Shown one piece after another: positions 1 through 64,000 of a stretch of 64,000 nucleotides of DNA. Source of the DNA: Chondrocystis sp. NIES-4102 (GTDB lineage: Bacteria > Cyanobacteriota > Cyanobacteriia > Cyanobacteriales > Xenococcaceae). The stretch is from contig AP018281.1 of NCBI GenBank assembly GCA_002368355.1, positions 3,410,001-3,474,000 on the forward strand, in the 5' to 3' direction. Both the position numbers and the translations under genes were made by a program. The first letter of the stretch is position 1; the number at the start of each line of letters is the position of its first letter. The notes beneath the pieces are model-generated. The model was not told the DNA's origin, made no database searches, and saw only the letters and a program-made list of their open reading frames with translations.

Positions 1-442
1 GAATTTGCAAATGCTTGTTTACATTAATATTTTGGCAAAGAGCTTGATAACTAATGGGATTCATCTCAAAACTAAATACAGTAGCTTGTGGAAACATACT
101 TTTGCTAATTAATGAAAAGTATCCATAAAGTGCGCCAACATCAAAAATTGTATCTATTTGATCCCAAAAGTTTTTTTGAATAAATGCAAAAGCTCCGATT
201 GTAGCAGGCTCATGTACAGATTTATTTATATGTTTACTTTTAATCCAATTATAAGAACCACCTGCAACGACTCCTCCTGCATTATTATTAAAAAAAATAG
301 GGGCAAAATTTTCAAATTTTAAACTAGATTCAAACTTATCTTCACAAAAATGAAACTTGAGATTATGAGTTAGATCATTCAATGATGTGGCGATACAATT
401 ATCATTCAAATTATCTAGTAATTTTAGAGATAAATTATTCAT
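1..442 (-). CDS. FkbM-type SAM methyltransferase, 3' part cut by window edge
   Basis: This open frame runs from an ATG at 440-442 to the left edge without a stop, so only the first 147 residues are present. Residues 99-112 (IFDVGALYGYFSLI) form the glycine-containing SAM-binding loop of a class I methyltransferase. Residues 122-129 (VFSFEMNP) match the acidic second strand, as in the FkbM family, which O-methylates sugars and other small hydroxyl groups. It starts 7 bp after the stop of the upstream sulfotransferase, so it is very likely the last or a late gene of the cassette that begins with the TPR-glycosyltransferase ending at 5159. The family call rests on motifs only. The substrate is unknown; a sugar of the locally made glycan is the natural guess. 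Confidence 0.75.
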   Translation of the reverse strand, partial: MNNLSLKLLDNLNDNCIATSLNDLTHNLKFHFCEDKFESSLKFENFAPIFFNNNAGGVVAGGSYNWIKSKHINKSVHEPATIGAFAFIQKNFWDQIDTIFDVGALYGYFSLISKSMFPQATVFSFEMNPISYQALCQNINVNKHLQI

Positions 443-449
443 GTTTTTA

Positions 450-1331
450 TTAGTAAATCAATGGATAGCCAAACAAATTAATTAAATCTTGCTGTTGTTT
501 TTCAAATAAAGTTGTAAGTTTAGATATAATTTTGGGGTTTGGTGTATACTTTAAAGATAGTGAATTAATTTTCTTTTCAAATAAACTCAATAGAGATTGT
601 TCTTGAAATTCCAAATTAGTAAATTGCGCTATAGACTTTATAATTTTTTGGGGATCTTTAGTTAAATCATCGTATGGTAATAGTAATATATTATCAAAAT
701 GAGAACTGTATTTTTGAAGAGCTTCTTGATAATTATTATAAATAATTTGCCTTTTCGTCCAAATATTATTATTATTATTAATTAAATTTAAAAAAAGTTC
801 ATCACATTTATCTTGATTGTATAAATCATTATGTTGTCCATACTCAATCAGTAAACGGAATGCTGATACTATTCTTTGAACTGGATTTCTACACATTAAA
901 ATTATATAAGCATTACCTATAATTTCTTTCATTTTGTTTATTTGTGTTGAATTTAGCAACATATATTCTGGAGTAGACTCTCCAATAAATTTTAGATAAT
1001 TTTGATTAACAACATCGCTAAATAAATCAAAATATTGTATTGCTGATATTGGTTTAGTAAATAGTTGATAATTAGTTTTTACATACCATTGCCATTCATA
1101 AGTAATAAAGTCAAATTTTTGAGCGTTACATAATTCATTAATTTCTCTATCTAACTGAACTTTAGAAAAGTTTTTTAATACCTCTTCATCTCTTAATCCA
1201 AATTTAGTATCAAAATAATGAAGCTCTTTTAAAGGGTGGATAGCTATTTCAGGATGTTGATTTAATAGTCGAGCTAAAAAAGTACTCCCAGCCCTTTGTG
1301 AACCTATACCTAAAATGAAAGATTTTTCCAT
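450..1331 (-). CDS. PAPS-dependent sulfotransferase
   Basis: The 293-residue product begins with FILGIGSQRAGSTFLARLL. This is the 5'-phosphosulfate-binding loop of sulfotransferases, which transfer sulfate from PAPS to hydroxyl or amino groups. The segment near residues 143-157 (ILMCRNPVQRIVSAF) matches the 3'-phosphate-binding RxPxxRxxS region. The length fits a soluble single-domain bacterial sulfotransferase. It follows the TPR-glycosyltransferase by 12 bp and precedes the methyltransferase by 7 bp, so all three should be co-transcribed. The context suggests sulfation of a sugar of the same glycan (inference). It belongs to a different subgroup from the sulfotransferase at 7375-8145, whose loop is CPRSGTTAL. 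Confidence 0.85.
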   Translation of the reverse strand: MEKSFILGIGSQRAGSTFLARLLNQHPEIAIHPLKELHYFDTKFGLRDEEVLKNFSKVQLDREINELCNAQKFDFITYEWQWYVKTNYQLFTKPISAIQYFDLFSDVVNQNYLKFIGESTPEYMLLNSTQINKMKEIIGNAYIILMCRNPVQRIVSAFRLLIEYGQHNDLYNQDKCDELFLNLINNNNNIWTKRQIIYNNYQEALQKYSSHFDNILLLPYDDLTKDPQKIIKSIAQFTNLEFQEQSLLSLFEKKINSLSLKYTPNPKIISKLTTLFEKQQQDLINLFGYPLIY

Positions 1332-1343
1332 GAAATAATTGCT

Positions 1344-4300
1344 TTAATTAAAGACTGATTGATATATATTAATTAATTCTTTCACCTGTTGTTCTGTAGT
1401 TCTAATAGATGTAGGTTTAGATACTTCTTGAAGATAAAAAGTGGCATTGCGATCAATGTTTTGTAGAATACTAATCAAATTCTCAACCTGATCGGGATTA
1501 AATACATGAGCATTAACCCCATCAATCAAATCTTCCGCTAATGCACCTTTATTAGATGCAACTACCCAAACCCCTGCTGCTGCTGCTTCACGAGTTACTA
1601 ATCCAAAGCTTTCAGGCCACATAGAAGGAGCAATTAAAACATCTATACTGGCATAGAATTTGTTTATTTCTGTTTGAGGAATTTTAGCAATAAAGGTTAC
1701 TGGTGTGTTTCCCCAGCTATCATATTTAACTGAGCCTGCAACTTGAGCATGGGAAACAATAATCACCTCGCAATTAGACAATTGTGCTTTTTCTACCGCA
1801 TCTTTAAATAGAAAATAGCCTTTATGGGCTGCCATACCTCCAATATGAGCTAAACGAACTTTACCTGTGGTTGAAGGTTTTCTGGCCAAGCGAGGTTGAG
1901 GAATAATGCCATTGCGATTAGCTTGAGTCTTAACGATACCATTGCGACGATATAATTTAGTAAAAGCTTCAGAGACTGCTAATATAGCACTTGCTTGTTT
2001 TAGACGCTGTTTTAGGTAACGTTGACGCTTTAGGCAACTAGTAAGATCCTGACTATCTAACGCTGCTACTAAAGGATCATTTTGTTGATAGTTACATTCA
2101 ATTCCTCGCTCGTTGACTAGAAATTGATGATCACTAATCCACCAAGCATCATGTACAGTAACAAGATAAGGAATATTTAAATCTGCTGCTGCTTCTAATA
2201 CTGAGGCGGTTAACCGTTGGACACAGTGAAAATGGATCAAGTCAGGTTGATTAAACTCTAGATATTGCCTGAATATCTCATACATTTTAGGATTTTGATA
2301 TTGCCAGTCCATCCCAACTATCATAGGTGAACTAACTTTAGTAACATGAATTCCTTGATAGCTATATTCTAAAATTTCATAGGGATGAGGATTACCATCG
2401 TCGGTAGTAAAAATATAAATTTCATACTCATTGCCGTAATTAGCCTTTAGGACATCGACATTATCTTTAACAATGCGCGTTGCACCACCAATACTTTGGG
2501 GAGGATAAAAAACGTTGACAATTAGTAGTTTCTTTTTGGAGGTACGAGGTTTTAGTTTACCTGCACGAGTATCTTGCTCAATACCAGCGATGATAATATT
2601 TTGAATATTTTTTGCCATAACTGGAATACTGTATTCCTTCCAAACTCGTTGAGCAGCAGTTTTGGCTATTTTTAGGCGAAATTCAGCATCTAAGACTAAT
2701 AATTCTAATTTGGCGTACCATTCTTCAGGGGTTTTAGCAATTAAGCCATCGACCCCATCTGAAATAATCTCCCTATAGGTTTGAGTATTACTGACTACAG
2801 AAGGGATACCCATACAAGCTGCTTCAAACCATTTCAATTCACTTTTGCAATTATTAACGGGTGTTGGTAGTAAGACAGCAATATTAATATCTGCTTGTCT
2901 AAGAAATTCCCAATAGATAGAGACATCTTTAACTAGATCTACTTGGTCAATCTGCTGTTGATAGGGTTGCAACACAACGGGTAGGGTTAAATATCCCATT
3001 AAGGTCAATCTGACGTTAGGGTATCGATCCAGAATTCTAGCGATCGCAGGTGCTGCTAACTCCTCAAAGTCGGCATTGTGAGCTTTTGTCCCACTACCAT
3101 AAAAGATGGAGAGGTAATCTTTAGCTAATTTCGGAATTTTAAGTTTGATAAATTCTGAGTTAAGACTATCTAAGGCGTTGCGATGGATAAAGCAAGTTTT
3201 TTTACCCACAACTTTTTCTACTTCTTTAGCTAAAGCTGGAGTTGAAGCTATACCATAATCACATAAAGCCATCGCCTCATGAAATAAAGTAGTACCCCTA
3301 ACTAAGCCTCGATATTGATCTTCCGATACCATTCCCCCATAACTTTCAATGGGATCGGGGTATTCTTGCTCATTAAAAATTAAATCGTCTATTTCGTAGA
3401 AAACTACTTTTTTGATAGCTTTAGCGTATTCAATTGTTTCGATAATCTCTGGTAAAGCTGGAACGCGGTAAAATATAACCACATGATAGAAGTGCAGTTT
3501 ATTTTTGGCTAGTTTGACATCTTGCCAAGGGAAATATTCCACAGCAATTCCAACTTTTTCTAATTGTTCAATTTTTTGTTCAACTCGATAATGTAAACAT
3601 TGATCTAAGTGATTATCTACTATTAAAATTACTTTAGGATTAACGGGGACTTCCTTAGCATTTTCTAGCTTAGGGGTATAAGAGAAATTTTTAAATAGTT
3701 GAATTGTTTGCCGAAAAATTGCACTTGCGTCTTCTCTCTTTCCTTGCTTTAGCAGCATATCCCCTTGGGTAAACATGGCATTCCATCTCTGCTGCAAGCT
3801 ATTGTTTAATCCTTGATAAGGCAGGTGGGAACTAGGATTTAGCCTCATGCTACGGTAATATAAATCAATGGCATCACTCCATCTACCCAGCTTATTATAG
3901 GCAACACCCAAATTATAAGAAGACCAAAAATAATCGGGATATAATTCTAACGCCCTGTGATAAAAAATGACAGCATCTTCTAATTTACCTAACTTTAATA
4001 AGCTGTCAGCCAAATTATGATAAGACCAAGAATAGTAGGGGTTGCGAATAATTGATTGTTGATAAAGGGCGATCGCTTCTTCTAGTTTTCCCTGAGACTG
4101 TGCCTGGTTTGCTTGCTCGTGGTATTCTTTCCACCCAGGTAATTGGGAGATTTCATTAATCTTATCAAAGTTTTGAGTTGAATTTGATTGTTGAGTAAGT
4201 TTTGCTAAACAAGTTTTTAATTGTTGATTATTGGGATGCAGGTTTAAGCTTCTTTGGCAGATTGTAATTGCTTGTTCTAATTCTTTATTTTTTTCTAAAG

Positions 4301-5159
4301 CTATTATTAAATTTAATAATGAATTTACATTGTGATTATTTTCGGCAAATATTTTGTGGTAATTTGAACGAAATAGATCAGCTTCTTGGGGATATATTTG
4401 TGTAGCTTGATTAATTATTTGAATGGCAATATCTAACTGATTATCTAAAATCAAATGATTAATAACTTTACAATATAACCATAGGGGTTGATGAGCATCT
4501 AACTTAATCGCCCTAGTATAACTATTAATAGTTTCCGCAATATCTTCGATTTCTTCTTTTGGCTCAGATTCCCTATCTTTGTTCTCAGCAATACTCATAA
4601 TTGCCAAATTAATCTTACCCTGAATATTTGGTAAATTAGGTTCAATTTGAGCAGCTTTAGTATAGTAAGATAATGCCTCCGACCAATTTTCTAAAACAGC
4701 ATAAGCCTCTCCTAAATGATAATTAATCCAAGCAAAATCATTATGTATTTTTAATCCGCTTTGACCAATTTCAATCGCCTTTGGCAACTCATTAATATTT
4801 ACCAAATTTTCAATTAAAGAGGAATATAACCAATTGGGTTGACTAGCATTAATTTCTAAAGATTTTAAATAATAGTTAATAGCATTTCTAAAATCTCCCT
4901 GTTTATTAGCAGCCAAGCCTATAGCACGATAAATCTCATCAGAATTATTATAAATTTGTTCGGCTTTTTCTTTAAGTTTCCCTCCTTCCTCGTAATCACC
5001 TATTTGTGCTGCTATAGTAATGGCATTAGCATAAATCCAGGCTGGTTGATGCTCATTTAATTCGATTGATTTTGAATAAAGAGATAAAGCTTCCTCTAGT
5101 TTATTTTCTTTATGTTTAATTACAGCTAGATTATGTAGATCATCAATTGTTAAAGACAT
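1344..5159 (-). CDS. Giant TPR protein with two glycosyltransferase domains
   Basis: The 1271-residue product has three parts. Residues 1 to about 460 are repeated 34-residue TPR units (for example HQPAWIYANAITIAAQIGDY and PYYSWSYHNLADSLLKLGKL). Residues about 510-860 form a GT-B glycosyltransferase-like domain containing FYEIDDLIFN and a C-terminal nucleotide-sugar region (ELKWFEAACMGIPSVVSN). Residues about 876-1271 form a GT4 domain starting LLIVNVFYPPQSIGGATR and containing APSMWPESFGLVTREAAAAG. There is no signal peptide or membrane segment, so it should be cytoplasmic or membrane-associated. The TPR part probably binds a protein or lipid-linked acceptor while the two domains add sugars (inference). 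Its N-terminus and leader closely resemble those of the gene at 8198-13939, indicating duplication. Confidence 0.85.
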   Translation of the reverse strand: MSLTIDDLHNLAVIKHKENKLEEALSLYSKSIELNEHQPAWIYANAITIAAQIGDYEEGGKLKEKAEQIYNNSDEIYRAIGLAANKQGDFRNAINYYLKSLEINASQPNWLYSSLIENLVNINELPKAIEIGQSGLKIHNDFAWINYHLGEAYAVLENWSEALSYYTKAAQIEPNLPNIQGKINLAIMSIAENKDRESEPKEEIEDIAETINSYTRAIKLDAHQPLWLYCKVINHLILDNQLDIAIQIINQATQIYPQEADLFRSNYHKIFAENNHNVNSLLNLIIALEKNKELEQAITICQRSLNLHPNNQQLKTCLAKLTQQSNSTQNFDKINEISQLPGWKEYHEQANQAQSQGKLEEAIALYQQSIIRNPYYSWSYHNLADSLLKLGKLEDAVIFYHRALELYPDYFWSSYNLGVAYNKLGRWSDAIDLYYRSMRLNPSSHLPYQGLNNSLQQRWNAMFTQGDMLLKQGKREDASAIFRQTIQLFKNFSYTPKLENAKEVPVNPKVILIVDNHLDQCLHYRVEQKIEQLEKVGIAVEYFPWQDVKLAKNKLHFYHVVIFYRVPALPEIIETIEYAKAIKKVVFYEIDDLIFNEQEYPDPIESYGGMVSEDQYRGLVRGTTLFHEAMALCDYGIASTPALAKEVEKVVGKKTCFIHRNALDSLNSEFIKLKIPKLAKDYLSIFYGSGTKAHNADFEELAAPAIARILDRYPNVRLTLMGYLTLPVVLQPYQQQIDQVDLVKDVSIYWEFLRQADINIAVLLPTPVNNCKSELKWFEAACMGIPSVVSNTQTYREIISDGVDGLIAKTPEEWYAKLELLVLDAEFRLKIAKTAAQRVWKEYSIPVMAKNIQNIIIAGIEQDTRAGKLKPRTSKKKLLIVNVFYPPQSIGGATRIVKDNVDVLKANYGNEYEIYIFTTDDGNPHPYEILEYSYQGIHVTKVSSPMIVGMDWQYQNPKMYEIFRQYLEFNQPDLIHFHCVQRLTASVLEAAADLNIPYLVTVHDAWWISDHQFLVNERGIECNYQQNDPLVAALDSQDLTSCLKRQRYLKQRLKQASAILAVSEAFTKLYRRNGIVKTQANRNGIIPQPRLARKPSTTGKVRLAHIGGMAAHKGYFLFKDAVEKAQLSNCEVIIVSHAQVAGSVKYDSWGNTPVTFIAKIPQTEINKFYASIDVLIAPSMWPESFGLVTREAAAAGVWVVASNKGALAEDLIDGVNAHVFNPDQVENLISILQNIDRNATFYLQEVSKPTSIRTTEQQVKELINIYQSVFN

Positions 5160-5510
5160 TCTTTTATAGAGAAAAAGCTTATTCTAATGGTTTAATCTTC
5201 TCGCTTTTCAATTGTCGAACTAGACGATAACATGACATCAGCTATATTGACATTAGTGTAATTACTGACTTGTGATTATGCTTTTAAAGTATGTATGTAT
5301 TATATATAATTACCTAATAAACTAATGAATAACTTATACTAATAAGTAGTCATAATTCACAAGTTTAAAATTACTACTTATTTACTATTGAAGTATCTAT
5401 AAAGAATTAAGATAATTAAAGTTATAAGTAATAATCTTATTAATATTCTTGTTATTATTTAAAATTTAGAAAAATTAATATTTTAAAGATTTAAAGAAAA
5501 TAATACCTTG
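5160..5510. promoter_or_regulatory. Intergenic leader upstream of the 1344-5159 gene, shared with a paralogue
   Basis: These 351 AT-rich bases hold no gene that I can support. Positions 5160-5270 align with the sequence upstream of the paralogous TPR-glycosyltransferase (13940-14045). The blocks are AAAAAGCTTATT, TTAATCTT, ACGATAACA and the exact 15-mer ATATTGACATTAGTG at 5244-5258. The 15-mer begins about 85 bases upstream of the ATG in both copies. This is probably a duplicated promoter or 5' UTR. The part from 5280 to 5510 is very AT-rich and shows nothing distinct. Confidence 0.55.
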
Positions 5511-7343
5511 TTAATTTTTTAGTAATATATAAAATTCATTACTGGGTTTTACTACATCACTATGAGAATATAAATTCAGTGATATATATTGTGTATTTTG
5601 TAGCTCATTAATAAGATCTATAAAAGATTCATAAGTAAAGACATTACAATGTACATCTACATAACCACTATTACTCAACCTTTTTTGAGCTTCATGCCAA
5701 GCTGCATCAATATTATTAAACCGTTTTTTATTAAGTAAATGTTGATAGTTGTTATTCCAAACGTCTCCAGCTTTAATAGATCTATGATAATAAAGTTGAT
5801 CAAAAACATGATAGATAGTAGGAGCTTTCAAATTATCATAGTAATTACGAATTAATTCCTGTAAAGATGTTACTGAGCGAAGTTTATCAAAAGTATATTC
5901 TTTATGAGGTACTGTGAGAAACAAAAAACCATCTTTTCTCAAGATCAATGATATATCTTGTAACCAGCCAATCATATTCGGAATATGTTCAATTACATGA
6001 TTAGCTATTATTAAATCAAATTTTCGCTCAAGGCGATCGCTATATTTTCCTTCTTTAATTACATAGTCTACATTGACCGCTTTTTCGGCTCTTTGAGGTT
6101 TTTCTTTAGCATATTTTTTTTCTAGTTCTTCTCGAGAAAAATAATCACAGTAATATATATTTGCTTCTGCTTTTAAAAAAGTTGGATTATCAAATGCCCC
6201 TATTTCTAATATTTCTAACTTAGATGTATTATTAATAACTTTTTTAAGATATTTAATTCTTTGTGTTCTTTTACTCAATACACAGGGTGGATGATAAGAT
6301 TGCTCAACTGCATTTGAATTCATAGTTAAACTTTGCCTAGCCATCAAGATTTTTTTCTTTAAAGAATCTTTATCAGGACGACCATGACCCTCAATACCGT
6401 GATAACTATCAAAAACCGACTGATTATTTTGATTAATATCTGAAAATAATTTCTGGTATAACTGATAAAAAGCATAGTTTCTACCATATAATTTATCATT
6501 AAGATTTGCTAATACATATATGTTTGGGACGCTGTTAATATTTTGTTGAAATCTATATCGACAGCATACTTGATTACCAAACTTTTTTAACAAGGTTTGA
6601 CGTTCACTTGTCTCGAATAAAGCTCTCATTACTGATAATAGACCGTAGGTATATATTTGGCTATTAACTGACATAACTTGAACTTTGCTACTAAAATATG
6701 TACTGCTTAATAAAGCTCCCACACTCCCTGCGGAAGAGCCAAATAAAAAAGTATCTTGCAAATTTATTTTAGCAATATGACATATACTTTCAATAATATT
6801 ACTAATTAAACGAGCGAAATTTATATTTTTATTTCCAGCATAAAAACTTGAAGTTAGACCAGGAATAAAATGACCTGGATCGCTAATACATATAGCAGAT
6901 TCTTTTTCTGTAAATGCTGAAATTATTCCTTCAAAAGCAATTCTTTTGCTAGATAAATTGTAATCTTTTTGAGTTAAAATATTACTACTTTTGGCTGCAC
7001 TTTGAAAATATACATTTAATTGAGAAGTGTTTTCCTTCAAATAACAAAATATATAGAAAAAAGGAATTTCAGCTAATGTATGTTCACCTGGAAAGAAAAA
7101 TTTGTAGATGATTGGCTCACCAATATAAATATCATTTGATTCTATAAATTGCGTATGATTGTTGATTTCAATTTCTCTAAAAATTTGAGGAATATAGCCA
7201 AATACTTTTTGATTTATCAGGCTGGGATTCTTTAAAAGAGAATAGGATAGTAAATTAGCTACTTCTGAAAAGCGTGATTTTTGTTGTAATTCACTAAACT
7301 TATCTGCTAAATTTTCTGAATGAATAATACTATTATTGTTCAT
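5511..7343 (-). CDS. Two-domain protein: alpha/beta-hydrolase-like domain plus SAM methyltransferase
   Basis: The 610-residue product appears to be a fusion. The N-terminal half (about residues 90-330) contains LFGSSAGSVGALL, a nucleophile-elbow-like GxSxG segment typical of alpha/beta hydrolases, and ends with GHGRPD, which could supply the histidine. The C-terminal part (about 370-610) is a class I methyltransferase with LEILEIGAFDNPTFL as SAM loop, YYCDYF as the second strand and FDLIIANHVIEHIPN as the catalytic-site region. It lies 31 bp after the sulfotransferase at 7375-8145, as the last gene of that cassette. Methylation plus ester formation or removal on the glycan is plausible, but neither substrate can be read from the sequence. 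The hydrolase call is weaker than the methyltransferase call. Confidence 0.65.
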   Translation of the reverse strand: MNNNSIIHSENLADKFSELQQKSRFSEVANLLSYSLLKNPSLINQKVFGYIPQIFREIEINNHTQFIESNDIYIGEPIIYKFFFPGEHTLAEIPFFYIFCYLKENTSQLNVYFQSAAKSSNILTQKDYNLSSKRIAFEGIISAFTEKESAICISDPGHFIPGLTSSFYAGNKNINFARLISNIIESICHIAKINLQDTFLFGSSAGSVGALLSSTYFSSKVQVMSVNSQIYTYGLLSVMRALFETSERQTLLKKFGNQVCCRYRFQQNINSVPNIYVLANLNDKLYGRNYAFYQLYQKLFSDINQNNQSVFDSYHGIEGHGRPDKDSLKKKILMARQSLTMNSNAVEQSYHPPCVLSKRTQRIKYLKKVINNTSKLEILEIGAFDNPTFLKAEANIYYCDYFSREELEKKYAKEKPQRAEKAVNVDYVIKEGKYSDRLERKFDLIIANHVIEHIPNMIGWLQDISLILRKDGFLFLTVPHKEYTFDKLRSVTSLQELIRNYYDNLKAPTIYHVFDQLYYHRSIKAGDVWNNNYQHLLNKKRFNNIDAAWHEAQKRLSNSGYVDVHCNVFTYESFIDLINELQNTQYISLNLYSHSDVVKPSNEFYILLKN

Positions 7344-7374
7344 TTATCTTAAGTTTAAATATTTAATCAGATTA

Positions 7375-8145
7375 TTAATTTACATGATTAGGTTGTAATA
7401 AATTATCTTTTTGCACAATTCTAACTAAATTTTCTTTTAAAGCAATTTTTGCATTTTGTTGAATATATTCTAATTTTTTTGGTTGTATATTTGCCTTTTG
7501 CTCTATCCTTAATTTCCAATTCTTAGTCATTGTGGAGTAAAAACTACTGATCTCTTGTGAAAAATCAACATCTAAAAAGTCAGTTAAAGATTTTAAATAA
7601 CTTTCATCATAAGCAAAAAGTTTTTCATACTGACATACAAATAAGTTTTTATTCTTATTAGTTTTTATATATTTCCATGTTTTAGCTAAAGAATCATTCC
7701 AATGAACTACAGCTTTCGTATAATCTGCTTTCTCCGACCACTTATCTAAAGGATTAGCAGCTCTATGATCATAAGACATAGCAACATCTACGATGTCTCG
7801 GAGCATAAAAATCCATTTAGTATTACGAAATTCTTGATTTAGTTCAGAATAAAAATTATAATAATGTGGATATTTATCACCTAAATATGTTATTTTATTT
7901 GCATATTTTATTTTTAAATTATCATAAAAATCACTCCAAATAATATTGGTTTGATCTTCTTTAAAATCAAAAAACCTGTCTTCTTCAAAAGAACTTGGAT
8001 TAATTTTATTGATCTTATCTTTACTAGCATAATATTTATATCTTTCCATTCCTATTCCAATCGAATTATGAGAATTTAGCAATTTAACTAAAGCAGTTGT
8101 ACCAGAACGAGGACAACCGCAAACAAACAAGTACTTTTGACTCAT
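7375..8145 (-). CDS. Sulfotransferase
   Basis: The 256-residue product opens with YLFVCGCPRSGTTALVKLL, the PAPS 5'-phosphosulfate loop of the sulfotransferase superfamily. WIFMLRDIVDVAMSYDHR near residue 113 supplies the conserved RDxxDVxxS 3'-phosphate-binding region. It starts 52 bp after the stop of the 1913-residue TPR-glycosyltransferase and is followed 31 bp later by the hydrolase-methyltransferase, so the three form one unit. It should sulfate a sugar hydroxyl of the same product (inference). It is clearly diverged from the sulfotransferase at 450-1331, so the two may target different positions. Confidence 0.85.
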   Translation of the reverse strand: MSQKYLFVCGCPRSGTTALVKLLNSHNSIGIGMERYKYYASKDKINKINPSSFEEDRFFDFKEDQTNIIWSDFYDNLKIKYANKITYLGDKYPHYYNFYSELNQEFRNTKWIFMLRDIVDVAMSYDHRAANPLDKWSEKADYTKAVVHWNDSLAKTWKYIKTNKNKNLFVCQYEKLFAYDESYLKSLTDFLDVDFSQEISSFYSTMTKNWKLRIEQKANIQPKKLEYIQQNAKIALKENLVRIVQKDNLLQPNHVN

Positions 8146-8197
8146 ATAGAAGTATTCCTTTAATCAAACTTATTAAATAAATTAGAACTAGAAAAAT

Positions 8198-11100
8198 TTA
8201 ATTTTCAATTTTTCCTGAATACACACTACTGAAAACCTTAATATATGTATTGGCAAATTGAGACATTAAATACTTATCAAGAATTAATTGTTTAGCTTGT
8301 TGAGCGATTGAGGATAATTTATCGTGATCGCTAAAGCATTCTAATATTGCGTTAACCCAAGATTGTTGATCATTATTAGAAAGAAAACCATTAACTCCGT
8401 GGGTAACAACTTCTCGATAAGGGGTACAATTACTATAAATAGCAGGCAAGCCCACAACAGAATATTGCAGAAATTTTAAAGGACTCTTACAGCGATTAAA
8501 TTCATTATCAACTAAAGGCGCGATCGCTAAATTAAAACTTTGAGATATGTTACGAAACCAAGGTACAAATTGAGGGTAATGTCGAGATGCTGAAGGAATT
8601 TCTATTCTCTCATACCACATCTGATTGCTATTTGTATCTTTTTGCTCTCCGCCAATAACATAAAGCTGTATGTTATATCCATCATTAGCTAATCTCTCGA
8701 ACACTGGTTTAATAATAGCTAAGTCTTCACTATGAGTTGGATTACCCATGTAAAGAATTTCAAACTTATCTGTTTTATCAACATGACTAAATAGCTCTGG
8801 GGATATTGGTTTAAGCCAGGTATACTCACAGATAGTGTTTGGGATAACCACTATATTGCTATTGTATCGACTAAGTTTTTGACTCAATGGTTCAGTGCTA
8901 ACTATAACAGTTGAAGATGCTTCAACAATAGCTTTTATACCTATAGCGGTTTTAGCATATATACCCATAGGATCTTTCTCTTTAGGTACATTAGTTAAAT
9001 CATCGTCAATTTCAAAAACAATCGGCAAATTGTTTTGCTTACACTGCTTAATAAATTTATCAACAAGGTGAGGTTTAATGGTGTTGCGCTGAACCAAAAC
9101 CATATCTATCTCAAAAAGATTAAAGCGATCATAGATAAAAGAGTCAATATCTATTATTTGAAAATCTATATTTTGAGATACAGTGTAAGATTCTAACCAT
9201 TCTAAAACCCTAATATGTGCAGACGGAGGAGATTGATTATTATCACTGCGATGAATAAATACACCAAGCCTAATAATAGATTGAGATTTTTTAGCTAAAT
9301 CACCGCTTCTGAAAGTTAGAGATGAACTAATAACACTTTGATACAACCGATGATATTTTTGTGCCATAGTTGCAATATTGTTTTGTCTGCCATAAGATAA
9401 TTGCCATCGATTTACTTCTGAAACTTTAGTCATGTAACCATCACCATCAGAGGCTATTTGCAACAGTTTGGCATACACTTCTTGTGGAGCTAAATTAGGA
9501 GGAATTAACCATCCCCCACCATGTTGTTTAATCCTTTCTCCCACTGCTCCTATATCAATAGCAATTACTGGTACACCACTAGCCCAAGATTCTGTCAGAG
9601 TATGACAATATGTTTCTGGCCAAATTGAAAATATACCAATATAACTTGGATGAATATCATTAACTAGTTGATTAAAATCTTCACGTTTGTAACAGCCATG
9701 ATCAATACCAATAGACTTTAAATCTTCAGTTATAGTCCCCAAAAAATGAAAATCCAATCTATCTTCTATATCTAAAGCTTTTAAGGCAAATATTAAATCT
9801 GCTCCTTTTGCAGAGCTTATATTCCCTGGAAAAAGAATTGATAGAGGTTTACTATCAAAAGGCTGATTAACAGAAAACTTACTACATTTTTTAGTTAATT
9901 GAGAAAAATCTCGACCATGAGGAATTACCTGAAAATTCTGTTGTTTTAGTTGTGGATAAATTGCTTCTATTAGGTTTTTACTAGACACAGAAGTTGTTAC
10001 AAAAGCATCTACATGAGGAAATATACTAGCAATCATTTCTCTCCAAGCTTTAATAAACGAATGCTTTAATTTAGGTACATAATTGTGATTTTTCCACAAT
10101 AAAACTGAACAATCTCCTTCTGTTTCTGTGCAATTTCCACCACAGAAAACTTGATTTTCATCTAACAAATTGACTGTTGGACATATAGTATAGAAATCGT
10201 GAAAGGAGAAGATTACCTTTAGTCCCAGCTTTTTGGCTACATTACATAAAGATAGGCTATGCCAAGCTATATGGCGTATGTGAACAATTTCTATAGCATG
10301 GTTAATTAATAGATCTCCTACAATATTTTCGTATTCTGAAGATTGATGTGAGGTTAATGTTATAGGAGTTTGTAATTTAAAATCCTCACATATTACCTCT
10401 TTTCCATCACTCGTATCATAAAGAACAATTTGTGTCGCATCGCAACGCAGCATCATAGTGGTATAATGATTCTGTAATCCATTCATTAAATCTCTATTTG
10501 TCTGCGGTGTTCCCCCAGTCTGAGTCGAAATTACGAAAAGTACTCTAGGACGAGGTTTATTGATTGAAGCTGGAGACTCACCCTCAATTAGTTTTCTAAT
10601 TCCATATCTCATTACGTTCATTTGTGGCGAATGAATAAAAACTCTCACTCGTCCTCTATAGTCAGGATAACGCTCATCTACAACATTACGACCAGTATCA
10701 TATAAGGTAGTTTTTTCATCACGGAAGCTAGCAGATCTTACGTGGTATACTAATGTACGATCATCAACTATGTTTCTCCACCCTGCACGGACTGCACGCA
10801 TACAGAAATCATTTTCTTCTCCATAACCCCTAGGAAAAGCAACTTCATCAAATGTACCAATCTCATTAAAAACTTCTCTGCGAATATAAATACAAAATCC
10901 ACTACCTGTAGGAGTTTCGGGGTAGATAATTTTGCTATTTTGACTAACAGCACGAATCATTTCTTCGTTGTTAAGCCAAATTGGAAAATCATTATCAAGA
11001 CCGACATTAGGCACTGAAAATGCACCCGAATTATTAGAAATAGCTGTGGCTGTGGCAATATCTGCTTGATGATAAACTGCATTTCCTAAGTTTTGTAACC

Positions 11101-13939
11101 AGTATGGACCTACTTCAGTATCACTATTTAGTAAGACAATATCGTCAGTTTGTGCAAAATTAATGCCTTTATTGATAGTTTTTGTATACCCTAAATTAGG
11201 TTGATTGGTTAATACCGTTACATTGGAATAAGTAGCAGCCCAATTTAGCAAACTAGGTATTCTGGTATCAGTACTACAGTCATTAATAATTAATAGATTT
11301 GCCTTAATAGAAGTATGTTTAAAAACTGATTTAAGACATCGTCTTAGCTCTTCATAGGCGTTAAATACAGGAATAACAATAGTTATCGCTCGATTTTGAA
11401 CACTTTTTTTAAATTTATGTAAATTGGCAAATCTTCCATATGCCTTTGGTGGAAGTAGAAATTTTTCAGCTAACGAAGAATACGTAATTTGTATGGGACT
11501 TCTCTGTAGCCTTTGTTTTGTCCCACCGTAAAATATATCTACGCAATATTCAATTTTTTTACCTGGAGGTAGAGATAGATCTACCTCAAATCCATTTTTT
11601 CCATTGCCTAATTTATATTTAAGCAAATCTTTCCTAGGTTTATCTGCTCTTATCTCTTGATAAAAAGTTCCATCTACATATACATCTAAAAAAGTTGGCT
11701 TACCGTTATGTCTTTCTGGCACAGCCCATCCAGTAATGTAATTATTATGCCAGCTATCAATGCGTCCTACGCTTAATCTAGGAATTATTAAACTCATTTT
11801 TATAGATTGAGTTAGATTTTCCTCTCTATCTACAAAAATTAATTCAAATTGATGTTCCTGATTGTCTAGAAAAGTAAAAGGAAGTTGAATTTGAAATTCT
11901 TTGGGAATTTGCCCTAAAGACTCGCTCAAGTTTGAAGAATATGATGTAGTTGCTTGAACTACGCCTATAGGCTCATCATCAATAATAATTTTTAGTTTCG
12001 GATTCTGATTAGGATCAGAGTGATTGATTGCCCATCCTCTAGCTACACCACCTATCTGAAAATCGGTAATTTTTGCTTGAAATAAAGATTGAGTTGTAGA
12101 TACAGGTGATGCCGTAACTGTAAGTGGGCTATGCTTTAATTGGGTTTTTGTTCCAGAAAAACAGACATCAATTTTATATATTTCTTTTGATTGAGCAGGT
12201 AGAGGCAAGAATATTTTAAACCCATTATTCCCACTACCCAAACCATGTTTAAGTAAATCTTGTCTACATAGATCAGCTTTAGCTTCCGTGAAAAAAACAT
12301 CATCAATATAAATATCTACTTTAGCAGGTTCGCCAAAATGACCATCAGGCACAATCCACCCTACAAGATAATTCTCATGACAATGCTCGATCCGACCGAT
12401 ACCTCTGCGTGGTACTACGAGTTTCAAGACAATAGATTGATTAACTGGAAAACAAATAAATTCAAATTTATGTTGTTGATTATCTAATAATAATAAAGGA
12501 ATAAAAAACTCTAACTCTTGTGACTTTTTTGGTTGAATTTCAGTTAATTTTATTTTTGCTATTGGTTGTTCATCTACTATAACTTTTATCTCTAATGGTT
12601 GATTTATCTCTTCTTTATAAAAAAAAATAAATTTAGTTAGTCCCCCTAACCCTATTTCTTTTATTTTTATAGCGAAGTCATGCTTGGAAAGCCTATCATC
12701 ATGGGGTGATAATAACTTAAGTTGATTAACGTTTGAATTAGATTGAGTGACTAATGACTCTATATTATGTTTAACCTTTTTTACGACTTTTTCATTAGCA
12801 ATAATATTTAATTTATCAGTCGCTTCTGCAAAATCTGGTTTAATTGTTAATGCTTGAATGAACAATTGTTTTGCTTCTTCCCACATCTTTTTTTGAGCAT
12901 AAGCATTGCCTAAACTATATTTTAACCAGTGAGATTGACTATGATCTTTATCAATGAATTTTTCAAGTTCTAGAGCCTCATCTATTTTATTCTGCTCTAT
13001 TAAACTTTCTATTAAATGAGTGTAAACCCAGTATGGCTGATCGGAATTAATCCTAATTGCTTCTTGATAATATTTTATTGATTCTTCTAAATTACCATTT
13101 TGTCGGTTAAGTAAACCTAATGCCTTATGTATTTCATCAGAGTTATAATGACTTTTTAATGCCTGATTTGCCAATTGTAAAGCCTGATGATATTTCTTGA
13201 GTTTTGATAGTAAGGTAATTGCATTACCATATATCCACGCTGGTTGATTGTTATCTAATTTAATTATTTCTAAATAATGAGCGATCGCTTCATCTAATTT
13301 TCCTTCCTTATGTTTAGTAACTGCGGAAGTAGTTAAGTCTTCTATAGAAGCGGAATGATTAAAATGATTTTCTATGTATTCTATTTTTGCTTCAACTTTT
13401 GTTAGTAACTTAGAATCTGAAACATTAATTTGCTTTGCTACAGTTAAAGCTTTATCCCACTCTTGCTGTTTTATTAAACTTTCTAAGAAAAGATATTCTA
13501 ACCAATCTGATTGGGGATACTGTTTTTTACCTTGATTAATAATGTCTATTGCTTCTTCTAGTAAGTTCTCTTCGAGTTTATTTTCTGCTACTCGAATATA
13601 AATCCATTCTGGCTGTTGATTATTTAATTTTAATGCTTGTTGAAAATAACTTACTGCGTCTTTTAATTGATGTTGATTGTAAAATAAAATCCCGATCGCC
13701 CGATATATTTCATCGGAATTACTGTGTAGTTCTTCAGCTTTGGTTTGGAATCTTACCCCAGCCTCATAATCACCTATTTGGGCTGCTATAGTAATGGCAT
13801 TAGCATAAATCCAGGCTGGTTGCTGCTCATTTAATTCTATCGACTTTGAATATAGAAATAAAGCTTCTTCTAGTTTATTTTCTTTGTGTTTGGTAACAGC
13901 CAGACTATGTATATGTATATCGTCAATTTTTAAAGACAT
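8198..13939 (-). CDS. 1913-residue TPR protein with two beta-sandwich repeats and three glycosyltransferase domains
   Basis: Domain order read from the sequence: TPR repeats (1 to about 390); two related beta-rich modules (about 400-605 and 605-815); a GT2 domain (about 849-1085) with AITIVIPVFNAYEELRRCL, IINDCSTD and LLNSDTEVGPYWL; a GT4-like domain (about 1130-1500); and a second GT-B domain (about 1555-1913) with FEIDDDLTN and CKSPLKFLQYSVVGLPAIYS. Each beta module repeats a core of the type VGRIDSWHNNYITGWAVPER followed by KLGNGKNGFEVDL. Three transferase domains in one chain suggest stepwise assembly of an oligosaccharide on one scaffold (inference). There is no membrane segment or signal peptide. 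It is the first gene of its cassette, and its N-terminal TPRs and leader are paralogous to those of the gene at 1344-5159. Confidence 0.85.
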   Translation of the reverse strand: MSLKIDDIHIHSLAVTKHKENKLEEALFLYSKSIELNEQQPAWIYANAITIAAQIGDYEAGVRFQTKAEELHSNSDEIYRAIGILFYNQHQLKDAVSYFQQALKLNNQQPEWIYIRVAENKLEENLLEEAIDIINQGKKQYPQSDWLEYLFLESLIKQQEWDKALTVAKQINVSDSKLLTKVEAKIEYIENHFNHSASIEDLTTSAVTKHKEGKLDEAIAHYLEIIKLDNNQPAWIYGNAITLLSKLKKYHQALQLANQALKSHYNSDEIHKALGLLNRQNGNLEESIKYYQEAIRINSDQPYWVYTHLIESLIEQNKIDEALELEKFIDKDHSQSHWLKYSLGNAYAQKKMWEEAKQLFIQALTIKPDFAEATDKLNIIANEKVVKKVKHNIESLVTQSNSNVNQLKLLSPHDDRLSKHDFAIKIKEIGLGGLTKFIFFYKEEINQPLEIKVIVDEQPIAKIKLTEIQPKKSQELEFFIPLLLLDNQQHKFEFICFPVNQSIVLKLVVPRRGIGRIEHCHENYLVGWIVPDGHFGEPAKVDIYIDDVFFTEAKADLCRQDLLKHGLGSGNNGFKIFLPLPAQSKEIYKIDVCFSGTKTQLKHSPLTVTASPVSTTQSLFQAKITDFQIGGVARGWAINHSDPNQNPKLKIIIDDEPIGVVQATTSYSSNLSESLGQIPKEFQIQLPFTFLDNQEHQFELIFVDREENLTQSIKMSLIIPRLSVGRIDSWHNNYITGWAVPERHNGKPTFLDVYVDGTFYQEIRADKPRKDLLKYKLGNGKNGFEVDLSLPPGKKIEYCVDIFYGGTKQRLQRSPIQITYSSLAEKFLLPPKAYGRFANLHKFKKSVQNRAITIVIPVFNAYEELRRCLKSVFKHTSIKANLLIINDCSTDTRIPSLLNWAATYSNVTVLTNQPNLGYTKTINKGINFAQTDDIVLLNSDTEVGPYWLQNLGNAVYHQADIATATAISNNSGAFSVPNVGLDNDFPIWLNNEEMIRAVSQNSKIIYPETPTGSGFCIYIRREVFNEIGTFDEVAFPRGYGEENDFCMRAVRAGWRNIVDDRTLVYHVRSASFRDEKTTLYDTGRNVVDERYPDYRGRVRVFIHSPQMNVMRYGIRKLIEGESPASINKPRPRVLFVISTQTGGTPQTNRDLMNGLQNHYTTMMLRCDATQIVLYDTSDGKEVICEDFKLQTPITLTSHQSSEYENIVGDLLINHAIEIVHIRHIAWHSLSLCNVAKKLGLKVIFSFHDFYTICPTVNLLDENQVFCGGNCTETEGDCSVLLWKNHNYVPKLKHSFIKAWREMIASIFPHVDAFVTTSVSSKNLIEAIYPQLKQQNFQVIPHGRDFSQLTKKCSKFSVNQPFDSKPLSILFPGNISSAKGADLIFALKALDIEDRLDFHFLGTITEDLKSIGIDHGCYKREDFNQLVNDIHPSYIGIFSIWPETYCHTLTESWASGVPVIAIDIGAVGERIKQHGGGWLIPPNLAPQEVYAKLLQIASDGDGYMTKVSEVNRWQLSYGRQNNIATMAQKYHRLYQSVISSSLTFRSGDLAKKSQSIIRLGVFIHRSDNNQSPPSAHIRVLEWLESYTVSQNIDFQIIDIDSFIYDRFNLFEIDMVLVQRNTIKPHLVDKFIKQCKQNNLPIVFEIDDDLTNVPKEKDPMGIYAKTAIGIKAIVEASSTVIVSTEPLSQKLSRYNSNIVVIPNTICEYTWLKPISPELFSHVDKTDKFEILYMGNPTHSEDLAIIKPVFERLANDGYNIQLYVIGGEQKDTNSNQMWYERIEIPSASRHYPQFVPWFRNISQSFNLAIAPLVDNEFNRCKSPLKFLQYSVVGLPAIYSNCTPYREVVTHGVNGFLSNNDQQSWVNAILECFSDHDKLSSIAQQAKQLILDKYLMSQFANTYIKVFSSVYSGKIEN

Positions 13940-14045
13940 TGCTTATTTCTAAAAAGCTTATTATGGTGAGTTAATCTTGTAGCTTCTCAATTTTCAGTAC
14001 TTACGATAACACCGCCTTAGTGATATTGACATTAGTGAAATTACC
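13940..14045 (-). promoter_or_regulatory. Duplicated leader upstream of the 1913-residue glycosyltransferase
   Basis: This stretch carries the same ordered blocks as 5160-5270: AAAAAGCTTATT close to the start codon, then TTAATCTT, ACGATAACA and the exact 15-mer ATATTGACATTAGTG at 14023-14037. The distances to the ATG match those of the other copy to within a base. Conservation of spacing outside coding sequence suggests a shared promoter or 5' UTR element, although recent duplication alone could also explain it. Confidence 0.5.
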
Positions 14046-14229
14046 GATGATTAAGTATATTTTTTGCTCAATTGTTAAATTAAATTAAATCTTGAAATCT
14101 ATCTGGAAAATAAGTAAGCAAAAGATTATTGTCTTCAGCACTATGTTTATCAATCAGTAATTTCTGTCACGTATATTTAATAGGTGTTATCTATTTTAAG
14201 TAAACTTAATTAAGTAGTAATTAACACTT

Positions 14230-17200
14230 TTATTTAGTTAACTGTTCTATCAATTCCCTAATATTTAATTGAATGGCTTGAGGCGTATAAATTGCGATCG
14301 CGCTTTGACAATTTGCAGATATTTGCTCCCAAAGGTTTTTATCTTCAGTTAAACTTAATATCGCCCTGGCAAAATCTTCGGCGTTATTGGCTTCTAAAAT
14401 ATGTTCACCAACTATTAAATTCATCCCTTCTGTACCGATGCTAGTAGAAACTACAGGTAAGCTATATTCTAAACTTTGACCTATTTTACCCTTCATGCCT
14501 GCCCCATATCTCAAGGGGGAAACTGATAATTTATGACTATTAAAATAAGGAGTCAGATCATGAATATATCCAGGAATAATAATGCGATCGCTCTCTAAAC
14601 CTTTTACCTCGGTTGTTGGATTATTACCGAGTAAAGTAACTTTAATATTTGGATTTTTTTGCCAAACTAAGGGCATAATTTCTTGGCATAACCAGAAAAC
14701 TGCATCAACATTAGGTGGATGATCGTAACTACCAATAAATAATATTCCCTGACGCTCATTAAAGCTAGGAATTTCACCTTGATAAGGAATATGAATATTA
14801 GGAATAACTGCTACATTATTTATTCCTTGTGCTTGTAATATTTTTTGTTCAACCTCAGTTACCGTAATAGTAAAATCTGCTTGTTGAGCCACTTTTAATT
14901 CTTTTGCCTGCATATCAATCCATACTGTTGCTGTTTTTGGATCTTTATTATTAGACAACTCCCAAGCTCTTTTAAAGCGTAAATAGTGTAAATCAATGGT
15001 GTCATAAATAACTTTAATCGCAGGATTTATTCTAATTAAAGGTATATACTTTTCATTGAGTTGAGGGCGACAAATCCAAGCAACATCAATCAAAGATAAT
15101 CGCTCATTTAATTGCTTGTCGATATTCTCTCCATAACCTGATTGAGTATATAAAACTTCAATGCCTAAATTCTGTAATATTGTGGTGTAAGGTTCTGCTT
15201 TTAACCCATTATCTGGGAGAAAGATAACATGATAATTAAGAGCTTTAAATATTTTTAAGATTTCCCACAGGCGACGCGAACCAGATTCTCGATCATAGTA
15301 AAGTGGATAACTATCAATTACTAAAACCGTAAGTTGACCTGTATATTTCCTAGCACTTAATGGTACATTACTAATACCAACATTGGGTAAATAGCCATCG
15401 CTCTCTAAAACAGTTTGCCACTTTTGTTTAAATTTGACTGCATTTGTTACTTGATACTGTTTTGCACCCGTTGTTAGTGAAGTGCCAGAACTAATTCCTT
15501 CATAATGAATTACCTGTGACTTGGGTTGATACATAACTTTTAATCCTAATTGATGCCGAATGGCAAAACAAAGATCGGTATCTTCATAGTATGCAGGGGC
15601 AAAGTCCTCTTCAAAACCCTTTAATTGCTCAAAAATCTCTTTTCTAACCATCAAACTCGCCCCCGAACAATAATCTACAGGACGTAAGTAGTTATACTCA
15701 GGTGCGTAAGCATTATCATTTCTGCCATAATTCCAACCAGAAGCATCTTGCCAAATAATACCCCCCGCTTCCTGTAAACTTCCTTGGGGATATAGTAGTT
15801 TTGAACCAACTGCACCTACTTCTTGATCTTGAACTAAAACCTCAATTAAACTTTCAATACAGTTAGGTTTAATTTCTGTATCATTATTAAGAAAATAAAG
15901 ATATTCACCTTTAGCTACAGATGCCCCGTGGTTACAAGAGTGTATAAAACCTTGATTTGATTGATGTCGAATTAAATTAATTTGATTGATTGTATTTAAA
16001 GTTTCTGAGGTTTGATCGCCAGAACAATCATCCACCACAATAATTTCCACTCTTGTAGTCTCGGCAAGATTAAGTGCGATCGCTTTTAAACATTGGAGGG
16101 TGTAGTTTAGCTGATTATATACAGGAATGATAATTGAAACCGTTGGTTGCTCGCACTTAGGCAAAATCTGGGCTAATTGGGTAGCTAAAGCTTGCAATTC
16201 TTCCTGATTATCTTGAGGTTCAAGTTGTGCTAATAATCTTCCGTACTGTAAAACTTGAGTAATTTCAGGATCTCTTTTTAGTAGAGATATTTGCAAACGA
16301 TTCATTAGTTGATGGTTGTTTGGCTGAATTTGCAAAGCCATTTGGTAGATAATAATCGCTTCTTCAATTTCTCCTCTTTGTATTAGAAGATCACCTAATT
16401 TAAGATAAAGTTCGACATTATATTTATCGATAGCTAAAGCTTGATGGTAGGGTTGTGGATCTTGAGGATCTTGTTCTATTGCTAATTGAAAGTGTTTTAA
16501 AGCAAGTTCTCGATATTGTTGGGTTTGCTGATAATAAGCATCTCCTAATTTTTGCTGAACTTGAGGTAGATCTGCTTGTATCTGGGCTGCTTGTTGATAA
16601 AAAGCGATCGCTTCCTTCCATTGTTCTAAATTACGATAAGCTTCAGCTAAATTATAATAAGACCAAGGGAAATCAGGTTTTAATTGAATTGCCTGCTGGT
16701 AAACAGGTATCGCTTCAGACCATTGTTCTAATTGTATTAAAGCGTACCCTAAATTATTATAAGACCAAGAAAAATCGGGTTTAAATTTAATTGCCTGACG
16801 ATAAGCTGCCACTGCCTCTAACCACTGTTGTTGATGAGTATAGGCTTCTGCCAATTGATGATAAGCGGACCCATATTGTGGATCACTTTCAATGGCTTTT
16901 TGGTAACACCCAATAGCATCTTGCCACTTTTGATCTTGACTATATTGGTTACCTAAATCAAAATGCTCTTTTGCTACTGTTACAGATGTTTGTGTTATGA
17001 CTACAGGTTGCTGAATTACTGGTGTTTCCTTAAAATCAGACTGCACAACTAAACGGCAATATTTAGCTGCTTCTTGCCATAATTCCAATTGTTCGCAAAT
17101 TTTAATAACTTCTTGATATATTTCTATTTTTTGAGGTGCTATTTCCAGAGCATCAAGATATTGTTGTAAAGCAGCTTCTAATTTACCTTGTTGTTGTAAT

Positions 17201-17658
17201 TCCTCCGCTTGTTTAATTAAACTTGTAGAGCAATTAACCGTTTCTGGTTGAGTAACCACATCTAAATCCACAGAAGCATTCTTACCTTGCTGCTGTAACT
17301 CCCAAACTCTAACTAAATGTTTAGACACCTGGGTAAATTCAGGATTAATTATTAATGCTTGTTGATATAAAGCAGTAGCTTTTTCATACTCTTGTTGTTG
17401 AGCGTAGAGAGTACCCAAATTTGCAAATGCTTCGGCATAATTAGGGTCAAAGGCGATCGCTTGACGATAATTATCAATGGCTGCTTCTATTTTCCCTAAC
17501 CTTTGAAAGGCATCACCTAGCAATTTATAGGCTGTAGGCAATTTTTCATCAAGGGCGATCGCTTGATTACAGGTTTGAATGGTTTTTTCCCATTGCTGCG
17601 CTTGCCAATATGTCTGTGCTTTGGCTAAACAAACTCTTGCTTCATCTACTTGGAGCAT
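14230..17658 (-). CDS. TPR protein with GT2 and GT-B glycosyltransferase domains
   Basis: The 1142-residue product has a long TPR region (1 to about 490) with clear units such as AIDNYRQAIAFDPNYAEAFA. It continues with a GT2 domain (about 503-740: TVSIIIPVYNQLNYTLQCL, EIIVVDDCSGDQT, YLYFLNNDTEIKP, YYEDTDLCFAIRHQLG), then a GT-B domain (about 773-1142: LTVLVIDSYPLYYDRESGSR, ILFIGSYDHPPNVDAVFWL, SPLRYGAGMKGKIGQSLEYS). The last block resembles the donor-binding region of GT4 enzymes. No signal or membrane segment is visible. It stands alone, with 290 bp separating it from the cassette below and no close homology to the two cassette leaders. The TPRs are more regular than those of the two neighbours. 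Confidence 0.85.
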   Translation of the reverse strand: MLQVDEARVCLAKAQTYWQAQQWEKTIQTCNQAIALDEKLPTAYKLLGDAFQRLGKIEAAIDNYRQAIAFDPNYAEAFANLGTLYAQQQEYEKATALYQQALIINPEFTQVSKHLVRVWELQQQGKNASVDLDVVTQPETVNCSTSLIKQAEELQQQGKLEAALQQYLDALEIAPQKIEIYQEVIKICEQLELWQEAAKYCRLVVQSDFKETPVIQQPVVITQTSVTVAKEHFDLGNQYSQDQKWQDAIGCYQKAIESDPQYGSAYHQLAEAYTHQQQWLEAVAAYRQAIKFKPDFSWSYNNLGYALIQLEQWSEAIPVYQQAIQLKPDFPWSYYNLAEAYRNLEQWKEAIAFYQQAAQIQADLPQVQQKLGDAYYQQTQQYRELALKHFQLAIEQDPQDPQPYHQALAIDKYNVELYLKLGDLLIQRGEIEEAIIIYQMALQIQPNNHQLMNRLQISLLKRDPEITQVLQYGRLLAQLEPQDNQEELQALATQLAQILPKCEQPTVSIIIPVYNQLNYTLQCLKAIALNLAETTRVEIIVVDDCSGDQTSETLNTINQINLIRHQSNQGFIHSCNHGASVAKGEYLYFLNNDTEIKPNCIESLIEVLVQDQEVGAVGSKLLYPQGSLQEAGGIIWQDASGWNYGRNDNAYAPEYNYLRPVDYCSGASLMVRKEIFEQLKGFEEDFAPAYYEDTDLCFAIRHQLGLKVMYQPKSQVIHYEGISSGTSLTTGAKQYQVTNAVKFKQKWQTVLESDGYLPNVGISNVPLSARKYTGQLTVLVIDSYPLYYDRESGSRRLWEILKIFKALNYHVIFLPDNGLKAEPYTTILQNLGIEVLYTQSGYGENIDKQLNERLSLIDVAWICRPQLNEKYIPLIRINPAIKVIYDTIDLHYLRFKRAWELSNNKDPKTATVWIDMQAKELKVAQQADFTITVTEVEQKILQAQGINNVAVIPNIHIPYQGEIPSFNERQGILFIGSYDHPPNVDAVFWLCQEIMPLVWQKNPNIKVTLLGNNPTTEVKGLESDRIIIPGYIHDLTPYFNSHKLSVSPLRYGAGMKGKIGQSLEYSLPVVSTSIGTEGMNLIVGEHILEANNAEDFARAILSLTEDKNLWEQISANCQSAIAIYTPQAIQLNIRELIEQLTK

Positions 17659-18008
17659 TGTTAAACTTATTTAATATATCTACAAATGGATAATGTTGCT
17701 AATTAAATTGCAACCAGTATTTATAAACAATAGAAACCAGACAAACTGAGATAATCTACTTGCAGTTTGTCCCTTGCTCCGCTCATCTTCGGCTATGGTG
17801 TTACAAAACCTTAAAAGCCGTTTTCAGTTGAATACACTTACATATTCAATTAATTAGTTATTAGTTTTGTTGGAGTCTACTCATTTGTAAACCGCAGTAA
17901 AAGCTCAAGTAAGCGATCGCTCTTTTGCCAATCAATCGTACATAAATTTTAGTTGGGTTCAATATAACACCAAAATTGACAACTGCCCACTACATCTAAA
18001 TATTTAAT
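17659..18008. other. Intergenic region without visible genes
   Basis: About 350 bases separate rfbB from the TPR-glycosyltransferase on the same strand. I see one HIP1 copy near 17914, no tRNA-like fold and no convincing hairpin with a T-run. It should contain the promoter of the 14230-17658 gene, but no box stands out. Confidence 0.5.
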
Positions 18009-19091
18009 TTAATTGGCATAAACCTGTTGATAATAACTTTTATACTCCTGACTTAATAATGGTTGCCACCAGTGGCGATGATTAAGATACCATTCAACAG
18101 TACGACGTAAGCCAGCTTCTACCGTTTCTTTAGGAGTCCAGCCAAGCTCACGTTGAATTTTACTAGCATCAATAGCATAACGGCGATCGTGTCCTGCACG
18201 GTCTTTGACAAAAGTAATTAAATCACTAGCAGGACGCACAGGTAAATCAGGAGCAAGCTCATCCATTAATTTACACAGTTGTTTTACCAGATCAATATTT
18301 TTAACTTCATTATTGCCACCAACATTATAAGTTTCGCCAGGTTTACCTCGATGAATTACTACATCTAAAGCACGACAATGATCTTCTACATAAAGCCAAT
18401 CTCGAATATTCTCGCCGTCGCCATACACAGGTAAAGGCTTACCCAGCAAAATATTAATACACATCAACGGGATTAACTTTTCAGGGAAATGATAAGGGCC
18501 ATAATTATTAGAACAATTAGTGATAATTGTCGGCATTCCGTAGGTATGAAAATATGCCCTGGCTAAGTGATCACTACCTGCTTTAGAGGCGGAATAGGGA
18601 CTATTGGGACTATAGGGAGTAGTTTCACTAAAAGCTGGATCATCCGCTTCTAAGCTGCCATAAACTTCATCTGTAGAGACGTGTAAGAATCGGTCTGTTT
18701 GGGGTTGTTGTCTTTGATTCCAGCGTTGGCGAAAAGCTTCTAAAAGGGTAAAAGTGCCGACGACATTGGTTTGTACAAATGCCCCAGGGCCCAGTATAGA
18801 ACGATCTACATGGGACTCGGCAGCTAAATGAGCCACCGTATCAATAGCTTCTGATTCTAATAAGTTATCGACTAAAGCGCGATCGCCAATGTCCCCCTGG
18901 ACAAATTTTAGGTTAGGATTATCCTTTAAACTGGCTAAATTTTCTTGATTACCTGCATAGGTAAGAGCATCTAAAACTACTACGCGATCGCTTTGATATT
19001 TATTACACCAATGATGCACAAAGTTAGAGCCGATAAAACCTGCCCCTCCTGTAATTAAAATCCTGCGCGACTGTCTATTATTTTCTTCCAT
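18009..19091 (-). CDS. rfbB: dTDP-glucose 4,6-dehydratase
   Basis: This 360-residue short-chain dehydrogenase converts dTDP-glucose to dTDP-4-keto-6-deoxyglucose, the second step of dTDP-L-rhamnose synthesis. [18 protein letters not shown] is the NAD-binding Rossmann loop. STDEVYGSL carries the catalytic acidic pair, and [11 protein letters not shown] contains the catalytic YxxxK. Length is normal for RmlB. It is the last of four rhamnose genes on this strand, 156 bp after rfbA, so it may have a promoter of its own or share the operon transcript. Confidence 0.95.
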
Positions 19092-19247
19092 TTATATGAT
19101 TATTAATAACTACTACCTTTTAGCTTTTAGCTCTTAGCTTTCTCCTGTTTTCATACTCCTTTAGCCATTAGATTTGACGCGCAGCTAATCCATCTATGAT
19201 AGCTTCCTCCTGACTCAGCCACTCCTGTCTCCTCTCTCCTAACTCCC
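19092..19247. repeat. Low-complexity spacer between rfbA and rfbB
   Basis: This gap holds imperfect repeats of TTAGCTTTTAGCTCTTAGCTT and of ACTCCT/TCCTCTC type words. They resemble the tandem heptamers found in other intergenic gaps of this window. No gene is visible. Confidence 0.4.
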
Positions 19248-20321
19248 TTACGTTAACTCAATTGTCGAGTCATCACCGATCATAAAGCGTAAGGCTTTGG
19301 GGCGTTGGGGAGCAACTTTTAGCTGCGCTCTTTCACCAATTAAACTATCGACAATGCGATCGCTAATCCCTTCTAAAGTAGCCCCTTTAAGGATTACACT
19401 ATGTTCGATATCTATATCAGTTAAAGTGGTATTATCTGCAATACTACTATATGGGCCGATAAAGCAATTGGTAATTTTGCAGTTTTTACCAATAGTTACT
19501 GGACCCCGTATCATAGAGTTTTGTATCTGGGTGTCCTTGCCAATATGCACTCGACCACTAATTTTACTATTTGCATCAATCGCCCCTTCAATAGTAAGCT
19601 CTAAACAAGTATCTAAGATAATTTGATTAGCTGCTAAAAGATCATCTTTTTTCCCTGTATCTAGCCACCAACCTTTTAGCTTGAAGGAAACAACACTTTT
19701 TTGTTGATCAATCAGATATTGAATAGCGTCTGTAATTTCCAATTCTCCCCTGGGTGAAGGCTGAATATTGGCGATCGCTTGATGTATTTCGGGGGAAAAT
19801 AAGTAAACCCCGACTAAAGCTAAATTAGACGGTGGATCTTTTGGTTTTTCAATTAGTTGTAAGACTTTACCTGTTTCATCTACCTTAGCCACCCCAAAAG
19901 CACTAGGATTTTCTACTTCACACAGCAACGTTAGGGCATCTAAATGTTGAGATTGGAATTTGTCTACAAATAAATCTAATTGACTTTGAACCAGGTTATC
20001 ACCTAAATACATTACAAAGGGTGAATCACCTAAAAACGGTTGGGCTACTTTAACCGCATGGGCAAGCCCTAAAGGTTTATCTTGCTTGATATAAGTAATA
20101 TTAGCACCAAAGCGATCGCCATTCCCTGTTTTTGATTTTACTTCCGCCCCTGTTTCTGGGCTGATAATAATCCCAATTTCGGTAATTCCTGCTGCTACAA
20201 TCGACTCTATCCCATACCAGAGAATCGGTTTATTAGCTACGGGGACGAGTTGTTTTGCCCCTGTATAGGTCAGAGGGCGCAATCTTGTACCTTTACCGCC
20301 AGAGAGAATAATTGCTTTCAT
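19248..20321 (-). CDS. rfbA: Glucose-1-phosphate thymidylyltransferase, long form
   Basis: It makes dTDP-glucose from dTTP and glucose 1-phosphate, the first step of dTDP-rhamnose synthesis. The N-terminal motif LSGGKGTRLRPLTYTGAKQL is the nucleotidyltransferase signature, and VMYLGDNL supplies the metal-binding aspartate. At 357 residues it exceeds the usual 290-residue RmlA. The extra C-terminal part (about 245-340) has left-handed beta-helix hexapeptides (SKISGRVHIGKDTQIQNSMI), as in the long RmlA group common in archaea and cyanobacteria. It lies 15 bp after rfbD and belongs to the same operon. Confidence 0.93.
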   Translation of the reverse strand: MKAIILSGGKGTRLRPLTYTGAKQLVPVANKPILWYGIESIVAAGITEIGIIISPETGAEVKSKTGNGDRFGANITYIKQDKPLGLAHAVKVAQPFLGDSPFVMYLGDNLVQSQLDLFVDKFQSQHLDALTLLCEVENPSAFGVAKVDETGKVLQLIEKPKDPPSNLALVGVYLFSPEIHQAIANIQPSPRGELEITDAIQYLIDQQKSVVSFKLKGWWLDTGKKDDLLAANQIILDTCLELTIEGAIDANSKISGRVHIGKDTQIQNSMIRGPVTIGKNCKITNCFIGPYSSIADNTTLTDIDIEHSVILKGATLEGISDRIVDSLIGERAQLKVAPQRPKALRFMIGDDSTIELT

Positions 20322-20336
20322 GGTTATCAGTAATTA

Positions 20337-21224
20337 TTAATTTGTAGTTAGTAATTCATCCAACATCTTTCTTAAGGATTGCCTCCAATGGGGCGGATAA
20401 ATTCCCAGGGTTTGTGTAATTTTGGTTTTAGATAAGACTGAATAGGCTGGACGTTTGGTTGGAGTTGGATATTCTACAGTAGTAATTGGTAAAACTTTGG
20501 TAACTTTGAGTGGTACACCTAATTGTTTTGCCTCCTCAAAAATCGCCACAGCAAAATCGTACCAACTAGCTACCCCACTATTAGTAAAGTGATACGTTCC
20601 TTGAATATTAGCATCTTCTTGGGATTTACTAAGTAATTGAGCGATCGCTACTGCTATATCATAAGACCAAGTTGGGCTACCGATTTGATCCGCTACTACT
20701 TTTAATTCTTCTCTTTCTTTACCTAGTCGCAGCATGGTTTTGACAAAGTTATTATGTCCTCTACATCCATATACCCAAGCTGTACGTAAAATTATATGGC
20801 GATCGCAGTTTTCTCTTACTGTTATTTCTCCCAGTAATTTGGATTTTCCATACACACCTAAAGGATCAGTCTCATCTGTTTCTAGATAGGGAGTATGATT
20901 TTTTCCATTAAATACGTAATCTGTGGATATATGCAATAAAGTTGCACCTATATCTTGGCAGACTTCGGCGATCGCACCAGGCGCGCTGGCATTGATCGTC
21001 ATGGCTAATTCTGTGTCTGTTTCTGCTTTGTCTACGGCGGTATAGGCTGCTGCATTAACAATTATATTCGGCTTGATCTGTGCAATCTTAGAGGCTATTT
21101 CCGTGGGTTTACTTAGATCTAATTCTTGGCGACTTACCCTAATTATTTCTCCTACCGTAGTTAATGTCTGCTGTAATTCTTGACCAACTTGTCCAGTAAT
21201 TCCTGTAAGTAATATTTTAGTCAC
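20337..21224 (-). CDS. rfbD: dTDP-4-dehydrorhamnose reductase
   Basis: This 295-residue enzyme carries out the final NAD(P)H-dependent reduction to dTDP-L-rhamnose. ILLTGITGQVGQELQQTL is the dinucleotide-binding loop, ISTDYVFNG carries the active-site threonine/aspartate, and YGKSKLLGE contains the catalytic YxxxK. The start overlaps the rfbC stop by 4 bp, a typical translational coupling, and rfbA follows after 15 bp. Confidence 0.94.
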   Translation of the reverse strand: MTKILLTGITGQVGQELQQTLTTVGEIIRVSRQELDLSKPTEIASKIAQIKPNIIVNAAAYTAVDKAETDTELAMTINASAPGAIAEVCQDIGATLLHISTDYVFNGKNHTPYLETDETDPLGVYGKSKLLGEITVRENCDRHIILRTAWVYGCRGHNNFVKTMLRLGKEREELKVVADQIGSPTWSYDIAVAIAQLLSKSQEDANIQGTYHFTNSGVASWYDFAVAIFEEAKQLGVPLKVTKVLPITTVEYPTPTKRPAYSVLSKTKITQTLGIYPPHWRQSLRKMLDELLTTN

Positions 21225-21766
21225 TCGAATACCTCCGCTTGATCTAAAGGTAACCCTGACTTGTCTTTAGCTGATAAAATTGGCTCACCTTGAATTTTCC
21301 AGTCGATTTTTAGGGTAGGATCGTTCCAAAGAATTGAACGTTCATATTCTGGCGCATAATAATCTGTGGTTTTATAGAGAAAATCGGCAGTATCTGATAA
21401 CACTACAAACCCATGAGCAAAGCCTGGAGGAATCCAAAACTGTCTTTTATTGGTTTCATTTAGAATACAACCTACCCACTCCCCAAAGGTAGGTGAACTT
21501 TTACGAATATCTACCGCTACATCATAGACTTCTCCTCTAGCCACCCTAACTAATTTTCCTTGAGCCTGTTGGATCTGATAATGTAAACCACGTAAAACAT
21601 TTTTGCCAGATCTTGAGTGATTATCTTGGACAAATGGTGTGGTTACTCCCGTTTTTTCTCGAAAGGTTTTTTCGTTAAAACTCTCCATAAAAAAACCGCG
21701 ATCGTCACCAAATATTTTAGGCTCAATAATTAAAACATCGGGAATTGTTGTTTGAATAACATCCAT
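21221..21766 (-). CDS. rfbC: dTDP-4-dehydrorhamnose 3,5-epimerase
   Basis: This 181-residue cupin epimerises C3 and C5 of dTDP-4-keto-6-deoxyglucose. Family hallmarks are VLRGLHYQIQQAQGKLVRVA with the active-site histidine, and FWIPPGFAHGFVVLSD. Length is typical. It is the first gene of the rfbC-D-A-B run, so the operon promoter should lie in the region to its right (21767-22090). Confidence 0.95.
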   Translation of the reverse strand: MDVIQTTIPDVLIIEPKIFGDDRGFFMESFNEKTFREKTGVTTPFVQDNHSRSGKNVLRGLHYQIQQAQGKLVRVARGEVYDVAVDIRKSSPTFGEWVGCILNETNKRQFWIPPGFAHGFVVLSDTADFLYKTTDYYAPEYERSILWNDPTLKIDWKIQGEPILSAKDKSGLPLDQAEVFE

Positions 21767-22090
21767 GAAGTTTTTCTCTATTTTTTAACTGCTTTGCAGT
21801 CATCGCAGCCTCCGTCTTTTAAAGATGAAGTACCGATGACCACTTTGTCAGTGATCACTTTACCGTAATTTTACTAGTTATTATCTGACAAAACAGGATA
21901 GCACGCCTTTTTATAATTGACTTTCGGTAGAAATACTGATTATGTTTCTCTAGTACATGGATATTGATCTCAATTTTCTAAATTAAACTTAACTTCTTTA
22001 CCCCCATCCTAGGATAAAAAAATAAACGTCTTCGCGCTTGTACGTGATATTTAAACTTAAAATATATAATCGCAACTTTAAGGATAAATG
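21767..22090. promoter_or_regulatory. Region upstream of rfbC, likely operon promoter
   Basis: No gene is visible in these 324 bases. Near the rfbC start there is a small perfect hairpin ACTGCTTTGCAGT at about 21788-21800. Further up is an imperfect inverted repeat built from TGACCAC and GTGATCA at about 21837-21857, which could be an operator. The position implies the rfbCDAB promoter; the elements themselves are only suggestive. Confidence 0.3.
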
Positions 22091-25000
22091 CTATTCATCT
22101 ATTTTTAACACCCAGGTTATGATTTTATATGGTTCAACTTTTTTATCTTGGTTGGAGGGTAAATCTTGATTTCGTTCTAAGCAATCTACTTTTTTAATTA
22201 ATTTTATCTTTAAATCACTACTAATTTCTAACTCGCTTGTTTTGCCTTCCGCCTCATAAAAGCGCATGACTAGTTCTTGTGTATTAAGTGGTTTTAACGC
22301 CATCAAAATTAAATTATTAGCTGTTAAATTTAATAGTTCACTCATTGGTGGTAATTGTCCTCCACTATTAAATTCATCTGGATTTAATTTTATTATTTGC
22401 AAAGGGGTTATAAATTCATATCCTTTTTGTACAGTTTTTGCTGTTTGCCAATTAGATTTATGGGGATAAATAGCATAACTAAAATTGTGTCTACCATTAT
22501 CGCTTTGAGGATCTGGCCAAGTTGGAGATCTTAATAAAGTTAGGCGTAATTGTTGCGCTTGAGCATCATAACCATATTTGCAATCGTTAATTAAACTTAC
22601 ACCATATTCTCCCTGATTATCGGTTAAATCTGCCCAATTTAACGCGGAAACTTCCCATTTTGCTGCTTCTGCTGCTGTTTTGGGGTTAGTAGTTCTAGTA
22701 ATAGTTGCACAAGGGATTTCATAGGTAACTAAATCACTATTAATCTGAAATGGAAAAGCAGTTTTTACCATTATATGGGTTTGTTGCCAGTCTACTTGAT
22801 TTTTAATTGTTAGTAGAGGTGAGTCTTTGTGTAAAATATAATCTTGGGTAAATTGTGATTGCCCAAACTGTTTTATTACCCTAATTGTTTGTCTTAGTTT
22901 TCCTGTTTCTAGCCAGTTTATTGACTTTAACTGCCAGTCATCTAATCTTTTTTGTTGATAGTTTGGATCAATATTCCAAGCATCCCAATATTGTCCTTGA
23001 TCTTGGTAATTTTGTAGTTCGTTTCCTTGTCCTGATAAGATTTCTCGCTGATTTTTTAGATCGTAAATGCTATCTAGATTCCCGTTATCTTGATTAATAG
23101 TTACTCGTAAATACTGATTTTCTAAGATATATTCCTGTAGTTTAATTGACTGTTTTTCTGGTGGCGATTTCTTAGGACACAGCCAAAATAAACTATATCC
23201 GACTGCGGGGATATTTTCAGCTAAAAATATTATTTGTTCATCTGCTGTTGATTCAGATACTACTATTTCCCCAAGGTGATTATAAACGCTACATTGCTTT
23301 GCTGGAACTGTTACTATTTGCGATCGCTGCCAATTTAAAGAGTTGAAAATAACTAATGCGGAAGCATCTGCTTGGGGTGGTTGGGGTAATTTTAGATTTA
23401 AGGCGATCGCCCTTAAAGCTGCTTGCAATACACTATTCCCAATCTCTAAAGCTGCTTCCCACTGCTCGTTTGCCTCTATATATACGTCAGGAATCGATGT
23501 ACCAGGTAAGATGTCGTGAAATTGGTTAAATAGGATTTTTTTCCAGGCAATATCTATTAATTCTTGCCACCCTACTTGACAAAGACCTTCTTTTTCGCTT
23601 ATTCTGTTTATAATGGGAAATAGTGGCTGCCCAACGAACCTGTCTCTACAAAGTAAAGTTGCTAAAGTTGCCCACAACTCCCCCTCATATAACAACCTCT
23701 CACTAAAACGGTTATATTTTTTTTGATCAGCATGGCTACTGTAACAACCACGGTGAAATTCTAAATATAGTTCATCTTGCCAGATAGGAAAATCTGAGGA
23801 ATTATCATGACCTTTAACTACTTCTAAATAATCACTAGCCCGAGAAAATTTAATTTCAGGAAAAAACGGCGAATTACTCCATTTACTAGCAACTTCTAGC
23901 ATATCTCTAGTTGGGCCACCGCCATGATCGCCAACTCCTGGTAGCCAAAAAATTTCTTGTAAACCTGTTTGTATTTCCCAATCAATAGCATAATTTGCCA
24001 TAGTTAGCGGGTTAGTATCCATCACCCCTGTTACATTCGGGGGAGACATCAGCGTCAATAACCTTGTGCCGTCGGGAGACTCCCACCAAAAACAACCCAA
24101 AGGAAACTTAGTAGTATCATTCCAGTGCAGCTTACCTGTAACAAAATATTCAATGCCACATTGCTTTAATATTTGTGGTAATTGCCAAGTAAACCCAAAA
24201 CTATCACCAAGCCAAGCAACTGTAGAGATTTTACCAAACCGCTTTTGATAATATGCTTGTCCGTATAGCAATTGTCTAATTAAAGACTCGCCACTAATTA
24301 AATTAGTTTCAGGTTCAATCCACATTCCCCCCAACAATTCCCAGCGATCCAAGTCAACAGCTTGCCTAATTTCCTCCAGCAAATGAGGGTTATTTTCCTC
24401 CATCCATTCATATAAAGCTGGGCTAGTATGACCAAAAATCAAATTAGGAAAATTTTGTTGTAAACTAAGTACAGATTTAAAAGTACGCTGGGCTATTTCG
24501 TAAGTTTCGGCAGTTGTCCAGAGCCACGCCATATCTAAGTGAGCATGACCGAGTAAATTAAAGCAACGCTGTTTAATATTTATCCCTAAAGATAATAGGC
24601 TCGATCGCAATTTACCCAAATCGTAAACGAACCTGTTGGCATTTGCCAAATTATTCCAATCAAATTTATCTAACGCCCCTGCTAATACATTCAGGTGTTG
24701 AGGTTCAAACTGACTTAAATATTTAGCTAAAACAGTAATTTCATCAGCTACCAAACCTGGATCTAAATCATCAACATCAAAAGGTTGCTCATATAATAAG
24801 TGCGATCGCATTAATGCGCCAATGTCATGATTAGGACTAACCAAACGAATAATAACAAGATATTCTTCCCCTGGTTGAGCGTTATTTGTAATTAATACCC
24901 GTGCTGAAGAATCAAATAAATCTCCCTGCTGTTTCAATTCTCCATTAATAAATATTTGAGCATCTTCCGCCCACCAGGTTAAAACCAAACGTAAATTTAA

Positions 25001-25246
25001 TCCCGATAAAGGATATCCTGCTAAAGTAGAAGGAATAACAATTTTTTGTGCTAAGTATTTAACTTGTCTTCCTTGGGCAAAAACTAAATAATTTTTATCA
25101 TTTAACTGGGCATACTGATATTGTTTTAAATCTATTCTCGTTTTTTTAACGTCAATATCTAACCCTGTTACATCATACCAACATTGCTGTATTTCTAATT
25201 TTACCTGGTGACGTAACTTAGCAACAAATTGATCTATTATCTGCAT
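22091..25246 (-). CDS. Alpha-mannosidase, glycoside hydrolase family 38
   Basis: The 1051-residue product matches the GH38 plan. The N-terminal beta-sandwich domain is followed by the catalytic barrel with LLGHAHLDMAWLWTTAET (zinc-binding HxD) near residue 230 and TVAWLGDSFGFTWQLPQIL, in which the aspartate of GDSFG is the expected nucleophile. A FHRGCYSSHADQKKYNR helical-bundle segment and a long C-terminal beta region follow. It removes alpha-linked mannose from glycans. There is no signal peptide, so a cytoplasmic role such as glycan turnover is expected. It lies just upstream of the rhamnose operon on the same strand, separated by 324 bp, so it is probably transcribed separately. Confidence 0.93.
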   Translation of the reverse strand: MQIIDQFVAKLRHQVKLEIQQCWYDVTGLDIDVKKTRIDLKQYQYAQLNDKNYLVFAQGRQVKYLAQKIVIPSTLAGYPLSGLNLRLVLTWWAEDAQIFINGELKQQGDLFDSSARVLITNNAQPGEEYLVIIRLVSPNHDIGALMRSHLLYEQPFDVDDLDPGLVADEITVLAKYLSQFEPQHLNVLAGALDKFDWNNLANANRFVYDLGKLRSSLLSLGINIKQRCFNLLGHAHLDMAWLWTTAETYEIAQRTFKSVLSLQQNFPNLIFGHTSPALYEWMEENNPHLLEEIRQAVDLDRWELLGGMWIEPETNLISGESLIRQLLYGQAYYQKRFGKISTVAWLGDSFGFTWQLPQILKQCGIEYFVTGKLHWNDTTKFPLGCFWWESPDGTRLLTLMSPPNVTGVMDTNPLTMANYAIDWEIQTGLQEIFWLPGVGDHGGGPTRDMLEVASKWSNSPFFPEIKFSRASDYLEVVKGHDNSSDFPIWQDELYLEFHRGCYSSHADQKKYNRFSERLLYEGELWATLATLLCRDRFVGQPLFPIINRISEKEGLCQVGWQELIDIAWKKILFNQFHDILPGTSIPDVYIEANEQWEAALEIGNSVLQAALRAIALNLKLPQPPQADASALVIFNSLNWQRSQIVTVPAKQCSVYNHLGEIVVSESTADEQIIFLAENIPAVGYSLFWLCPKKSPPEKQSIKLQEYILENQYLRVTINQDNGNLDSIYDLKNQREILSGQGNELQNYQDQGQYWDAWNIDPNYQQKRLDDWQLKSINWLETGKLRQTIRVIKQFGQSQFTQDYILHKDSPLLTIKNQVDWQQTHIMVKTAFPFQINSDLVTYEIPCATITRTTNPKTAAEAAKWEVSALNWADLTDNQGEYGVSLINDCKYGYDAQAQQLRLTLLRSPTWPDPQSDNGRHNFSYAIYPHKSNWQTAKTVQKGYEFITPLQIIKLNPDEFNSGGQLPPMSELLNLTANNLILMALKPLNTQELVMRFYEAEGKTSELEISSDLKIKLIKKVDCLERNQDLPSNQDKKVEPYKIITWVLKIDE

Positions 25247-25354
25247 TTAATTACTAATAAATTAAATCCCTACTACTTATTAGCTATTAGCTTTCAATTA
25301 ACATTACCTTCTAACTACCGACTCCTTACAAATGATAAGTAGCGCGTTACTCTC

Positions 25355-25426
25355 ATTGTCCCCTTGTGGGATTACTCCCTCCCTACTACCCCCTACCCCC
25401 TACCTACATTGTCCCCTTGTGGGATT
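25355..25426. repeat. Two copies of a dispersed CCCCTTGTGGG-containing repeat
   Basis: The 19-mer ATTGTCCCCTTGTGGGATT occurs at 25355-25373 and again at 25408-25426, separated by a C-rich TACC/CTACC tract. The reverse complement of the same 19-mer occurs at 31834-31852, also beside TAGGTAGTA words. The core can fold as a short hairpin (CCC-CTTGT-GGG). It looks like a dispersed intergenic repeat family of this genome. Confidence 0.6.
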
Positions 25427-25463
25427 TGCGCAGCTTATCCTTTAGGGCTACCTACTACCTAAC

Positions 25464-26084
25464 TCAACCCCCATTAACATATCCATCATCTTCAGATAAA
25501 TTAGACTGATGTGCAGCAGCAACCGCCAGGCGATCGCATCTTTCATTCTCTGCTATTCCTGCATGGGCTTTTACCCAGATAAACTCAACATCATGTAGTT
25601 TGCATAAATCTAGCAAAATTTGCCATAGATCAGGGTTTTTAGCCATTTCTTTAGCATTTCTGCGCCAACCGTTAGCTTGCCATTTTTTTGCCCAACCTTT
25701 GCCCATAGCATCTACCAAATACTTAGAATCACTATGTATTTTTACTTGCGACTTATCGGCTAAAGATTGTAATGCAGCGATCGCAGCCATCATTTCCATG
25801 CGATTATTAGTAGTACGTTTATACCCCTTTGCTAATTCCTCACGGCGATCGCCATTAATAATTACAGCCCCATATCCCCCTGCACCTGGGTTACCAGTAC
25901 AAGCCCCATCGGTATAGATAATCACTGAGTTAGATATATCAGATGGTGATTGAGTTTTTTTAGTTAAAACTGGTTTAGAAACCCTAACTTGAGGTTGTAA
26001 AGCTTGAATATAACCTAATACATCGGGTAATAAAGATGTTGGTAAAGTTTCTATTTCAGTAAGAATTTGACTTTTATAATCCAT
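25464..26084 (-). CDS. rnhA: Ribonuclease HI with N-terminal extension
   Basis: It degrades the RNA strand of RNA-DNA hybrids. The catalytic acidic residues are visible in order: [37 protein letters not shown] and ENERCDRLA. The RNase H fold starts near residue 53. The preceding 50 residues ([20 protein letters not shown]) resemble the short helical N-terminal segment of DUF2281-type small proteins and are not part of ordinary RNase HI, which is about 150 residues. The ATG at 26084 is the only sensible start for the full frame. Confidence 0.9.
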
Positions 26085-26197
26085 TTCTTTACAGTGATCA
26101 ATGATCTTTAAGTAAATAATAGTAACAAGTAATTATTTGATCATTAAAAACCAATTATTACCAACAAGATTATTGTAAGTTTTATTTAAATCAGCAT

Positions 26198-26668
26198 TTA
26201 TAAAACCTTATGAGTATGGGAATGTTGCTTAACATTATCCTCATTACTAACTATCCGAGAATTATTTAAAACGCGCTTTTTCTCCAGAGAATAATTAAAA
26301 TCCTGCTTAATTGTACCTAAAGGAATATGAACTTGAGCTTCGGGGCGACTTTTATAAGTACGAGTTGCTGCTGCTACCCTTTCAGTAAAGCGATCGCACA
26401 ATTGAATTGATTGGGGTGCAGAAAATTCCGAGGGTACTTGTACGGTATCTGTAGCAAAAATTTCTCCCAAGGTTTTAGCACAAGCCATTTGATAACTCGT
26501 GGGAATACCTTTTAACAGGGCTTCTAAAGCAGCAGAGGGAATAGGTTCTAAAATCTGTACCTGTTCTATTTCGCCGTCTACACGTAAAAAGCAAGTTGCC
26601 AAACCCAAAACACAATAATCTTGTGGGGATAAATCCGTTGCTTGAGTATACACATCTGTACTATTCAT
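26198..26668 (-). CDS. Conserved-looking protein of unknown function
   Basis: The 156-residue product is not recognised as a named family. It is soluble, with no signal peptide or membrane segment. It opens with a compact acidic part (YCVLGLATCFLRVDGEIEQV) and ends with a basic, histidine-containing tail (QHSHTHKVL). Coding character is good and it stands alone between rnhA and a divergent TPR gene. No function can be assigned. Confidence 0.6.
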   Translation of the reverse strand: MNSTDVYTQATDLSPQDYCVLGLATCFLRVDGEIEQVQILEPIPSAALEALLKGIPTSYQMACAKTLGEIFATDTVQVPSEFSAPQSIQLCDRFTERVAAATRTYKSRPEAQVHIPLGTIKQDFNYSLEKKRVLNNSRIVSNEDNVKQHSHTHKVL

Positions 26669-27078
26669 AATTATTAAACACCAATTTTAAAACGGTTGAG
26701 TATGAAATATCAGAATATCAACAATCTGATCTTAAGAGAATGTAGTTTAAAACATACCAATGATCACTATTTTTATGGCTAATTGTGAAGAAAACAAATA
26801 ATTTGTATCAAATCTCATCATCAAACTAAATACTCATCTCAGTAATTTTTAGGAAGACATTTAGCCATTTTTTAGTCATTATGCTGTGTATGAAGAATTG
26901 AGAACTTGATTTTGCTAATTGACAAAATCATGAGACAGTTCCTTTGACAACTTATATCTTAAATCAGCCGTTTAAAAGAGATAGTAAAGTATCTCAGGCA
27001 AAAGTGCAATTGAGGTTATAAAGAGCAACTCTAATCAACCGAAATTACCATATTTAACCAACAGCATTGTCTTTATCT
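26669..27078. promoter_or_regulatory. Divergent intergenic region
   Basis: About 410 bases lie between two divergently transcribed genes, so it must contain two promoters. It is AT-rich and has no tRNA or obvious operator. No sharper signal is visible. Confidence 0.35.
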
Positions 27079-27741
27079 ATGTTGAATAGCCAGCAATCAA
27101 CATCTCCTACTCCTTGTTCTTCACCGATATTACAATCAACAATGTCACAAGAGCAATTACGACATCATATCAAAGAAAAAGCATCTCAGGGAGAATATAC
27201 CGTAGCAATTACGCTGCTTGATCAATTAATTGCTTTATATCCCGATAATGCTGCTGATTATAATAATCGTGGGTTAATGTATTATCGCAACAATCAAATT
27301 ATTGAAGCCCTGTGTGACTTATCCCAAGCATTAGAAATTAATCCTATGTTAGATAGTGCCTATAATAATCGAGCCAATTGTCATGCAGCCCAGGGAGAAT
27401 TCAATGAAGCGATCGCCGATTATGATTTAGCTTTAGATATAAATCCCACTAATATTCGTGCTTGGATTAATCAAGGTATTGCTTTTCGCGAATTAGGTAT
27501 GTATGAGCTAGCGATCGAAAATTTTGATATTACCCTAATTATCGGTGATTCTCTGTATGAAAGAATATATGCAGAAAGAGGTAGAACTTACCATTTACAG
27601 GGAGATTGGAATTGCGCCGTTACAGATTATCAAAAAGCTTTAGAAATTTTAGCAAACTATCCCAATTTAGCTAATTATCGACAAAAGGTAATAAATTGGT
27701 TAAATCGATTGCTTGAGCCTGTATTTAATCATAACATTTAG
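27079..27741 (+). CDS. TPR-repeat protein
   Basis: The 220-residue product contains at least four tetratricopeptide units, such as AADYNNRGLMYYRNNQIIEA and DSAYNNRANCHAAQGEFNEA. TPRs mediate protein-protein contacts. I prefer the ATG at 27079 over the in-frame TTG at 27067. There is no signal peptide and no enzymatic domain. It is transcribed alone, facing the minus-strand gene at 27773-28129. The specific partner is unknown. Confidence 0.8.
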   Translation: MLNSQQSTSPTPCSSPILQSTMSQEQLRHHIKEKASQGEYTVAITLLDQLIALYPDNAADYNNRGLMYYRNNQIIEALCDLSQALEINPMLDSAYNNRANCHAAQGEFNEAIADYDLALDINPTNIRAWINQGIAFRELGMYELAIENFDITLIIGDSLYERIYAERGRTYHLQGDWNCAVTDYQKALEILANYPNLANYRQKVINWLNRLLEPVFNHNI

Positions 27742-27772
27742 CATTTTAACATACCCTGCTGTTACAATTATA

Positions 27773-28129
27773 TTAATTATCAACATCCTCATCCTTTAGC
27801 CAGTAAATTCGACTTTGATTAGAATTTGTTAGGGTACTGTATTGCTTAATCAGATTTTGAGTTTGTTCAGGATCAAAATTGCGGTTAAGTTCATCCCTGA
27901 GTTTACTAACTCTAGCATCAGTTTCTTGCACTTGAATTTCCAACTCTTTTAATTTAGACTGCTGAGAAAGATGGTAAGGCAAAAGTCTAAATATAGAAGC
28001 GATCGCGCCTAATGCAATTATCCAACTCAAAATTAACTTAAAACTAATTTCCCTAGCTATAGCTTGATGTAACTTTTGGCTGTGACGAGGTTGACGACGA
28101 ACTTTATCTGGTTGCTTATTGCCATTCAT
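27773..28129 (-). CDS. Small single-pass membrane protein with coiled coil, unknown function
   Basis: The product (118 residues from the ATG at 28129; an in-frame TTG lies at 28138) has a basic N-terminus and one hydrophobic segment (FKLILSWIIALGAIASIFRL, about residues 30-49). A charged heptad-like stretch follows (LKELEIQVQETDARVSKLRD). This is a bitopic layout, similar in architecture to small divisome proteins such as FtsB, but I see no specific homology. It lies about 105 bp downstream of psaM on the same strand and may share its transcript. Confidence 0.6.
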   Translation of the reverse strand: MNGNKQPDKVRRQPRHSQKLHQAIAREISFKLILSWIIALGAIASIFRLLPYHLSQQSKLKELEIQVQETDARVSKLRDELNRNFDPEQTQNLIKQYSTLTNSNQSRIYWLKDEDVDN

Positions 28130-28234
28130 ACTCAACAATCATTATAGCTAGTCAGAGGTAGGGGATTCTAGATTAACAACTTTCAAGATTAATTGCCAAT
28201 CTAAAATCCCCAGATAACCTAAAGCTTAATTTGC

Positions 28235-28330
28235 TTACTTATATAACTCTGTAGATAGACGAATTGCCATAATTCCAGGCACTAATGCAACAACCAGAGC
28301 GATAAATATTTGAGTATCAGTAATTGGCAT
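28235..28330 (-). CDS. psaM: Photosystem I subunit XII
   Basis: Reading the minus strand from the ATG at 28328-28330 gives a 31-residue peptide, beginning [20 protein letters not shown] and ending LSTELYK. This is the full sequence pattern of PsaM, a single-helix thylakoid membrane subunit of photosystem I involved in trimer contacts. An AGGAG ribosome-binding site lies a few bases upstream. The gene is easily missed because of its length. Confidence 0.95.
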
Positions 28331-28571
28331 AGTTTTTTACTCCTTTGCGTTTAATTAAAAAGATATTCCATCCTTAATTTGCGCCATAATCGCCCCCTAA
28401 AGAAACACCTTGTAACAAGATGCAACATAATTAAGAAAGAAACTTAAGTCTAAAGTGTACGAAACTAAGGCAAAATGACAACATAAAGCCATTTTAAATT
28501 TTCGTGCGCGAAATTAAGACGGAGCAAGACCATTTAACAACTTTAATTACAAAAATATATATTAATATTTA

Positions 28572-29267
28572 ATGCTGGAAAACATAGTCAACTATTTTAC
28601 CAACGCTGGAATTGAAATCTATTTCTTACTTTTAATTTTGGTAGTCTTAGAAGCAGTATTATCTGCCGACAATGCCATTGCCCTAGCAGCGATCGCCAAA
28701 AGTATTAAAGATCCCAAATTACAACGTCAAGCCCTCGATATTGGTTTAGTTGGGGCATACGTACTCAGAATCATTTTAATTTTGGCAGCCACCTGGGTAG
28801 TAAAATACTGGCAGTTTGAATTATTGGGTGCAATCTATTTATTGTGGTTAGTATTTAATTATTTTTTCAATAATAAAGAAGAAGCGGATGATGATCACCC
28901 GAAACATACCCTAGGGTTTAAATCCTTGTGGCAGGTAATACCGATCATTGCCATTACCGACTTAGCTTTTTCGCTCGACAGTGTAACTTCTGCGATCGCC
29001 ATTACCGAAGATACATGGTTAATTATCGCAGGCGGAACAATCGGTATAGTTATTTTACGTTTCCTTGCAGGGTTATTTATCCGTTGGCTACAAGAATATA
29101 CTTACCTAGAAGATGCAGGATTTATTACTGTTGGTTTTATTGGGTTGCGTCTGTTGCTTAAAGTGTGGCTACCAGATGCCTTAATTCCAGAATGGGTAAC
29201 AATTGCCGTGGTTGCCATTTTCTTTACTTGGGGCTTTTCCAAACGAGAAGAAGCCGAGGATAAATAA
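28572..29267 (+). CDS. TerC-family integral membrane protein
   Basis: The 231-residue product has about seven hydrophobic helices and the two paired signatures of TerC/Alx proteins, EAVLSADNAIALAAIAKSI near residue 27 and AITDLAFSLDSVTSAIAIT near residue 128. Both carry the conserved aspartates implicated in metal binding. In cyanobacteria and chloroplasts, relatives assist thylakoid membrane assembly or metal (manganese) homeostasis. The name's link to tellurium resistance is historical, and nothing around this gene suggests a ter operon. Confidence 0.88.
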   Translation: MLENIVNYFTNAGIEIYFLLLILVVLEAVLSADNAIALAAIAKSIKDPKLQRQALDIGLVGAYVLRIILILAATWVVKYWQFELLGAIYLLWLVFNYFFNNKEEADDDHPKHTLGFKSLWQVIPIIAITDLAFSLDSVTSAIAITEDTWLIIAGGTIGIVILRFLAGLFIRWLQEYTYLEDAGFITVGFIGLRLLLKVWLPDALIPEWVTIAVVAIFFTWGFSKREEAEDK

Positions 29268-29362
29268 TAAATCTCCCCACAAGAATTCAGTAAATAGCCA
29301 ATCAATTTACAATAAATAAAATATCATTCCTATAGCCTGACAAAAAATAAAAAGCGATCGCT

Positions 29363-30454
29363 ATGACCACTGTTGATACTCAAGCTCAAGTTACCCCTGG
29401 TATGGATATAGCTAAACGAGGTTTACCCGTAACCATTATTACTGGTTTCCTCGGTAGTGGAAAAACTACCCTCCTCAATCATATTCTCACCAATCAAGAA
29501 GGAATAAAAACCGCCGTTTTAGTTAACGAGTTTGGAGAAATTGGCATTGATAATGAGTTGATTGTCTCCACCGATGAAAGCATGGTTGAGTTAAACAATG
29601 GCTGTATCTGCTGCACCATTAACGAAGATTTAGTTAATGCCGTTTATAAAATTCTCGAACGTCAGGAGAAAATCGACTATCTAGTAGTAGAGACAACTGG
29701 ATTAGCTGATCCTCTACCTGTGGCTTTAACTTTTTTGGGTACAGAATTACGGGATATGACTCGTCTCGACTCGATTATCACCACCGTAGACTGTTCTAAC
29801 TTTAGTCTTGATCTATTTAATAGCGAAGCAGCCTACAGTCAGATTCAATATGGTGATGTGATCATTCTCAATAAAATCGACTTGGTGGATGAAGCAGATG
29901 TCGATCTCATAGAAGTTAAAATTAAAGATATCAAAAAAGATGCTCGTATTTTACGTACCCAGAAATCTCAAGTATCTATTCCTTTGATTTTAAGTGTTGG
30001 TTTGTTTGAGTCTGATAAATACTTTGATCAAACTAAAGATGAGCATCACGATCATGACCATGAACATCATCATCACGACCACGATCATGATCACGATCAC
30101 GAACATCATCACCACGACCATTCCCATCACCTAGAAAACGACGGCTTTACTTCCATCTCCTTCCAATTTGACAAACCCTTAGCAATTCGTAAATTTCAGT
30201 ACTTTTTAGATAATCAATTACCTGAAAACGTTTTTCGTGCTAAAGGCATTCTTTGGTTTGATGAAAGTCCCAAACGTCATGTTTTTCATCTGAGTGGAAA
30301 GAGATTTACCCTAGAAGATGAAGAATGGCGAGGAGAAAAGAAAACCCAATTAGTTTTAATTGGTCAAAATCTAGATAAAGAAACCCTGAGTGAGCAAATT
30401 AATAATTGTGTTTGCTTGCCTAAAGACAATCGTGGCAAAGGTTTTAGTAAATAG
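29363..30454 (+). CDS. COG0523 (CobW/ZNG-like) metal-chaperone GTPase with histidine-rich linker
   Basis: The 363-residue product has the G1 loop ITGFLGSGKTTLLNHIL, the metal-binding GCICCTI (CxCC), the switch region ETTGLADPLPVAL and the NKIDL guanine-specificity motif. A very histidine/aspartate-rich linker spans about residues 227-257, followed by the C-terminal CobW domain (WFDESPKRHVFHLSGKRF). Such proteins insert or deliver metals, most often zinc, sometimes cobalt. The histidine tract favours zinc or nickel handling. No cobalt-chelatase gene is adjacent. It is the first gene of a tight run with dtd (10 bp) and the SUI1 gene. Confidence 0.88.
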   Translation: MTTVDTQAQVTPGMDIAKRGLPVTIITGFLGSGKTTLLNHILTNQEGIKTAVLVNEFGEIGIDNELIVSTDESMVELNNGCICCTINEDLVNAVYKILERQEKIDYLVVETTGLADPLPVALTFLGTELRDMTRLDSIITTVDCSNFSLDLFNSEAAYSQIQYGDVIILNKIDLVDEADVDLIEVKIKDIKKDARILRTQKSQVSIPLILSVGLFESDKYFDQTKDEHHDHDHEHHHHDHDHDHDHEHHHHDHSHHLENDGFTSISFQFDKPLAIRKFQYFLDNQLPENVFRAKGILWFDESPKRHVFHLSGKRFTLEDEEWRGEKKTQLVLIGQNLDKETLSEQINNCVCLPKDNRGKGFSK

Positions 30455-30464
30455 TTATTGAAGG

Positions 30465-30920
30465 ATGCGTGTTATTATCCAGCGAGTTCAATCATCTTCA
30501 GTTATCGTTGATGGCAATGAAATAGCAAAAATTGGTCGTGGTTTAAACTTACTTGTAGGTATTTCTGCTACAGATACAGAAGTAGAACTTGACTGGATGG
30601 CTCGCAAATGTCTAGAGTTACGTCTATTTCCAGATCAAACTACAGATGCAGCCTGGAGTAAATCAATTTTAGATATTGGGGGAGAAATTTTAGTAGTCAG
30701 TCAGTTCACTCTGTATGGTGACTGTCGTAAGGGTCGTCGTCCTTCTTTTACTCAGTCTGCTGCACCAAATGCTGCTAAACCTCTTTACGATAATTTCGTT
30801 ATCAAATTAAAAAACAGTGGTTTAACCGTGCTAACAGGTGAATTTGGAGCAATGATGCAGGTTAATCTTATTAATGACGGCCCAGTTACTTTAACTTTAT
30901 CCAAAGATAGCAATCAATAA
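30465..30920 (+). CDS. dtd: D-aminoacyl-tRNA deacylase
   Basis: This 151-residue enzyme hydrolyses D-aminoacyl-tRNAs, and glycyl-tRNA(Ala), as translational proofreading. The family motifs are clear: [18 protein letters not shown] at the N-terminus, [17 protein letters not shown], and the C-terminal [11 protein letters not shown] with the Gly-Pro active-site loop. It begins 10 bp after the COG0523 GTPase and is followed 17 bp later by the SUI1 gene, so the three are co-transcribed. Confidence 0.95.
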
Positions 30921-30937
30921 CCACTAGCAAAATAAAT

Positions 30938-31285
30938 ATGGCGAATAAACCTAAATCCCAAGCTCAAAATATTGCTTATCAAGAATTTGGCAGCGTTGAC
31001 AATTCCCAAGCCTTAGCCAAAGGAGTACCAGATCTCCCACCCCAACAGCAAAATATCAGAATACAAGCCACACGCGCAGGGCGTAAGGGTAAAACAGTAA
31101 CCGTATTATCAGGGTTTGCCCATAACCCCGAAACTCTAGCTAAATTATTAAAACAATTAAAAAATCAATGTGGGACTGGTGGGACGCTCAAAGATAATAC
31201 CCTTGAAATTCAAGGTGATCATAAACAAAAGTTGTGTGAAATTATGCTGAAATTGGGTTATAAAGCTAAAATAAGTGGCGGTTAG
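30938..31285 (+). CDS. SUI1/YciH-type translation initiation factor
   Basis: The 115-residue product ends in a SUI1 (eIF1-like) domain: VTVLSGFAHNPETLAKLLKQ, then LKNQCGTGGTLKDNTLEIQG and a closing IMLKLGYKAKISGG. Bacterial YciH proteins bind near the ribosomal P site and influence start-codon choice. The N-terminal 40 residues are polar and probably disordered. It is the third gene of the GTPase-dtd-SUI1 run and precedes rpsN. Confidence 0.9.
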   Translation: MANKPKSQAQNIAYQEFGSVDNSQALAKGVPDLPPQQQNIRIQATRAGRKGKTVTVLSGFAHNPETLAKLLKQLKNQCGTGGTLKDNTLEIQGDHKQKLCEIMLKLGYKAKISGG

Positions 31286-31393
31286 ATTAAGATAAGAGCT
31301 TTTATACCCTTGCTAAAACGCTAGATGATCAATATCTCTAGTTCGAGTTATACTAGGAAATTGTGTGTTGATTATTAATAGCAATAAATTTAT

Positions 31394-31696
31394 ATGGCAA
31401 AGAAAAGTATGATTGAGCGTGAGAAAAAGCGCGCTCATTTAGTAGAAAAATATGCTGAGAAAAGAGCAGAATTAAAAGAACGTTTTCGCAAAGCAACATC
31501 AGCAGCAGAAAAACTAGATTTACACCGTCAAATTCAGAGATTACCTAGAGATAGCTCTGCTACTCGTAAACGCAATCGTTGTATGGTAACAGGTAGACCT
31601 AGAGGCTATTATCGTGATTTTGGTTTATCTCGTAACGTTCTAAGAGAATGGGCGCACGAAGGCTTGTTACCTGGGGTAGTTAAATCCAGTTGGTAA
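31394..31696 (+). CDS. rpsN: 30S ribosomal protein S14
   Basis: The 100-residue product is the long, zinc-free form of S14. It has a basic N-terminus and the signature [20 protein letters not shown], ending [10 protein letters not shown]. It lies outside the main ribosomal operons, as is usual in cyanobacteria. It has 109 bp of upstream sequence and probably its own promoter. Confidence 0.97.
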
Positions 31697-31697
31697 A

Positions 31698-31745
31698 TTA
31701 AGGAATAAGGGATAAAGACAAGATTAGTTTATCCCTAAACCTTAA
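31698..31745 (+). terminator. Stem-loop after rpsN
   Basis: Nested inverted repeats start directly after the rpsN stop: TTAAGG (31698-31703) pairs with CCTTAA (31740-31745), and AGGGATAAA (31708-31716) pairs with TTTATCCCT (31728-31736). There is no long T-run, so it may be a weak terminator or an mRNA-stabilising hairpin. Confidence 0.5.
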
Positions 31746-31833
31746 ATTACTATGGGCAAGTTTAGATCTTGACATAGTTGATATGAATTATTTAAATGTT
31801 GGCTACAAATAGAACGGTTTGTAGGTAGTAAGT

Positions 31834-31852
31834 AATCCCACAAGGGGACAAT
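31834..31852. repeat. Third copy of the dispersed CCCACAAGGGG repeat
   Basis: This is the reverse complement of the 19-mer found twice at 25355-25426, embedded in TAGGTAGTAAGT and ATGTAGGTAATA words. It lies in the gap between rpsN and bioD, about 115 bp beyond the bioD stop. Confidence 0.6.
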
Positions 31853-31967
31853 GTAGGTAATAGATTTTTTCCCCCTCCTGATTTGCGGTTACGTAGCTGT
31901 CGTAGACATAGCTTATCCTTATTTGACTCCTGACTCCTTATAAATTCGTAGCATTCTTTTTTGTATT

Positions 31968-32669
31968 TCATATGAGTTTTGGTAAAATCAATTCTAAGTC
32001 CCAATCAGCAGCAATTTTAGCCAATTTTAGACTATCTTTAAGATCTTCAATATAGGGTAGAGTACCAAGGATAGGTACTTGGGTTAAAGATTCAATCAAA
32101 TCAACTGGTGCTAAGTCCTCAATGTTAGACTGGGCTTCAGGTCGAAAACAATTAAGAATAATTCCTTTAAGGTTAAGATTGAGACTGTGTGCCAAAGCCA
32201 CATTAGCCACAGTTTGAGCGATCGCTCCTAATTTTACAGGTACAACCAAAATAGTAGGTATACGCCAGTCAGCAGCAATATTACCTACAATCAACTCGTT
32301 AGTAACAGGCGATCCCAAACCGCCCAAAGTTTCTAATAAGACAAAATCAGATTTCTGAGTCGCTAGAGAGAATTTTTGCCAAATATCACCCAAGTCAATT
32401 ACTTTTCCTTCCTTAATAGCAGCCAAAGGTGGTGCAATAGGAGTAGATAATTGCAAAGGGACGGTAATTTCAATACCTTTAATATTAGCAAACAGATCCT
32501 CATATAACTCGCGATCGCCTGTGCCAGTTTGCATTAATTTAAAAATATTTAAAGATTGCCCCTGCAAGTCTTGATTTAACTGATAATGTTGCCAATAAGC
32601 AGCTAAAGCGATCGTAACATAAGTTTTCCCAACATCTGTATCTGTTCCTGCAATCAATAATGCTGTCAT
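31968..32669 (-). CDS. bioD: Dethiobiotin synthetase
   Basis: The 233-residue product carries LLIAGTDTDVGKTYVTIALA, the modified P-loop typical of BioD, which closes the ureido ring of dethiobiotin from diaminopelargonate, CO2 and ATP. LLETLGGLGSPV supplies the conserved second motif. No other biotin gene is adjacent, as is usual for cyanobacteria with scattered bio genes. It is divergent from prs. Confidence 0.93.
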   Translation of the reverse strand: MTALLIAGTDTDVGKTYVTIALAAYWQHYQLNQDLQGQSLNIFKLMQTGTGDRELYEDLFANIKGIEITVPLQLSTPIAPPLAAIKEGKVIDLGDIWQKFSLATQKSDFVLLETLGGLGSPVTNELIVGNIAADWRIPTILVVPVKLGAIAQTVANVALAHSLNLNLKGIILNCFRPEAQSNIEDLAPVDLIESLTQVPILGTLPYIEDLKDSLKLAKIAADWDLELILPKLI

Positions 32670-32989
32670 AAATTAGTTTAATATTCAATTCTTTTAACAA
32701 TATCAAGATTAGCTAAAAAAAATTTTAGTAAAATTTACCATAGTAAGATGTACTGATGCTAAAAAGTACCCAAAAAAATATAATAGACGAAAGAAATTTA
32801 GTGTCTGAATGTACAAAAAACATTTATTAAGATTAAAAAAAACTGAATTTTTTTGAAATTTTTGCTTACAATTACTGTAAACGACACCCCTATCTAGGAT
32901 TTTTGGCGATTTTAATCTCCAAACTATTGTGAATCATAATAGCCCTAGTAATGGTAAGATTGCCCTGAATTAAGTTAAATATATTTGCC
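32670..32989. promoter_or_regulatory. Divergent bioD-prs intergenic region
   Basis: These 320 bases separate two divergent genes and must hold both promoters. An inverted repeat TTACA-ATTAC-TGTAA sits at 32866-32880, about 110 bp before the prs start, and could be an operator. The rest is AT-rich without genes. Confidence 0.35.
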
Positions 32990-33988
32990 GTGAGCCATAG
33001 TACTACCTTAATGCCTCAGTCGATGGAGCAAACTTCCTTCCTGTCAGACTCCAATCGTCTTAGATTATTTTCTGGTTCTGCTAATATTCCTCTTGCAAGG
33101 GAAGTAGCCCATTATTTAGGCATGGACTTGGGCCCCATGATTCGTAAGCGATTCGCTGATGGTGAACTGTATGTCCAAATTCAAGAATCTATTCGTGGAG
33201 CGGATGTTTACTTACTTCAACCCTGCTGTAATCCAGTCAACGACAACTTAATGGAGTTGATGATTATGATAGATGCTTGTCGTCGAGCCTCAGCACGCCA
33301 AATTACCCCTGTAATTCCCTATTATGGTTATGCTAGAGCAGATCGTAAGACAGCAGGACGTGAATCAATTACTGCCAAATTAGTAGCTAATTTACTAACG
33401 GAGGCGGGAGCAAGTAGAGTTTTAGCTATGGACTTGCATTCAGCGCAGATTCAGGGCTATTTTGACATTCCTACAGACCATGTATATGGTTCTCCAGCGA
33501 TTTTACAATATTTGGCAGCCAAAAATCTCAATGAATTAGTAGTAGTTTCTCCCGATGTTGGCGGTGTAGCAAGAGCCAGAGCCTTTGCCAAAAAACTCAA
33601 TGATGCTCCTTTAGCAATTATTGATAAACGCCGTCAGTCTCATAATGTCGCTGAAGTTATGAATGTCATTGGTGATGTTAAGGGCAAAACCGCAGTGCTG
33701 GTAGATGACATGATTGATACAGCAGGTACGTTATCCGAAGGAGGCAAACTATTACGTAGAGAAGGAGCAACTGAGATTTACGCTTGTGCTACCCATGCAG
33801 TTTTTTCAGATCCTGCTGTTTCTCGTTTATCTAGCGGAATTTTTAAAGAAGTAATTGTGACCAATACTATTCCTATTGAAGAATCTAAACAGTTTCCGCA
33901 GCTTACAGTACTTTCTGTCGCAAGTTTACTCGGAGAAGCAATTTGGCGTATTCACGAAGCAAGCTCTGTAAGTAGTATGTTTCGTTAA
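32990..33988 (+). CDS. prs: Ribose-phosphate pyrophosphokinase
   Basis: It makes PRPP from ribose 5-phosphate and ATP for nucleotide, histidine and tryptophan synthesis. The 332-residue product shows LRLFSGSANIPLAREVAHYL, the catalytic flexible-loop region YARADRKTAGRE, the metal site VLAMDLHSAQIQGYF and the PRPP loop AVLVDDMIDTAGTL. The frame opens with GTG at 32990; an in-frame ATG at 33011 is an alternative. The conserved domain starts near residue 23, so either start leaves the enzyme intact. Confidence 0.96.
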   Translation: MSHSTTLMPQSMEQTSFLSDSNRLRLFSGSANIPLAREVAHYLGMDLGPMIRKRFADGELYVQIQESIRGADVYLLQPCCNPVNDNLMELMIMIDACRRASARQITPVIPYYGYARADRKTAGRESITAKLVANLLTEAGASRVLAMDLHSAQIQGYFDIPTDHVYGSPAILQYLAAKNLNELVVVSPDVGGVARARAFAKKLNDAPLAIIDKRRQSHNVAEVMNVIGDVKGKTAVLVDDMIDTAGTLSEGGKLLRREGATEIYACATHAVFSDPAVSRLSSGIFKEVIVTNTIPIEESKQFPQLTVLSVASLLGEAIWRIHEASSVSSMFR

Positions 33989-34015
33989 TTGAATTGAACT
34001 AAAATTGTCAAATAC

Positions 34016-34047
34016 GCTCCTGTTAGTGATTAGGGAATTACAGGAGC
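34016..34047 (+). terminator. Terminator between convergent prs and lepB
   Basis: GCTCCTGT (34016-34023) pairs perfectly with ACAGGAGC (34040-34047), followed by ATTTTAGTTATTCTTTTT on the plus strand. It lies 28 bp after the prs stop, and its right arm is 8 bp from the lepB stop. It could serve both genes, better for prs. Confidence 0.7.
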
Positions 34048-34054
34048 ATTTTAG

Positions 34055-34624
34055 TTATTCTTTTTGTTGGGATTGAGGATATACAGGTTGAGGATTTAGT
34101 GATCCAATTCGCTTAGGCGGCCAAAAACGAACTGTAGCTCTTCCAATTAGGTTTTCTCTGGGTACAAAACCCCAATAATGAGAATCATAACTGTTATTGC
34201 GATTATCGCCTAATACTAGATATTGTCCTTCGGGAACTTTAGTAGGAGGATATTGATAATTGGGTTGCTCTAAAATGTATTTTTCAGTCAGCTTTTGATT
34301 ATTAATATATACTTGACCGTTTTTAACCTCTACAACATCCCCAGGTAGCCCTATTACCCTTTTAATAAAAGCTTCTTTATAATTTTGTGCTTTTAAGGCA
34401 TCTGTGGGGGAAAACACAACTACATCTCCTCTCTCTGGTTGCCGAAAACGATAACTTACTTTTTCCACTATTAAGCGATCATCGATAACTAGGGTAGGAA
34501 GCATAGATTCTGAAGGAATAAAACGAGCTTCTGCAACACAGGCGCGAATACCGATAGCTAAAATACCAGCAGAAACGAAAGTTTTTAATAATTCAATTAC
34601 GGGATTTTCTTCTTTTCTGGTCAT
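34055..34624 (-). CDS. lepB: Signal peptidase I
   Basis: The 189-residue product (ATG at 34624; an in-frame GTG lies at 34630) has a short N-terminal membrane helix (LLKTFVSAGILAIGIRACV). The catalytic serine follows in FIPSESMLPTLVIDDRLIVE, the catalytic lysine is in AFIKRVIGLPGDVVEV, and box E is YLVLGDNRNNSYDSHYWG. It cleaves signal peptides of exported and thylakoid-lumen proteins on the trans side. Size is typical of the single-helix cyanobacterial enzymes. Confidence 0.95.
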   Translation of the reverse strand: MTRKEENPVIELLKTFVSAGILAIGIRACVAEARFIPSESMLPTLVIDDRLIVEKVSYRFRQPERGDVVVFSPTDALKAQNYKEAFIKRVIGLPGDVVEVKNGQVYINNQKLTEKYILEQPNYQYPPTKVPEGQYLVLGDNRNNSYDSHYWGFVPRENLIGRATVRFWPPKRIGSLNPQPVYPQSQQKE

Positions 34625-35072
34625 AAGCACTTACCCTTTAGAGCAAGAGATTAATTAGTTATTGCCAAATAATAGCTTTTTTAAATTATATTTTTTTTAT
34701 TAGTGACACGACTACAGGATTTCACATCCCGTAGCTTCCGTCACGCCGTACCACGTATAATATAGGCACGGGTGAAGTTACCAAATTATCAATAGATAGC
34801 TGTAATTTAAATTACCTACCAAACTGTGTATTTTTAGGCTAAATTTTTCCAATTATAGACCAATGGTCACGTGCCGTCTTCGTCGCCCGTGGGCGCGGAG
34901 TACCCAAAGGGCATTTCTATAATCTCTGACTAAGTATATTTTCTTATCTTATATTTTGAGCATATACTTGTAATTAAAATAAAAGATGTCTTACCCGATA
35001 TTTCCCAGAATAATTATTTAATTGCCTTAAGATAATTTGCCAATCTTTAATATATTAAGCTTACTACTAATA
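34625..35072. other. Intergenic region with two GC-rich patches
   Basis: About 450 bases without a gene separate divergent lepB and the DUF4388 gene. Two GC-rich islands stand out against the AT-rich background: about 34730-34780 (CGTAGCTTCCGTCACGCCGT) and about 34865-34915 (GTCGCCCGTGGGCGCGGAGT). The second contains a GCCCGTGGGC palindrome that can fold. A similar patch occurs at about 47145-47175. No tRNA-like structure fits. They may be remnants of a dispersed repeat. Confidence 0.4.
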
Positions 35073-35963
35073 ATGAGTATCATTCGCTCTCTCGAATCAT
35101 TTTCACTGCCAGAATTATTTAAATTAATCGAAAAAAACTCTAAATCAGGGCGTTTAATTATAGAAACACCAATTTCTAATAGAAATGCAAAAAGAGAGGG
35201 AATTTATTATCTTTGGTTTCAAGAAGGTAATTTTATTGCTATTAGCGATTGTCTCAATCAAACAGGATTAATTAATTTAATTGCAAGTAGAGGCTGGTTA
35301 AGCCCACTCATTATCGCCAAACTTAGAACTTTGTGTCCTGCAAGCGTTCCTTTGGGAACTTATCTAAGTAAGATGAAATTATTAAATAAGCAAAATATTA
35401 GTTTACTATTTCAATTACAATTACATCAAGTTTATCGCTTATTTCAATTAACAGGTGGTCGGTTTAGATTTGATGATTTCTCGAATATACAAACACGAAT
35501 TTTAACAATTCCCTGGCTAGAAATGACAGGACATCAAATGAAAACTACCGAAGTAACCATGTATGCCTTAAGACTAATGGTAACTTCCCAACATATAACA
35601 CAACAACTTCCAGAATCAAATTTAGCTCTAAAACGGATAGTAGATTATCCTCATCTTAAACTTACAGCATTAGAGCATCGCTTATGGGACTTGGCGGATG
35701 GTCAAATGTCTTTAATAGAAATAGCAAAAACCACCCAAGAGCCTTTATTGGAGATTCAAATTACGGCTTTTCGTTTAATAGCAGTGGGTTTAGTAAGTGA
35801 AATATTTCAATCTAGCTATGATTGGAAAAGATTGAATTCAGAAGAAACTAGAAAAGAAATACCAGCTTATAATCATGGTGAACAGTTACCAAAGATTTAT
35901 GAGGATCAGCGATCGCTATTGCAGACTTTGGGCGCAATGTTTAAAAACTTTTTGGTAGAATAA
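35073..35963 (+). CDS. DUF4388 (PATAN-type) domain protein
   Basis: The 296-residue product starts at the ATG at 35073; the in-frame TTG at 35037 would add 12 hydrophobic residues. The N-terminal domain SLPELFKLIEKNSKSGRLII followed by YYLWFQEGNFIAISD matches DUF4388/PATAN. This domain occurs in cyanobacterial PatA-type response regulators and mediates protein interaction. No receiver domain is present. The C-terminal half (about 190-260) resembles a winged-helix-like repeat (HRLWDLADGQMSLIEIAKTT). A signalling adaptor is the likely role. It has no obvious operon partner. Confidence 0.75.
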   Translation: MSIIRSLESFSLPELFKLIEKNSKSGRLIIETPISNRNAKREGIYYLWFQEGNFIAISDCLNQTGLINLIASRGWLSPLIIAKLRTLCPASVPLGTYLSKMKLLNKQNISLLFQLQLHQVYRLFQLTGGRFRFDDFSNIQTRILTIPWLEMTGHQMKTTEVTMYALRLMVTSQHITQQLPESNLALKRIVDYPHLKLTALEHRLWDLADGQMSLIEIAKTTQEPLLEIQITAFRLIAVGLVSEIFQSSYDWKRLNSEETRKEIPAYNHGEQLPKIYEDQRSLLQTLGAMFKNFLVE

Positions 35964-36087
35964 TCCCTTCGGGTATAGTTGACCCGCGCTAAGTAAAACA
36001 TGGCGTTATCATATATTTACCCAAACGTTAGATTAATCTAGATAAGACAGCTACAATTATTAGGTTATAGTTAGAATTTATTGAATT

Positions 36088-36327
36088 ATGGAACAGGAAC
36101 ATAACAACCCTGCGTTATTACAAGAGCCTCGTTATGAACCGGCGATCGTTATTCCACTTAAGCAAGAAGCTTCTTTGATTGATTGGCTTAAAGCTAATAA
36201 TCGTTTAATTGCACGTGAAGCTATGGAAACAGATAAAGTTAAAGCGGAAGATGATTTAGATGTATTAATGGATACTGACGATGATGATGATGATGACGAT
36301 TTCATCGATGATGTTGATGACGATTAA
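36088..36327 (+). CDS. DUF3134 family small acidic protein
   Basis: The 79-residue product has the conserved cyanobacterial core LQEPRYEPAIVIPLKQEASL followed by DWLKANNRLIARE, as I remember for DUF3134. It ends in a run of aspartates (about residues 58-79). No function is known. It lies 88 bp upstream of mraY, in the same direction. Confidence 0.8.
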   Translation: MEQEHNNPALLQEPRYEPAIVIPLKQEASLIDWLKANNRLIAREAMETDKVKAEDDLDVLMDTDDDDDDDDFIDDVDDD

Positions 36328-36415
36328 TTAGTCCGTTAAACTTAGTTTTGTTGAACAGCTAAAATTAATCTGGTTTTGTTCAACAATTATCTTAAACACT
36401 CTACTTAATGCAATT

Positions 36416-37543
36416 GTGAAGGCAAGATCAATTTCTACAGCCAAACCAATTAACCCCAAGGGTAAAACTTTAGCAATTTCCCTCATTTGTACCTTAATTA
36501 TTGGAGCGATCGCTCTGGAATATACCAATTATTCCTATAATAGACAGTGGGGTTTATTGTTATTTCCTTTACTCAGTTGTGGAATTGTAAGTGCTTTGGC
36601 GGGGCAATGGATAGTCCCACTGCTTAATCGCTTAAAAACAGGACAAATTATTCAAGAAGATGGGCCACAAACTCATTTAGTCAAAGCTGGAACTCCCACT
36701 ATGGGGGGTATTTTTTTTGTTCCAGTAGCAGTTGTTATATCGCTAATTTTAGTAGGTTTTAAGCTAGTCCCACTAAATATATCCTCCTTGTTTATTCCTG
36801 TATGCTTATTAACTTTAGGTTACTGTTTGATTGGTTGGATTGACGACTGGCAAGTGTTACGTCAAAAGTCAAATAAAGGTATTTCTCCCAGAATGAAATT
36901 AGGTTTACAAATTCTGTTGGGAACAATATTTACTGTCTGGCTAATGTGGCATGAATCTATCTTGGTAACTCAAGTTAATTTACCAGGAGGGATAGAATTA
37001 TCCTTGGGATGGTTGTTTTTACCTTTGGGGGTATTTGTATTAGCTGCTCAAAGTAATGCAACAAATTTTACCGATGGAGTTGATGGATTAGCAGCAGGGA
37101 CTGGAGCGATCGCTTTTTTAGGGTTAGGAGCAATTATCAGTTTTACTCATCCAGATTTAGCTGTTATTTGTGCTTGTTTGAGTGGGGGTTGTTTGGGTTT
37201 TCTAGTTCATAACCATAATCCAGCTAGGGTATTTATGGGAGATACTGGATCTCTGGCTATAGGGGGAGCATTAGGAGCAATTGGACTCAGTAGTGGTTGC
37301 CTCTGGGAATTATTTATAATTAGTGGCATTTTCTTTATTGAATCCTTATCGGTAATTGCCCAAATAACCTATTACAAAGCAACTAAAGATTCCGAAGGCA
37401 AGGGTAAGCGTTTATTTAAGATGGCACCTATTCATCATCATCTCGAACTTAGTGGCTGGACTGAGACTCAGGTAGTCGGTAGCTTTTATTTAATCAATAT
37501 TTTGTTACTAACGATCGCCTGGATATATTCCTCAATTGGATGA
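36416..37543 (+). CDS. mraY: Phospho-N-acetylmuramoyl-pentapeptide transferase
   Basis: This 375-residue polytopic membrane enzyme forms lipid I from UDP-MurNAc-pentapeptide and undecaprenyl phosphate. Visible motifs are DGPQTHLVKAGTPTMGG, GWIDDW with the Asp-Asp pair, NATNFTDGVDGLAAGTGA, ARVFMGDTGSLAIGG and the HHHLELSGW loop. The start is GTG at 36416. It has about ten hydrophobic helices. No other mur gene is adjacent. Confidence 0.96.
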   Translation: MKARSISTAKPINPKGKTLAISLICTLIIGAIALEYTNYSYNRQWGLLLFPLLSCGIVSALAGQWIVPLLNRLKTGQIIQEDGPQTHLVKAGTPTMGGIFFVPVAVVISLILVGFKLVPLNISSLFIPVCLLTLGYCLIGWIDDWQVLRQKSNKGISPRMKLGLQILLGTIFTVWLMWHESILVTQVNLPGGIELSLGWLFLPLGVFVLAAQSNATNFTDGVDGLAAGTGAIAFLGLGAIISFTHPDLAVICACLSGGCLGFLVHNHNPARVFMGDTGSLAIGGALGAIGLSSGCLWELFIISGIFFIESLSVIAQITYYKATKDSEGKGKRLFKMAPIHHHLELSGWTETQVVGSFYLINILLLTIAWIYSSIG

Positions 37544-37647
37544 TATTTATGCTCTCATTAATGATCAATACAAGTCGTTTTACAACTGTTGCTCATCCGA
37601 TCTATCCTTAGTTTGAGCGATTAAGCAATTGCACGGAGATATAATTT

Positions 37648-38586
37648 ATGAATGATCGACCTATTATCCTCGGTATAGTTGGTGATAGTGCAGCAGGGAA
37701 AACAACTTTAACCAAAGGAGTTGCTCAAGTACTGGGAGCAGATAATGTTACGGTAATTTGTACAGATGATTACCATCGTTATGACCGAGTTCAAAGAGCC
37801 GAGATGGGTATTTCTGCTCTTCATCCAGACTGTAATTATCTCAATATAATTGAACAGCATTTGGCTCTATTACGAGAAGGACAAGCAATTCTCAAGCCAA
37901 TTTATAATCATAGTACAGGTAGTTTTGATCCCCCAGAATATATTGAACCTCGCAAATATGTAATTATTGAGGGTTTATTGGGATATTCCACTCGTAAAAT
38001 GCGAGATAGTTATGATGTTAAAACTTATCTAGCTCCTCCAGAAGATTTACGTGCTACCTGGAAAATTAAACGCGACACTCGCAAACGTGGTTACAATGAG
38101 GAACAAGTTTTAGAGCAACTACGCCAAAGAGAGCCAGATTCTGAGGCATATATTCGCCCTCAGCGTAAGTGGGCAGATATGGTTGTAACTTTTTATCCTC
38201 CTGAAGATCCACAGGAGAATGGCGACAATCTTCTATTAAATGCCAATTTAATTTTACGTCCCACTATTCCCCATCCTGAACTTAGTACCATTTTAAGTGA
38301 CGAGGGTAATGATTTGGGTGGAGCAATTCGTTTAGGTTTAAGTCGTGATATGGGTAAACCTGTAGATATTTTAGAAATAGACGGTCATGCTACGGTAGAG
38401 CAGGTTAGACAGTTAGAAAGAATGATGTGTCAGGAAGTTCCTTATCTAGGTCAATTTTGCAGTCTAGAAGGCAATCAGGAATTAGGTAAATTAATAGGAA
38501 CAACAGGAGAAACTCTTCAGAGTTATCCCCTCGCCTTAACTCAGTTACTAATCACTTATCATATGCTTAAGGCAGCACGTTTATAA
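37648..38586 (+). CDS. Phosphoribulokinase/uridine-kinase-family protein, PRK paralogue
   Basis: The 312-residue product has the P-loop GIVGDSAAGKTTLTKG (residues 9-24) and the segment VICTDDYHRYDRVQRAEMG, which aligns well with phosphoribulokinase. IYNHSTGSFDPPEYIEP and VIIEGLLGYST also match. Canonical plant/cyanobacterial PRK carries a redox-active cysteine inside the P-loop (GDSGCGKST) and a second pair further on. Here the P-loop position is alanine, only Cys38 is kept, and the later cysteine pair is absent. I therefore read it as a paralogue of the Calvin-cycle enzyme not controlled by thioredoxin/CP12. Its substrate is uncertain. Confidence 0.8.
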   Translation: MNDRPIILGIVGDSAAGKTTLTKGVAQVLGADNVTVICTDDYHRYDRVQRAEMGISALHPDCNYLNIIEQHLALLREGQAILKPIYNHSTGSFDPPEYIEPRKYVIIEGLLGYSTRKMRDSYDVKTYLAPPEDLRATWKIKRDTRKRGYNEEQVLEQLRQREPDSEAYIRPQRKWADMVVTFYPPEDPQENGDNLLLNANLILRPTIPHPELSTILSDEGNDLGGAIRLGLSRDMGKPVDILEIDGHATVEQVRQLERMMCQEVPYLGQFCSLEGNQELGKLIGTTGETLQSYPLALTQLLITYHMLKAARL

Positions 38587-38607
38587 GCAGAGATTAAATA
38601 TTATTTG

Positions 38608-38892
38608 TCAAACTTTAATATTTGTCCAGCCAACAGTTTTACTGCCAATACGGAAAATAATCGAATTAGCCAAACCAAGTTTAGCGATCGCTGCTGATAG
38701 TATATTTGTTTGGTCTTTATCTAAATTTACTATATGAGGACAATTAGCAAAATCTATACACAGGGCTGTAGAAGATCCCCACGCCTCGCGCTTAATATTA
38801 AGATCGGCAGGCAAAAAAGCAGTTAAAGAGCGCAATTTAGCCAGAGCTACTTGCTCAAAATTGGCACTTGTACAATTAAGCGGTGATTCCAT
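38608..38892 (-). CDS. Small protein of unknown function
   Basis: I start this frame at the ATG at 38892 (94 residues); an in-frame TTG at 38940 would add 16. It contains a compact mixed part (ALCIDFANCPHIVNLDKDQT, then IIFRIGSKTVGWTNIKV) without signal or membrane segments. I do not recognise a family. It is convergent with the PRK-like gene, 21 bp from its stop. Codon character is like its neighbours, so I regard it as real. Confidence 0.6.
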   Translation of the reverse strand: MESPLNCTSANFEQVALAKLRSLTAFLPADLNIKREAWGSSTALCIDFANCPHIVNLDKDQTNILSAAIAKLGLANSIIFRIGSKTVGWTNIKV

Positions 38893-39183
38893 ATTTCCGA
38901 CTCCTAATTGATCGGCAAAGAAAAATTTCCAATTGAGCAAACATAAAGAACAAAATAACTTGTCTTTAGAATACTGAAGCTTCAGTCACTTTAATAGAGT
39001 AGCATTTACTATTTTTGAAATGTTGGCTTCTAGCTTTTATTTAAGAAAATTTTCCAGTTTTTTAATTAGGAGTAAGTTTATCTACCTATATAGTCAAGCT
39101 TAAGTAGCTAAATTTTGTACGGGTATAGTTTTACTTTCTTACTTGTGATTATTTTAGATATTACTTAAAACATATAAGCATGG

Positions 39184-40632
39184 TTAACTTCGATTCCAAA
39201 TAGTTACACCACCTGGTTTATCAATCAAGGTGATACCTTGGGCTTGCAACTGATCTCGCAGGCGATCGCTTTCGGCATAATCTTTGTTATTCCTCGCTAA
39301 CTGTCGCTGTTGGATCAATGTCTCAATTTCCTGATCACTCAAACCTTCACAAGCATCGTTGGTTATTTCAGGTTGCACCTGGAAACCTAATATATCAGCT
39401 AGGGTAATTAAAGTTTGCCACTGTTGTTCTAACTCTTGGCTGCTAATGGTAGTCTTACCCTGATGAACTAAAAGATTACCTTCCTTAGTCAAACTTTTAG
39501 CAATTTCAAATAAGATAGCTAAACCGCCAGCAAAATTAAAATCTTCATCTACAGCTTCTTTAAATCTATCGATCAATTGATTATGATGCGTGGTTGGAGA
39601 ACTTTGGTTAAATTGCAATTGCTCACCGTGCTGATAACCAAATAATAAGCCCTCCTTGAGGGTTGACCAGCTATTAGTGGCAGTAGTTAAAGCTTCATCG
39701 GTAAAGTCTAAGGGTTTACGATACTGAGTTTGCAAAATAAATAGTCGCACTGCCATCGGGTCAAATAAGTCAAGCAATTGACGAATGGTAATAAAATTCC
39801 CCAAAGACTTAGACATCTTCTTACCTTCTACAATAATCATGCCGTTATGTAGCCAATAATTAGCCAGGGGTTTACCTGTAACTGCTTCAGACTGCGCTAT
39901 TTCGTTTTCATGATGAGGAAATATCAAATCTCCTCCACCCACATGAATATCAATAGTTTCCCCTAGTTTTTCCCTCACCATTGCCGAACATTCTATATGC
40001 CAGCCAGGACGACCATTACCCCAAGGTGATTCCCAGGCTGGTTCACCTTCTTTAGCAGCTTTCCAAAGGGCAAAATCGAAAGGATATTGCTTTTTACTGG
40101 CTTCTGGATCTTCAATACCTACCCTGCCACTAGCACCCGCCTGAAGATCTGAAAGTTTTCTACCAGATAATTTACCGTATGGGGCAAATTTTTGGACGCA
40201 ATAATAAACATCTCCCTGGGCAGCGTAAGCAAAGCCCTTTTGTTCTAATTCATAAACTAAACGTTTAATACCATCTAAAGTATGGGTGGCACGGGGATAA
40301 GCATCTGCTTTTTTAATACCCAAAAGTTCCATATCTTCAAAGTAGGCTGCAATAAACTTTTCTGCCACAGCCTCCATAGATGTTCCTTCTACCTTGGCGC
40401 GGTTGAGAATTTTATCGTCAATATCTGTGAAGTTTTGAATATAGTAAACTTCAAATCCAGACCACTGTAAATAACGCCGTACTATATCCCAAATTAAGCA
40501 AGTTCTCGCATGACCTAGATGACAGTAATCATAAACTGTAATCCCACAGCAATACATTTTTACTTTATTGTCTTCGATAGTTTGAAAGATTTCTGTGCGA
40601 CGAGTCAGGGTATTGTAGACAGTTAAAGTCAT
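39184..40632 (-). CDS. cysS: Cysteinyl-tRNA synthetase
   Basis: This 482-residue class I synthetase charges tRNA(Cys). The HIGH-equivalent is CHLGHARTC, the zinc ligands include MYCCGITVYDYCHLGH, and the KMSKS loop is GKKMSKSLGNF. The C-terminal helical domain (LARNNKDYAESDRLRDQLQA) is complete. Its upstream region is interrupted 142 bp from the ATG by a group II intron in the same orientation, so its native promoter may be displaced. Confidence 0.97.
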   Translation of the reverse strand: MTLTVYNTLTRRTEIFQTIEDNKVKMYCCGITVYDYCHLGHARTCLIWDIVRRYLQWSGFEVYYIQNFTDIDDKILNRAKVEGTSMEAVAEKFIAAYFEDMELLGIKKADAYPRATHTLDGIKRLVYELEQKGFAYAAQGDVYYCVQKFAPYGKLSGRKLSDLQAGASGRVGIEDPEASKKQYPFDFALWKAAKEGEPAWESPWGNGRPGWHIECSAMVREKLGETIDIHVGGGDLIFPHHENEIAQSEAVTGKPLANYWLHNGMIIVEGKKMSKSLGNFITIRQLLDLFDPMAVRLFILQTQYRKPLDFTDEALTTATNSWSTLKEGLLFGYQHGEQLQFNQSSPTTHHNQLIDRFKEAVDEDFNFAGGLAILFEIAKSLTKEGNLLVHQGKTTISSQELEQQWQTLITLADILGFQVQPEITNDACEGLSDQEIETLIQQRQLARNNKDYAESDRLRDQLQAQGITLIDKPGGVTIWNRS

Positions 40633-40774
40633 GACGATTACTTAAATGGAAATATGATTGCAGATACGCAAATATCAATGTAGGGAATCAGAGCGATCGA
40701 GTCAACACCCGATTTGATCACTCTAATGATTAAAGTTATACAGCTAGTGCTTTTTAAACTTCAACAAAACTTGT

Positions 40775-40814
40775 GTTAAACTAAGCCAGACTGTCACCAG
40801 TCCGACTCGTCTTC
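40775..40814 (-). ncRNA. Group II intron domain VI and 3' end
   Basis: On the minus strand AGTCGGACTG pairs with CAGTCTGGCT around a GTGA loop (two G-U pairs). This is followed by TAGTTTAAC, the predicted 3' end. The adenosine of TTAG lies 7-8 bases before the end and is the expected branch point. The exact 3' splice base is inferred. Confidence 0.7.
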
Positions 40815-42598
40815 AAAACCGTACGTGATAGTTTCCCATCATACGGCTTCTCTCCTTTCTGGCTCTTTTTGAGTACCCCCTTTTCCGATTTTGCTTTCAT
40901 AATGTTCGCTAAATCGTACTTAGTTTTAACGTCGTGACAATGATGATGTAAGAGTTGGAGATTATCTTTGATATTTCCACCTAATGCTTTAGGTTTAATA
41001 TGATCGATTTCAATAATGTCCTCTTCTTGGAAGGTTAATTTACACCAATTACATTTACCATTCTGTTGTATTAACAATCTGGCTACTGAGCTTTTTAGTT
41101 CAGGGTGTGATCCCTTTCTTTTTGCCCAATATAATGTATCTCCGTTATAGGGAGAGGCTTCTCCTTTGACTTTGACATGGCGTTTAATAGCTGTTGCGGA
41201 GTGTTTGATTAGGGTTGTCCCTTCTTTTTCACCGAACACCCAATTATCTCCACCTATTGTTTTCCAGTATTTATTTACTATCCATGTTTTGTTTTTGTTA
41301 GGATGTCTCCTGACTCCCCATCTTAGTAACCTTTGGAATATTAGATGATCCAACTTTGAGTATATTTTTTTACTACAAGTTGTCTTGAAATAGTTACTCC
41401 ATCCTCTAATAATTGGTTTTAATTTTGTGATGAGTGCAGTTTGGGGTGCTGAATTATGCGTTTTGATAACTTCTGCTATATCTTTATAATGATTTTTTAT
41501 GCTTTCGTTACTTGGCTTAATTAGCGTTTTGAATCCTAACTTGTTACCCTTGGTATCTTTACCTGATTGGTTTTTACCTACTGAATATTGTCTGATATTA
41601 AATCCAAGAAAGTTGAGTCCTGGTTTGTTACCGTTGTATTCTTTTAAGGTATTTACTATTCTGGTTTTATTAGGGTGAATTTCAAGGTCATATTCTATTA
41701 ACCATTCAGTTATTATTGCCTGGCATTGTTTTATTACTTCAAGATTCTCATGAATTATCACAAAATCATCTGCAAATCTGATTAGGGATATAGATTTAAC
41801 ATTATCTATCTTAGACCCTTTCCAGGTTAGAGCAAATTCGTTTATGTGTTTTTCCATTCCATGTAAGGCTATATTTGATAATAAGGGGCTTATGACTCCG
41901 CCCTGGGGAGTTCCTTGTTGGTTGGAAGTTGTTTCATGGTTTTTGAAGTCACATATATCTGCCTTTAGCCATGCTCTAACTTGTCTTCTCATTGATGGGA
42001 AGGTGTTGAGCTTGTTTAATAGTTTTTGATGGTTAATTCTATCGAAGCATTTAGTTATATCTGCATCAAGTATAAATTTGGGTTTATATCTGATTTGGTT
42101 AAATATGGCTTCAATAGCATCATGCGCTCCTCTTCCTGGTCGGAATCCGTAGCTATTAGGCTCAAATTTTGCCTCCCATTCGGGTTCTAGGGCAGATTTA
42201 GCAAGGGCTTGGGCTGCTCTATCGCGCATTACAGGTATTCCAAGGGGACGCTTTTCATCCTTGCCAGGTTTGGGTATCCAAACTCTACGAATAGGCTTGG
42301 CTTTATTTTCCAGTTTTAGATTTTGAGCGAGTTTTAACCTTTGTTGTGGGTTTAGAGATTTAACTCTATCCACTCCAGCAGTCTTTTTGCCCTGGTTGTC
42401 CTGTGTTACCTTTCTTACGGATAGTAGTTGGTTGGAATAGGATTTGATGAGGGTTTTTTGTAGCCTTCTACCTTTTTTTATGTCACCGTCTACGTAGGCT
42501 TTGTAAATACGTTTTTGCAGCTTAAATACCACCTTTTGTACTTTTCGCCAATTGATGTCATTCCATTCCACAGTATTTTTTAAATCTGTATTAGACAT
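40781..42598 (-). CDS. ltrA: Group II intron reverse transcriptase/maturase with HNH endonuclease
   Basis: The 605-residue product has the reverse transcriptase blocks GVDRVKSLNPQQRLKLAQNL, YGFRPGRGAHDAIEAIF, GTPQGGVISPLLSNIAL and the catalytic LIRFADDFVIIH. A maturase X domain follows (LIKPSNESIKNHYKDIAEVI onward). The C-terminal HNH endonuclease spans about residues 500-565 (CNWCKLTF, IEIDHIKPKALGG, LLHHHCHD). It promotes intron splicing, target cleavage and reverse transcription during retrohoming. The frame is intact. Its last about 30 codons read through domain V and stop inside domain VI, so the end of the protein overlaps the ribozyme core. Confidence 0.95.
   Translation of the reverse strand: MSNTDLKNTVEWNDINWRKVQKVVFKLQKRIYKAYVDGDIKKGRRLQKTLIKSYSNQLLSVRKVTQDNQGKKTAGVDRVKSLNPQQRLKLAQNLKLENKAKPIRRVWIPKPGKDEKRPLGIPVMRDRAAQALAKSALEPEWEAKFEPNSYGFRPGRGAHDAIEAIFNQIRYKPKFILDADITKCFDRINHQKLLNKLNTFPSMRRQVRAWLKADICDFKNHETTSNQQGTPQGGVISPLLSNIALHGMEKHINEFALTWKGSKIDNVKSISLIRFADDFVIIHENLEVIKQCQAIITEWLIEYDLEIHPNKTRIVNTLKEYNGNKPGLNFLGFNIRQYSVGKNQSGKDTKGNKLGFKTLIKPSNESIKNHYKDIAEVIKTHNSAPQTALITKLKPIIRGWSNYFKTTCSKKIYSKLDHLIFQRLLRWGVRRHPNKNKTWIVNKYWKTIGGDNWVFGEKEGTTLIKHSATAIKRHVKVKGEASPYNGDTLYWAKRKGSHPELKSSVARLLIQQNGKCNWCKLTFQEEDIIEIDHIKPKALGGNIKDNLQLLHHHCHDVKTKYDLANIMKAKSEKGVLKKSQKGEKPYDGKLSRTVLKTSRTGDSLA
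40816..40849 (-). ncRNA. Group II intron domain V
   Basis: The minus strand reads AAGCCGTATGAT-GGGAAACT-ATCACGTACGGTTT. The stem AAGCCGTA/TACGGTTT, the catalytic AGC triad, the GAAA-type loop and the two-base CG bulge are the hallmarks of domain V, the catalytic core of the ribozyme. It lies inside the maturase reading frame. Confidence 0.92.
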
Positions 42599-43465
42599 AT
42601 TATCTGCTACTTACTCTTTTACATTCCAGAAAACAGTGAGGATGTGGGCGAAGGGCTTTTCTTTGAGATTTCCTCAAGAATTTATAAGCCCCGTATATCC
42701 ATGTTCATTACAAACAGGCTTTAGCTTTTTCCTCAATCCTTCGCCCCTGCTAGCCTCCTTTCGGAGATATTATATCTTGGTTGACTACTCATTAAATTTG
42801 ACCTTTTTTAATGAGAGCTAACAAGGGATTTCCTCGTTCCGAATAATCTGTTGATATGAATCCTTAGAGTGTGTCTGTACACCGATGACGGTAAGTGTTG
42901 TGCTACGAGCCAACACGTTTCGTAGTTACCATAGTCATTTTGCCTTTTTGGCTACAGCCTATTAGTTCTGTTTTGGCTGTTTCTTAATTACGATGTCTTT
43001 TGACTTTATCCTATCTACCGACTGCTACTAGTGTTGTTTTCCCATTTATTAACTAGGAAAAAGTTTTATGCAGCATTGCCTTTTTGGCTACAGCCTATCA
43101 GTACTGTTTTGGCTGTTTATAAATAACGATAGTTGTGGATACTTTGAGCGTACGCTCTACTCATAGATTTCTTGCTAGAAGATAACCAGTTCAGACTACC
43201 AGTTAGTGCTCCGTTTAACCCTGCTTTGCGGATTGAAGACCATTCTCTACCGCAAGGGTTATGCTTTTACCTCCAACACCGAAGGAATAGGGCTTGAATG
43301 TTTATGTTTTTATTAATATTTAACGTCCTTTACAGGTCATTCTCACCTATACAGATTATTCAGTTGTCATGGTTCTAAATTGGATGGTTAATACTGGTTA
43401 ACCTTTATCCGAAACCAAGCTAGTTCCACGTATTTTGTAATACTTTTGAACTAAACGAGTCGCAC
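42599..43465 (-). ncRNA. 5' structural region of the group II intron (domains I to IV)
   Basis: These 867 bases between the intron 5' end and the maturase start hold no gene. They are expected to fold into domains I-III and the start of IV. Several GC-containing hairpins are visible, including CCAACACGTTTCGTAG-type stems near 42910 and a twice-present 54-nt hairpin element. Confidence 0.75.
42941..43130 (-). repeat. Duplicated 54-nt hairpin element in the intron RNA
   Basis: Positions 42941-42994 and 43077-43130 match at roughly 49 of 54 bases and are 136 bp apart. Each copy contains ACAGCC and GGCTGT arms that can pair, and a small GCC-TTTTT-GGC hairpin. Both copies are in the non-coding 5' part of the group II intron. 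Confidence 0.75.
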
Positions 43466-43566
43466 TAATAATATTTATTCTTACTAAGAAGAAATTAACG
43501 TTACACTTAATTTAGTTGATCCCAAAGAGAAGTTTCTACCTACTTTTGGAAATTCCAAAAAAACTT

Positions 43567-43986
43567 ATGTACTACAATACGATTCATGATGATTATTTGC
43601 CAACGGTTTTAGTAGTCCAAGAACATCAAGTTAAGCTAGCTTCAAATTCGCAAATTTTATCTACATTTAATCAAATTAATATTCCTGTAATTAATGCTAT
43701 GACTGTTGTGGCTTGGGTGCAGCAACATCAACCTGATTTAATTATTTTTGATCTTGAATATTCTAGAATAATTAACTTAGGATTAGTTACAGCTTTAAGA
43801 TTAGATTGGTTAACTCGCAAAATTCCTATTCTAGTGATTGGGTGTTTGGCTGATAGATTACAATTTGAGGCAAGTTTAGATTACGATGGTTATCTAAGAA
43901 AACCCTATTCAACGCGAGAATTAGAACAAGCTATATGTTCTTTAGTTTCCACTCCTGCCTGTAGGTCTTTGATCACACTTATCTAG
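43567..43986 (+). CDS. Receiver-domain (CheY-like) protein
   Basis: I start at the ATG at 43567 (139 residues); the upstream in-frame TTG at 43516 would add 17. TVLVVQEHQVKLASNSQILS opens a receiver fold, PDLIIFDLEYSR carries the putative phospho-acceptor aspartate, and YDGYLRKPYSTRELEQAI contains the conserved lysine. The usual acidic pair after the first strand is replaced by Gln-Glu, so metal binding and phosphorylation may be altered. There is no output domain. The group II intron lies about 100 bp upstream of this start, on the opposite strand. Confidence 0.75.
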   Translation: MYYNTIHDDYLPTVLVVQEHQVKLASNSQILSTFNQINIPVINAMTVVAWVQQHQPDLIIFDLEYSRIINLGLVTALRLDWLTRKIPILVIGCLADRLQFEASLDYDGYLRKPYSTRELEQAICSLVSTPACRSLITLI

Positions 43987-44107
43987 AAGATTACCTCTAC
44001 TGTTGCTTGCTTGAGTATAAATAAAGATATATCTAAATTATTAAAGTAAATTTTGATTTTGCCTGTCCCAGTCCTGTATCCTAAATTCAAATTGATCAAT
44101 AGACAAG

Positions 44108-44986
44108 ATGACTAAAGCAATAGCTTTTTTAGGACTAGGATTAATGGGCGGTGCAATGGCAGCAAATATAGCCCGTTGTGGATATCAAATAAAAGCATGG
44201 AATCGGACGAGCGATCGCCCTGGTGTAGGTGTAGCAGCCTCTGCTGGGGTGATTATTGCTGATTCTATTCAAATGGCAGTATCTGAGGCGGAGATTATAT
44301 TTAGTTGTCTGGGAGATGTACCCGATGTAGAGGCAGTTTTATTAGGGGATACAGGAGTAATTAAATATGCCCAACCAGGTACTTTAATCGTAGATATGAG
44401 TACTATAGGTAGTAATGCAGCCAAAAAAATTGGGCAAAAACTACAACAACAGCAATTAAGATTTATGGATGCTCCTGTCTCTGGGGGGGATATTGGGGCA
44501 AAAAATGGCACATTAACTATTATGGTGGGGGGCAGCCAGAGCGACTTTAGCGAGGCTTATCCTGTATTAGAAGCTATGGGCAAAAATATTACTCTTTGTG
44601 GGGCAGTAGGTAGTGGGCAAGGAGTAAAAATGTGCAATCAAGTTCTAGCTTCTTTATATATGGTGGGGTTATGCGAAGCCATGCAGCTAGCTATACAACA
44701 AGGAATTGATCCTAATTTAATTGTAGAAGTTTGTGGGACAGGGGCAGCAGGTTCTTGGGCATTGTCCAATTTAGGTACAAAAATTATTGAGGGTGATTAT
44801 GAGCCTGGGTTTGCCATTAAACACATTGTTAAGGATTTACGATTAGTTGCAGAAATAAGTCAAACTTCAGAGGATAATTTCCCTGGTATAGATCTTGCCA
44901 CTCGTCTATTTAAACAGGTAGCTGCGATGGATCAGGGAGAGGGAAAAGAACAAGGTACTCAAGCAATGTTTAGAGCTTATCAGTGA
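44108..44986 (+). CDS. Beta-hydroxyacid dehydrogenase family NAD(P)-dependent oxidoreductase
   Basis: The 292-residue product has IAFLGLGLMGGAMAANIARC as Rossmann loop, FMDAPVSGGDIGAKNGTLTI as the substrate-binding signature and GSGQGVKMCNQVL with the catalytic lysine. This is the plan of 3-hydroxyisobutyrate/tartronate semialdehyde/glyoxylate reductases. The length fits glyoxylate/succinic semialdehyde reductases, but substrate cannot be read. It is followed 6 bp later by the cobalamin adenosyltransferase gene, a co-transcribed pair. Confidence 0.9.
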   Translation: MTKAIAFLGLGLMGGAMAANIARCGYQIKAWNRTSDRPGVGVAASAGVIIADSIQMAVSEAEIIFSCLGDVPDVEAVLLGDTGVIKYAQPGTLIVDMSTIGSNAAKKIGQKLQQQQLRFMDAPVSGGDIGAKNGTLTIMVGGSQSDFSEAYPVLEAMGKNITLCGAVGSGQGVKMCNQVLASLYMVGLCEAMQLAIQQGIDPNLIVEVCGTGAAGSWALSNLGTKIIEGDYEPGFAIKHIVKDLRLVAEISQTSEDNFPGIDLATRLFKQVAAMDQGEGKEQGTQAMFRAYQ

Positions 44987-44992
44987 ACAATT

Positions 44993-45607
44993 ATGAATGA
45001 AGCAACAATTAGTAATGAACAATATAAACAAAAAATGCAACGACGCAAGGAGGTACAAGAACAGCGTTTAGCCGAAAAAAGTGCCGAAAAAGGTTTAATT
45101 ATTGTTAATACTGGTAACGGTAAAGGAAAAACTACGGCAGCCTTGGGGATGGTAATGCGATCGCTAGGTCATGGTTATCGGGTGGCGATTGTACAATTTA
45201 TTAAAGGGGCGTGGGAGCCTGCGGAAAAAGCAGTCTTGGAAAAATGGCAGGATCAATTAAAATTTCACGCGATGGGAGAAGGATTTACCTGGGAAACTCA
45301 AGATCGTGAACGAGATATTGCCAAAGCAACAGCAGCTTGGGAGCAAAGTTTAACTTATCTACTCGATCCTGAATATAAGTTAGTTTTGCTAGATGAGATT
45401 AATATTGCCCTCAAGTTGGGATATTTAAATGTTGAAACCGTAATTGAAGGCTTAAAGCAGAAACCTCTAGATTCTCACGTCATCTTAACAGGTAGAGGCG
45501 CACCATCAGAATTAATTGCGATCGCCGATCTGGTAACAGAAATGTCTTTAATTAAACATCCTTTTCGCGAACAAGGAATTAAAGCTCAACCAGGAATTGA
45601 ATATTAG
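44993..45607 (+). CDS. cobO: Cob(I)yrinic acid a,c-diamide adenosyltransferase
   Basis: The 204-residue product of the CobO/BtuR type has the P-loop VNTGNGKGKTTAALGMVMRS, the conserved VQFIKGAW and the LVLLDEINIAL Walker B strand. It ends with HPFREQGIKAQPGIEY, typical of the family. It attaches the 5'-deoxyadenosyl group to the cobalt of corrinoids. No other cobalamin gene is adjacent. Confidence 0.94.
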   Translation: MNEATISNEQYKQKMQRRKEVQEQRLAEKSAEKGLIIVNTGNGKGKTTAALGMVMRSLGHGYRVAIVQFIKGAWEPAEKAVLEKWQDQLKFHAMGEGFTWETQDRERDIAKATAAWEQSLTYLLDPEYKLVLLDEINIALKLGYLNVETVIEGLKQKPLDSHVILTGRGAPSELIAIADLVTEMSLIKHPFREQGIKAQPGIEY

Positions 45608-45821
45608 ATAGTTGAGATAAACTAGATTACTATCTTAAAGTGATTGATCACATTTATTATTTGACTGCGTTTTTAGGTGGAGTAGCCTATATAGATTAAA
45701 CTTGATAAATTAGTTAAAAATTAAAAAATAGTTTACTAAAAGCGACAGGGGACATTTTATATGCTTAAGATTTCCTCTAGTTTGGTGTCCTGGTTTATTC
45801 AATCGAAAACTGCTGTAATTA

Positions 45822-46613
45822 ATGAGTAGTAGCATCTCCAATAATGGAATTCAGATTTGGTTTCAACGTTCACTATCAGCTTTATTTCTAACAGGACAAA
45901 TTGTTATTCACTTACTGGCGGGGAAAATTAATCGCCGTAATACCTTAGAACAAATGGTAATAGTTGGCCCAGATTCATTGATGATTGCTCTAATTACGGC
46001 CGTTTTTGTGGGAATGGTATTCACTATCCAAGTTGCGCGCGAGTTTCTCAATTTTGGTGCAGTTCAAGCTATAGGGGGGGTATTAGCTTTAGCTTTGAGT
46101 CGAGAATTAGCTCCTGTTTTAACTGCTGTTGTTTTAGCAGCGCGAGTTGGTTCGGCTTTTGCAGCAGAAATTGGGACTATGAAAGTAACTGAACAAATTG
46201 ATGCTCTTTATGTTTTAAAAAGTGATCCGATAGATTATTTAGTAATTCCCCGTTTAATAGCCTGCTGTATAATGTTGCCCATGTTAACTATGATTTCTTT
46301 AGTCATGGGTTTAATTGGAGGAATTGCGGTTGCTAATGCTATTTATAATGTTTCTCATATAACTTTCCTCGAATCCATTCAAACTTTTCTACAAACATGG
46401 GATTTAGTAAGTGCTTTAATTAAAGCTGTGATTTTCGGTAGCATAATTGCCGTGATTGGCTGTAGTTGGGGGTTAACCACCACAGGTGGTGCAAAAGGAG
46501 TAGGGGAATCTACAACTACCGCCGTAGTTATGGCTTTGATTGCTATTTTTATTTCTAACTTTTTTTTATCCTGGATTATGTTTCAAGGTATAGGTCGTCA
46601 ATTTCTTAATTAA
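45822..46613 (+). CDS. MlaE-family ABC transporter permease
   Basis: This 263-residue membrane protein has about five or six helices and the family motifs FVGMVFTIQVAREFL, SRELAPVLTAVVLAARVGSA and AEIGTMKVTEQIDALYVLKS. MlaE/TGD1-type permeases move lipids between membranes with an ATPase and an MCE substrate-binding protein; neither partner is in this window. The downstream DUF3119, DUF3086 and plsY genes fit an envelope-lipid role. Confidence 0.93.
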   Translation: MSSSISNNGIQIWFQRSLSALFLTGQIVIHLLAGKINRRNTLEQMVIVGPDSLMIALITAVFVGMVFTIQVAREFLNFGAVQAIGGVLALALSRELAPVLTAVVLAARVGSAFAAEIGTMKVTEQIDALYVLKSDPIDYLVIPRLIACCIMLPMLTMISLVMGLIGGIAVANAIYNVSHITFLESIQTFLQTWDLVSALIKAVIFGSIIAVIGCSWGLTTTGGAKGVGESTTTAVVMALIAIFISNFFLSWIMFQGIGRQFLN

Positions 46614-46692
46614 CTATAAAAGTCTGGTAAAAGCTATAATTTGGGTCGTTGTAAAATAAAGACTAGATGTTAATTACTAATGATTTAATTAA

Positions 46693-47091
46693 ATGACTAC
46701 TAATACAGAAGCCAAAAATTCCAACCCACTCGTCAAATTAGCACCAAATTATAGAATCCCAATAGTACTACTGATACTTGGTGCAGGTTCTTTATTGGTT
46801 TCGCTGTATTTAGCAGTCCCTATTGCTTTACTAGGTTTATTTTTAACAGTACAAACGGTTTTAATTAGATTAGAATTTACAGACCAAGCCCTTAATGTAC
46901 TACGCTCTGATAAAATAATTCGCAGTTTTCCCTATAGTGAATGGTTAAATTGGGAAATTTTTTGGCAACCTGTTCCTATTTTGTTCTATTTCAAAGAAGT
47001 TAAGAGTATTCATTTTCTACCAATTATTTTTGATCCTAAGACCTTATTAGCTTGTCTCAATGAACATTGTCCTCGCCAAACTAGCAACTGA
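46693..47091 (+). CDS. DUF3119 family membrane protein
   Basis: The 132-residue product has two adjacent hydrophobic segments (IPIVLLILGAGSLLVSLYLA, then ALLGLFLTVQTVLI). The conserved C-terminal stretch IFWQPVPILFYFKEVKSIHF ends the domain, as I remember it for cyanobacterial/chloroplast DUF3119. Function is unknown. It sits 79 bp after the MlaE-type permease and before DUF3086, a neighbourhood I recall from other cyanobacteria. Confidence 0.8.
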   Translation: MTTNTEAKNSNPLVKLAPNYRIPIVLLILGAGSLLVSLYLAVPIALLGLFLTVQTVLIRLEFTDQALNVLRSDKIIRSFPYSEWLNWEIFWQPVPILFYFKEVKSIHFLPIIFDPKTLLACLNEHCPRQTSN

Positions 47092-47234
47092 AGCTTTAAA
47101 CATAGCTTTTTAAATGTATAAGGCAATAAATATTTACGAAGTGCAGCTGCGCCCCGTCCTTCACGGGCGGTGTACTGTTCACCTTTGTGGACTCACCCCT
47201 AACAACTTTTTATTTTATTAATTCTGGCGTTCTC

Positions 47235-48710
47235 ATGAATTCTGAAAACCCATCGATACCCAAATCAGACAAGACAAATTTTGAAACAATTGAGTTTGTA
47301 GACAAACAATCAGAACAAATATCATCAGAATCTAATACGGATGCTTGGTTAGATGAAGAAATTGTTGATGTTACTTCTCAGATAATTACGCAGTCTACCC
47401 CCGAGCAAAAGGCGCAATTAGATTCAGATTTTAACGAGGTATCAGAAGTATCTCACCCTAATTCATTTGTACTTACTCAAGAAGAGGTATCAGAATTATC
47501 TCCCTCAACTCCATCAGCACCCAAACAGATAGATTCTCAAGTTGAAGATTTAATAACCCCAGCCAAGCCTACCCCCGAACCCGAATTTATTGTAGACCGT
47601 TGGTTAGATGAATCAACAACTGATGTAAACTCACCTATGGTCAATGTGGGTCAAGTTATCAATATTAAGAATGAAATTGTACAATTAGAAGAACAAAAAG
47701 CAGCTTTATATCAGGAATTAGAACAGCTTAAAACCCATAAAGAACAGTTTCTGGCACAACAGTTACAATTAGTACAAGAGAATTTAGAAAAACTTTTGCA
47801 AGAAGGAACTAAAGAGTTGCAAGAGCGTAAGATGAGTTTGCAAATTGAAATTGAAAAGCTAGAACGCCGTAAAGAAAGAATTAATCAGGAGATGCGGAGT
47901 AATTTTGCAGGTTCGTCTCAGGAGTTGGCGGTTAGAATACAGGGATTTAAAGATTATTTAGTTGGCAGTTTGCAAGATTTAGCTAGGGCTGCGGAGAAAC
48001 TAGAATTAGCTCGAACTAGCGAAGTTGCTGCACCGAGAAATCGGGAACAAAGGCAAAGAAACAGCGAAAACTCAATTCGGGAGGAACGTAATAGAGAGAT
48101 AAATCGAGCTAGAGATCCACGGGGTAGAGCAAGTAATGTTGCCACAAATTCCCAAACTCAGTTTAGCGAACCAACCTTTGCCGATCAAAGTCGACGTATT
48201 CGCCAGTTATTAGATCAATATCGTAATAATCCTGATTATTATGGCTCTCCTTGGCAGTTAAGACGCACCTTTGAAGCAGTTCATGCTAAAAAAGTACAAG
48301 ATTGGTTTTTTGTCCAAGGTGGACGTGGTGCTGTAGATAGTATGGGGAGTCGTCTACAGAATATTTTAGTAGCTTCGGCGGTAATTTCTATTCTTTATAA
48401 TTTATATGGCGATCGCTGTCGAGTTTTGGTTCTAACTGATACTCCTGAAAATTTAGGGGAATGGCGCAGAGGATTACAGGATTGTTTAGGTATCTCTCGT
48501 AATAATTTTGGTACTAATAGTGGTGTTGTGTTATTTGATGCTCCAGAAATATTAGTACAGCGAGCAGAACGTCTGTTGCAAGATAAATTGTTACCTATAA
48601 TTATTGTTGATGAAACGGAAGAATTACTCAATCTATCGGTCTTAAAATTCCCTCTCTGGCTAGCTTTTGCCTCTAAAGGTAAATCATCCAGTTCTAATTA
48701 TTTGTATTAA
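47235..48710 (+). CDS. DUF3086 domain protein with acidic N-terminus and coiled coil
   Basis: I start at the ATG at 47235 (491 residues); the GTG at 47187 would add 16. Roughly the first 140 residues are polar, acidic and low-complexity with a repeated DxWLDE motif. Residues about 145-240 form a long coiled coil (LEEQKAALYQELEQLKTHKE). The C-terminal half is a globular domain (DYYGSPWQLRRTFEAVHAKK, then LLPIIIVDETEELLNLSVL) that matches my memory of DUF3086. No catalytic motif stands out. It lies between DUF3119 and plsY. Confidence 0.78.
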   Translation: MNSENPSIPKSDKTNFETIEFVDKQSEQISSESNTDAWLDEEIVDVTSQIITQSTPEQKAQLDSDFNEVSEVSHPNSFVLTQEEVSELSPSTPSAPKQIDSQVEDLITPAKPTPEPEFIVDRWLDESTTDVNSPMVNVGQVINIKNEIVQLEEQKAALYQELEQLKTHKEQFLAQQLQLVQENLEKLLQEGTKELQERKMSLQIEIEKLERRKERINQEMRSNFAGSSQELAVRIQGFKDYLVGSLQDLARAAEKLELARTSEVAAPRNREQRQRNSENSIREERNREINRARDPRGRASNVATNSQTQFSEPTFADQSRRIRQLLDQYRNNPDYYGSPWQLRRTFEAVHAKKVQDWFFVQGGRGAVDSMGSRLQNILVASAVISILYNLYGDRCRVLVLTDTPENLGEWRRGLQDCLGISRNNFGTNSGVVLFDAPEILVQRAERLLQDKLLPIIIVDETEELLNLSVLKFPLWLAFASKGKSSSSNYLY

Positions 48711-48796
48711 GAAAATATTAATGGGCTGATCTATTTTTTTTGGGTCAAAAAGCCGTTAAACTTGATGCTACATAATATGAATGTGGGGAAAAATTT

Positions 48797-49435
48797 ATGC
48801 TGCTCAATTTTGCTATTAGTCTATTACTAGTTGTTGTTGCTTATCTATTGGGATCAATTCCTACTGGGTACGCAATAGGACGTTATTTTAAAGGAATTGA
48901 TATTCGAGAACACGGTTCAGGTTCAACTGGAGCAACTAATATTTTAAGAACTGTTGGCAAATCAGCAGCATTGACTGTTTTAACTATCGATTTGCTAAAA
49001 GGGTCTTTGGCACTACTTTTAGTTAATTTGGTAGATTCCCTTGTTCCTGGGGGGTTGTTTTCTGCTAACTGGCATTCCTGGTTAATAATTGCTACGGCTT
49101 TAAGTGCGATTATTGGACATAGTAAATCCATTTGGCTCAATTTTACTGGTGGTAAGTCTGTAGCTACTACCTTGGGCGTATTATTAGTGATTAATCCCAT
49201 AATTGCTTTAATTACATTGGCAACTTTTGGGTTAAGTTTAGCTATTTCTCGCATCGTTTCTTTGAGTTCAATCTGTGGAGCGATCGCCGTCAATATTTTG
49301 ATGGTAGCTTTTAATCAACCTTTGCCCTATGAAATTTTTGCAGCTATTGCAGGCTTATATGTGATTTTACGTCACAAAAGTAATATTCAGCGTTTATTGG
49401 CTGGTATTGAACCAAAAATCGGTCAAGCTTTGTGA
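48797..49435 (+). CDS. plsY: Acyl-phosphate glycerol-3-phosphate acyltransferase
   Basis: This 212-residue membrane enzyme starts phospholipid synthesis by acylating glycerol 3-phosphate with acyl-phosphate. Signature motifs are LLGSIPTGYAIGRYFKGIDI, HGSGSTGATNILRTVGK and NFTGGKSVATTLG. It has about five hydrophobic helices. It is the last of the MlaE-DUF3119-DUF3086-plsY run and is followed by a terminator. Confidence 0.96.
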   Translation: MLLNFAISLLLVVVAYLLGSIPTGYAIGRYFKGIDIREHGSGSTGATNILRTVGKSAALTVLTIDLLKGSLALLLVNLVDSLVPGGLFSANWHSWLIIATALSAIIGHSKSIWLNFTGGKSVATTLGVLLVINPIIALITLATFGLSLAISRIVSLSSICGAIAVNILMVAFNQPLPYEIFAAIAGLYVILRHKSNIQRLLAGIEPKIGQAL

Positions 49436-49596
49436 TTAACTTTGCTAATTTAGTAATATCTCACAAAGAATTACGCTAATAATTTATAACCTTTTTAAAT
49501 AAAAAGTTGATCTCAAACAAGATAAATAAACATTTACCTGATAAAAATTGGGCAACCCCTGTATTTAAAATTTAAACCGACACTAAGTTTAACAAA

Positions 49597-49627
49597 TCCA
49601 GTAAGAGTCATAACCGCTTTTACTGGA
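49597..49627 (+). terminator. Terminator between plsY and the PAP/fibrillin gene
   Basis: TCCAGTAA (49597-49604) pairs with TTACTGGA (49620-49627), followed on the plus strand by ATTTTTAATTT. It sits between two convergent genes, about 160 bp after plsY and 28 bp from the stop of the minus-strand gene. Confidence 0.65.
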
Positions 49628-49655
49628 ATTTTTAATTTAGACCATTAAATACCAA

Positions 49656-50252
49656 TTAAGATAAATAATTCTCCTTTGTTAACACAAAAACATTGCCTTC
49701 ATTACCTCGACCAATGCGCATATCTTGATCTAAATAAGTAACATCCAACCAACCCTGCTGTTCTCCTCGGTCAATTTTAAAATCTACAGGCAGAAATTTC
49801 TTACCCGACTCAATTTGATCAATAAACTTACCTGGGGAATTATAACCCAATATACGCTGTAAGCCTATAATAGAGCGTTCAAAAACTACATTTACACGGC
49901 GTTCTGAAACAGGTTCAAAAGTCGCACAGACACTAACTAACCCTTCTAACATCGGTAAACCCATAATCTCAGCAATATTATATACTTTTGCCGATTCGAC
50001 ACGAATACACTGATAAATCTGTCCAAGCTTAAATAAAGGAACACGATCTAAACCGAGAATACCTTTGCTGGTTGTATATAACAAACGCCAATTACCATTG
50101 AGCAATTCCTTAGCTTCTAAAGGTTGTGGGGTAGGGTTAATATCTTCCAACTTTTGAATAGCAGCAAGAACTCGGACATTATCAATTTCATTAGCCAGCA
50201 AACCGCGATTTTTACCTGCGATCGCTTCTAATAATTGTGCTTTCTTACTCAT
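49656..50252 (-). CDS. PAP/fibrillin family (plastid lipid-associated) protein
   Basis: The 198-residue product has the fibrillin core NGNWRLLYTTSKGILGLDRV and the C-terminal LDVTYLDQDMRIGRGNEGNV. Fibrillins are lipocalin-like lipid-binding proteins associated with thylakoids and plastoglobules, linked to photoprotection. No signal peptide is visible, as expected for the cyanobacterial form. The gene is monocistronic and convergent with plsY. Confidence 0.9.
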   Translation of the reverse strand: MSKKAQLLEAIAGKNRGLLANEIDNVRVLAAIQKLEDINPTPQPLEAKELLNGNWRLLYTTSKGILGLDRVPLFKLGQIYQCIRVESAKVYNIAEIMGLPMLEGLVSVCATFEPVSERRVNVVFERSIIGLQRILGYNSPGKFIDQIESGKKFLPVDFKIDRGEQQGWLDVTYLDQDMRIGRGNEGNVFVLTKENYLS

Positions 50253-50395
50253 AATATGTTTAGTTTAAATTAGTAATTTTAAACCTACTTCTATTAAACT
50301 ATTTTAGAAGCTTGCTAAAGTAAAAAAAAAACGATCGCTTAATTTCTAGTCCGCGATCGCTTATTGGGAAAAATCATAGATAATCAAGACTTTAA

Positions 50396-51124
50396 CTATG
50401 AACTTCCTTCTGGAGTTTCACCTATGGCTTTAGAAACCTCTACCCCTGATTGTTCTAAAATAACTACTGGAGTGGGGGAAGAATTTTTATCTATACTCTT
50501 AACTAATACTTGACCATTAGCTATACGCTCTCCTATATTGACATAACGACTAGTCTCGTCTGGTGCTTGAACAATCAATTGAGTGATTCCGTTGGCTTCA
50601 TATAAACCAGAGACAATCACATTTTGCGCCAGTGTCGGTTCAAATACTTCTACTGGTGTAGGCTCTGAAATTGATTCTGAAGATTCTGGAAAACTAGGTA
50701 CTTGTTCAACAGGGCGATCGCTCTTGCTTACCGCAGCGTTATTATTGGTAACAGTGTTGGTAACAGGTTTAGGATCAGTTGGCTTTACTTCGTCTTTTTG
50801 CTCAATTGTAATCTGTGGGGTTAAAGGAACGACAGAAAAAGGATCAGGTCTACCACGAACAACAGTTCTTACTCTAACATCAGGGTTAGTTGGAGGAATT
50901 AAAGTGGCAACTTTTTGTACGGGTTCTTTTTTCTTTTGGGTACTTGCATTAGATAATTGTCCTGTTTGGGTCGGATTAGTTTGATTTATTGGAGTATCTA
51001 TTTTTACAGGAGTTGGTTTGACAGCAACTTGATCAAAATCTTTCTTGCGTTCAGCCAAAAACGAGCAACCTGTAGTTAAGGATGCTAACGCCCCAGTTAA
51101 TATCAACAATACAATTTTATTCAT
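50396..51124 (-). CDS. Lipoprotein with PilP-like C-terminal domain
   Basis: The 242-residue product opens with a lipoprotein signal peptide (LLILTGALASLTTGC; predicted lipidation at the Cys of LTTGC, about residue 20). A long proline/threonine-rich linker contains RGRPDPFSVVPL. A small beta-rich domain (about 165-240) follows, with VSGLYEANGITQLIVQAPDE, YVNIGERIANGQVLVKSID and VVILEQSGVEV. The R-x-DPF motif followed by such a beta-sandwich is the plan of PilP, the inner-membrane lipoprotein of type IV pili. The link is by pattern only. It lies directly downstream of sigF, 111 bp away and on the same strand. Confidence 0.6.
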   Translation of the reverse strand: MNKIVLLILTGALASLTTGCSFLAERKKDFDQVAVKPTPVKIDTPINQTNPTQTGQLSNASTQKKKEPVQKVATLIPPTNPDVRVRTVVRGRPDPFSVVPLTPQITIEQKDEVKPTDPKPVTNTVTNNNAAVSKSDRPVEQVPSFPESSESISEPTPVEVFEPTLAQNVIVSGLYEANGITQLIVQAPDETSRYVNIGERIANGQVLVKSIDKNSSPTPVVILEQSGVEVSKAIGETPEGSS

Positions 51125-51235
51125 AATAATTATTCAAGGATCGATCAATAAAGATTACCTCGTTAATACGTAACCGCACAATTCAAACTCCAACATAACA
51201 GTAGATTTTCAGATCAGCTAGTTAGATATAAGAAA

Positions 51236-52012
51236 CTAGAGGTTTTCTTGTCCCATTGATTTTTTCAATAAATTTAAACCTTTTTTCATTTGACGGGAAA
51301 CAGTTACTACACTAATACCTAATACTTGAGCGGTTTCCTTTTGGGTTAAATCATGTAGAAAAACAAACTCTAAAACATTTCTTGTACGATCTTCTAACTG
51401 ATCTAAAGCTTGTTGTAGGCGCACTTTATCTTCATAAGCCAATTGAAAGCTACGATGTTTAGGATCGGCTACTAAATCACATAAACTAGTTTGATTTTCA
51501 AGCTCATTATTGACAGAAACATCTAAGCTTAAAGGTTTACGATTTTGATAAGCGAGTTTAATATCTTGCCATTCTTTTAAAGGTATTTCTAAATATTGGG
51601 CAATTTCATTATTAGTTGGTTGACGGTGATATTCTTCTCTAAAATTATGAACAAAAGCAATTGATTGTTGTCTTAACTCTAACCAACGTCTGGGAATTCT
51701 GAGGGTACAACTTTTATCCCTTAGATAATGTTGAATTTCGCCCCGAATATAAGGAATAGCAAAAGAACTAAAAGCATTACCTTTTTCAAGATCAAAACGT
51801 TCAATAGCTCTAATTAATCCAATTGACCCGACCTGTAGTAAGTCTTCATAGCTTTCATTACATTGGTGCATCCAGTGATAAGCTTCTTTTTTTACCAAGC
51901 CAAAGTTCAATTCCATTATCTGATTACGAACATCAGTTGTTTGCCTTTGTTGATATTGCTGAAATAGATTCAGACTGTCTATTTTAATATTTTTATTAGC
52001 GCAAGCTGTCAT
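51236..52012 (-). CDS. sigF: Group 3 RNA polymerase sigma factor, SigF type
   Basis: The 258-residue sigma factor lacks region 1. Region 2 contains ESYEDLLQVGSIGLIRAIER and AFSSFAIPYIRGEIQHYLRD. Region 3 contains RIPRRWLELRQQ. Region 4 ends with VFLHDLTQKETAQVLGISVV and TVSRQMKKGL, the helix-turn-helix for the -35 element. This is the SigF/SigB-like flagellar/stress group. In Synechocystis SigF controls pilus and motility genes, which suits the PilP-like lipoprotein beside it. No anti-sigma factor is adjacent. Confidence 0.92.
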   Translation of the reverse strand: MTACANKNIKIDSLNLFQQYQQRQTTDVRNQIMELNFGLVKKEAYHWMHQCNESYEDLLQVGSIGLIRAIERFDLEKGNAFSSFAIPYIRGEIQHYLRDKSCTLRIPRRWLELRQQSIAFVHNFREEYHRQPTNNEIAQYLEIPLKEWQDIKLAYQNRKPLSLDVSVNNELENQTSLCDLVADPKHRSFQLAYEDKVRLQQALDQLEDRTRNVLEFVFLHDLTQKETAQVLGISVVTVSRQMKKGLNLLKKSMGQENL

Positions 52013-52541
52013 TAAACCAAATTCCTAGAATTACTGGATAAAGAGCAATAAATAATTTACAAACAAATAAATAGTTGAATTTAAATCAATTTGTTTCTGG
52101 GATATTTTCAGCTTATTCTTAACTCTCTATTGAAACAACAGCATTTCTACGAGCTTTGTTTTATCAAGTTTAATGTTCGACGCTAATTCTACTTAATAAT
52201 TTATTAATATTGTGTATATTTACCGAAAACTAAGTATTTTTTCGCTAATTAAAAGAGGCTCAAATTGAATGGAAATATATCTAAATATTTTGTTTATTGT
52301 TAATCACTTAGAAAGTCAAATAAATATATTTAAGCCATTTTCAATAATTAAATTAAAGGCAAGAATTAAATTGAGATTGTGCCTCAGATACTACTGTAAA
52401 CGATGTTAACTAATGAATTTAAGTAGTTGTTTTATATAAATAAATTGGTAATTTTCAGCACAAAAAATGGGGCTAAATGCCCCAAATTTATTATTTACTT
52501 CTTTACTAAAAAAATCATTGCTATATTAAGTAGCAAAACAA
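52013..52541. other. Intergenic region between sigF and psbO
   Basis: About 530 AT-rich bases. The right end holds the psbO terminator; the left end should contain the sigF promoter. The remaining sequence shows no gene, tRNA or repeat. Confidence 0.5.
52462..52486 (-). terminator. Rho-independent terminator of psbO
   Basis: On the minus strand TGGGGC-ATTTA-GCCCCA forms a perfect hairpin (52468-52484) followed by six T residues (52462-52467). It lies about 60 bp after the psbO stop and is the clearest terminator in the window. Confidence 0.9.
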
Positions 52542-53381
52542 TTAGGCATTAGATGATATGCGAGCGTAGAAAATACCACGAACTTTAACTTCTTCAGGTT
52601 CTTCTGCACCTAAGTCAGTAGCCGAAGGTTGCTCACTTTCAAACACACCAGCAATTTCTCCAGTGTCGCCATCAATTCTAGTGATATTAAGAGACATTTT
52701 ACCTTTGCGGGAAACAAATTCTTTAACATTAGCCTTAGAAAATCTGCTATCATCTGCACGTCCAGGTAAGGCTACAGCATTATCATAACCACTAGCAAGA
52801 CTACGCCCTTTAGGATCTAGAAAAACTTGTCCACGATAGGAAGGAACTTCAAATTCACCTTTAAAATCAGTAGAAGTATTAATTGAATCTGTACTAAATT
52901 TAGTAGAAGCAATTAATTTTTTCATAGTGAAGAGGAATGGAACTTCTTTACCACCTGGTAATAAAACAGTAGTTGGCTGAAAGTCAATGCCATCTATTTC
53001 AGTAAAAGTAAGAGTGCCATCGTCATTAGCATCGATTTTACCTTGAATCTGATCAAGACTGGAAGTATATCTAGTTAATAACTTGCCTTGAACAAATTGA
53101 GCTTTCTGACGTTTATTAACTCCTTCTTCTTTAACAAAATATTCTCTAGGCTCTAGACATAAATCTTTTATACTATAGCTCTGACCTGCTTTAACTGGAA
53201 TACTACCACGACTACTATCAGGAATTTCTAAGCAAGTGTTGGCAATTCCAGTATTGACAATATCGTCGTAAGTCAATTCATTTCTACTAACATTAGTAGA
53301 ACTACTACAGGCGGTTAGTACTCCTAAGCATAGTGCTAATAAACTAGCAATAATTGTACGGTATCTCATGGTCAACTTCAT
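52542..53381 (-). CDS. psbO: Photosystem II manganese-stabilizing protein PsbO
   Basis: The 279-residue product (possibly from Met5 at 53369, since PsbO usually starts MRYR) is the 33-kDa extrinsic subunit that stabilises the oxygen-evolving cluster. Hallmarks are LTYDDIVNTGIANTCLEI, the second cysteine in SIKDLCLEPREYFVKEE, DGIDFQPTTVLLPGG, FEVPSYRG and GEIAGVFESEQPSATDLG. The signal peptide ends LGVLTACSSS, which reads as a lipobox rather than an AxA site. The segment DANDDGTLTFTE matches the EF-hand loop spacing. The gene is monocistronic with a strong terminator. Confidence 0.97.
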   Translation of the reverse strand: MKLTMRYRTIIASLLALCLGVLTACSSSTNVSRNELTYDDIVNTGIANTCLEIPDSSRGSIPVKAGQSYSIKDLCLEPREYFVKEEGVNKRQKAQFVQGKLLTRYTSSLDQIQGKIDANDDGTLTFTEIDGIDFQPTTVLLPGGKEVPFLFTMKKLIASTKFSTDSINTSTDFKGEFEVPSYRGQVFLDPKGRSLASGYDNAVALPGRADDSRFSKANVKEFVSRKGKMSLNITRIDGDTGEIAGVFESEQPSATDLGAEEPEEVKVRGIFYARISSNA

Positions 53382-53630
53382 TTTCTCAATTTTAAATTTA
53401 ACATCGAGCGCGAAAGATGTTGAAAATAGGCTCTTCTTATGAATTAAGCCATTTTTATAGATGCTATATACTCTACCAAATAAGGACGAACAATAATTAG
53501 ATCACGCAAAAATATCATAGGTAAAAACTATCTAGTTGACTATTTTGCAGACAGGTAGGGATAAATCGGTTTAAGATCGGGGTAAATTTTGGATAAAGTA
53601 GACAAAGTTTATTTTTACTGTATTCGGCAC

Positions 53631-53951
53631 ATGACTCAAGAGCAAGATATTAATATTGATTCAACTAGGGTATTGGAAGACACAGCCAGAGATCTTTGTG
53701 CCTTGGCAGAGAAACATCGAAACGATAGCCTGTTTTTATTATCTTTATTACGGGAATTAGAAGAAATCCATCGTCAAATTAGAATAGATTTTTTTGAGGC
53801 AGCTTTACCTAAGACTCGTAATGATTTATATCTATTTGTCAGAAATATAGAAGAAAAAGGTGGTTGGCCGTATATTGAGCGAATGAGACTCAAAGATTTA
53901 TTACAATATTTGGAATTGCAGAGAGAAACTAAATCGGAAGATACTATGTAA
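53631..53951 (+). CDS. Small conserved-looking protein of unknown function
   Basis: I start at the ATG at 53631 (106 residues); an upstream in-frame TTG at 53589 would add 14. The product is helical and charged (DTARDLCALAEKHRNDSLFL, LLRELEEIHRQIRIDFFEAA). It has no signal peptide or membrane segment. I do not recognise a family. It lies 78 bp before the phosphohexomutase gene, in the same direction, and may be co-transcribed. Confidence 0.6.
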   Translation: MTQEQDINIDSTRVLEDTARDLCALAEKHRNDSLFLLSLLRELEEIHRQIRIDFFEAALPKTRNDLYLFVRNIEEKGGWPYIERMRLKDLLQYLELQRETKSEDTM

Positions 53952-54028
53952 TTTTTTGCAGGTTTCCAAAGCCAGGAGAAACAGTTAATCTAAAGTATGT
54001 TAATTGAAATTGTCTAATTCTTGGTTAT

Positions 54029-55468
54029 ATGACTTTTACTGTTAATCCCATCAAGTTTGGTACAGATGGTTGGCGCGGAGTGATCGCTGCTGACTTCACT
54101 TTTGAGCGAGTAGCTATGCTAGCTCCCTTAGCAGCTAAAGTTTTAGCAGATAATTATGGTGGGAATGGGGGTAATCAGACAGTGGTTGTAGGTTACGATC
54201 GCCGTTTTATGGCAGAGGATTTTGCCCTCGTTGCAGCCGAAGCTCTACAAGTGGCAGGATTTGACGTATTATTATCCGACGGTTATGCTCCTACTCCTGC
54301 TTTTAGTTGGGCAGCTAAAGCTTATAATGCTCTTGGGGCAATTGTGATGACAGCATCCCATAACCCTGCTGCTTATTTGGGTTTAAAGGTAAAAAGTGCG
54401 TTTGGTGGTTCTGTACCCCCAGAAATTACCGAGCAAATTGAAGCAATTATTGGTCAGACTTTGCCGATCGCTCCTCAACCTGGAAAAATTACTAAATTTG
54501 ACCCTTGGGTAAGTTATTGTCAAGGATTACAACAGAAAGTTAATATCACCGAGATTAAAGAGGCGATCGCTTCTGGTAAAGTTAAAGTTTATGTCGATGT
54601 GATGCACGGTGCAGCAGCAACAGGGTTAGAACGTCTTTTGGGTTGTCCTGTGGCAGAAATTAATAGCGATCGCGATCCTCTTTTTGGTGGTGGCGCACCC
54701 GAACCTTTACCGAAATATCTACCTGATTTTTTTCGCGCGATTAAAGAAGGTGCAAAGCAATATCCTGATAGTCTCCGCGTTGGTTTAGTATTTGATGGCG
54801 ATAGCGATCGCATTGCTGGGGCTGATGGTGAAGGTAATTTTTTAAGTTCTCAAGTCTTAATCCCAATTTTGATGGAACATTTGATCGAAAGAAAGGGTTT
54901 TGAGGGGGAAATTGTGAAAACTGTTAGTGGATCTGATTTGATACCCCGTTTGGCTGCATCCTATGGACGTTCTGTTTATGAAACTCCTATCGGATATAAG
55001 TATATTGGAGACAGAATGTTACAAGCCCAAGTGATGATCGGTGGCGAGGAATCTGGAGGTATTGGTTATGGTACACATATACCAGAACGCGATGCTTTAC
55101 TCTCGGCTTTATATATTTTAGAGGCGGTTGTGGAATCGGGAGAAGATTTAGGATCAATATATGCCCGACTACAGAAAAAAACTGATTTTACGGCAGTGTA
55201 TGATCGTATTGATTTGCCATTAGCAAGTATGGATGTGCGATCTAAGTTATTGGATCGATTGCAAACTCAAACCCCCCAAACAGTTGCAGGTATGAAGGTG
55301 ATCGACTGTCTGGATGTAGATGGGTATAAATTTAGAATGGATGAAAATACTTGGCTATTGATTCGTTTTAGTGGCACAGAGCCTGTATTACGTCTTTATT
55401 GTCAAGCTCAGAATATGACGGTAGTACGCCAGGTTTTAGAATGGGCAAGGGATTGGGCTAATTCTTAA
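54029..55468 (+). CDS. Phosphoglucomutase/phosphomannomutase family protein
   Basis: The 479-residue product has the four-domain alpha-D-phosphohexomutase plan. FGTDGWRGVIAADFT starts domain 1, AIVMTASHNPAAYLG carries the phosphoserine, VFDGDSDRIAGADGEG binds the metal, GGEESGGIGYG is the sugar-specificity loop, and IRFSGTEPVLRLY is the phosphate-binding loop. It interconverts hexose 1- and 6-phosphates, feeding nucleotide-sugar synthesis such as that needed for the glycan region. Substrate (glucose or mannose) cannot be fixed by motifs. It is shorter than the 560-residue classical Pgm. Confidence 0.92.
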   Translation: MTFTVNPIKFGTDGWRGVIAADFTFERVAMLAPLAAKVLADNYGGNGGNQTVVVGYDRRFMAEDFALVAAEALQVAGFDVLLSDGYAPTPAFSWAAKAYNALGAIVMTASHNPAAYLGLKVKSAFGGSVPPEITEQIEAIIGQTLPIAPQPGKITKFDPWVSYCQGLQQKVNITEIKEAIASGKVKVYVDVMHGAAATGLERLLGCPVAEINSDRDPLFGGGAPEPLPKYLPDFFRAIKEGAKQYPDSLRVGLVFDGDSDRIAGADGEGNFLSSQVLIPILMEHLIERKGFEGEIVKTVSGSDLIPRLAASYGRSVYETPIGYKYIGDRMLQAQVMIGGEESGGIGYGTHIPERDALLSALYILEAVVESGEDLGSIYARLQKKTDFTAVYDRIDLPLASMDVRSKLLDRLQTQTPQTVAGMKVIDCLDVDGYKFRMDENTWLLIRFSGTEPVLRLYCQAQNMTVVRQVLEWARDWANS

Positions 55469-55520
55469 TTGGTAAGCAGTTATTTAAGTAGCAAGTTTGT
55501 TTTAGGTAGTGGGGGTTTGG

Positions 55521-55620
55521 GTAGTAGGTAGTAGGTAGTAGGTAGTAGGTAGTGGGGGTAGTCAAACAAGGATAAGATCAAGCAAATAGGTAGGAGTCAG
55601 GAGTCAGGAGTCAATCATCA
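55521..55620. repeat. Two tandem heptamer arrays
   Basis: Between the phosphohexomutase and rdgB lie about five copies of GTAGGTA (about 55521-55555) and, slightly further on, about three copies of GGAGTCA (about 55592-55612). The same GAGTCAG unit, on the other strand, forms a longer array at 59690-59773. Confidence 0.8.
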
Positions 55621-55631
55621 GTAACTAATCA

Positions 55632-56210
55632 ATGAAAAAGTTAATTGTCGCAACGGGAAATCCTGGTAAATTAAAAGAGATACAGGAATATCTAATTGGT
55701 TTGCCTTGGGAATTAGAATTAAAACCTGCGGAATTGGATGTAGAAGAGACGGGGAATACTTTTATTGCTAATGCTCGTCTCAAGGCTTCGGAAGTTGCTA
55801 AAGCCGTGGGTAAATGGGCGATCGCTGATGATTCGGGCTTGGCGGTAGATGCTTTGGATGGTGCGCCTGGGTTATATTCGGCTCGTTATGGTAAAACAGA
55901 TCAAGATCGGATTGAGCGGTTATTAAGGGAATTGGGGGATAGGGATGATCGACAGGCAAAATTTATCTGTGCAGTGGCGATCGCATCTCCTGATGGTAAA
56001 ATTGCTTTAGAAACAGAGGGAATATGCCCTGGGGAAATATTATTTTCTCCTCGTGGTAGTGGGGGGTTTGGTTATGATCCGATTTTTTATGTTCCTTCCC
56101 AACAACTTACTTTTGCCGAAATGTCTGGGGAAATGAAGCGTAATATTAGCCATCGTGGGGTAGCTTTTACTCAATTAATGCCCCAATTACAAAGCCTCAG
56201 TTTGAATTGA
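55632..56210 (+). CDS. rdgB: XTP/dITP diphosphatase (non-canonical purine NTP pyrophosphatase)
   Basis: The 192-residue HAM1/RdgB family enzyme removes ITP, dITP and XTP from the nucleotide pool. Motifs are LIVATGNPGKLKEIQEYL at the N-terminus, WAIADDSGLAVDALDGAPG and SGGFGYDPIFYVP, ending NISHRGVAFTQL. Length is typical. A heptamer-repeat region directly precedes it. Confidence 0.95.
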   Translation: MKKLIVATGNPGKLKEIQEYLIGLPWELELKPAELDVEETGNTFIANARLKASEVAKAVGKWAIADDSGLAVDALDGAPGLYSARYGKTDQDRIERLLRELGDRDDRQAKFICAVAIASPDGKIALETEGICPGEILFSPRGSGGFGYDPIFYVPSQQLTFAEMSGEMKRNISHRGVAFTQLMPQLQSLSLN

Positions 56211-56783
56211 GAGAGTTTGAAGGGAATTATTGTAACAATAGATATGCTTGATAGCTGAAAAAATTATCTATAAACTTTAGTGATTAAGCAGGTAGCCCGA
56301 CATGATTATATAAGAGGGAAATCTTTGTATTCTGGTTTGGCTCTATTTTATTTTGATTTACATCGGTTTTTTAGATAAATATCATTAATAATTTTAAAAA
56401 TAAATATATACAGTAATGCTAGATAACGTTATGACGTTTTTCACTCATAATATGATAATTAATTATATTGTTCTTATCTAATTTTATTGGACTATATAAG
56501 TTAATTATTTTTTGCTTAATGAATTTAAAATAAACGATTAAAAAAGTCTATATTAAATTTTGATATGCTTTGAAGGTATTTTCAAATAAATTAGTGGAAA
56601 AATATATTTAAGTGTTTTTTATTTCCTAATTTAATTGTGGAGTGGATCTAACCGTGCAAAATTAACTTAAAACAATTAAGGTCGTATTGGCTATGAGTAG
56701 TAGTTATTAATTAAACAAAATATCCCAAAATTTTTAAGTATTGGTAGATATAAAAGCAATACTAATAAGATTTCCTATAATTA
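56211..56783. other. AT-rich intergenic region upstream of the accessory operon
   Basis: These 573 bases are strongly AT-rich and contain no gene that I can support. A short palindrome ATTGTAACAAT occurs near 56228. The promoter of the following three-gene operon should lie toward the right end. Confidence 0.5.
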
Positions 56784-57821
56784 ATGTTTTATATGGATAG
56801 AGAAAAATCTACTATAAATCAAGAATTAAAATTTTTAGCCGAAACTTTTAAATATGATGCAGTAGGAATAAATTTTCTCATTGAATTACTAAACCATTCA
56901 AACTTAGAAATAAGAGCTAAAGCTTATCATCTTTTGCAAAATATCGATTCTGAAAAAGTAAGAAATAGTATATCAGAAGGTATTCTTCTAAATCCAGGCG
57001 ATATTGTTTACAGTGTTTATCGATTGGGAATACAATTTGATGATCAAGAATATTACTTAAGCCCAAGAGAAAAAGATTGTGGTTTTTATGAAGATTATCG
57101 AGAATTAACTATAGAAGAATACGAAGATGTACAACCATATAATCCTGATATAAGATTATCAAGTCATATATCTCAAGAAGAAGCAGAAGCGATCGCCGAA
57201 TTAAGCCATCGAAGAATGATCCAAGAATGGGGGATAGCACCAGGAGGATTTGAGTGGGAAAGAAAAGATCCTGATTTTCAAGTAAAACAATGGTGTATTG
57301 CTAATAATGTTCCTTATCAAGATGAATGGGATAAATTAAGCGACTGGGAAATTAAATGGAAAATCTCAAGCTATCTTTATGAACTTAAAAATTACGAACT
57401 CGAAGATAAATTTCAAAAAGCACAGTATATATACAATTTAGATTATATTGAGCCTTGGTGTGAAAAAAACAATTTTCCCTATGATAAAAGTGGAGATAAT
57501 TGGGATAATTGGAAGACTTTAACAGACTATTTACATAAACCAGAAAACATAGCTCTACTTAGTAAATTCTGGAAAGATGGAATTGGTAGTCTTGCTTTTG
57601 TGCGTGAAGAGATTATTCAAAAGCAAATTTATCTTATACCTGAGTTAGAAGAATTGCGTAGGAAAATAGAGCTTTCCAGTTTAGAAGAAAAATTAGAATT
57701 ATTACCTGATGTAGTTAAATATGGTGATGCAGGAATAAATTTGTTGATAGGGAAAATGAACGGGTTTCAATTAAAAGTAAGCGAAAAAGCTTATCAAATA
57801 TTGCAGAATTTAGCCTGTTAA
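56784..57821 (+). CDS. HEAT-like repeat protein with internal duplications, unknown function
   Basis: The 345-residue product is unassigned. Residues 12-54 form a helical pair resembling a HEAT repeat (FLIELLNHSNLEIRAKAYHL), and residues 299-343 repeat it (AGINLLIGKMNGFQLKVSEK). Two copies of a WCxxNNxPYD-type motif lie between (170-178 and 225-233), each followed by a W-rich DxW segment. The acidic, tyrosine-rich middle has no signal or membrane part. The N-terminal 85 residues are almost identical to those of the next gene, showing recent duplication. It starts the operon that ends in the DUF692-like enzyme, so it may be a partner or substrate (inference). Confidence 0.7.
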   Translation: MFYMDREKSTINQELKFLAETFKYDAVGINFLIELLNHSNLEIRAKAYHLLQNIDSEKVRNSISEGILLNPGDIVYSVYRLGIQFDDQEYYLSPREKDCGFYEDYRELTIEEYEDVQPYNPDIRLSSHISQEEAEAIAELSHRRMIQEWGIAPGGFEWERKDPDFQVKQWCIANNVPYQDEWDKLSDWEIKWKISSYLYELKNYELEDKFQKAQYIYNLDYIEPWCEKNNFPYDKSGDNWDNWKTLTDYLHKPENIALLSKFWKDGIGSLAFVREEIIQKQIYLIPELEELRRKIELSSLEEKLELLPDVVKYGDAGINLLIGKMNGFQLKVSEKAYQILQNLAC

Positions 57822-57892
57822 TAAGTGAATCAGCAATATTCGACCATAATAATTTTTATGAACATAAAATATACATATTCAAAAAGATTTAT

Positions 57893-58633
57893 ATGGGAAT
57901 AGAAGAAGCAAATAAAAAACGGGCGATCGCGATTATAAATCAAGAATTAAAATTTTTAGCTGATACTTTTAAATATGATGCAGTAGGATTAAATTTTCTA
58001 ATTGAATTACTAAACCATTCAAACTTGCAAATTAGAGCCAAAGCTTATCATCTTTTACAAAATATCGATTCAGAAAAAGTAAGAAACAGTATATCAGAAG
58101 GTATTCTTCTTAATCCAGGCGATCGCGTTGATAGTGTTTGGGAATCAGGGATAGGATTTGATGACCAAGATTATTTTATTATTGATAGTTGTGCAAATTT
58201 AAGTAAAGAATTAGTAATTAGAAAAGATAGCGATTTTGATGATAATAATTATTATGAATTTGAAGAAGATTATATTGAAGAAAAATATGAACTAAGGGAA
58301 GATGACTATCAACATCCAGAAATAGCAAGTTATGACTCATTCTTTGCTGAATATATAGAGCAGGATGGATCAATAGAAATTAGCGATGACCAAGTAAGAA
58401 TATGGAATAAATTAAATGATTTAGACTTGGAAACATATAATTATGAGGGTGGAGATCCATTATTCGTATCTCATCATATTTGTAAAAATCAAGCAGAATT
58501 TATCGCCCAATCACTTCATCAGAAGATAATGAGAGAACATGGTATTAGTTTATTAAAACGCTTTGCCTTTGTTTGTGAACAAGTAGTCAAAAATAAAGGT
58601 TACTTAAAAATTGATGTAAACTGCAAATGTTAG
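57893..58633 (+). CDS. Paralogue of the preceding HEAT-like protein, C-terminally diverged
   Basis: The 246-residue product shares residues 15-76 with the upstream gene at very high identity (about nine in ten bases match), then diverges into an acidic, tyrosine-rich region. A shared block returns near residue 196 (FVSHHICKNQAEFIAQSLHQ). It lacks the C-terminal HEAT-like copy and instead ends in VNCKC, a Cys-x-Cys tail. The stop overlaps the ATG of the DUF692-like gene by 7 bp, implying translational coupling. No function is known. The Cys-rich end is notable because DUF692 enzymes act on cysteine-containing peptides. Confidence 0.7.
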   Translation: MGIEEANKKRAIAIINQELKFLADTFKYDAVGLNFLIELLNHSNLQIRAKAYHLLQNIDSEKVRNSISEGILLNPGDRVDSVWESGIGFDDQDYFIIDSCANLSKELVIRKDSDFDDNNYYEFEEDYIEEKYELREDDYQHPEIASYDSFFAEYIEQDGSIEISDDQVRIWNKLNDLDLETYNYEGGDPLFVSHHICKNQAEFIAQSLHQKIMREHGISLLKRFAFVCEQVVKNKGYLKIDVNCKC

Positions 58634-59328
58634 GACTAAGTATTACAGCAATTGGACTACGCCCGATAGAAGAGTGTAAAAGGATATTTCAGATACTCCA
58701 ACAACCGATGCAACTGGAATTTCTCGAATTAGCGATCGGTAGTCCTTGTCCTGTCGATTTCGAGTATCCATCTGTTCCTTTAATTTTGCACGATTCCTGT
58801 CTATATGAAAACAATATCCGTAAAAGATTAGATATTTTTCGTCCCCAAACCTGGAAACCCTACGCCAAATTTATTGCCAATAATGATGTGCGCGCAGTAT
58901 CTCTTCATGCACCATTAAAAAGAGAAGGTAGTCAACTACAATTAGAAATAGCATTATCTAAACTACAAACTACTTTACAAGTTCCTGTCTATGTAGAAGT
59001 AATGCCATCTTTTGAATATTGGTGTTCGAGCCTGGAAACCTTAGTAAATTTTCCCTTATTATTAGATGTTTCTCACGTTTTAATTTGGCATCAAGGCGAT
59101 AGCCAGCAAACACAACAAACGTGTTTATCACTAATAAATTCTCAACAAGTAGGTGCAATTCATTTAAGCCATAATCAAGGAAAAGCTGACACTCATGATC
59201 TAATTCCCGAACATATTTGGTTTCAAGATGCGATCGCTTTATGGAAGTCAAAATATTTAGTTACCTATGAAAGTTTACCAATTAAATATTCAGCATACGA
59301 AAGATTAGACAAGTGTAGATTGAGATAG
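58627..59328 (+). CDS. DUF692-like (MbnB/TglH family) multinuclear iron-dependent enzyme
   Basis: The 233-residue product starts with LGLSITAIGLRPIEECKRI, similar to the GxGLR opening of DUF692 TIM barrels. The ligands I recall for MbnB (H, H, E, D-x-x-H, H, D-x-H, E) are all present in order: H55 (LILHDS), H94 (SLHAPL), E124 (YVEVMPS), D147 and H150 (LLLDVSHV), H179 (AIHLSHN), D188 and H190 (ADTHDL) and E215 (TYESLP). Characterised members oxidise cysteine or other residues of ribosomal peptides using two or three iron ions. It is shorter than the usual 270-300 residues. No RRE-type partner gene is adjacent; instead it is coupled to two HEAT-like paralogues. The alternative is another xylose-isomerase-like barrel. 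Confidence 0.7.
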   Translation: MLGLSITAIGLRPIEECKRIFQILQQPMQLEFLELAIGSPCPVDFEYPSVPLILHDSCLYENNIRKRLDIFRPQTWKPYAKFIANNDVRAVSLHAPLKREGSQLQLEIALSKLQTTLQVPVYVEVMPSFEYWCSSLETLVNFPLLLDVSHVLIWHQGDSQQTQQTCLSLINSQQVGAIHLSHNQGKADTHDLIPEHIWFQDAIALWKSKYLVTYESLPIKYSAYERLDKCRLR

Positions 59329-59375
59329 TATAGCTTTATAAAATTAGCTTTCTTTTATTGGGGTGATTGGTTTAA

Positions 59376-59396
59376 AGGTAGTAGGTAGTAGATATT
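59376..59396. repeat. Short GTAGGTA array
   Basis: Two to three copies of the GTAGGTA unit follow the DUF692-like gene. It is the same word as the array upstream of rdgB. Confidence 0.5.
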
Positions 59397-59447
59397 TAGT
59401 CAAAAAATGTCATAACTAACATGGTTTAGTATTGCTATATTTTTTGT

Positions 59448-59633
59448 TTACTGCATAAATAACCACCCATAACCCAACCAAGCGATCGCCCATAACCCTC
59501 CATAAACATATCCCAGTCTTTTTTTATAAAGATTAGATTTGTCTTGTTGCATTGCTAAATGAACTATCAAAGCAAGGGGAGTTAACCAAAATAGTAAGGA
59601 TAATATAATTAACGTATCGTTTTCTATACTCAT
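59448..59633 (-). CDS. Small two-helix membrane protein
   Basis: The 61-residue product has two hydrophobic segments (LIILSLLFWLTPLALIVHLA and YVYGGLWAIAWLGYGWLFM) joined by a short basic loop (KSNLYKKRLG). The positive charges suggest a hairpin with the loop in the cytoplasm. I recognise no family. Its coding frame is clean, and it lies downstream of the DUF456 gene on the same strand, beyond a heptamer array. Confidence 0.55.
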   Translation of the reverse strand: MSIENDTLIILSLLFWLTPLALIVHLAMQQDKSNLYKKRLGYVYGGLWAIAWLGYGWLFMQ

Positions 59634-59689
59634 ACCATTCTTTAAAAGTAACTAGAGAAATTAAAAATTTGTAATTAATAACTGCCTCC

Positions 59690-59774
<85 letters not shown>

Positions 59775-59779
59775 CATAT

Positions 59780-60319
59780 CTAATTAACAAAAACCAAAGA
59801 CCAAGTGGAATAAATAAAGATCGCCACCGCTAAAGTAGCTAATAAAGCTTCAATCACATTACCAATAATTGAGGCAACAACAATACCTGTACTTGCTTTT
59901 AAAGCCTGTTGTAGACGTGCAGTAGAATCCAAATTACTACGATAGAGATATTCGCCGACAAACGCACCTAACACCGCACCAATTAATACCCCAAATAAGG
60001 GCCCTCCCAAAGGTAAAGCGGGTAACAAACCCAAAAAACCAATAACCATACCAGCGATCGCTCCATACTGACTCCACTTACTAGCACCAGCCTGTTTAAC
60101 TCCAAAGTACACTGCTAAATATTCCACCACTGCACTAAGAATTAAAACCGCAAAAATCAAAATCATTGATAAACCAATACCAGTAAAATTAGTAGCCACA
60201 CTCCAAATAAGAATTGCCAATAAAATAAAACTAGTACCAGGTAAACCAGGAATAATTGACCCAATTACCCCTACTCCCATTAACCCCAAAACCAACCAAT
60301 AAATAGTAGTGATATCCAT
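59780..60319 (-). CDS. DUF456 family membrane protein
   Basis: This 179-residue polytopic protein has glycine-rich helices typical of DUF456 (GVIGSIIPGLPGTSFILLAI, then GLLPALPLGGPLFGVLIGAV and FVGEYLYRS). Function is unknown. It begins 2 bp after the M48 protease stop, so the two are co-transcribed. Confidence 0.85.
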   Translation of the reverse strand: MDITTIYWLVLGLMGVGVIGSIIPGLPGTSFILLAILIWSVATNFTGIGLSMILIFAVLILSAVVEYLAVYFGVKQAGASKWSQYGAIAGMVIGFLGLLPALPLGGPLFGVLIGAVLGAFVGEYLYRSNLDSTARLQQALKASTGIVVASIIGNVIEALLATLAVAIFIYSTWSLVFVN

Positions 60320-60321
60320 AT

Positions 60322-61173
60322 CTAAAAATAATTACCTAATATTTGTGCAAAACGCTCTTTTCCTTCTTCCAATTCCCCAGGAATACCATTCGGATATTCT
60401 TGCTCAATAATATTAATTAATTGCCCAATGCGATTTTCAGGATTAGGATGGGTACTCATAAACTCAGGTTGTCCCCCAGCACTACCCCGTGCAGAATTAA
60501 GAATTTTCATTAACTCTACAATACCTATAGGGCTATATCCTGCTTCGGTCATAAATTGCAAACCCAGGCGATCGCTTTCTAACTCGTCTTCTCTTCCATA
60601 CTTGAGATTAACCATCTGATTAACTGCTTGAGCTAAAATGGCTGCTTGTCTACTACCTTCAGGACTATCACTAGCAGCAATACCCACTGCATTAACCAAA
60701 GCACTACCTAATTGTTGCTTGGCTAAATGTTCAGCACCGTGTCTACCTATTACATGACCCGCTTCATGACCCAAAACCCCTGCTAATTGAGCTTCTGAAT
60801 TCAGCCGTCTTAATAGTCCTGCGGTGATAAATACCTGTCCTCCAGGGAGAGCAAAAGCATTAACTGTTTGTGGATCGCGCAATAAATGAAACTCAAAAGG
60901 ATAAGCAGATTCTTTAGCTAAGGAATTTTGAATAACTCTATTACCTACTTGATCTATATAACTTTGTAAACGCTGATCGGGATAAAGATTACCGTGTTTG
61001 GCTGCCATTTGAGGAGCAGATTGACGACCAATAATTACTTCTTGTTGAGGACTAAGCTGTACTCTTTGTCTTTCTCCTGTAATCGGATTGTCACTTACGT
61101 TAGTGAAATAATTAAATAACCCAAAAATCCCAAAGATTGCACCAATAGCTAGACGTATTAATAAACGACTCAC
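60322..61173 (-). CDS. M48-family metalloprotease
   Basis: I start at the GTG at 61171-61173 because a GGAGG ribosome-binding site (61185-61189) sits at normal spacing. The in-frame TTG at 61191 would overlap that site. The 283-residue product has an N-terminal hydrophobic anchor (LLIRLAIGAIFGIFGLFNYF) and then the zinc motif LGHEAGHVIGRHGAEHLA (HExxH) with the third ligand in DELESDRLGLQFM. It resembles BepA/LoiP-type envelope proteases that control protein quality. It is co-transcribed with DUF456. Confidence 0.9.
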   Translation of the reverse strand: MSRLLIRLAIGAIFGIFGLFNYFTNVSDNPITGERQRVQLSPQQEVIIGRQSAPQMAAKHGNLYPDQRLQSYIDQVGNRVIQNSLAKESAYPFEFHLLRDPQTVNAFALPGGQVFITAGLLRRLNSEAQLAGVLGHEAGHVIGRHGAEHLAKQQLGSALVNAVGIAASDSPEGSRQAAILAQAVNQMVNLKYGREDELESDRLGLQFMTEAGYSPIGIVELMKILNSARGSAGGQPEFMSTHPNPENRIGQLINIIEQEYPNGIPGELEEGKERFAQILGNYF

Positions 61174-61257
61174 TCTTTTTGCTTCCTCCAATTAAATTAT
61201 TGGCAGAATGTTATCACGGATCTATTTATTTCTTTATATTTCTTTGCTCTTGTTTAA

Positions 61258-61668
61258 TTATGCTTTGAGGATTATCTGACAGTAACCGATTAATTTAGTA
61301 GTGCGATCGCTGATGTTTTTGCGTCTTTCGGTTTCCGTAGCTTTTTGGCGCGTAGTTGCTAAAAATAAGATATCTGTGGTTAATAATTTGAATTCTCGCT
61401 TAATTTCGGTTTGTACCGATAGCCAGCGTGAAAATATTTCTGATTCTACAAATTCTGACCCAATAATTTCAGCTTCAAGACCAGCAATATTGTCATTAAA
61501 CCATCTCTGAATCTTCTCAAACTCCTTTTTAACCTCAGCTTGCTGCCCATAACTTGCCAAATCGCCCAAAAAATTATTAAACTCTGTTAACAAAGTCATG
61601 AAATCCTGATATGCTCGATGATGTGATGTGGATAACATTATTGGGTTTGAGGTAAGGTAATTAATCAT
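61258..61668 (-). CDS. PatD-like protein
   Basis: The 136-residue product (an in-frame ATG at 61638 gives 126) is all-helical, with VQTEIKREFKLLTTDILFLA and a closing KNISDRTTKLIGYCQIIL. This pattern resembles PatD, a small protein that adjusts heterocyst frequency in Anabaena and is also found in cyanobacteria without heterocysts. The assignment is from memory of the C-terminal half and should be treated as tentative. It is monocistronic, divergent from rel. Confidence 0.55.
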   Translation of the reverse strand: MINYLTSNPIMLSTSHHRAYQDFMTLLTEFNNFLGDLASYGQQAEVKKEFEKIQRWFNDNIAGLEAEIIGSEFVESEIFSRWLSVQTEIKREFKLLTTDILFLATTRQKATETERRKNISDRTTKLIGYCQIILKA

Positions 61669-61954
61669 AAGATAAAATTGTGTACTTGGTAAAGCTAGCT
61701 TTTTTACTAATTAATATCCGAAAAAATAACCAGCAAAAGTATACTTTTATTCTTAAAAAATACGTTAATTTTATATATTAATGCTTAACTGTATAGCACA
61801 ATTAGATAAAACCCTAATTGTCTAGAATACCTGCTTAATACTCAAAATATTTATTCTCAATCAAAGGTTCTTAATTTCAGTCGGGTAATTATCAGGTTTG
61901 CTGAAGTTTAATTAATTTTTCCACACTAACTTATATTTTTATATTTTTTGATCT

Positions 61955-64000
61955 ATGACCGCTATCTCTATCATAGAAAATCGCCCTAAAAAAGTTAAAC
62001 TCCCCCGATGGTTACGCGAATGTCTAATTAATCAACATCCAGAACAGCCAGAGTCAGACTCCGCCTTAATATGTCGGGCATTTAATTTTGCTTATCAGTT
62101 ACACGAAGGACAGTATCGTAAATCGGGAGAACCTTATATTGCTCATCCCATTGCGGTCGCTAGTTTACTTAGGGATTTAGGTGGGGATAGTGTTACTATA
62201 GCTGCTGGCTTTCTGCACGATGTGGTAGAAGATACCGATGTTACCCCAGAAGAAATTGAAGCAATGTTTGGGGAACAAGTGCGCCAGTTAGTTGAGGGAG
62301 TCACTAAGCTATCTAAATTTAACTTTTCTAGCACTACCGAACGTCAGGCGGAAAATTTTCGCCGAATGTTTTTGGCAATGGCAACAGATATTCGTGTAAT
62401 AGTGGTGAAGTTGGCAGACAGACTGCACAATATGCGAACCCTAGAGCATCTCAAGCCAGAAAAGCAAAAGCGCATCAGCCAAGAAACTAGAGAAATATTT
62501 GCACCCCTTGCCAATAGATTAGGAATTGGGCGGTTTAAATGGGAACTAGAGGATTTATGTTTTAAATATCTAGAACCAGAAGCCTACGAAGAAATTAAAG
62601 CTTTAATTGCTGAAAGACGCGCCGATCGCGAAGCCAGAATTGCTCAAGTAGCTAAAACCTTAAAAAATCGCTTAAAACAACTTAAAGTCAACGTAATTGA
62701 GTTAAAAGGCAGACCTAAGCATCTTTACGGCATATATCAGAAAATGCAGCGACAGCAGAAGGATTTTAGCCAAATTTATGATATTGCAGCCTTTAGAATT
62801 ATTGTGGAAACTAATGAGCAATGTTATCGCTCCTTAGCAGTAGTTCACGATGCTTTTAAACCAATTCCAGGACGCTTTAAAGACTACATTGGTCTACCTA
62901 AGCCCAATCGTTATCAATCCCTCCATACTACTGTTGTGGGTTCTAATGGTCGTCCCATTGAAATCCAGATTCGCACAATGGAAATGCACCAGATCGCAGA
63001 ATATGGAATTGCTGCCCATTGGAAATATAAGGAAACAGGCACGAGTAATATAGAACTATCCTCCGAAGATAATAAGTTTACTTGGCTACGCCAGCTATTG
63101 GAATGGCAAAAAGAGCTTAGTGACGCTCAAGAATACATGGACAGCGTTAAGGATAATTTATTTGAAGATGATGTCTATGTTTTTACTCCCGATGGTGATG
63201 TAGTCGCTTTGGCACAGGGAGCAACCCCTGTAGACTTTGCCTATCGCATTCATAGTGAAATTGGTAATCACATGAAAGGCGCGAGGGTTAATGGTCGTTG
63301 GTCTGTTTTGTCTAAACCCTTGGAAAATGGCGATATTGTAGAAATTGTTACTCAAAAAAATAGTCACCCTAGTTTAGATTGGCTAAATTTTGTTGTCTCC
63401 CCCACAGCCCGTAATCGTATCCGTCAGTGGTATAAGCGATCGCATCGGGATGAAAATATTATGCGGGGTAAAGAATTGTTAGAGAAGGAAATGGGTAAAA
63501 GTGGGTTTGATTCCCTATTAAAATCCGAACCTATGCTTTTAACCGCCCAACGTTGTAATTATCATTCCGTAGAAGATTTATTAGCAGCTTTGGGATATGG
63601 AGAAATTACCCAAAATCAGGTAGTTAATCGTCTGCGAGATGTAGTTAAAGAACAACAACCAGTAGAAATAATTACTATCTCAGAGGAAGTAGAAATACCC
63701 AAACAGATAGTAACTGAGACTGAGAAAAAGGAAAGTGGATCGCCTATTCTAGGGGTAGAAGGAATGCTTTATCATATTGCAGGTTGTTGTAAACCTCTAC
63801 CTGGTGAATCAATTATTGGTGCAGTTACTTTAAGTTCTCGCGGTATTTCGATCCATGCTCAAGGTTGCCATAATATCGATAAAATTCCAGGGGAACGTAT
63901 TATCCCTGTAAGCTGGAACGAACGCAATGAAACAGGTAAACCTTTAACCTACCCTGTAGACATTCAAATCGAAGCGATGGATAGAGTTGGGGTGTTGAAA
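61955..64000 (+). CDS. rel: Bifunctional (p)ppGpp synthetase/hydrolase, 3' end cut by window
   Basis: The frame opens with ATG at 61955 and stays open to the right edge, giving 682 residues. The HD hydrolase domain has YIAHPIAVASLL and AAGFLHDVVEDTDV (HD plus ED, about residues 80-95), so the hydrolase should be active. The synthetase domain shows LKGRPKHLYGIYQKMQRQ, YDIAAFRIIV, NRYQSLHTTVVG and IEIQIRTMEMHQIAEYG. A TGS domain (DDVYVFTPDGDVVALAQGAT) and a zinc-finger-like region with AGCCKPLPGESI follow. The terminal ACT domain lies beyond the window. It makes and degrades the stringent-response alarmone. Confidence 0.95.
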   Translation, partial: MTAISIIENRPKKVKLPRWLRECLINQHPEQPESDSALICRAFNFAYQLHEGQYRKSGEPYIAHPIAVASLLRDLGGDSVTIAAGFLHDVVEDTDVTPEEIEAMFGEQVRQLVEGVTKLSKFNFSSTTERQAENFRRMFLAMATDIRVIVVKLADRLHNMRTLEHLKPEKQKRISQETREIFAPLANRLGIGRFKWELEDLCFKYLEPEAYEEIKALIAERRADREARIAQVAKTLKNRLKQLKVNVIELKGRPKHLYGIYQKMQRQQKDFSQIYDIAAFRIIVETNEQCYRSLAVVHDAFKPIPGRFKDYIGLPKPNRYQSLHTTVVGSNGRPIEIQIRTMEMHQIAEYGIAAHWKYKETGTSNIELSSEDNKFTWLRQLLEWQKELSDAQEYMDSVKDNLFEDDVYVFTPDGDVVALAQGATPVDFAYRIHSEIGNHMKGARVNGRWSVLSKPLENGDIVEIVTQKNSHPSLDWLNFVVSPTARNRIRQWYKRSHRDENIMRGKELLEKEMGKSGFDSLLKSEPMLLTAQRCNYHSVEDLLAALGYGEITQNQVVNRLRDVVKEQQPVEIITISEEVEIPKQIVTETEKKESGSPILGVEGMLYHIAGCCKPLPGESIIGAVTLSSRGISIHAQGCHNIDKIPGERIIPVSWNERNETGKPLTYPVDIQIEAMDRVGVLK

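Follow-up and report, generated by a model that had tools for sequence, protein, structure and literature searches.

In Chondrocystis sp. NIES-4102, a TIM-barrel protein with nine conserved putative metal ligands is encoded together with an acidic partner protein, and genome comparison shows that the barrel and the core of this partner tend to be inherited as a unit. The reading we favor, with somewhat less than even confidence, is that the barrel is a metalloenzyme that would act on or through its coupled partner, probably in protein modification. This reading draws on nine invariant residues, a confident barrel model, co-inheritance and gene coupling, as well as on faster-diverging partners that reach six tandem copies, radical SAM and ATP-grasp neighbors, and the acidic partners of a related set of barrels (L016–L018). 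Enzyme and partner may form an undescribed means of chemically modifying proteins.

Gene layout

The window is a 64,000-nucleotide stretch of contig AP018281.1. The original prediction described three genes, the third overlapping the upstream one by 7 bp. The sequence confirms these same-strand ORFs and the overlap (58627–58633):

56784..57821, + strand: h1, an ORF of 345 aa with a HEAT-like part at the N-terminus, a complete partner core and a second, C-terminal HEAT-like part
56973..57641, + strand: partner core domain of h1, from alignments A3 and A6, holding both WC motifs
57893..58633, + strand: h2, an ORF of 246 aa, a paralogue of h1 with a shortened core and a CKC end
58627..58633, + strand: 7-bp overlap, from the sequence, between the end of h2 and the start of the enzyme gene
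58627..59328, + strand: enzyme, an ORF of 233 aa encoding a TIM-barrel protein with nine conserved putative metal ligands

The trio is flanked by an rdgB-like gene and a DUF456-like gene, both named by likeness. A scan of the locus was uninformative, with 24 promoter-like sites against 21.1 expected and no terminators. Among the small ORFs listed at the locus, none looks like a precursor.

A nine-residue site in an uncurated barrel

Nine positions of the enzyme (H55, H94, E124, D147, H150, H179, D188, H190 and E215) are invariant in 15/15 sequences of alignment A2, as are C41, C58 and H182. This alignment holds the window enzyme and 14 of the 19 loci from the named genome collection, omitting three broken or partial copies (L053, L057, L059) and two fragments (L060, L061); a contig end truncates the L051 row at its N-terminus. 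The nine residues had been read as the ligands of MbnB/TglH-type enzymes. All are indeed present, but the fifth is His in 15/15 homologues and Asn in 7/7 cyanobacterial PF05114 proteins compared (A4, 7 of 15 PF05114 matches after exclusion of minus-strand, short and weak rows). PMC10880893 gives Asn187 as the fifth ligand of TglH and reports the TglH ligands to be highly conserved among MbnB homologues. His also occupies this position, with all nine residues present, in 3/3 of the PF01261 proteins L016–L018 (A5, 3 of 4 weak PF01261 matches, L019 being excluded as short). E. coli endonuclease IV (Nfo) likewise has His there, and its nine metal ligands match those of the enzyme in residue type and order. 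Because TglH and the PF05114 proteins have Asn at the fifth place and the enzyme family has His, the nine residues are not specific to MbnB/TglH. They are better described as putative metal ligands of a site that, by alignment, is of the endonuclease IV type.

Profile searches place the enzyme outside curated families. PF05114 matched 0/7 of the proteins scanned (the window enzyme and six homologues) at E ≤ 10, and a genome profile search found no PF05114 match in Chondrocystis at E ≤ 0.001; the same search was positive in 7/59 phylum genomes. With no profile match and His in place of Asn at ligand 5, membership in DUF692/MNIO, as first proposed, is rejected. Against PF01261 the window enzyme scores E 0.17 (12 bits) and the best of the six homologues E 2.4e-4 (21.3 bits), both under the Pfam cut-off of 31.1 bits, and an NCBIfam scan of the window enzyme gave nothing plausible. 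In profile–profile comparison with hhalign, the enzyme family aligns with the cyanobacterial PF01261 group L016–L018 over 204 columns (probability 98.8, E 4e-17) and with PF05114 over 152 columns (probability 88.4, E 2.8e-6), the latter leaving the N-terminal His ligands unpaired; the PF01261 and PF05114 groups barely match one another (E 0.013). The preference for PF01261 is biased in that the L016–L018 set was itself found using this enzyme, and comparisons with single proteins give a more even picture, with E 9e-4 for a PF05114 protein, 0.058 for Nfo (25 columns) and 0.4 for hydroxypyruvate isomerase.

The AF2 model of the enzyme is a confident barrel (pLDDT 95.5). Foldseek placed MbnB narrowly first (E 8e-6, TM 0.56), followed by endonuclease IV (9.6e-5), allulose epimerase (2.2e-4), a DUF692 protein from Haemophilus somnus (6.3e-4) and TglH (7.1e-4), the query TM-scores of the best matches being 0.51–0.56. 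Two points of the initial picture hold: MbnB is the best solved fold, and the enzyme gene overlaps that of an unusual upstream protein. A search of PDB sequences with the enzyme profile gave no match at E ≤ 10. We class the enzyme as a barrel that resembles both xylose isomerase and MbnB, carries a site of the endonuclease IV type and falls outside the curated families.

These comparisons bear on an alternative that we consider unlikely, in which the enzyme is a true MNIO that has drifted out of PF05114 and the partner core replaces an RRE or DUF2063 partner, recruiting an unlinked substrate. The first rank of MbnB among solved folds, the PF05114 alignment, a single-protein match to PF05114 that beats that to Nfo, and agreement at eight of nine ligands are all as expected for such a protein. 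The complete lack of PF05114 matches among the seven proteins, His at ligand 5 and a closer relationship to PF01261 proteins argue against it.

Enzyme and partner core occur together

With a threshold of E ≤ 0.001, enzyme matches occur in 7/60 relatives (Chondrocystis included), in 15/388 order genomes and in 2/386 genomes of the phylum set, the latter being Chondrocystis and one weak match. The 15 order matches comprise eight intact enzymes (one split by a contig end), three broken or partial ones (G015, G016 and G022) and the four weak PF01261 matches. The 19 enzyme loci of the named collection are mostly cyanobacterial, but also include MAGs of Acidimicrobiales (two) and Rhizobium (one); within the class of the Acidimicrobiales MAG, the enzyme occurs in 1/296 genomes, that of the MAG itself. 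No relatives were found in plasmids, phages or viral contigs.

A profile of the partner core (A6, 19 of the 26 partner copies in alignment A3) finds the core in 8/388 order genomes (G000, G002, G009, G019, G170, G180, G221 and G352). The expectation that the genes would be kept together elsewhere is borne out, since an intact enzyme occurs in 7/8 of the core genomes and the core in 7/8 of the intact-enzyme genomes. The exceptions are G352, which has core genes, one with an internal stop, and no enzyme, and G306, which has a 43%-identical enzyme and no core. The core is also absent from the three genomes with broken enzymes. Over the 388 order genomes the association has a Fisher value of 2.6e-13, a figure that ignores shared ancestry, assumes that the genome sets of the enzyme and core searches are the same draw and uses a core profile with rows from three of the eight core genomes (G000, G009 and G019). 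G180 carries its enzyme and its core on separate contigs. With h1 as the query, 3/30 relatives were found, namely those with HEAT-core genes beside the enzyme. By these profile searches co-conservation is strong, and enzyme and partner core form a co-inherited unit.

The partner proteins

The two upstream proteins are paralogous, as had been noted, with 85% identity over 82 aligned residues. Over their 82 shared codons dN is 0.09 and dS 0.40, so in this stretch both genes seem to be under selection and not in decay. Their description as HEAT-like holds in part: both ends of the h1 model (AF2, pLDDT 83.4) are helical, but HEAT_2 and GUN4_N score under the Pfam cut-offs and the HEAT character of both proteins is weak. 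The whole h1 model matched no PDB fold at E ≤ 0.001, and Pfam and NCBIfam detected no MNIO-type partner family (DUF2063, Anthrone_oxy or MbnC-type) in h1 or h2.

In an alignment of 26 partner copies (A3) the conserved region, a core of ~190 residues, comes after the HEAT repeats. The core profile covers positions 2–185 of 187 in h1 (E 5.4e-57, the h1 row itself being in the profile) and only positions 2–78 in h2 (E 1.6e-11), where the WC motif is absent. The partners of L052, L054 and L055 have no HEAT part, and a core profile built without these three loci still finds them (2.5e-23, 2.6e-9 and a weak 0.032, respectively), each match being the best frame of its own locus. HEAT repeats are therefore rejected as an essential part of the partner. 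All 26 copies are acidic (pI 4.1–5.3), and the 15 enzymes have pI 5.2–6.8. Relatives carry from one to six tandem partner copies, with up to six on one contig alongside one enzyme. The proposed fixed split, with one HEAT protein as substrate and the other as recruiter, does not survive this variation in copy number and the three partners without HEAT repeats.

The cysteine motifs that had drawn attention to these proteins are real, with WCIANNVPYQD and WCEKNNFPYDK in h1 and a CKC terminus in h2. The CKC end is found in 1/26 copies, that of h2, and is rejected as a conserved site; the role suggested for it is not supported. The WC cysteine occurs in 19/26 copies and is missing from both L049 copies, which weakens it as an obligatory target. 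Given its absence at L049, and since in Cyanothece the product of the enzyme-overlapping gene is free of cysteine, MNIO-like cysteine chemistry on the partner is not general.

Gene coupling, evolutionary rates and other partners

The gene directly upstream of the enzyme encodes a HEAT-core protein in 11 of 14 usable loci and another protein in two (L056 and L058); in the remaining one, L051, the upstream side is cut by a contig end, so that no gap can be measured. Of the 14 loci measured, 7 have an overlap between the partner end and the enzyme start, and in 13 the two overlap or are no more than 46 bp apart. The Stenomitos and Lyngbya enzymes are 89% identical and STM4011, STM4012 and STM4014 are 83–90% identical, compared with 48–78% for four partner pairs, the lowest of which (48%) may be non-orthologous.

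DUF6878 matches a protein encoded upstream of the enzyme in L058 (E 1.3e-9) and L056 (E 4.5e-6), and the product of the enzyme-overlapping gene in L056 shows 39% identity to the L058 protein over the C-terminal half of the latter. The PF01261-type barrels L016, L017 and L018 also have an upstream gene, which ends 14 bp before, ends 145 bp before or overlaps by 1 bp the enzyme gene, respectively. Its products have 231–234 residues, pI 4.6–4.8 and no credible Pfam family. Homology between this partner and the HEAT-core protein was not detected. Barrels of this kind are thus found with acidic upstream partners of three types, the HEAT-core, DUF6878-type and L016–L018-type proteins. Y[DN]D motifs, which may be due to chance, are present in all three kinds.

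With one enzyme and many partners, targets or adaptors fit better than an obligate one-to-one subunit. The same pattern speaks to the improbable alternative that the enzyme is a small-molecule isomerase, epimerase or hydrolase with the HEAT-core protein as its scaffold or regulator. One homologue matches PF01261, under the cut-off; the enzyme family matches PF01261 proteins at the profile level; and allulose epimerases are among the best folds. Allulose-type epimerases use about four of the nine residues. All nine are conserved in this enzyme, and its partners are multiplied and fast-changing, which argues against a small-molecule role.

Linkage to the STM4011–STM4015 cassette

The enzyme and its partners are inside or close to an STM4011–STM4015 cassette in four relatives, with a fifth (Pantanalinema) inferred. 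Stenomitos (L077) and Lyngbya (L076) share one arrangement: STM4014, STM4013, an unnamed gene of 241 aa, STM4012, STM4011, HEAT-core genes (five and four, respectively) and the enzyme. In LEGE 13415 (L074) STM4012 and STM4011 come first, then an ORF on the reverse strand, a pair of HEAT-core genes and the enzyme. Dulcicalothrix (L072) has STM4011 on the opposite strand to the HEAT-core genes, ~14 kb away. In Pantanalinema the cassette and six HEAT-core genes reach the end of one contig (L073), and the enzyme and one HEAT-core gene sit at the end of another (L047); because the two are at the ends of separate contigs, we only infer their linkage. STM4011 is present in Calothrix parasitica and Hyella, where linkage to the enzyme was not seen, and Phormidium (L061) has a fusion of an enzyme fragment with a frame that, by likeness, resembles STM4012. 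Cassette family matches were scanned on L046, L073 and others, and the remainder were assigned by likeness. STM4011 exceeds its cut-off in 7/23 enzyme-bearing genomes (broken copies included) versus 9/148 order genomes (Fisher 0.0017, with the two genome sets overlapping in part). Cassette neighbors include two radical SAM proteins and one ATP-grasp protein. By likeness, neither STM4011 nor STM4012 is present among the ORFs of 53000–63000 in the window, and elsewhere the Chondrocystis genome has only an STM4011 remnant broken by stops.

Many partners share an N-terminal VLGG motif and HEAT repeats with STM4015-type proteins and WD40 proteins. This N-terminus occurs in 68/195 order genomes, with at least 25 copies in one genome, and the VLGG motif is absent from h1 and h2. 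Since the VLGG-HEAT N-terminus is common and precedes several kinds of domain, it is rejected as specific to this system and is a general module.

The genomic setting also bears on a very unlikely alternative, in which the enzyme is a phosphodiesterase or nuclease restrained by its acidic upstream partner in the manner of a toxin–antitoxin pair. Such an enzyme would share its nine residues with E. coli Nfo, as observed, and the three kinds of acidic partner (pI 4.1–5.3), the patchy distribution and the broken enzyme copies in three order genomes could be understood in the same way. Against this stand the linkage to the STM401x cassette, the absence of profile similarity to Nfo and of relatives in plasmids, phages and viral contigs, and a PADLOC search with no match among the 6 proteins scanned.

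Discussion

The original observation was largely real; its family label and its CKC and HEAT arguments fail on comparison. What remains is a co-conserved enzyme–partner unit in an informative genomic setting. In the protein-modification reading that we favor, the barrel would bind two or three metal ions and dock on the core of the coupled partner. The partner would be either the modified protein or an adaptor that presents the target, and additional paralogues may broaden the target set. The Chondrocystis unit would be a reduced version with one enzyme and two untagged partners, in which h1, with its complete core, is the likeliest protein for the enzyme to act on or through, h2 being a shortened copy. 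Counted against this reading are a core without known fold or function and partner cysteines that are not universal, along with the contig split in G180, the profile rows taken from core genomes, a Fisher value that disregards ancestry and the lack of a cassette in the window.

A broader proposal, possible but doubtful, is that there is a class of partner-coupled TIM-barrel protein modifiers outside PF05114, in which the partners are the modified proteins and the barrels took at least three unrelated acidic partners. The cyanobacterial HEAT-core unit would then be a maturation module of STM4011–STM4015, one of several with a common VLGG-HEAT docking domain.

MNIO enzymes are mined from genomes with PF05114, according to PMC12452194, and in the main text of this survey of the MNIO landscape the terms 'HEAT', 'xylose isomerase' and 'cyanobacter' are all absent. 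Such mining misses a barrel whose nine-residue site is of the His type and which has a coupled partner of its own. In the open-licence PMC literature, STM4011 and STM4012 are not named, STM4013, STM4014, STM4015 and SEN3800 yield two papers, each mentioning STM4013 or STM4015 once, and DUF6878 and DUF6745 were not found. Neither multinuclear non-heme iron together with HEAT repeat nor a joint treatment of xylose isomerase-like TIM barrels, HEAT repeats and cyanobacteria was found in the same literature. The enzyme–partner unit offers a way into both the STM4011–STM4015 cassette and the large cyanobacterial family of VLGG-HEAT-tagged proteins.

Comparison with known systems

The MNIO enzymes of PF05114 (MbnB, TglH and ChrH; formerly DUF692) share with the present enzyme a TIM barrel, eight of nine ligand residues and an arrangement in gene pairs with a partner protein, but the enzyme has no PF05114 match and carries His instead of Asn at ligand 5. 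The PF01261 (AP_endonuc_2, xylose-isomerase-like) proteins L016–L018 provide the best profile match and have the nine residues and a close acidic partner upstream, whereas the window enzyme falls below the PF01261 cut-off and the L016–L018 partner has no detectable homology to the core. Endonuclease IV has the nine residue types and is among the best folds of the enzyme model, but has no sequence-profile match to it (E 0.058), and endonuclease IV is not known to have a partner subunit. Although no cassette gene lies near the window trio, the Stenomitos and Lyngbya enzymes and their partners come after STM4011 of the STM4011–STM4015 cassette, and the VLGG-HEAT N-terminus of STM4015 proteins is that of many of the partners.

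Distribution and fusions of the VLGG-HEAT N-terminus

The N-terminus composed of a VLGG motif and HEAT repeats occurs in 68 of 195 genomes from the host's order, one of which carries at least 25 copies. It is found fused to WD40, pentapeptide-repeat, STM4015/LRR and further domains, partly named by likeness, and the genes for these fusion proteins are arranged in long tandem arrays (loci L156, L157, L159, L070, L072, L073, L076 and L077).

Genes upstream of related barrels

An acidic protein of 231-234 residues is encoded closely upstream of the cyanobacterial PF01261 barrels, relatives of the trio's enzyme, at three loci:

L016, 1357-2927: PF01261 barrel and close upstream acidic-protein gene
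L017, 156-1809: PF01261 barrel and close upstream acidic-protein gene
L018, 1384-3017: PF01261 barrel and close upstream acidic-protein gene

No credible Pfam family was found for the acidic proteins of these loci. DUF6878-type proteins precede the barrel in a Rhizobium MAG (L058, 5460-8762) and in a Cyanothece genome (L056, 1565-3785); farther upstream in the former lies an ATPase-like gene with a HATPase_c match below the cut-off.

Neighboring genes and a distant remnant

A little downstream of the trio, on the minus strand (window 59661-59790), a short in-frame tandem repeat reads RSQESGV several times. In G170, an order genome with intact enzyme and core, a DUF6745 protein (L025, 4018-5295; E 9e-26) is encoded upstream of the genes for the HEAT-core proteins. 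The window's own genome contains a broken STM4011 remnant (G000:C1:975906-976238, inside L075), distant from the trio.
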